22,845 bases of DNA from Candidatus Stramentimicrobium fermentans (lineage in GTDB: Bacteria; Atribacterota; Phoenicimicrobiia; Phoenicimicrobiales; Stramentimicrobiaceae), in the NCBI GenBank assembly GCA_012520575.1, contig JAAYOB010000032.1, forward strand, positions 1 to 22,845, written 5' to 3'. A model generated the notes under the pieces. That model was given only the letters and a program-made list of their open reading frames with translations, did not search any database and had not been told where the DNA came from. A program made the position numbers and the translations under genes. This document shows, piece by piece, positions 1 to 22,845 of the stretch (position 1 is the stretch's first letter; every line of letters starts with the position of its first letter).

Positions 1-86
1 TAGATTTTCCAACCGTGATTACCGTCTGGCATAATTACCAAAAATCACAAACTGAAAAATAATCTGTAATTTTACTGTACATAATC

Positions 87-125
87 AGAGTAGTCTTCAC
101 GCTTTAGTTTGGGCTACTCTTTTTT
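87..125 (+). terminator. Intrinsic terminator of a gene left of the window
   Basis: A 9-bp stem (AGAGTAGTC at 87-95 with GGCTACTCT at 112-120, one G-T pair) closes a loop of 16 nt and is followed by a run of T at 120-125. This fits a rho-independent terminator reading rightward for a gene that ends before the window. Positions 1-86 show no recognisable gene. Confidence 0.6.
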
Positions 126-270
126 ACTTCGAATAAAATCAACTCATTAGAGAAGAATATCTTAAAGCCCCAAAAGAGTAAAACATGGAGAGAACAAAGA
201 ATAATATAATAAAACAATAAGGGAATAGTCTAACTGAAACTATTTTAAATTAGACAAATTTACTATAAAT

Positions 271-299
271 TTTCCATAAAAAGCATTATGTGGTAAAAT
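271..299 (+). promoter_or_regulatory. Candidate promoter of nifJ
   Basis: TTTCCA (271-276) and TAAAAT (294-299) are separated by 17 nt, an acceptable sigma-70-like pair, which would start transcription near 306 and give a leader of about 60 nt. The -35 box is weak (4 of 6), so this is inferred from spacing and position. The rest of 126-270 is AT-rich and shows nothing else I recognise. Confidence 0.35.
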
Positions 300-309
300 A
301 CTAAAAAAG

Positions 310-337
310 AAAATATTCTCGCTCTATAGAATATTTT
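310..337. promoter_or_regulatory. Perfect inverted repeat in the nifJ leader, candidate operator
   Basis: AAAATATTCT (310-319) and its exact complement AGAATATTTT (328-337) flank an 8-nt spacer. The repeat lies just downstream of the candidate -10 box and 30 nt before the nifJ start codon. The position suits a repressor operator or an mRNA hairpin. It does not match the Rex consensus (TTGTTAA-N6-TTAACAA), so the regulator is unknown. Confidence 0.45.
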
Positions 338-367
338 AATTTGTATTTTAAAAATAAGGAGTTTCAA

Positions 368-3300
368 ATGAAACATAAAATGATAACTATTGACGGAAAC
401 ACAGCTGCTACTCGTACTGCCTACAATCTCAGTGAAAATATCACCATTTATCCCATTACACCCTCTTCTCCCATGGGAGAGTTGGCAGATTTGTGGTCCT
501 CTCAAGGAAAGAAAAATATTTGGGGTATAGTGCCTGCCGTTGCCGAGATGCAGAGTGAAGCAGGAGCTGCCGGGGCAGTTCATGGCTCACTGCAAAGGGG
601 TGCCCTTACCACTACCTTTACTGCTTCTCAAGGGTTATTGCTAATGATTCCCAATATGTACAAGATTGCAGGTGAACTGATACCGGCTGTATTTCATGTT
701 GCTGCACGAACGGTCGCCACTCATGCCCTCTCTATCTTTGGCGACCATTCTGATGTAATGGCAGCCAGGGCGACCGGATTTGCACTAATCTCTGCTGCCT
801 CTGTTCAAGAGGCCATGGATTTTCCCCTGATAGCCCAGGCAGCATCCCTACGTTCCCGTATTCCTTTCCTGCATTACTTTGACGGCTTCCGCACCTCTCA
901 TGAACTATCTAAAGTAGCACAGTTAGAAGTGGATGAGATGAAGCAAATGATAGATGATAATCTGATCTATGAACATAGAGCGCGTGCCCTTTCCCCTGAA
1001 CGACCCTTTATCAGAGGAACGGCCCAAAACCCGGATGTCTTCTTCCAGGCCAGAGAGGGAAGTAATCCTTTTTATGAGGCATGTGCCGAAATTACGGAAC
1101 AGGTCATGGAACAATTTGGAGAGATTACCGGTAGAAAATACCAGCTCTTCCAGTATGAAGGAGATCCTAAGGCAGAACATATCATTATCCTGATGGGTTC
1201 CGGCTGCGAGACGGTGCAGGAGACGGTAGAATACCTGATGAAGAAGGGTGAAAAGGTAGGACTGATTAAAGTAAGACTGTTCAGACCGTTTTCAGTGAAG
1301 CATTTATGGCAGGCAATTCCGGAAACAGTAAATAAAATGTGCGTCTTAGACCGTACTAAAGAACCCGGTAGTGCCGGTGAACCCCTCTATATTGAGGTAC
1401 TATCTGCCATCAATGAATATATGGATGATCATAATATTAGAAGAGATATTAAAGTAGTTGGAGGTAGGTATGGATTATCATCCAAAGAGTTCACCCCGGC
1501 TATGGTCAAAGGCGTATTTGATGAGCTGAAAAAAGAGACCCCGATGAATCACTTTACCGTAGGCATAGAAGATGATGTCAGTAAAAAAAGTATTACCTAT
1601 CCTAAGGATTTTCATATAGAACCGGCTGATCGGGTCAGGGCAGTATTTTATGGCTTAGGTTCAGACGGAACAGTCAGTGCCAATCAGTCCTCTATCAAAA
1701 TCATCGGGGAGGAGACTGAGAACTATGCCCAGGGTTATTTTGTCTATGATTCAAGAAAAGCGGGTTCTTTGACCATCTCTCATCTGCGTTTTGGTAAAGA
1801 CCCCATCTGTTCTCCTTATCTTATTGAACAAGCAAACTTTGTGGGATGTCATCAATTTTCTTTCCTGGAAAGATATGATGTCTTAAAATATGCGGAAAAA
1901 AACGCCATATTTTTGTTGAACAGCCCTTATCCCGCAGAGGAGGTTTGGGAAAAAATTCCTAGAGAAGTTCAAGAACAGATTATTGCTAAAAAGCTTAAAT
2001 TCTACGTGATTAACGCCTATCAAATTGCAAAAGATACCGGTCTGGGGGTTAGGATAAATACCGTTATGCAGACAGCCTTTTTCCTATTGAGCAAAATATT
2101 ACCGGAAGAAGTAGCTATAGAAAAGATTAAAAAATTTATCCGAGATTCCTATGGTGATAAAGGAGAGGGAATACTGAAAAAGAATAATGAAGCAGTCGAT
2201 TTAGCTGTAAAATCAATAGAGGAAGTAATAGTTCCTTCTACAGCCGATAGTTTGATTCACAAGAGAGAGACTGTACCCGCCCATGCACCTAAATTTGTAC
2301 GGGAGGTAACAGCAAGAATAATAGCTCAAGAGGGTGACGATCTTCCGGTCAGCGCCTTTGAACCGGATGGAACCTTCCCTTCCGGTACTACCAGATGGGA
2401 AAAGAGGAACATTGCTCAAGAAATACCGGAATGGGACCCGTCTACCTGTATTCAATGCGGAAACTGTGCTTTAATTTGTCCACATGCGGTAATCAGGAGC
2501 AAAATATACTCACCGGAATTGCTTGATGGAGCTCCTGAAAATTTTAAGTCTATGGATACTACAATTAAAACCTTCCAAGGGCAAAAATATACCTTACAGA
2601 TATCTCCGGAGGATTGTACCGGCTGCGGTTTATGTGTAGAGATATGTCCTGCTAAGAATAAGAGCAAACCGGATAAAAAGGCTATAAACTTAGTGCCTGT
2701 AGAAAAGATAAGGGAGCAGGAAAAGGAAAATTGGGAATTCTTCCAGAATCTGCCCATTTTGGATCGTTCCTTGCTGCAACTCAATCGTATTAGAGACCTG
2801 CAATTTACTGAACCCTTATTTGAATTTTCCGGTGCCTGTGCCGGTTGCGGAGAGACACCTTATGTGAAACTATTGAGCCAGCTGTTTGGAGACAGAATGT
2901 TGATAGCTAATGCGACCGGCTGTTCTTCCATTTATGGAGGAAATCTCCCTGCCACACCATGGACCTGTAACCAGCATGGACAAGGACCTGCCTGGGCCAA
3001 TTCTCTATTTGAGGACAATGCTGAGTTTGGTTATGGCTTCCGCTTAGCTGTCGACCAGCAAAAGAAAATGGCCGTCTCTTTGCTGAACCAGCTTAAGGAT
3101 GAAATTGGAGAAGATTTGGTTGCTGAGATAATCAATTCACCACAGCAGACTGAGGAGGAGATTGCCAGACAGAGAAGTTTGGTGGAAGAATTGCGCAAAA
3201 AGATTAGAAATATTTCTAAAGACGAGGCTCGCCGCTTAGAAAGTTTGGCTGAGGCACTAATAGATAAGAGTGTCTGGATTATTGGCGGAGACGGGTGGGC

Positions 3301-3907
3301 TTACGATATCGGCTATGGAGGCTTAGACCATGTCATTGCCCAAAAACAAAATGTCAACATACTGGTTTTAGATACCGAAGTTTATTCCAATACCGGCGGA
3401 CAGATGTCCAAGGCAACTCCTTTAGGTGCTGTAGCTAAATTTGCGACAGGCGGAAAGCCAACTCCTAAAAAGGATTTAGCCCTAATGGCGGTCAATTATG
3501 GTCATGTCTATGTAAGCAGAGTGGCTTTAGGGGCAGATATAAATCATACCATAAAGGCATTTAAAGAAGCGGAGTCCTATCAAGGTCCTTCCTTAATTGT
3601 GGCTTATTGTCCCTGCATTTCACACGGTTATAATTTAATAAATGCTATCAAGCAGCACAAGGCAGCTGTAGCATCGGGATACTGGCCTTTGATGCATTTT
3701 GACCCTAGACTGAAAGCGGAAGGAGAGAACCCCTTTGTCCTGGATAGCAAAGCTCCCAGCATTCCTTTAGAGGATTATATTTATGCTGAAAACCGCTACA
3801 AAATGTTAACCTATAGCAACCCTGAAATTGCTAAAAAATATGCACAAGAGGCTCAGGAAGTGGTACTAGAACGCTTTAAAATATATCAGAAATGGGCAGA
3901 GAAATAA
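368..3907 (+). CDS. nifJ: Pyruvate:ferredoxin (flavodoxin) oxidoreductase, single-chain
   Basis: This enzyme oxidatively decarboxylates pyruvate with CoA to acetyl-CoA and CO2, passing two electrons to ferredoxin; it is a central cytoplasmic enzyme of anaerobes. The 1,179 residues match the usual length of the one-chain form. In order they show the N-terminal pyrimidine-binding domain (YPITPSSPMGE), the CoA-binding and gamma-type domains, and a two-cluster ferredoxin domain with CxxCxxC motifs at C694 (CIQCGNC) and C750 (CTGCGLC). The TPP domain follows with CAGCGETPY, GDGWAYDIG near residue 974 and SNTGGQMSKATP. Start: the ATG at 368 is preceded by AAGGAG (356-361) at 6 nt spacing; an upstream in-frame ATG at 341 has no such site. 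The gene ends with tandem TAA codons. It appears monocistronic, with an inverted repeat in its leader. Confidence 0.97.
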   Translation: MKHKMITIDGNTAATRTAYNLSENITIYPITPSSPMGELADLWSSQGKKNIWGIVPAVAEMQSEAGAAGAVHGSLQRGALTTTFTASQGLLLMIPNMYKIAGELIPAVFHVAARTVATHALSIFGDHSDVMAARATGFALISAASVQEAMDFPLIAQAASLRSRIPFLHYFDGFRTSHELSKVAQLEVDEMKQMIDDNLIYEHRARALSPERPFIRGTAQNPDVFFQAREGSNPFYEACAEITEQVMEQFGEITGRKYQLFQYEGDPKAEHIIILMGSGCETVQETVEYLMKKGEKVGLIKVRLFRPFSVKHLWQAIPETVNKMCVLDRTKEPGSAGEPLYIEVLSAINEYMDDHNIRRDIKVVGGRYGLSSKEFTPAMVKGVFDELKKETPMNHFTVGIEDDVSKKSITYPKDFHIEPADRVRAVFYGLGSDGTVSANQSSIKIIGEETENYAQGYFVYDSRKAGSLTISHLRFGKDPICSPYLIEQANFVGCHQFSFLERYDVLKYAEKNAIFLLNSPYPAEEVWEKIPREVQEQIIAKKLKFYVINAYQIAKDTGLGVRINTVMQTAFFLLSKILPEEVAIEKIKKFIRDSYGDKGEGILKKNNEAVDLAVKSIEEVIVPSTADSLIHKRETVPAHAPKFVREVTARIIAQEGDDLPVSAFEPDGTFPSGTTRWEKRNIAQEIPEWDPSTCIQCGNCALICPHAVIRSKIYSPELLDGAPENFKSMDTTIKTFQGQKYTLQISPEDCTGCGLCVEICPAKNKSKPDKKAINLVPVEKIREQEKENWEFFQNLPILDRSLLQLNRIRDLQFTEPLFEFSGACAGCGETPYVKLLSQLFGDRMLIANATGCSSIYGGNLPATPWTCNQHGQGPAWANSLFEDNAEFGYGFRLAVDQQKKMAVSLLNQLKDEIGEDLVAEIINSPQQTEEEIARQRSLVEELRKKIRNISKDEARRLESLAEALIDKSVWIIGGDGWAYDIGYGGLDHVIAQKQNVNILVLDTEVYSNTGGQMSKATPLGAVAKFATGGKPTPKKDLALMAVNYGHVYVSRVALGADINHTIKAFKEAESYQGPSLIVAYCPCISHGYNLINAIKQHKAAVASGYWPLMHFDPRLKAEGENPFVLDSKAPSIPLEDYIYAENRYKMLTYSNPEIAKKYAQEAQEVVLERFKIYQKWAEK

Positions 3908-3944
3908 TAAATCTCTATACTGATACAAAACCAAATGGCAGATC

Positions 3945-4042
3945 CCCGTCTGCAAAGGCGGGAATAAGAGTTAAATTATGGAAAAATTAGATTAGAACAG
4001 ACGTTAGTCTGTGCAAAAGAGCCACGCCCGTAGGGGCGTGGC
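3945..4042. repeat. Cluster of three short hairpins between nifJ and lgt
   Basis: Three consecutive short-loop hairpins fill most of the gap. The first is CCCGTCT/AGGCGGG (3945-3962, loop GCAA, one G-T pair). The second is ACAGAC/GTCTGT (3997-4012, loop GTTA, perfect). The third is GCCACGCCC/GGGCGTGGC (4021-4042, loop GTAG, perfect 9 bp). None is followed by a T run, so they are not classical terminators. The GC-rich third hairpin stands out in an AT-rich genome. They resemble REP-like or miniature repeat units, but copies elsewhere cannot be seen from this window. Confidence 0.55.
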
Positions 4043-4076
4043 AGTCTATGAGAAAGGCTAAGAAATACAGCATACT

Positions 4077-4928
4077 ATGGCATTTAATTGGGCACATATC
4101 CCTGAATACATTAACCCGGTGCTAGTATCTTTTGGACAATTCAAGATTTACTGGTATGGACTGATGTACCCGATCGGTTTTTTAACCGCCTTTTTTTTGG
4201 TTATTTATCGGATACGCACTGAAAAATTAATATTAGCAGAAGATATGGTCTTTGACTTTTTGCTCTGGGCTATTATCAGTTCAGTTCTTGGGGGAAGAAT
4301 TGGTCATGTAGTTTCATCTGACCTATCTTATTATTTAGCTAACCCCTGGAAGATTATCTTGCCTTTTGACTTTACGGGAGGCTGGCACTATACGGGCGTT
4401 CTGGGCATGTCCTATCATGGCGGAGTTATTGCTCTGGTATTGGCTTACATCTGGTTTTGCTATAAGAAGAAATTTAATCCCTGGCAATTTGCCGATATAG
4501 TTTTACCGGCAATCCCTGCCGGGCATACCTTCGGCAGGATTGGTAATTTTATTAACGGGGAGCTCTATGGCAGAGTAACTACTATGCCCTTGGGGATGTA
4601 TTTTCCCACAGATCCAACCCATCAACTGCGTCACCCCACCCAACTATATGAAGCATTTTTTGAGGGGATAGTCCTTTTTATAGTTTTATGGAGCCTGCGT
4701 AAACAGAGATGGTTTAATGGCTTGACCCTGAGTCTATATCTGATAGGCTATGGAATAATCCGCTTCGTTATTGAATTTATCAGGGAACCAACCGGGATTA
4801 CTAGGGCACAATTTGGATTTATGAACCTGGCTCAGGTTATGTCATTATTAATGATAGGGGCAGGCATGGCACTGATATTGATAAGAAAGAATCAACCTTA
4901 TTTACCTATTAGCAGAGAAGAGGAATGA
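4077..4928 (+). CDS. lgt: Phosphatidylglycerol--prolipoprotein diacylglyceryl transferase
   Basis: Lgt moves a diacylglyceryl group from phosphatidylglycerol to the lipobox cysteine of prolipoproteins, the first step of lipoprotein maturation in the inner membrane. The 283-residue protein has about seven hydrophobic segments. It carries the family signature GRIGNFINGELYGR at residues 153-166, the upstream HYTGVLGMSYHGG segment with its conserved histidine, and HPTQLYEA. The length is typical. The ribosome binding site before the ATG at 4077 is weak (AAAGG, about 18 nt away), yet no better in-frame start exists because the family N-terminus (YWYGLMYPIGF) follows directly. It follows a hairpin cluster and stands apart from its neighbours. 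Confidence 0.96.
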   Translation: MAFNWAHIPEYINPVLVSFGQFKIYWYGLMYPIGFLTAFFLVIYRIRTEKLILAEDMVFDFLLWAIISSVLGGRIGHVVSSDLSYYLANPWKIILPFDFTGGWHYTGVLGMSYHGGVIALVLAYIWFCYKKKFNPWQFADIVLPAIPAGHTFGRIGNFINGELYGRVTTMPLGMYFPTDPTHQLRHPTQLYEAFFEGIVLFIVLWSLRKQRWFNGLTLSLYLIGYGIIRFVIEFIREPTGITRAQFGFMNLAQVMSLLMIGAGMALILIRKNQPYLPISREEE

Positions 4929-5082
4929 GCAAAGAGTTGCTAATATTTTTAGGTATCATTGCTCCGCTCCGTAACACTATATTTAACGGTCGATTATATT
5001 TAAATATAAATAGGTAATATCAATTAACTAAGATAAAATTTATATTGAAAATAACCAATTATAAATTTTAAAGGAGGGGGTC

Positions 5083-5655
5083 ATGCTCAAAGATTTGATT
5101 AAAAAAAATCGTAGTTATCGTCGCTTCAATGAGAATAAAAAGATAAGTCAGGAAGAATTGGTGGAATTAGTGGAACTGGCTCGACTCTCACCATCCGGTT
5201 CTAATTTACAACCACTGAAGTATTACCTTTCTTATGAGGCTGATAATAATAGCCAGGTCTTTAGTACCCTTAGGTGGGCTGGTTATCTAAAAGATTGGGA
5301 TGGTCCAGAATCAGGTGAAAGACCTAGCGGGTATATTATTATGTTGGGAGATAGCAGGATAGCGCGAAAATTCGGTGTAGATCCGGGTATTGCTGCGCAG
5401 AGTATAATGTTGGGTGCTGCTGAAAAGGGCATGGGTGGTTGCATTATTGGTAACGTTGACCGTGACAGATTAAGAACTACGCTCAATATCCCCGCTCAAT
5501 ACGAAATTCTCTATGTGCTTGCTCTGGGTTATCCGGTAGAACAGGTTCAGATAGAAGAGGTAGGTCCGGAAGGAAGAATTAAGTATTGGCGTGATTCCGA
5601 ACAAGTACACCATGTACCTAAAAGAAGTATTGCCGAGCTGATAATTTCTGATTAA
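5083..5655 (+). CDS. Nitroreductase-family FMN protein
   Basis: A 190-residue protein of the nitroreductase fold, which uses bound FMN and usually NAD(P)H to reduce nitro compounds, quinones or flavins; some members act in other redox reactions. Visible family features are the N-terminal RSYRRF segment (about residues 10-15) that contacts the FMN phosphate, ARLSPSGSNLQP, and the helix GIAAQSIMLGAAEKGMGG followed by the CIIG strand. It is short, near the lower range for the family, and no partner domain is fused. The start is well set: AAGGAGGGGG at 5071-5080 lies 2-8 nt before the ATG at 5083. The substrate cannot be told from sequence. The 154-nt gap before it holds only AT-rich DNA, including a 16-nt AT palindrome at 4994-5009. 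Confidence 0.88.
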   Translation: MLKDLIKKNRSYRRFNENKKISQEELVELVELARLSPSGSNLQPLKYYLSYEADNNSQVFSTLRWAGYLKDWDGPESGERPSGYIIMLGDSRIARKFGVDPGIAAQSIMLGAAEKGMGGCIIGNVDRDRLRTTLNIPAQYEILYVLALGYPVEQVQIEEVGPEGRIKYWRDSEQVHHVPKRSIAELIISD

Positions 5656-5716
5656 ATCTATCCACAGAAGTTTAAAGGGTAGAATTATAAAGATAACAAA
5701 ATAAGGTTAGTAAACA

Positions 5717-5749
5717 TTTGGCGTTGATAAATATTTTATTAACGCCAAA
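5717..5749. promoter_or_regulatory. 33-nt near-perfect palindrome before the DUF1461 gene
   Basis: TTTGGCGTT at 5717-5725 mirrors AACGCCAAA at 5741-5749, and the pairing continues inward to a stem of 15 bp with one G-T pair around a 3-nt loop (TAT, 5732-5734). It lies 17-25 nt before the next start. Lack of a following T run argues against a plain terminator of the nitroreductase gene. A dimeric regulator site or a strong mRNA hairpin just before the ribosome binding site are the alternatives. Confidence 0.5.
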
Positions 5750-5765
5750 ATAAAATTAAAATGAG

Positions 5766-6479
5766 GTGAATATTCTGCGTACTATACCCTGGTTGGTCTT
5801 TATTATTTCCATTCCCCTATTACTGATCTCTTCTACCGTTTTCTTGGAAATGAATTATCTGCCATTTTATGAGTATGCCTATCAAAAATATCATATTAGC
5901 GAGGTTACGGAGTTTAGTGATGAACAATTGATGGGGATAACGCGCCATCTGGTGCAATTTTTTAACGATAAAATAGCCAGTCCCCAACTGATGTTAGAAA
6001 ATCAGGGTAAACCGATGTACCTCTTTCACGATTATGAAATAAGACACCTTCAGGACGTTAAAATGCTTTTTCGTTACTCCTTTTACGTGGCACTGGTTAT
6101 GCTTGTCTATGGCGTCGGATATCTGTTATTTACCAGGATGAGTGGAGGAAAAAAGAGGTGGAATTATTTTTGGAGAGGGGTGAGGAATGGTAATATCCTG
6201 ACTCTGGTATTGCTGATTAGCTTGGGCATAGCGATTATAGTCGCTTTCCACAACATTTTTATTAAGTTTCACTATCTGGTTTTTGGAGATCCTCAGAGTT
6301 CACCCTGGATGCTCAATCCCCTAACCGATTATTTAGTCATGATATATCCTCTAAGTTTCTGGCAGGATGCGATAATATTCGGAATAGGGGTGATTGCGGT
6401 AGTGGCCCTGTTGATGAGTTTTATCAGTATAATCGGAGTTAACAGGACTGCCGGCAGGGGCAGGTATTGGGTAGGTTAA
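5766..6479 (+). CDS. TIGR01906/DUF1461-family integral membrane protein
   Basis: This 237-residue protein has an N-terminal membrane helix (about residues 6-27), a polar extracytoplasmic stretch of roughly 70 residues, and three further helices near 97-118, 142-165 and 197-222. This pattern and the segment LNPLTDYLVMIYPLSFWQDA, which resembles the conserved loop before the last helix in TIGR01906/DUF1461 proteins, support the family call. The family's function is unknown. The start is uncertain: the GTG at 5766 overlaps the only Shine-Dalgarno-like run, GAGGTGA (5763-5769). That run would be ideally spaced for a CTG codon at 5775, giving a protein three residues shorter. The next gene begins 24 nt downstream, so the two are probably co-transcribed. 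Confidence 0.75.
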   Translation: MNILRTIPWLVFIISIPLLLISSTVFLEMNYLPFYEYAYQKYHISEVTEFSDEQLMGITRHLVQFFNDKIASPQLMLENQGKPMYLFHDYEIRHLQDVKMLFRYSFYVALVMLVYGVGYLLFTRMSGGKKRWNYFWRGVRNGNILTLVLLISLGIAIIVAFHNIFIKFHYLVFGDPQSSPWMLNPLTDYLVMIYPLSFWQDAIIFGIGVIAVVALLMSFISIIGVNRTAGRGRYWVG

Positions 6480-6503
6480 ATCAATGTCGGAGATAAATAC
6501 TTC

Positions 6504-6860
6504 ATGGTAACTATTTTTCTATTGCTAACTATTATTATTAATGCGCTTTTGGGAACCCTTCCCTTAATTGGTCCTATTATTTCAGGAATCCTGATGGGAA
6601 TAATAATTGGTAAAAAAGAACTGGCTATGGTGATTGGTTTTTGGGGAGCCGTAATTGGAGGGGCATTTTCCAAGATTTTTCTTTCTTTTCCTCAAGACAG
6701 ATGGCATCAAAAACTCTTAACTGCTTTTGGTGAAGAAATCGCTCATTATATGCAATTCATAATGGAAGGGAATCTCTTTTTACTGGTACTTTATTTTGGT
6801 CTAGTGGGTATATTAAGTACTTATGCCGGAGCATCATTGAAAAGCAAATTCAAAGAGTAA
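6504..6860 (+). CDS. Small glycine-rich membrane protein, function unknown
   Basis: I do not recognise this 118-residue protein with certainty. It is predicted to be almost wholly membrane-embedded. One helix covers about residues 2-18. Two glycine-rich segments follow (PLIGPIISGILMGIIIG and VIGFWGAVIGGAF), separated by the charged turn KKEL. After a polar region with FPQDRWHQK comes a last helix near residues 92-110, with a lysine-rich tail. The glycine spacing suggests tight helix packing; it recalls small DUF5518-like proteins, which is only an impression. CGGAG at 6488-6492 precedes the ATG at 6504 by 11 nt. It follows the DUF1461 gene by 24 nt and converges on murD with a 20-nt gap. Confidence 0.65.
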   Translation: MVTIFLLLTIIINALLGTLPLIGPIISGILMGIIIGKKELAMVIGFWGAVIGGAFSKIFLSFPQDRWHQKLLTAFGEEIAHYMQFIMEGNLFLLVLYFGLVGILSTYAGASLKSKFKE

Positions 6861-6880
6861 TAACCTGCTTAGAAAAGATT

Positions 6881-8290
6881 TTAACTCAATTCCTGAACTG
6901 CTTGACGGAAACAGTCGCCCCTTTCAAATTCATGGGCAAACATACCAAAACTGGCCGCAGCCGGGGAGAGTATAATTTTTGTTCCCGGTATTGCCTGCTC
7001 ATAAGCCTTCTTAACAGCTTCAGACATAGAAGAACAGAGCTCTATCTTTTTATTCAAATTTAGTCTCTGTAATTGCTGCCAAATCAACTTAGAGGCGCTA
7101 TATTCAGGATGGTGTAATATTATTAATTTGATGATATTTTTCTTTGCTTTGAGTGCATCACACAACTCATCATAATTCAGGTTTTTATCCTTACCCCCTA
7201 AAATGATGATTAAAGGTTCTTTAGGAAAAGATTGAATAGCGGCGATTGTAGCATCAGGAGTAGTGGCACAGGTATCATTGTAAAAAGTGATTCCTCTTAA
7301 AAATCTTACTTTTTCCAGACGGTTCGGCACCCCGGGGAAGGTCTCTATGCCTTTTTGAATAGCATGTAAAGGAAGTTCATAGAGAAAGAAGACGATTGAA
7401 GCAGCAAGGACATTACTGACATTATGAATTCCGGGAAGGGGAATATCGCTAATAGAACAAAACTCTGTTAGCCTGTCTCTATATTTAAATAATAGCTTGT
7501 CATCTTTTAAGTAGCTTCCCTGAATAGGTTCAGCCTTGGTGCTGAACCAAAAAACGTTTGCATTGGTCTCATCGTCAATGTTTTTAGTGATAGGACTGTC
7601 CAGATTGGTGATAAGGCAGTCAGCTTGGCTTTGGTTTTTGAAGATTAATTTTTTAGCAAGTACATAGTCGGGGAAACTGTCATAGCGGTCTAAATGGTCA
7701 GCCAAAATATTAGTCAAAACAGACACCCGGGGTTTAAAATGAATTTTTGAAAGCCCTTCTAATTGCCAACTGGAGATTTCCAGTAAAACAATAGTGTCAG
7801 GGGTGATTTTTGGTAATACCCCAAACACTGAAATACCGATATTGCCGGCATAGACTATGTTTTTTTGTGCCCGGGAAAAGGTATGATAGATTAGATTGCT
7901 GACTGTACTTTTCCCTTTTGTCCCCCCTACGGCAATAAAGTTTTGAGAAGGGCAAATTTTAAGAAATAAGGATAAGTCTGTTTCTACAGGAACATTATGT
8001 TTTTTTGCTATCTGAAGGTATTCTGAGTCGTTGGGCACGGCAGGATTCCGGATAACCATATCGATATTACTGAAGTCTTGGGCACGGTGTTCACCCAATA
8101 CATATTGAATATTGCTGAATCCTTTCAGTTTAGTCAGCGATTCGGCCAACTCTTCCTCTCTTTTCAGGTCAGTTATCAGAAGCTGAGCTCCGGACTTGGC
8201 TAAAAATCTAGCAACACCTAATCCCCCTTGGTTTAAGCCCAGTCCCATTACCGTTATCCTTTTGTCTTTTAAATCGGGTAATTTTCTCAT
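6881..8290 (-). CDS. murD: UDP-N-acetylmuramoylalanine--D-glutamate ligase
   Basis: MurD adds D-glutamate to UDP-MurNAc-L-alanine using ATP, an early cytoplasmic step of peptidoglycan synthesis. With the chosen start the protein has 469 residues, close to the usual 440-470. It shows an N-terminal Rossmann-like motif (ITVMGLG, residues 12-18), the Mur-ligase ATP loop GTKGKST at 123-129, the central NILADHLDRYDSF segment, and the C-terminal domain with NDTCATTPDATIAAI and SPAAASFGMF. The ATG at 8290 (complement) begins the conserved core. The frame stays open to a TTG at 8362, but those 24 residues look unlike MurD and neither start has a clear Shine-Dalgarno site. It stands alone, without other mur genes, and is convergent with the gene to its left. 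Confidence 0.93.
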   Translation of the reverse strand: MRKLPDLKDKRITVMGLGLNQGGLGVARFLAKSGAQLLITDLKREEELAESLTKLKGFSNIQYVLGEHRAQDFSNIDMVIRNPAVPNDSEYLQIAKKHNVPVETDLSLFLKICPSQNFIAVGGTKGKSTVSNLIYHTFSRAQKNIVYAGNIGISVFGVLPKITPDTIVLLEISSWQLEGLSKIHFKPRVSVLTNILADHLDRYDSFPDYVLAKKLIFKNQSQADCLITNLDSPITKNIDDETNANVFWFSTKAEPIQGSYLKDDKLLFKYRDRLTEFCSISDIPLPGIHNVSNVLAASIVFFLYELPLHAIQKGIETFPGVPNRLEKVRFLRGITFYNDTCATTPDATIAAIQSFPKEPLIIILGGKDKNLNYDELCDALKAKKNIIKLIILHHPEYSASKLIWQQLQRLNLNKKIELCSSMSEAVKKAYEQAIPGTKIILSPAAASFGMFAHEFERGDCFRQAVQELS

Positions 8291-8417
8291 ATTTTTTAAA
8301 AATACTTTATTGCTAATATTACCATATTTGAGTGAGCAAGAAAAAGAAAATATTCTACCCAAGAGACTATTCTCAAAAATAAAATGAACTTCAATAAGAA
8401 TTGAAATAGCAGAAATC

Positions 8418-8447
8418 TTGACAAATATTCAATTATTTTAATATAAT
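8418..8447 (+). promoter_or_regulatory. Consensus promoter of the first DUF3798 gene
   Basis: TTGACA (8418-8423) and TATAAT (8442-8447) both match the sigma-70 consensus in all six positions, with an 18-nt spacer. The predicted start near 8454 gives an unusually long leader of about 265 nt. The second paralog has a promoter of the same make-up and spacing. Confidence 0.85.
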
Positions 8448-8720
8448 CAAGTGCGATGAAAGTTATCTTCTAATTATAGATTTGATTTATTTGATAAAAA
8501 TATCATTATTTATGACTGTTCTACCTGAAATAAAAATAACTGAAAATTCATCTTTTTTACTTTCTTTCCTAAATTCCTATTGTTCTTATTTTCAATAGTT
8601 ACCTAGAAAATTACAAACGAGAAGGAGGTGCAACATCAGAAATAGGGTACTCCTATATTAATATCTAACCTTAATTCGCTTGCTAGTCTGATTTTCAAGA
8701 AATAAATTTGGAGGAAAAAT
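8448..8720 (+). other. Long 5' leader of the first DUF3798 gene
   Basis: The leader carries no ORF I can support. It contains a strong Shine-Dalgarno-like AAGGAGGTG (8622-8630) about 90 nt before the real start, with no usable start codon behind it. CTCCT at 8650-8654 can pair with AGGAG at 8623-8627. The true ribosome binding site is GGAGG at 8710-8714. A TTCCTATTGT box near 8574 recurs in the second gene's leader as CTCCTATTGT. No known riboswitch class is recognisable. Confidence 0.45.
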
Positions 8721-8821
8721 ATGAATCATTTTAGAAAAAATATCCTACTCGTTTTAACAGTAGTACTGTTATTGTCAGTAATGGCCTTTTCAGCCTTAGG
8801 ACAAGACAATTGGAAAATAGG
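8700..8821 (+). repeat. 122-nt direct repeat, copy 1 (RBS plus signal peptide)
   Basis: This stretch is identical base for base to 10233-10354. It covers the ribosome binding site, the start codon and codons for the signal peptide and first mature residues. Sequence on both sides differs between the copies. Confidence 0.95.
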
Positions 8822-9848
8822 CATAATGACCAATACCGTTACTCAGAATGAAGAAGAGTACAGGGCAGCTCAAAATGTTCTGGCTAAATATGGGCCCGAG
8901 CATGTTATCCATATGACCTTCCCTGATAAATTTATGGATGAACAGGAGACCTCAATTGCCAATTTGGTAAGTATGGCATCAGATCCTGATATGAAAGTAA
9001 TAATTGTTTGCCAGGCAGTTCCCGGTACCGCTCCGGGTATAGATGCCATTAAAGAGATAAGAGATGACCTACTCTTCATTATAGGGCAACCACAGGAAGA
9101 CCCGCCGGTAATATCTGCTCGAGGCGATCTGGTAATGCAGATGGACGAGATGGGGATGGGTGTAGCAATACCTACGCAGGCAAAAAAACTGGGTGCAGAA
9201 GTGCTGGTTCATTATTCCTTCCCACGACATATGTCCTATCCGCTTTTGTCGGCCAGAAGAGAATTAATGAAGGAAACCTGTGCCGAACTCGGTATAGAAT
9301 TTGTAGATGCCACCGCTCCTGACCCGACCGGCGATGCAGGAATAACAGGTGCTCAGCAGTTTATATTAGAAGACGTTCCCAAACTGGTAGGGAAGTATGG
9401 TGAGGATACCTGCTTCTTCAGTACCAATTGTTCACACCAGATACCATTAATCAGTGCAGTAGTGGAAGCCGGGGCTCTCTATGCTCAACCTTGCTGTCCG
9501 TCTCCCTATCATGGCTTTCCTTCAGCTTTAGGAATTGAAGTTCCCGAGGAAAAAATGGGAGATATAGAGTGGATAATTGAGGAGATTACCGCTGTTTTGG
9601 CGGAAAAAGGTATGACCGGAAGACTATCCACCTGGCCGGTTCCGGTAGCTATGATGTTTATTGAAGCCGGTGCAGAGTATGCCAAGGATTGGATTGATGG
9701 AAAATTCACCGAAAAAGTCAATATTCCTTTACTTAAGGAAAAGTTCTTTGCATACTCCGGTGTTGATGCTGAGCTGGCTATATTGGAAGAGGGCGGCGTT
9801 ACGTATGACAACTACTATGGGATTTTGATAGACCATATTACTTTCTAA
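8721..9848 (+). CDS. DUF3798-type exported solute-binding protein, copy 1
   Basis: A 375-residue exported protein that I recognise as DUF3798-type, a family with a periplasmic-binding-protein-like fold and no established ligand. Residues 1-28 form a signal peptide (basic MNHFRKN, a long hydrophobic core, cleavage after about ALG). There is no lipobox cysteine, so the mature protein should be soluble in a periplasm. The mature part opens with a KIGIMTNTVTQNEEE strand-turn, and carries HYSFPRHM, DPTGDAGITG and the cysteine-rich FFSTNC and QPCCPSPYHGFP segments. Six cysteines are shared with the second copy. GGAGG sits 6 nt before the ATG. It has its own promoter and terminator. With the ABC genes downstream and no other binding protein, a role as receptor of that importer is likely, but inferred. 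The substrate is unknown. Confidence 0.88.
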   Translation: MNHFRKNILLVLTVVLLLSVMAFSALGQDNWKIGIMTNTVTQNEEEYRAAQNVLAKYGPEHVIHMTFPDKFMDEQETSIANLVSMASDPDMKVIIVCQAVPGTAPGIDAIKEIRDDLLFIIGQPQEDPPVISARGDLVMQMDEMGMGVAIPTQAKKLGAEVLVHYSFPRHMSYPLLSARRELMKETCAELGIEFVDATAPDPTGDAGITGAQQFILEDVPKLVGKYGEDTCFFSTNCSHQIPLISAVVEAGALYAQPCCPSPYHGFPSALGIEVPEEKMGDIEWIIEEITAVLAEKGMTGRLSTWPVPVAMMFIEAGAEYAKDWIDGKFTEKVNIPLLKEKFFAYSGVDAELAILEEGGVTYDNYYGILIDHITF

Positions 9849-9891
9849 TCTTTCAAACCGATATGTTTTTAAAACAGAAGTAATCTGATTT

Positions 9892-9926
9892 AAAAGAGGT
9901 AAGGGACAGGAAGCCCTGCCTCTTTT
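9892..9926 (+). terminator. Terminator of the first DUF3798 gene
   Basis: AAAAGAGG (9892-9899) pairs with CCTCTTTT (9919-9926), extended inward by T-G, A-T and GGG/CCC pairs with one bulge. The stem ends in a T-rich arm, as in an intrinsic terminator. Confidence 0.75.
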
Positions 9927-9963
9927 CTTAATAACCTGTATACAGGTTTACTTGTTGAAATCC

Positions 9964-9993
9964 TTGACAAATAATTGCTTATCTGAATATAAT
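9964..9993 (+). promoter_or_regulatory. Consensus promoter of the second DUF3798 gene
   Basis: TTGACA (9964-9969) and TATAAT (9988-9993) are again perfect hexamers with an 18-nt spacer, as for the first copy. The leader to the ATG at 10254 is about 255 nt. Confidence 0.85.
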
Positions 9994-10253
9994 ATGTATT
10001 AGAAGTAAATCATCTATTTCTTCCGAAAAGAAGGATATATAATTATGCCAATCCTTCCTAATCAGAAAATAATTAATTATTCACTTAAAATACTTTCTAC
10101 TATAAACTCCTATTGTATCTTGCTTCCAAGTTTTCCGTACTCTTGAAAATAAAAATTTTAAAGGAGGTGTAATAACAAAAACATTCACCTCAAACTTTCT
10201 TAAGATTAAACTGTTTATACCGACAATCAAAAAAATAAATTTGGAGGAAAAAT
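9994..10253 (+). other. Long 5' leader of the second DUF3798 gene
   Basis: No supported ORF. It repeats the plan of the first leader: a CTCCTATTGT box near 10108, then a Shine-Dalgarno-like AAGGAGGTG (10161-10169) about 85 nt before the start codon. GAGGTG at 10164-10169 can pair with CACCTC at 10186-10191 around a 16-nt loop. The true ribosome binding site lies inside the 122-nt repeat. No known riboswitch is recognisable. Confidence 0.45.
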
Positions 10254-10354
10254 ATGAATCATTTTAGAAAAAATATCCTACTCGTTTTAACAGTAGTACT
10301 GTTATTGTCAGTAATGGCCTTTTCAGCCTTAGGACAAGACAATTGGAAAATAGG
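10233..10354 (+). repeat. 122-nt direct repeat, copy 2 (RBS plus signal peptide)
   Basis: Identical to 8700-8821, offset by 1,533 nt. The identity starts in AT-rich leader sequence just before the ribosome binding site and ends at codon 34 of the gene. Confidence 0.95.
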
Positions 10355-11381
10355 TATTTTGACCAGCACAGTTACTCAAAATGAAGAAGAATTCAGAGCC
10401 GCACAGCATGTTCTGGCTAAATACGGACCGGAACATGTCATTGTCATGACTTACCCGGATAAATTTATGGATGAACAGGAGACTACCATTGCCAATATGG
10501 TTAGTATGGCATCAGATCCGGATGTAAAAGCCTTAATTATCTGCCAGGCAGTTCCGGGAACCTCTCCCGGAATCGATTCTGTAAAAGAGATAAGAGATGA
10601 CCTTCTTATTATAGTGGGAACACCCCATGATGACCCGCCGGTGATTTCACCAAGAGCTGATATAGTTTTAGCAATGGATGATGTTGGGATGGGTTATACC
10701 ATACCGGTGCAGGCCCAAAAATTAGGAGCGCGTACACTGGTTCATTATTCCTTCCCACGACACATGGCTTTCTTAACCCTTTCCACCAGAAGAGATATTA
10801 TGAAGGAAGAATGTGCCCGTCTTGGTTTAGATTTTGTAGAAGCAGATTCTCCGGACCCAACGGGTGATGCCGGCATAACAGGTTCTCAACAATTTATCTT
10901 AGAAGATGTTCCCAGAATGGTGGAAAAATATGGTAAGGACACCTGTTTCTTCAGTACCAACTGCTCACAGCAGATACCGCTAATCAGTGCCATAGTTTCT
11001 ACCGGTGCTCTCTATGCTCAACCTTGCTGTCCGTCTCCCTATCATGGCTTTCCTTCAGCTTTAGGTATTGAAGTATCGGAAGATAAGATGGGCGATCTGC
11101 CCTGGATAATTGAGGAAATTACTAAGGTTATGGCGGAAAAAGGAGTAAGCGGAAGACTATCCACCTGGCCGGCACCGGTAGCTATGATGTTTATTGAAGC
11201 CGGTGCAGAATATGCCAAAGACTGGATTCAAGGAAAATTCACTGAAAAAATGAACATTCCGGTACTCTTGGAAAAACTCAGCGATTATGCCGGTGTTGAC
11301 ATAGATCTTAAAGCCTTTGAGCATGAAGGGGTTACCTACGATAACTTCTTGGTGGTATTACTTGACTACATCACATTCTAA
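10254..11381 (+). CDS. DUF3798-type exported solute-binding protein, copy 2
   Basis: A 375-residue paralog of the preceding gene, colinear with it without insertions or deletions. The signal peptide is identical in DNA and protein. The mature part differs at many sites, especially ligand-region candidates such as the loop after KIGIL, VGTPHDDPPVISPRADI and the C-terminal 40 residues. All six cysteines, HYSFPRHM, DPTGDAGITG and QPCCPSPYHGFP are kept. The divergence with retained framework suggests two receptors with different ligand preference feeding one transporter; this is inference. It has its own promoter and long leader. A 14-bp terminator follows, and the ABC ATPase starts 100 nt after its stop, so the transporter is probably expressed by read-through from here. 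Confidence 0.88.
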   Translation: MNHFRKNILLVLTVVLLLSVMAFSALGQDNWKIGILTSTVTQNEEEFRAAQHVLAKYGPEHVIVMTYPDKFMDEQETTIANMVSMASDPDVKALIICQAVPGTSPGIDSVKEIRDDLLIIVGTPHDDPPVISPRADIVLAMDDVGMGYTIPVQAQKLGARTLVHYSFPRHMAFLTLSTRRDIMKEECARLGLDFVEADSPDPTGDAGITGSQQFILEDVPRMVEKYGKDTCFFSTNCSQQIPLISAIVSTGALYAQPCCPSPYHGFPSALGIEVSEDKMGDLPWIIEEITKVMAEKGVSGRLSTWPAPVAMMFIEAGAEYAKDWIQGKFTEKMNIPVLLEKLSDYAGVDIDLKAFEHEGVTYDNFLVVLLDYITF

Positions 11382-11419
11382 TTTACCGAAACAGTTTACT
11401 TAAAACTAATGACTTCTAA

Positions 11420-11455
11420 AAAAGGTAAGGTTGTCCAAAGTCAACCTTACCTTTT
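11420..11455 (+). terminator. Strong terminator/attenuator between binding protein and ABC genes
   Basis: AAAAGGTAAGGTTG (11420-11433) pairs perfectly over 14 bp with CAACCTTACCTTTT (11442-11455) around an 8-nt loop, with a terminal T run. It lies only 26 nt before the ABC ATPase start, with no room for a separate promoter between, so it should set a lower level of transporter than of binding protein. Confidence 0.85.
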
Positions 11456-11481
11456 AATTAATTTAAGAAGGTGGTACTTGC

Positions 11482-13101
11482 ATGGCTGAAGACTATGTTT
11501 TACAAATGAAGAATATTGATAAGGAATATTATGGCAATAAAGTCCTGAAAGGAGTCAGTCTATCGGTTCGAAAGGGTGAAATCCACGGACTTATCGGAGA
11601 AAATGGTGCCGGAAAGTCAACCCTCATGAATATACTCTTTGGAATGCCGGTTATTCACTCCACGGGAGGCTTTTCCGGTGAAATATATCTCAATGGTGAT
11701 AAGGTAGATCTTAAATCACCCTATGAAGCAATGAAAATGGGTATCGGAATGGTGCACCAGGAGTTTATGCTTATACCGGATTTTACCATTACCGAAAATA
11801 TTAAGCTCAATAGAGAGACTACTCAAGATAATTTAATAAGTAAAGTTTTTAGAAGCGATAGATTAAAAACTCTCAATACCGGTTCCATGGCAGCCGATGC
11901 GAAAAAAGCTCTAAATAGAGTGGGGCTTACTATTGACGAATGGGTGACTGTTGCCGGGCTGCCGGTAGGGCATATGCAATTTATAGAGATTGCCCGTGAA
12001 ATTGATAAGACCGGTCTCAGACTGTTGGTTTTTGATGAACCTACCGCAGTACTGACCGAGAGTGAAGCCGATAATCTTCTTTCTGCCATGAAGAGATTGG
12101 CCGAGTCCGGTATCTCTATTCTTTTTATCACCCATAGGCTGAGTGAAGTTATTCAGATAGCCGATAATATTACCGTTTTAAGGGATGGTGAATTAGTAGC
12201 CGATAGGAAGAGTGCTGAGACAAATGTTGCCGAGCTTGCCGAACTCATGGTAGGCAGAAAAGTTGATTTAAAGGGTAAGGAGAAGCAGTCAAGAGAATAT
12301 CAGGAAAGTGAAGTAATTCTGGATATAAAGAATTTACAGGTGGATATGCCGGGAGAAAAAGTGACGGGGGTAGACCTAAAGATTTACAAGGGGGAAATAT
12401 TCGGTATTGGGGGACTTGCCGGTCAGGGGAAAGTAGGTATTGCCAATGGACTTATGGGATTATACCCCAGCAAGGGCGAAGTTATCTTTAAAGGGGAGAA
12501 GTTGGAACTGAACAATACCAAAAGTTCTCTGGAAAGAGGGCTTGCCTTTGTCTCAGAAGATAGAAGAGGGGTAGGGTTATTATTAGACTCTTCCATTGAG
12601 CTCAATATTGTATTTACCACCATGCAGACTAAAGGTAAATTTTTAAAGAGGTTTGGATTTTTTAGTCAATTAGATGATGCAGGAATCAGAGAGTACGCCG
12701 CTAAAATAATTCAAGACTTAGATATAAGGTGTACCCATTCCCAGCAATTAACCAGGCAGCTCAGCGGGGGAAATCAACAGAAGGTATGTGTGGCCCGAGC
12801 TCTGGCATTGGACCCCGAGACTATCTTGGTATCTGAACCAACCCGTGGAATTGATGTGGGAGCAAAAAAGCTGGTTCTTGACCTATTGATAAAATTAAAT
12901 AAGGAGCTGGGTATGACCATCATAATGACCTCCAGTGAACTGGTAGAGCTCCGTTCTATCTGTAATAGGATAGCCATCATATTTAAGGGCAAAGTTGCCG
13001 GTATTTTAAAAGCCAGTAACAGTGACCAGGAATTCGGCCTTATGATGGCAGGTGAATATCAGAAGATTGAAGAGGATGGGGAGGGCAGACTAAATGAATG
13101 A
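11482..13101 (+). CDS. Two-domain ABC importer ATPase, sugar/nucleoside type
   Basis: A 539-residue cytoplasmic ATPase with two fused nucleotide-binding domains, as in RbsA, MglA and the nucleoside importer ATPase YufO/NupA. Domain 1 has Walker A GENGAGKST (39-47), the signature-like LPVGHMQ (160-166) and Walker B LLVFDEPT with D185/E186. Domain 2 has a degenerate Walker A (GLAGQGKVG), which is usual for this family, then a canonical LSGGNQQKV (from residue 427) and Walker B ILVSEPTRGID. An AAGGTGG site precedes the ATG at 11482. It overlaps the next permease gene by 8 nt, so the products are translationally coupled. It drives the two permeases below. Its substrate must be read from the receptor, which here is probably the DUF3798 pair. 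Confidence 0.93.
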   Translation: MAEDYVLQMKNIDKEYYGNKVLKGVSLSVRKGEIHGLIGENGAGKSTLMNILFGMPVIHSTGGFSGEIYLNGDKVDLKSPYEAMKMGIGMVHQEFMLIPDFTITENIKLNRETTQDNLISKVFRSDRLKTLNTGSMAADAKKALNRVGLTIDEWVTVAGLPVGHMQFIEIAREIDKTGLRLLVFDEPTAVLTESEADNLLSAMKRLAESGISILFITHRLSEVIQIADNITVLRDGELVADRKSAETNVAELAELMVGRKVDLKGKEKQSREYQESEVILDIKNLQVDMPGEKVTGVDLKIYKGEIFGIGGLAGQGKVGIANGLMGLYPSKGEVIFKGEKLELNNTKSSLERGLAFVSEDRRGVGLLLDSSIELNIVFTTMQTKGKFLKRFGFFSQLDDAGIREYAAKIIQDLDIRCTHSQQLTRQLSGGNQQKVCVARALALDPETILVSEPTRGIDVGAKKLVLDLLIKLNKELGMTIIMTSSELVELRSICNRIAIIFKGKVAGILKASNSDQEFGLMMAGEYQKIEEDGEGRLNE

Positions 13102-14143
13102 AACAATTAATAATATCGTAAAGAGAATTGGACTTCCCAGATTGATAATCGGTCTACTCTTTCTAGCCACTTGCTTAACGGCGGTGATGATTGACCTCCC
13201 ATTCGGTTTAATAGTCTCCGATATACTCAGAAGATTCGGCATGTTTGGAGTGCTTTCTCTCGCTATGGTACCGGCTATACAATGCGGTACCGGACCCAAT
13301 TTTGCCTTACCGATAGGTATCATCTGTGGAATATTGGGCACCCTAATCGCCATTGAATTCAATTTAACATCCCCGCTTTTAGGCTATGGTTTTATTTCCG
13401 CCATAATTATCTCCTTACCTTTTGCTGTATTATCGGGCTGGCTGTATGGTCTCTTGCTCAATAAAATAAAAGGGTCTGAAATGCTGGTGGCTACCTATAC
13501 CGGATTTTCTATCGTCTCTTTTATGCAGATTGCCTGGGTAACTTTACCCTTTAAACATCCGGAGATGAGATGGCCTATTGGGATAGGATTAAGGGTTACA
13601 GTATCTTTAGCTTCTACTTTCGGAGAGGTACTCAATAAATTATGGGGCTTTTCTATCGGTAAAGTGTATTTTCCGACCGGTCTTATACTATTCTTTTTGG
13701 CTTGTTGTGCTGTGGTCTGGGTTTATTCTAGAACCAAAGCAGGTATCGAGATGAGCGCAGCCGGAGCTAACCCAAAATTTGCTGCTGCCTCGGGTATCAA
13801 TGTGGACAAGAATAGGATTATTGGTACTATTTTATCTACTTTTCTCGGTGCGGTTGGAGTTATAGTCTATTCACTCAGTTTTGGTTTTTTACAATTATAT
13901 TTAGCGCCTCTCTATATGGCATTTCCGGCCGTAGCAGCCGTATTGATAGGGGGAGCTTCAACATCTAAAATAAAGATTTCACATGTTATAATAGGAACTT
14001 TCTTATTTCAAGGGCTCTTAACTGTGGCTATGCCGGTGGCGAATGAATTGGTACCGGAAGGGAATCTGTCGGAAATGCTAAGAGTGATTGTGCAGAACGG
14101 CATAATACTCTATGCCCTTACCAGGATAGGGGGTGAGTCATAA
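13094..14143 (+). CDS. ABC importer permease, BPD_transp_2 family, subunit 1
   Basis: A 349-residue inner-membrane protein with about eight to ten hydrophobic segments. The ABC-contact loop is visible as AGANPKFAAASGINVDKNR, the version found in sugar and nucleoside importer permeases. The sequence GGASTSKIKISH near the end of the conserved region also fits the family. Its start overlaps the ATPase end, with GGGGAGGG (13079-13086) as ribosome binding site. The gene directly abuts the second permease. Two different permeases with one double ATPase is the arrangement of BmpA-type nucleoside importers, whereas ribose-type systems use one permease twice. Confidence 0.92.
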   Translation: MNETINNIVKRIGLPRLIIGLLFLATCLTAVMIDLPFGLIVSDILRRFGMFGVLSLAMVPAIQCGTGPNFALPIGIICGILGTLIAIEFNLTSPLLGYGFISAIIISLPFAVLSGWLYGLLLNKIKGSEMLVATYTGFSIVSFMQIAWVTLPFKHPEMRWPIGIGLRVTVSLASTFGEVLNKLWGFSIGKVYFPTGLILFFLACCAVVWVYSRTKAGIEMSAAGANPKFAAASGINVDKNRIIGTILSTFLGAVGVIVYSLSFGFLQLYLAPLYMAFPAVAAVLIGGASTSKIKISHVIIGTFLFQGLLTVAMPVANELVPEGNLSEMLRVIVQNGIILYALTRIGGES

Positions 14144-15451
14144 ATGGCAGAGCCAAATCAAACTAAAACAACCCAAATAAGTCTAAGCACTAAGATTAAA
14201 AGACTGGCATTTGACAATAGTGTTCCTATCTTGTTTATTATAATCTGTTTATTAGGGGTATACTTTTCACAATTACCTGCAGTATTTATAGTTAATCAGC
14301 TTTTAACCAGAATAACCAGAAATTCCTTTTTAGTCCTGGCACTGGTTATCCCGGTAATCGCCGGCTTGGGTCTTAACTTTGGCATTGTAATTGGGGCAAT
14401 GGCAGGACAATTTGCTATTTTAATAGTAACTCATTATAAAGTTGCCGGTTTTAATGGTTTTATGTTGAGTCTACTGTTATCTACCCCTATAGCTATTCTT
14501 TTTGGAATATTGACTGCCATGCTACTCAATAGAACTAAAGGACAGGAGATGATAACCAGTATGATTGCCGGATTTTTTGCCAATGGGGTTTATCAATTCA
14601 TACTCCTTTTTTTAGTGGGAACATTAATTCCTATGAAAAACCCCGATATGATATTGAGTAGAGGAATCGGAATCAGAAATACTATAGACCTCGCTACTAA
14701 AACAGGGATAAAATATGCTCTTGATGATGTACTGAAGTATCCTTTTTTTGAGGTTCTCGTGGTTGCGGCAATAGTGGGAATAATAGCACTGAGTATAAAT
14801 TATTTTCTAAAAAAGAAAAAGGGCAGCGGAGAAGTTGATAATTTTAAATTTGTTACCCTGTTTATCCTTATGGCTCTAGTTATGGGAACAAGTATCTGGG
14901 TTCTCAATTCCAACACACTTCTAAAAACAGTGAAACTGCCCATTGTAACAGTTTTATTTATTACCGTTATTTGGGTTTTCAATGAATTGATCATGAAGAC
15001 CAAGTTAGGGCAGGATTTCAGAACTATTGGGCATGATATGGAAATTGCCAAAATATCGGGAATAAATGTGGATAAAACCAGAACCATTGCCATGATTATT
15101 TCTACCGTTCTGGCAGCTTGGGGGCAGATTATTTTCCTGCAGAATATCGGAACACTCTCCACCTATGGAGCCCATGTACAAATCGCTACCTTCTCCATTG
15201 CTTCCATACTTCTAGGAGGGGCTTCCGTTACCAAAGCTACCAGCGGTCAAGCCATTATAGGACTCATTCTGTTTCACACTCTATTTATAGTATCACCGAA
15301 AGCGGGAAATAATCTTTTTGGAGATGCCCAGATTGGAGAATTCTTTAGAGCTTTTATTTCCTATGGGGTAATCGGGGTGGCTTTAGGACTGCATGCTTGG
15401 AACAAAAGGGTTCAAGCCATGAGAAAACATCTTGATACCGATGCCCCTTAG
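14144..15451 (+). CDS. ABC importer permease, BPD_transp_2 family, subunit 2
   Basis: A 435-residue permease whose ATG follows the TAA of subunit 1 without any gap. It has the same coupling loop, IGHDMEIAKISGINVDKTR, and a conserved GGASVTKATSGQA segment near the end. It is about 85 residues longer than subunit 1. The extra length lies mainly near residues 185-270, where an FLKKKKGSGEVDNF linker and added hydrophobic segments occur. It should pair with subunit 1 as the heterodimeric channel. The conserved SGINVDK in both subunits suggests they arose from one ancestor. Confidence 0.9.
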   Translation: MAEPNQTKTTQISLSTKIKRLAFDNSVPILFIIICLLGVYFSQLPAVFIVNQLLTRITRNSFLVLALVIPVIAGLGLNFGIVIGAMAGQFAILIVTHYKVAGFNGFMLSLLLSTPIAILFGILTAMLLNRTKGQEMITSMIAGFFANGVYQFILLFLVGTLIPMKNPDMILSRGIGIRNTIDLATKTGIKYALDDVLKYPFFEVLVVAAIVGIIALSINYFLKKKKGSGEVDNFKFVTLFILMALVMGTSIWVLNSNTLLKTVKLPIVTVLFITVIWVFNELIMKTKLGQDFRTIGHDMEIAKISGINVDKTRTIAMIISTVLAAWGQIIFLQNIGTLSTYGAHVQIATFSIASILLGGASVTKATSGQAIIGLILFHTLFIVSPKAGNNLFGDAQIGEFFRAFISYGVIGVALGLHAWNKRVQAMRKHLDTDAP

Positions 15452-15522
15452 CTTTGATAGCATGATATACCGAAATGACGAGAAGAAATATAAATATAAA
15501 CAAAAAAGAAGCAGGGATAAAA

Positions 15523-16620
15523 ATGCTTAACAAAAAATATGCTGATAAACTCCGAAAATTAATGAAAAAAAATAATATCGATGCCTTTATTATTGGACCC
15601 TCAGATGATTTAAATTATTTAACCGGTTTTAATGTACATGTCTGTGAAAGGCTTCAGGCCTTCTTCTTTTTGGCGGATGGTAATTATTTCCATATCTCGC
15701 CAAAAATGTATTTGGAAGAAGCGGAAAAGAATCTGGGGCCGGATACCGACTTTTTCGTCTGGGAAGATAGTGAAAATGTCTTAGATATTATTAAAACAGC
15801 CTATCAAAAATACCTTCTCTCAGGGAAAACTATTGCCATTAATAATGCCATAAGAGGAATAGACCTGATTGATATCAGTAACCGACTGCCGGGTGAATAT
15901 GTAAACGGGCATGAGATACTGGAATTATTGAGAATCAGAAAAGATAAAGAAGAAATTGAGAAGATGCAGAAAGCTGCCCATTTAGCCGATGAGGCGGTGG
16001 AGGCGGCTATAAAATATATAGCACCGGGTATGACCGAAAAAGATATTAAAGAGAAAATCATGGAGTTTTTTGAGCAAAAGGGGACTTGTCTTTCTTTTAC
16101 CCCCATAGTTGCTTCCGGTCCCAACAGTTCCATGCCTCACTATTGTGATGATTCCCGGGTAATTCAGGAAAAAGACATCATTATTATGGATTTGGGCTGT
16201 CAATATGAGAGCTACTGTTCTGATATTACCAGAACTGTCTTTGTAGGAGGAATTAACGCGGAAGAAGAAAAAGTATACAATACCGTTTTGGCGGCTAATA
16301 AGGCCGGTGAGGCAAAGGTGGGCATAGGAGTCAGCGCAGAGGAAGTGGACATAGCTGCCAGAGAAGTAATTGTCAAAGCGGGCTATGGTGAATATTTCCT
16401 GACCAGAACCGGGCATGGAATTGGGGTAAGCGTACATGAGGCACCCTATATCAGAACAGGCAATAAACAGATACTGGAAGAGGGGATGGCTTTCAGTGTG
16501 GAGCCGGGAATCTACATAAAGGATAAATTTGGTGTACGTATTGAAGATATTGTTGTAGTGGCAGAATACGGTGCTAATGTACTGAACAAATGTTCCAAAG
16601 AGATTACTATTATTAAATAA
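15523..16620 (+). CDS. M24-family metallopeptidase (Xaa-Pro aminopeptidase/prolidase-like)
   Basis: A 365-residue cytoplasmic enzyme of the pita-bread fold, which in prolidases and Xaa-Pro aminopeptidases cuts the bond before proline; related enzymes include creatinase, which acts on C-N bonds of small molecules. All five metal ligands are visible: D223 and D234 in DLGCQYESYCSDITRT, H298 in GHGIG, E327 in EPGIY and E341 in RIEDIV. The N-terminal creatinase-like domain begins around residue 10. The ATG at 15523, after GCAGGG, gives the usual family start; the frame stays open back to 15475 but that extension is lysine/asparagine-rich filler. It lies 71 nt after the second permease with no terminator between, so it is probably in the same transcript and may act on the imported compound. 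Confidence 0.9.
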   Translation: MLNKKYADKLRKLMKKNNIDAFIIGPSDDLNYLTGFNVHVCERLQAFFFLADGNYFHISPKMYLEEAEKNLGPDTDFFVWEDSENVLDIIKTAYQKYLLSGKTIAINNAIRGIDLIDISNRLPGEYVNGHEILELLRIRKDKEEIEKMQKAAHLADEAVEAAIKYIAPGMTEKDIKEKIMEFFEQKGTCLSFTPIVASGPNSSMPHYCDDSRVIQEKDIIIMDLGCQYESYCSDITRTVFVGGINAEEEKVYNTVLAANKAGEAKVGIGVSAEEVDIAAREVIVKAGYGEYFLTRTGHGIGVSVHEAPYIRTGNKQILEEGMAFSVEPGIYIKDKFGVRIEDIVVVAEYGANVLNKCSKEITIIK

Positions 16621-16714
16621 TTGGTGAAGGGACTTTCAATAGAAGAAATAGCTCTTTAAAGGGGATAATTGTCTTTTATTTTACAGGTATGATAGGATAC
16701 TGTCCAGGTCATTT

Positions 16715-16742
16715 ACTGCTCTCGATTTCGGGGGCAGTTTTC
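16715..16742 (+). terminator. Terminator after the peptidase gene
   Basis: ACTGCTC (16715-16721) pairs with GGGCAGT (16732-16738, one G-T pair), followed by TTTT and a T-rich stretch. It closes the rightward ABC/peptidase transcript. Confidence 0.6.
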
Positions 16743-16762
16743 ATTTTCAATACCATAAAATT

Positions 16763-17542
16763 TTATAATGAAGATCGTTTTTCCCATTTAGTTACAATCT
16801 CTGCAGAAACCTTATGCTTATTGTCAGCAATTATCTGATCATGGATTAGCATATTTTTCTTATCAGGCAGCGGAAACATTTTTTGTTTTATTACAATATC
16901 CCCGGGGTATTTAATCTCGTGATGGTAAGTTACCTGTATATGTTTTAAAATATACTCTTTCTTTATAAATTCCGGTTTATTATCCATACCCCAATACACA
17001 TATCTGGTGTTATGAACATGGCCTAAAATATCGATATCTTCTTTCTGAACTTGATAAGAGTTTTGAAAACTCTGGTATTCGGTTTGCTGTAATATAGCTG
17101 AATCCTGAATCGCGTCAGAATATGTTTCTTGTTCGCTAATGGGCCAAAGGTTAATTAAATTCCGCGGTATTCTTTCCGACCTGTTCTTGGTTAAATTATA
17201 GAAAATCCAGCGCGAAGACGCTCTTATTATAGGCTTGTTCCGGTTATTTTTCAGCAGAAACTCTCGATAAGCAAAACACCTTTTTACTTTAGAAATCCAG
17301 GTCTCGATAGTGATTTTATCCCTTAATTGAGGCCATTTTTCTATGGCAACATTCCAAGAGAGAACAATCCAGGAAAATCCCTGTTGGAATATATTTTCCA
17401 TAGAATGGCCTAGCGTCTCAGAATGATTTTCTCCTGTATCATTCAAATAATCAATCAGTTTTGAGGGTTTTAACTGACCATTATAGAGGGACTCATAGGA
17501 GTGTACTTCAAATGTTTTTTGAAAAGAAGGTAATTGCGTCAT
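16763..17542 (-). CDS. Acyl-ACP thioesterase-like protein (double hotdog)
   Basis: This 259-residue protein matches bacterial acyl-ACP thioesterases related to plant FatA/FatB, which release free fatty acids from acyl carrier protein. The first hotdog domain shows the DYLNDTGENHSETLG helix (residues 31-45) and WIVLSW. The second contains DIDILGHVHNTRYVYW (about 169-184), aligned with the catalytic DLDVNQHVNN segment of FatB. The aspartate (D171) and histidine (H175) are present, but the catalytic asparagine position holds leucine (L173). It may therefore have altered activity or act on another thioester. The Shine-Dalgarno site is weak. It is transcribed alone, opposite to its neighbours. Confidence 0.82.
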   Translation of the reverse strand: MTQLPSFQKTFEVHSYESLYNGQLKPSKLIDYLNDTGENHSETLGHSMENIFQQGFSWIVLSWNVAIEKWPQLRDKITIETWISKVKRCFAYREFLLKNNRNKPIIRASSRWIFYNLTKNRSERIPRNLINLWPISEQETYSDAIQDSAILQQTEYQSFQNSYQVQKEDIDILGHVHNTRYVYWGMDNKPEFIKKEYILKHIQVTYHHEIKYPGDIVIKQKMFPLPDKKNMLIHDQIIADNKHKVSAEIVTKWEKRSSL

Positions 17543-17668
17543 ATTCTTTTATCTACAGTTATTACTCAAATAGATTTTTTAGTAATGAATATAAAATTTA
17601 TTGAGCTGCCTTTTATTATAGTAAAGAGAGAGATTTTAGCAAGTGTAATTCTAAGGTCATTATTTTAT

Positions 17669-17697
17669 TTGACGAAGATATTTAATTATAATACAAT
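17669..17697 (+). promoter_or_regulatory. Promoter of tRNA-Arg
   Basis: TTGACG (17669-17674) and TACAAT (17692-17697) each match five of six consensus bases with a 17-nt spacer. Start would be near 17704, about 40 nt before the tRNA. The rest of 17543-17742 is AT-rich and shows no gene. Confidence 0.6.
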
Positions 17698-17742
17698 TTG
17701 GTTTAGCTTTAAAGCAGAGCTATATCACACCTTAATCTTAAT

Positions 17743-17819
17743 GCGCCCGTGGCTTAATTGGATAGAGCAACTGACTACGGATCAGTAGACTGGGGGTTCG
17801 AATCCCTCCGGGCGCACCA
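17743..17819 (+). tRNA. tRNA-Arg, anticodon ACG
   Basis: The full cloverleaf can be folded by eye: acceptor stem GCGCCCG/CGGGCGC, D-arm GCTT...GAGC, and anticodon stem ACTGA/TCAGT around the loop CTACGGA with anticodon ACG. The T-arm GGGGG-TTCGAAT-CCCTC also pairs. The discriminator A and the CCA tail are encoded. Wobble A34 needs conversion to inosine by TadA, which is encoded next door. Confidence 0.95.
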
Positions 17820-17975
17820 TTTCAGCTTCAATATTTTAGATAATTAAAATAAAACTGAACTCCCTGTTCTTTAATTAAACTGAAGCTCAATGGGTATCAA
17901 ATATATATCAAAATGAAGAACAAATCAGAAAAGAATTTATAGGTTTATATATCTCTTAAGGGCAAGGGTTGATTT

Positions 17976-18431
17976 ATGGAAGATGAGAACTGCCAACTGA
18001 TAATGGAGGAAGCCCTCCAATTAGCCCGGCAGGCATTCTGCGCACAAGAAGTTCCGGTAGGGGCTGTAATCACTTTAAATGGCGAGATCTTAGCCAGGGC
18101 TTACAATCAGAAAGAAAGAACCAATGACCCTACCGCTCATGCCGAAATATTAGCTATAAGAGAAGCCTGTGCTAAACTAAATAGCTGGCATCTCGATGGC
18201 GCTACCATGTATGTTACCTTAGAACCTTGCCCTATGTGTGCCTATGCCGCTATTCAAGCCCGCCTTAAAAAATTGGTCTTCGGAGCACGCGACCCTAAAG
18301 CTGGTGCAGCCGGCAGTGTCGTTAACATTTTTGAAAAAAAACTGTTCAACCATGAGGTTGAAATAATAGGCGATGTATTGGCAGATGAATGCGGCACTTT
18401 GTTAAAAAAGTTCTTTCAAGACAGAAGATAG
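17976..18431 (+). CDS. tadA: tRNA-specific adenosine deaminase
   Basis: TadA deaminates A34 to inosine in tRNA-Arg(ACG), letting one tRNA read CGU, CGC and CGA. The 151-residue protein has the typical length. The zinc-dependent cytidine/adenosine-deaminase motifs are complete: H55-A-E57, with E57 as the proton shuttle, and PCPMC with C85 and C88 as zinc ligands. AAGGG lies about 8 nt before the ATG at 17976. It sits between tRNA-Arg(ACG), its substrate, and tRNA-Ser(CGA), all on the same strand, which suits co-expression. It is the last ordinary gene before the foreign region. Confidence 0.96.
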   Translation: MEDENCQLIMEEALQLARQAFCAQEVPVGAVITLNGEILARAYNQKERTNDPTAHAEILAIREACAKLNSWHLDGATMYVTLEPCPMCAYAAIQARLKKLVFGARDPKAGAAGSVVNIFEKKLFNHEVEIIGDVLADECGTLLKKFFQDRR

Positions 18432-18472
18432 AAAGTATAATTATTACAATTCTTATTGTTATAAATGGAGAA

Positions 18473-18569
<97 letters not shown>

Positions 18570-18586
18570 TTTCACTTTTTGTGAAA
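18570..18586. terminator. Short hairpin directly after tRNA-Ser
   Basis: TTTCAC (18570-18575) and GTGAAA (18581-18586) flank a TTTTT loop. It may be a weak terminator for the tRNA or part of the junction with the element. The stem is only 6 bp. Confidence 0.3.
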
Positions 18587-18793
18587 TCATAATTGCCCCA
18601 GAAAAACAGTTTGCCCTGCCGAGTCCAAATTAGTTTTCAGGAGTGAAATCATCTGTTTCAGTTTCGGCAAGTCAAGCTTTATAATAAGTCCGTCCAGAGC
18701 CATTTTGCGAAGAAACGCCTCTTGGTTTGTGCCATCGATTCGCGTCATTTTTTCTTTCAGAAGCCGATGTTTCTCCTCCGTCAATCGAATCAT
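18587..18793 (-). pseudogene. Remnant of a MobC-type mobilization protein
   Basis: The 68 residues MIRLTEEKHRLLKEKM...AFLRKMALDGLIIKLDLPKLKQMISLLK match the ribbon-helix-helix and following helices of MobC relaxosome accessory proteins of Clostridia, which help the relaxase at the transfer origin. The match stops after SLLK; the tail TNLDSAGQTVFLGQL is unrelated and ends 20 nt from tRNA-Ser. Upstream the family-like stretch NQKKGLTN continues in another frame next to an AAGGAGG site near 18,830, so the 5' end is also broken. It is probably non-functional. No relaxase follows it on this strand. Confidence 0.6.
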
Positions 18794-18906
18794 GTTGGTT
18801 TGTCAATCCTTTCTTTTGATTTACAGGATTCCTCCTTCTTTGCAAAGAATCAGAGCACCTGGTCTGGATGCTCTATGTATAGGAATATTTAGTTTGCAGT
18901 TGGGAA

Positions 18907-19773
18907 TTAAATAGCTGTCAACCTGTCCGTTATTTGCCTGAAGAATTCTGAACTCCAAGCATCCAAAACGGAAGTGTCGTGTATAAACGGCTCAACATCC
19001 CGTCTGGCCTGTACATAATCAATGCTGTCAAAGCGTTCTGCCAGCATCTTTTTTGTCTCATTCAGAGAACAGTCTGCATCAGCGGTAATGTACTTGGAGT
19101 CAATGAGTCGTTCCCGGAGGTGCTTTTGATTAACTGCTGCACCTCTTGAAAGATAAAAGATATAATCATAAAGATCTCTGCCTTTGATACGACTCTGCCA
19201 CGCACGACAGATGACTGCATGAATTTTCCCGGCAAACAGAGAGGGCATATCGTACATTTTCACCTCATAGGGCACCGGCAGCAGCCGATATTTGTGCTCA
19301 AATGTAGCATAGGCCGGGGGATTGACATCCACTTCAAACTTTATTCTTACGGTCTCATGTCTGGACACACTTCCCGCAACCTTCTCATCGGCATAGAACA
19401 ACAAAAGGTGCTCTTTCGTGCTCCCTTTCAGAAAAGCGGAACGGATCGTGCTTTCTTTCGTTTTTGCTTTCTCCTGAATTTCCACGTTCAGGCCAAACGA
19501 TTTCACTTCCTTCTCCAGCACAGGGAAATAGGAGCCTAAGTCAAAATCCAATTCTTCGGCCTCCAGTGAAAAATCCAAATCTTCCGAGAAGCGATCAAGA
19601 CCATAGAAGATCCTCAAAGCTGTCCCGCCGTAGAAGGCTGCCTTCTTAAAGAACCCGGCACGAGACAAACCACACAGTACGATTTCCTGCATGATCTCCT
19701 TCATGGCATTTTTCCTGTCATAGATATTTTCTACATGGTAGCTTTTCAGCATCTGTTCAATGACTGCGCTCAT
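18907..19773 (-). CDS. abiEii: AbiEii/AbiGii-family nucleotidyltransferase toxin
   Basis: Toxin half of a type IV AbiE system; such proteins are nucleotidyltransferases that halt growth, giving abortive infection against phages, and some target tRNA. The 288 residues carry the substrate and metal motifs GGTALRIFYG and DRFSEDLDFSL in the first third, and the later conserved KIHAVICRAW...KGRDLYD segment. The length fits the family. Its ATG lies one base after the stop of the antitoxin gene, so the two are translationally coupled. Codon use is richer in G and C than in the genes left of 18,567, which suggests transfer. It looks intact although its surroundings are decayed. Confidence 0.92.
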   Translation of the reverse strand: MSAVIEQMLKSYHVENIYDRKNAMKEIMQEIVLCGLSRAGFFKKAAFYGGTALRIFYGLDRFSEDLDFSLEAEELDFDLGSYFPVLEKEVKSFGLNVEIQEKAKTKESTIRSAFLKGSTKEHLLLFYADEKVAGSVSRHETVRIKFEVDVNPPAYATFEHKYRLLPVPYEVKMYDMPSLFAGKIHAVICRAWQSRIKGRDLYDYIFYLSRGAAVNQKHLRERLIDSKYITADADCSLNETKKMLAERFDSIDYVQARRDVEPFIHDTSVLDAWSSEFFRQITDRLTAI

Positions 19774-19774
19774 A

Positions 19775-20356
19775 TCATATTCTCCTTAAAAGCGAGCAGA
19801 GCTTCTTGATGTTCGTGGTGCGATACGCTTCACTGTACTCACAGACCTTATCTGCATCCAGCTTTTTCAGTTCAGCTTCCTCAATCCGTAAATCTTCCGT
19901 TAGAAGCTGCATGAGCTTCTTTATGTTTGGAACGGGAGAAATCGTATAAAGCTGGTCGCACAGCGCCTTTTCCGGTTCGGCAATCCGATAGAAATAGTCT
20001 CCCTCCTGAATCAATCTGATCCCTAACGGAAACGCCTCTGACGGCACGTCCCGATAAGTGAATGTCCCGAAGGATGTTTCATACTTCTTTTTCTTTTTCT
20101 TTTCAAAGGTAGCGCAGGTAACAGTATATACCGCTTCGGGAATCAGTCCATAATAGCCTAAGGCATATTCAAAAGAAATGTATGACGGACCATAAATACT
20201 GCCTGCAAGCAGATGGGCTGGCACATTTGGGTCGGTTTCATAGAGTCCTCTTGTAATAGGAAAGCATTCGCCACGCTCTACCATGCGCGAGAGCTTTGAC
20301 TTTGGAGATCCATATTCGTTTAATTCTTCTAAGAGCATTGCTGTTGTCTTTATCAT
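19775..20356 (-). CDS. abiEi: AbiEi-family antitoxin and transcriptional regulator
   Basis: Partner of the AbiEii toxin; AbiEi proteins have an N-terminal winged-helix DNA-binding domain that represses the operon and a C-terminal antitoxin domain. The 193-residue product shows the N-terminal helix pair with SKLSRMVERGECFPITRGLYET, then YISFEYALGYYGLIPEAVY and TCATFEKKKKKKY, characteristic of the family. The start was set at 20356 because GAGGTG (complement of 20362-20367) lies at ideal distance; the frame stays open 10 codons further upstream without such a site. A run of six lysines is encoded by an A-rich tract prone to slippage. It directly precedes the toxin gene with a 1-nt gap. Confidence 0.9.
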   Translation of the reverse strand: MIKTTAMLLEELNEYGSPKSKLSRMVERGECFPITRGLYETDPNVPAHLLAGSIYGPSYISFEYALGYYGLIPEAVYTVTCATFEKKKKKKYETSFGTFTYRDVPSEAFPLGIRLIQEGDYFYRIAEPEKALCDQLYTISPVPNIKKLMQLLTEDLRIEEAELKKLDADKVCEYSEAYRTTNIKKLCSLLRRI

Positions 20357-20433
20357 ATTTTCACCTCGCAGTCTCATTATATGCAACTATCCGGTGAAAA
20401 TCAAGTAGTTTTGAAAAAGAATTTGCCGCCAAA

Positions 20434-20553
20434 CTGGGCAAAGCCCAGAGTTCCGCTAAAAACGGAACGAAAAACTTGAAGTCGTCCAATCCGAAAGGGT
20501 CGCTTCTGCGTGCGGGCGGAAGGGTTTTTTGGGGGGGGGAATTCCACCCGCCC
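20434..20553 (+). other. Hairpin-rich, GC-rich non-coding region, candidate transfer origin
   Basis: The region upstream of abiEi holds CTGGGC/GCCCAG (20434-20448), GTTCCG/CGGAAC (20450-20468) and GGGCGG/CCGCCC (20514-20519 with 20548-20553), the last flanking a run of nine G (20531-20539). Neighbouring MobC and relaxase remnants make a former oriT plausible, but no nick site can be named. The stretch 20,387-20,737 otherwise carries no gene I can support, although long frames stay open through it. Confidence 0.35.
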
Positions 20554-20737
20554 TACAAATTTTGGGCGAAATCAGTTCGAATTTTTTCGAAAGCACACCT
20601 CCACAGAATCCCGTCTGTAGTCAGCAATTACAGACTTTTTATCTTTGTTTTTATAGTACCAACCTCGAGTTTTTTCGTTACTTACTGTCATGTTGTTTCT
20701 CAAAAACAGCTTTCTTTAGGATATTCATAGTTCGTAT

Positions 20738-20895
20738 AGCCGTACCGTTGAAGAATTAAAGAGCATCGAAGCTTGCCTGCACAAGATCACAAGATACAGC
20801 CTCTCATCAAAAACATCACTAATTATCAGAAGTTCAAGCCAGTCCATGATGCCTACATGAAGGCGAAATATAAACCGGTGTTCAAAGCAAAATAG
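20738..20895 (+). pseudogene. C-terminal remnant of a mobilization relaxase
   Basis: Two frames together give a charged helical segment: RTVEELKSIEACLHK in the first, then HKIQPLIKNITNYQKF and DAYMKAKYKPVFKAK in the second. This looks like the C-terminal coiled region of MobA-type relaxases of Clostridia, an assignment from memory. The frames are split by a tandem 8-bp duplication, CACAAGAT twice at 20780-20795; removing one copy joins them. A TAG at 20893 follows where the family-like sequence seems to go on (EVRQAV). The catalytic domain is absent. The remaining stretch 20,896-21,146 shows no gene, only an 11-bp direct repeat TTGTGATATAA (20959 and 21028). Confidence 0.5.
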
Positions 20896-21146
20896 GAAGT
20901 CAGACAAGCAGTATATTCTTGGAGAATAGGGCTTTCTTAGTCCGACTACCGCGCAGGATTGTGATATAATAAGCTGAAACTATTATATGAGTTTCCGCAT
21001 TATAATATTATTGAAATTGCAGGCAGTTTGTGATATAAGTAGTAAATCAATATAGCCCTCACACAAAGCATAGAAACAATAGACATTTTCACGAAAGTAA
21101 GTCATAATGAAGTCATAGAAACAGCTATTGGGATTGTGACACAAGA

Positions 21147-21338
21147 GATATTTGTGAGATTGCGCAAGTGAATCATTTTAACAGGCAACTCTATAAGAGT
21201 GCCGATGACGCATTGTACGAGATTAAGCGCCGTGGTAAGAATGGATATGCACTCCTTAACGATGCGGGAGAATATGCTTATTCAAGTTTCAGTGCGTCTG
21301 TATCTCCCAATGGTGCAGACGCCAAAGGGGAGCATTGA
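21147..21338 (+). pseudogene. C-terminal remnant of a GGDEF (diguanylate cyclase) domain
   Basis: The frame ending at TGA 21336-21338 encodes LYKSADDALYEIKRRGKNGYALL, the typical last helix and strand of GGDEF domains that make cyclic di-GMP. It is followed by a short tail ending in ADAKGEH. The catalytic GG(D/E)EF motif and everything before it are missing, and the frame is closed by a TGA shortly upstream. It is therefore a relic. The stretch 21,339-21,485 after it holds no recognisable gene. Confidence 0.6.
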
Positions 21339-21497
21339 TTTAGATATTAAATACGTGGCGCCGGAAAAATACCTGCGAGACCCCAAGGGTTTCATAAACA
21401 TACCGGAAAAATGACAGACTTGCCCGAAAAGAGGAAAGAAGCAGAGAGACTTGTAATAGCGGAGATTTGAAAACCTTACTTTTTTGGAGATGAGATT

Positions 21498-22845
21498 ATG
21501 AGATATAGCTTACTCGTGTCAACTATATACTATATTTGCGGTTTTTTTTACATGGTTTTTGGTGCGTATGCAATAGATGTTAACGCAAAAAGCTATATCA
21601 ACAGGCTATTTCTCTTAACAACAAGCTCATTGGCAGTTTGGTCATTTACGTATTCCATTGCAAGTTCAGCGCCTACAGCGGAAGCAAGTGCTTTTTGGAG
21701 GTGTATGTCTGTTTTCGGTTGGGGATTTTTTCATACTCTTTTACTCCACTTTGCATTAATCCTGACAAATCATCGCTTTCAACTAAACAAACTAAGCAGA
21801 GCAATTATCCTATACCTACCTTCTGTTATCAATGTAATTCTGTTTGCGCCATTTGGATTTCTCGCAGAGAAACAATATGAAATGGTGCCGAGTGATTTCG
21901 GATGGGTAAACATGCTTCCTGCAAATATTGGGCAGATTTGGATTAACGTATACTACATTACCTATACAGTCATTACTATTGTATTGTTGATTCGCTGGTG
22001 GAGGGAAATTGAACCTGATAGCCCTCTGAAGCGGCAGATAACACATTTCCTTATATCCATGATGTTTCCATTTGTTGTGGGGTCGATAACGGATATTTTG
22101 CCCGGTATGTTAGGATTAGAGCAGCGGATTCCTGCACTTGCAATTCCGTTTATGATTCCTTCCACAATATCTTTGTTTATTACATTGAGAAGATTCGGGT
22201 TGCTTCTGGAAAGGAAAATGGAAATACCCCTGCTTCCGGAAGTCGGCAAATCCACAGATGAAGAACGAATGCGTTTGTTTGAAACGGCAGCAGCCATATT
22301 TATGATCGGTGCCGTAGGATCCCTTTTTTCAGGATATTTTATTGCAAGAGAGAGTTTAGTAGATGAGCTTCTGCTCACTGCAGTCGTGTTTAGTCTCGGT
22401 ATTTTTTTAAGATTTATACCGCTTATAACAAAAAATCATACAGAACAGAATACCCTCTTCCTGATAGCAAGTATAATAGGCATGACTTTTTTTATAATTA
22501 AAGACATTGATAAAGGGGCAATATCAGTATGGGCAGTATACACAATATTTCTTTTGTATACCGTTGTTCTTAATAGTGATCGCCATGTGCTTTTCTTTTT
22601 GTGGGTAACCCTGATAATTCAAGTTGCTCTTTGGATAGCTTACCCGAAGGTTCATGCTGTTGTCGATAATGCTCAGTATTTGAAAAGAATTTTTATTATT
22701 ATACTTTCTTATGCTGCCGTACGCTACCTCACCAACGAATACTCCCTAAAAGAGCGCGGCTATGAACTGTTTGCACGGGAACAGGAAATACTGGAGAAAA
22801 TCTCCTCTAACTTCATTTCAGTCACCACTGAAAACATGAGAGAGA
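21498..22845 (+). CDS. Large membrane sensor protein, 3' end beyond the window
   Basis: An open frame runs from the ATG at 21498 to the window edge (449 codons, no stop). GGAGA at 21486-21490 is a good ribosome binding site. The first 230 or so residues form seven hydrophobic segments with RCMSVFGWGFFHTLLLHFALIL and PFMIPSTISLFITLRRFG, like the N-terminal 7TM sensor domain of histidine kinases and GGDEF/EAL proteins. A second set of membrane helices spans about residues 265-410. A cytoplasmic coiled segment (EYSLKERGYELFAREQEIL) then leads into EKISSNFISVTTENM, which resembles the linker to a GAF domain in clostridial GGDEF/EAL proteins. The output domain is not in the window. The upstream GGDEF relic hints at a cyclic-di-GMP gene cluster. 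Confidence 0.8.
   Translation, partial: MRYSLLVSTIYYICGFFYMVFGAYAIDVNAKSYINRLFLLTTSSLAVWSFTYSIASSAPTAEASAFWRCMSVFGWGFFHTLLLHFALILTNHRFQLNKLSRAIILYLPSVINVILFAPFGFLAEKQYEMVPSDFGWVNMLPANIGQIWINVYYITYTVITIVLLIRWWREIEPDSPLKRQITHFLISMMFPFVVGSITDILPGMLGLEQRIPALAIPFMIPSTISLFITLRRFGLLLERKMEIPLLPEVGKSTDEERMRLFETAAAIFMIGAVGSLFSGYFIARESLVDELLLTAVVFSLGIFLRFIPLITKNHTEQNTLFLIASIIGMTFFIIKDIDKGAISVWAVYTIFLLYTVVLNSDRHVLFFLWVTLIIQVALWIAYPKVHAVVDNAQYLKRIFIIILSYAAVRYLTNEYSLKERGYELFAREQEILEKISSNFISVTTENMRE

Follow-up and report, generated by a model that had tools for sequence, protein, structure and literature searches.

Among the closest described relatives of the locus analysed here are the Bmp/PnrA-NupABC transporters, with which it shares a single fused ATPase, a pair of different BPD_transp_2 permeases and an exported receptor of the type I fold. 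Further likenesses exist to the CUT2 sugar importers Rbs, Xyl and Mgl and to the AI-2 importer Lsr, namely in the best-scoring ATPase models, in weak permease scores and in the fold of the receptor (LsrB, ribose-binding protein). With the Dpp/Opp peptide importers the locus has the proposed substrate class and the association with peptidases in common, and we know of no transporter of the present ATPase/permease type that imports peptides. The receptor family of the locus, DUF3798 (PF12683), is still named a domain of unknown function in Pfam, and a 2022 survey placed it among 45 solute-binding Pfam families (PMC9602780). Its only solved homologue, 3QI7 from Clostridioides difficile 630, is a structural genomics entry with the name putative transcriptional regulator, for which no citing paper was found in the literature searched. 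A literature search by the family name DUF3798 returned nothing on function, and the literature searched on Synergistetes, on Atribacteria transporters and on peptide ABC transporters with a type I receptor contained nothing about the present system. The original prediction had called the importer possibly undescribed, which stands in so far as no ligand, operon or peptidase link of DUF3798 was found in the literature searched, but needs qualification in that PF12683 was already on the list of 2022.

The window, that is the whole stretch of 22,845 nucleotides that was analysed, belongs to an Atribacterota genome of 1.58 Mb and carries a set of six genes on its plus strand. Two DUF3798 receptor genes (8721..9848 and 10254..11381) encode proteins of 375 amino acids each with 77% identity, which match PF12683 over the full length with 385.6 and 375.4 bits, respectively, at a cut-off of 24.6; receptor 1 has a Sec-type signal sequence that contains no lipobox cysteine. 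They are followed by an ABC ATPase (11482..13101, 539 amino acids) in which two nucleotide-binding domains are fused and ABC_tran was matched in two stretches, and by two BPD_transp_2 permeases, of which permease A (13094..14143, 349 amino acids) shares 8 bases with the ATPase gene and permease B (14144..15451, 435 amino acids) directly abuts permease A. The last gene encodes a prolidase-like, probably cytoplasmic M24 metallopeptidase (15523..16620, 365 amino acids; Peptidase_M24 with 236 bits and Creatinase_N). The first in-frame ATG of this open reading frame is located at 15475, and 15523 is considered the likelier start because most Atribacterota relatives comprise 365-366 amino acids. The six genes, their order and their location on a single strand, as originally predicted, were borne out by the open reading frames and by Pfam matches to all six products, and since the same order recurs across phyla, it is not a product of chance. 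The cassette is flanked by the chromosomal genes murD, acyl-ACP thioesterase and tadA, which are also found around the cassette in the congeneric locus L013. Elsewhere in the window, an AbiEii-type nucleotidyltransferase (PF08843) and its upstream partner of 203 amino acids (18907-20386, minus strand) are likely to form a type IV toxin-antitoxin pair, and a membrane protein (5766-6479) that matches TIGR01906 above the cut-off and the Pfam Lit family adjoins an unnamed membrane protein of 118 amino acids.

The M24 gene had also been assumed to close the transcript, which is plausible from the gene spacing; however, transcription is probably not uniform, since both receptor genes are preceded by a promoter-like site of their own and a hairpin precedes the transporter genes. 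The sites TTGACA-18-TATAAT upstream of receptor gene 1 (8418..8447, plus strand) and receptor gene 2 (9964..9993, plus strand) both show 12 of 12 consensus bases, and a site of the same kind as the first is present in L013. The hairpin of 14 pairs (11420..11455, plus strand), located between the receptor genes and the transporter genes, is by its sequence a possible attenuator or mRNA stabiliser. Both promoter-like sites and the hairpin are consistent with an excess of receptor over transporter, as is usual in such import systems. An Rfam match to Termite-leu on the reverse strand at the hairpin, with 27.9 bits at a cut-off of 51, was taken as chance; no match at gathering scores was obtained in the Rfam scan of the receptor and leader region, and no T-box motif was found 5' of the cassette across 83 loci. 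In the Atribacterota copies, a perfect AAGGAGGT is located 93-114 bases 5' of the receptor start (window ~8620 and 10161; L013, L021 and L025), and it occurs in 8 of 160 receptor upstream regions from all phyla compared to 5 of 1693 for other genes. Ribosome-binding sequences that stabilise mRNA are known from Bacillus, and by analogy AAGGAGGT may be such a sequence. The two receptor genes of a genome are 100% identical over the signal-peptide codons and the ribosome-binding site, yet these blocks differ between genomes (copies compared: window 8721-8850 and 10254-10380; L013 14025-15152 and 12172-13299), a pattern that resembles gene conversion among the copies.

An AlphaFold model of receptor 1, built from an alignment of 92 sequences, reached a mean pLDDT of 94.8. 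Its best structural match is 3QI7 (Z 40.9, 345 residues, 23% identity), and the next are LsrB (AI-2), sugar-binding proteins including ribose-binding protein, and branched-chain amino acid (LivJ) proteins with Z values of 15-18 over 255-292 residues. Because the model matches LsrB, sugar and LivJ proteins, the DUF3798 receptor is predicted to have a type I solute-binding-protein fold, and because these matches span sugars, AI-2 and amino acids, the fold is silent on the ligand.

DUF3798 loci were sampled by a collection search, which yielded 80 loci and is biased to the close relatives of the window, and by family searches, which are free of that bias and from whose matches a part of the Synergistota was examined at the locus level. 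The family searches found DUF3798 in 127 of the 149 Synergistota, in 31 of the 291 genomes sampled from one Clostridia class, in 16 of the 198 Spirochaetota and in 7 of the 50 Atribacterota. The removal of near-copies left 140 dereplicated loci with an ATPase beside the receptor in 115 (82%), 113 of them also with a permease and 2 with the ATPase only, and with no ABC genes in 25. The order receptor, ATPase, permease A and permease B is nearly constant across the loci, and the phyla that possess the cassette include Atribacterota, Bacillota, Synergistota, Spirochaetota and Chloroflexota. Some loci contain multiple receptors, with a maximum of five in tandem (L097), and orphan receptors exist as well, some of them in genomes that hold a cassette elsewhere; Anaerosolibacter, for example, has three copies. 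This linkage, common rather than confined to a minority of the loci, supports the original view of the DUF3798 proteins, and we regard it as almost certain that they are receptors of a dedicated ABC importer. In contrast, it is highly improbable that they are mainly sensors, i.e., abundant lipoproteins that signal the status of a ligand with transport as a secondary matter. The 25 loci whose receptor has no ABC genes next to it, among them those of distant tandem lipoproteins that adjoin asparagine synthetase and hpt genes, and the name of the 3QI7 entry would agree with sensing; the ATPase is nevertheless directly downstream in 82%, the proteins have signals for export but lack a DNA-binding domain, and orphan receptors in genomes with a cassette elsewhere are expected if several receptors share one transporter.

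Several loci differ from the window in gene content. DUF6672 proteins (PF20377), which are absent from the window, are encoded directly 3' of permease B in Synergistota, Spirochaetota and the Atribacterota locus L015; they are small, have a single domain, look membrane-anchored (L015 6541-6921; L144 15119-15514; L164 13965-14369) and are probably an accessory part of the transporter. GntR/FCD regulators, which could be ligand-responsive, adjoin several cassettes (L015 418-1098, L023 401-1066, L070 15368-16033). At the loci L137-L141, tandem lipoproteins that are distant members of DUF3798 (50-130 bits) are encoded amid conserved housekeeping genes, and ABC genes are absent.

The fused ATPase and the two different BPD_transp_2 permeases confirm the BmpA/NupABC-type plan that had been recognised in the window. 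The ATPase has a Walker A motif in the N-terminal half only and the LSGGNQ signature in the C-terminal half only; its best curated models are those of xylose, GguA and ribose transport with 387-350 bits, the top score being 387.5 at a cut-off of 699, and the permeases score 24-31 bits with the curated sugar-system models, which have cut-offs of 363-500. The statement that the usual binding protein is absent turned out to be true of the locus but not of the genome, which encodes a Bmp protein on contig C49 beside an ATPase and a BPD_transp_2-like permease of its own, and this location argues against the protein being a separate classical binding protein of the window transporter. The window ATPase is 35% identical to the Bmp ATPase of C49, the window permeases share 26-35% identity with the Bmp permease of the genome over short stretches only, and the window receptors have neither a sequence match to the Bmp protein of the genome nor a Bmp Pfam match. 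Bmp proteins were also found in 44 of 45 other DUF3798 genomes checked. Since a complete Bmp-type transporter is present elsewhere in this genome and Bmp proteins in nearly all the others, the DUF3798 system is not a nucleoside transporter devoid of its receptor.

The cassettes were also surveyed for peptidase genes in their vicinity, and the link to M24 anticipated from the window proved to be real, recurrent and specific. Of the 320 genes that lie no more than two positions from a cassette, 33 encode M24, M20 or C15 peptidases, as opposed to 2 of 475 distal genes, defined as those at a distance of at least four positions (Fisher p 8e-12), although the genes cannot be treated as independent, since neighbourhoods are shared among relatives. 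M24 alone accounts for 22 of 320 near and 1 of 475 distal genes. As the M20 and C15 seeds had been picked after being seen as neighbours, a control with Bmp cassettes and an open Pfam tally, both independent of that selection, were added. Near 40 Bmp cassettes taken from genomes with DUF3798, 3 of 145 genes belong to the three families, all of them M20 (p 8e-4 compared to 33 of 320), and none of the 145 is M24. In the open tally, M24 (13) and M20 (5) are the top catalytic families among 125 adjacent genes, and both are outside the top 25 among 125 distal genes. Sugar or nucleoside families are not over-represented among the 125 adjacent genes, which speaks for the earlier proposal of a substrate that is neither a nucleoside nor a sugar. 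In the high-G+C loci, the choice of open reading frames is imperfect, and in some of those from Synergistota spurious long antisense frames mask genes, so that the neighbour counts there are lower bounds. Intact cassettes without a peptidase within two genes make up 63 of the 97 scored (about two thirds), which counts against peptides as the ligand, as does the position of many cassettes among housekeeping genes (infC-rplT, gyrA, thrS). Such neighbours, likewise gyrB and dnaN, were rejected as a signal, being explained by the shared synteny of related Clostridia.

These data bear on the possibility that the system imports a nucleoside, a vitamin or a sugar by means of a divergent receptor on a Bmp- or sugar-type transporter, and that the peptidases reflect a loose clustering of salvage genes. 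We consider this quite unlikely: the ATPase and the permeases do have that architecture, and deoC-like and dihydrofolate reductase genes, recognised by sequence reading or Pfam, adjoin single cassettes, but nearly all DUF3798 genomes checked already possess Bmp proteins, the permeases show little identity to the Bmp permease of the genome, sugar and nucleoside families are inconspicuous among the 125 neighbours, and the Bmp cassettes lack M24 neighbours.

On a tree of the ATPases, the M24 label requires 11 changes, at least 9 of them forced by well-supported branches, so that the linkage to M24 was gained or lost many times. The linked M24 proteins form a main clade that includes that of the window, a second one found among Oscillospiraceae-like bacteria and a third one among Synergistota; the other creatinase-like M24 protein of the genome is outside the linked clades. 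In L015, the receptor and the ATPase are only 39% and 54% identical to those of the window, yet the M24 protein falls into the Atribacterota clade of the window (64%), and in L055, L149 and L162 the receptor adjoins an M24 gene without ABC genes. In other loci, neighbours of different families passed curated cut-offs: the M20 neighbours of L058 and L129 are the dipeptidase PepV (541.5 at a cut-off of 435), a neighbour of L051 is the tripeptidase PepT (656 at 255), and the C15 neighbour of L079 is pyroglutamyl-peptidase I. Together with the lack of sugar or nucleoside enrichment, these neighbours narrow the inferred substrate to short peptides.

The window M24 protein has the characteristics of an M24B prolidase or aminopeptidase P, namely the Peptidase_M24 domain, the five metal ligands that had been predicted (D223, D234, H298, E327 and E341) and two accessory histidines of the prolidase type (H206 and H305; numbering of the 365-residue protein). 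Its best PDB matches are Xaa-Pro aminopeptidases or dipeptidases (E 1e-69), and its score with the PepQ model NF040821 (198.6) is below the cut-off of 630. The M24 family also includes creatinase, ectoine hydrolase and DMSP lyase. The ectoine hydrolase models are matched weakly, with 118 bits at a cut-off of 575, and no creatinase is among the matches to curated models and the PDB; by sequence, the protein is closer to Xaa-Pro dipeptidases than to ectoine hydrolases. Of the original suggestion of a compound with a peptide- or creatine-like C-N bond, the peptide side is retained as the likelier one and narrowed to di- and tripeptides. It is possible, though unlikely, that the same importer takes up a single non-peptide nitrogen compound, such as an imino acid, a betaine or a creatine-, ectoine- or hydroxyproline-like molecule, with M24 as its specialised hydrolase or lyase. 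The creatinase-type and ectoine-hydrolase enzymes within M24 and the weak ectoine hydrolase match leave room for such a ligand, as does Sedimentibacter locus L070, where the cassette is followed by a GntR/FCD regulator, a Lar_N protein and an AcnX (aconitase X) gene; it would nevertheless leave PepV, PepT and pyroglutamyl-peptidase at other cassettes unexplained, and the nearest solved M24 relatives are Xaa-Pro dipeptidases and aminopeptidases. Generic peptidases can also adjoin transporters of other nitrogen compounds, which counts against peptides as the substrate. No export signal was seen on the window M24 protein, and the M24, M20 and C15 families are normally cytoplasmic; for both reasons, the peptidases would act after uptake.

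We therefore favour the view that the system is an ABC importer dedicated to very short peptides, and to this view as a whole we assign a probability of roughly 55%. It is based on the observed gene order, which is conserved, on the fold predicted for the receptor, on a peptidase link that is specific, and on the co-occurrence with an independent Bmp transporter. The exported DUF3798 protein would bind the ligand on the outer side of the inner membrane and hand it to the fused two-domain ATPase and a heterodimer of the two BPD_transp_2 permeases for import, two steps that follow from family knowledge and conservation. Judging from the neighbouring genes, the chances are somewhat better than even that the ligand is a di- or tripeptide cut in the cytoplasm, where M24 would act on it, replaced in other loci by M20 PepV, PepT or C15 pyroglutamyl-peptidase. 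The released amino acids would then be fermented, as the linkage and the lifestyle of the Synergistota suggest; according to PMC12366334, members of this phylum ferment amino acids. The data thus describe a conserved uptake system of amino-acid-fermenting anaerobes, whose pairing with dipeptide-cutting enzymes suggests very short peptides. At even odds, DUF3798 receptors on a sugar/nucleoside-type ABC transporter with a linked cytoplasmic dipeptidase constitute an unrecognised class of short-peptide importers, which would be one of the main ways of obtaining nutrients for the Synergistota (85% of the genomes sampled) as well as for many Clostridia and Atribacterota that ferment amino acids. 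DUF3798 is near-universal in the sampled Synergistota and frequent in amino-acid-fermenting Clostridia, and the question of its ligand is now directly testable, given a defined transporter, a linked peptidase and the cultured carriers Geosporobacter, Sedimentibacter, Maledivibacter and Anaerosolibacter. If the ligand is a peptide, this would bear on the feeding of deep-subsurface Atribacterota.

A peptide ligand would also make the system the first peptide importer of the sugar/nucleoside ABC type known to us, and it can be told apart from each of its described relatives. In contrast to the Bmp/PnrA-NupABC transporters, which have PF02608 receptors, the window receptors belong to PF12683, and M24 neighbours were not found near Bmp cassettes. 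It differs from the CUT2 and Lsr importers in that it misses all curated cut-offs widely, has two different permease genes and lacks sugar-processing neighbours. From the Dpp/Opp importers it is distinguished by unrelated receptor and permease families, SBP_bac_5 and BPD_transp_1 not being among the Pfam matches of the window.
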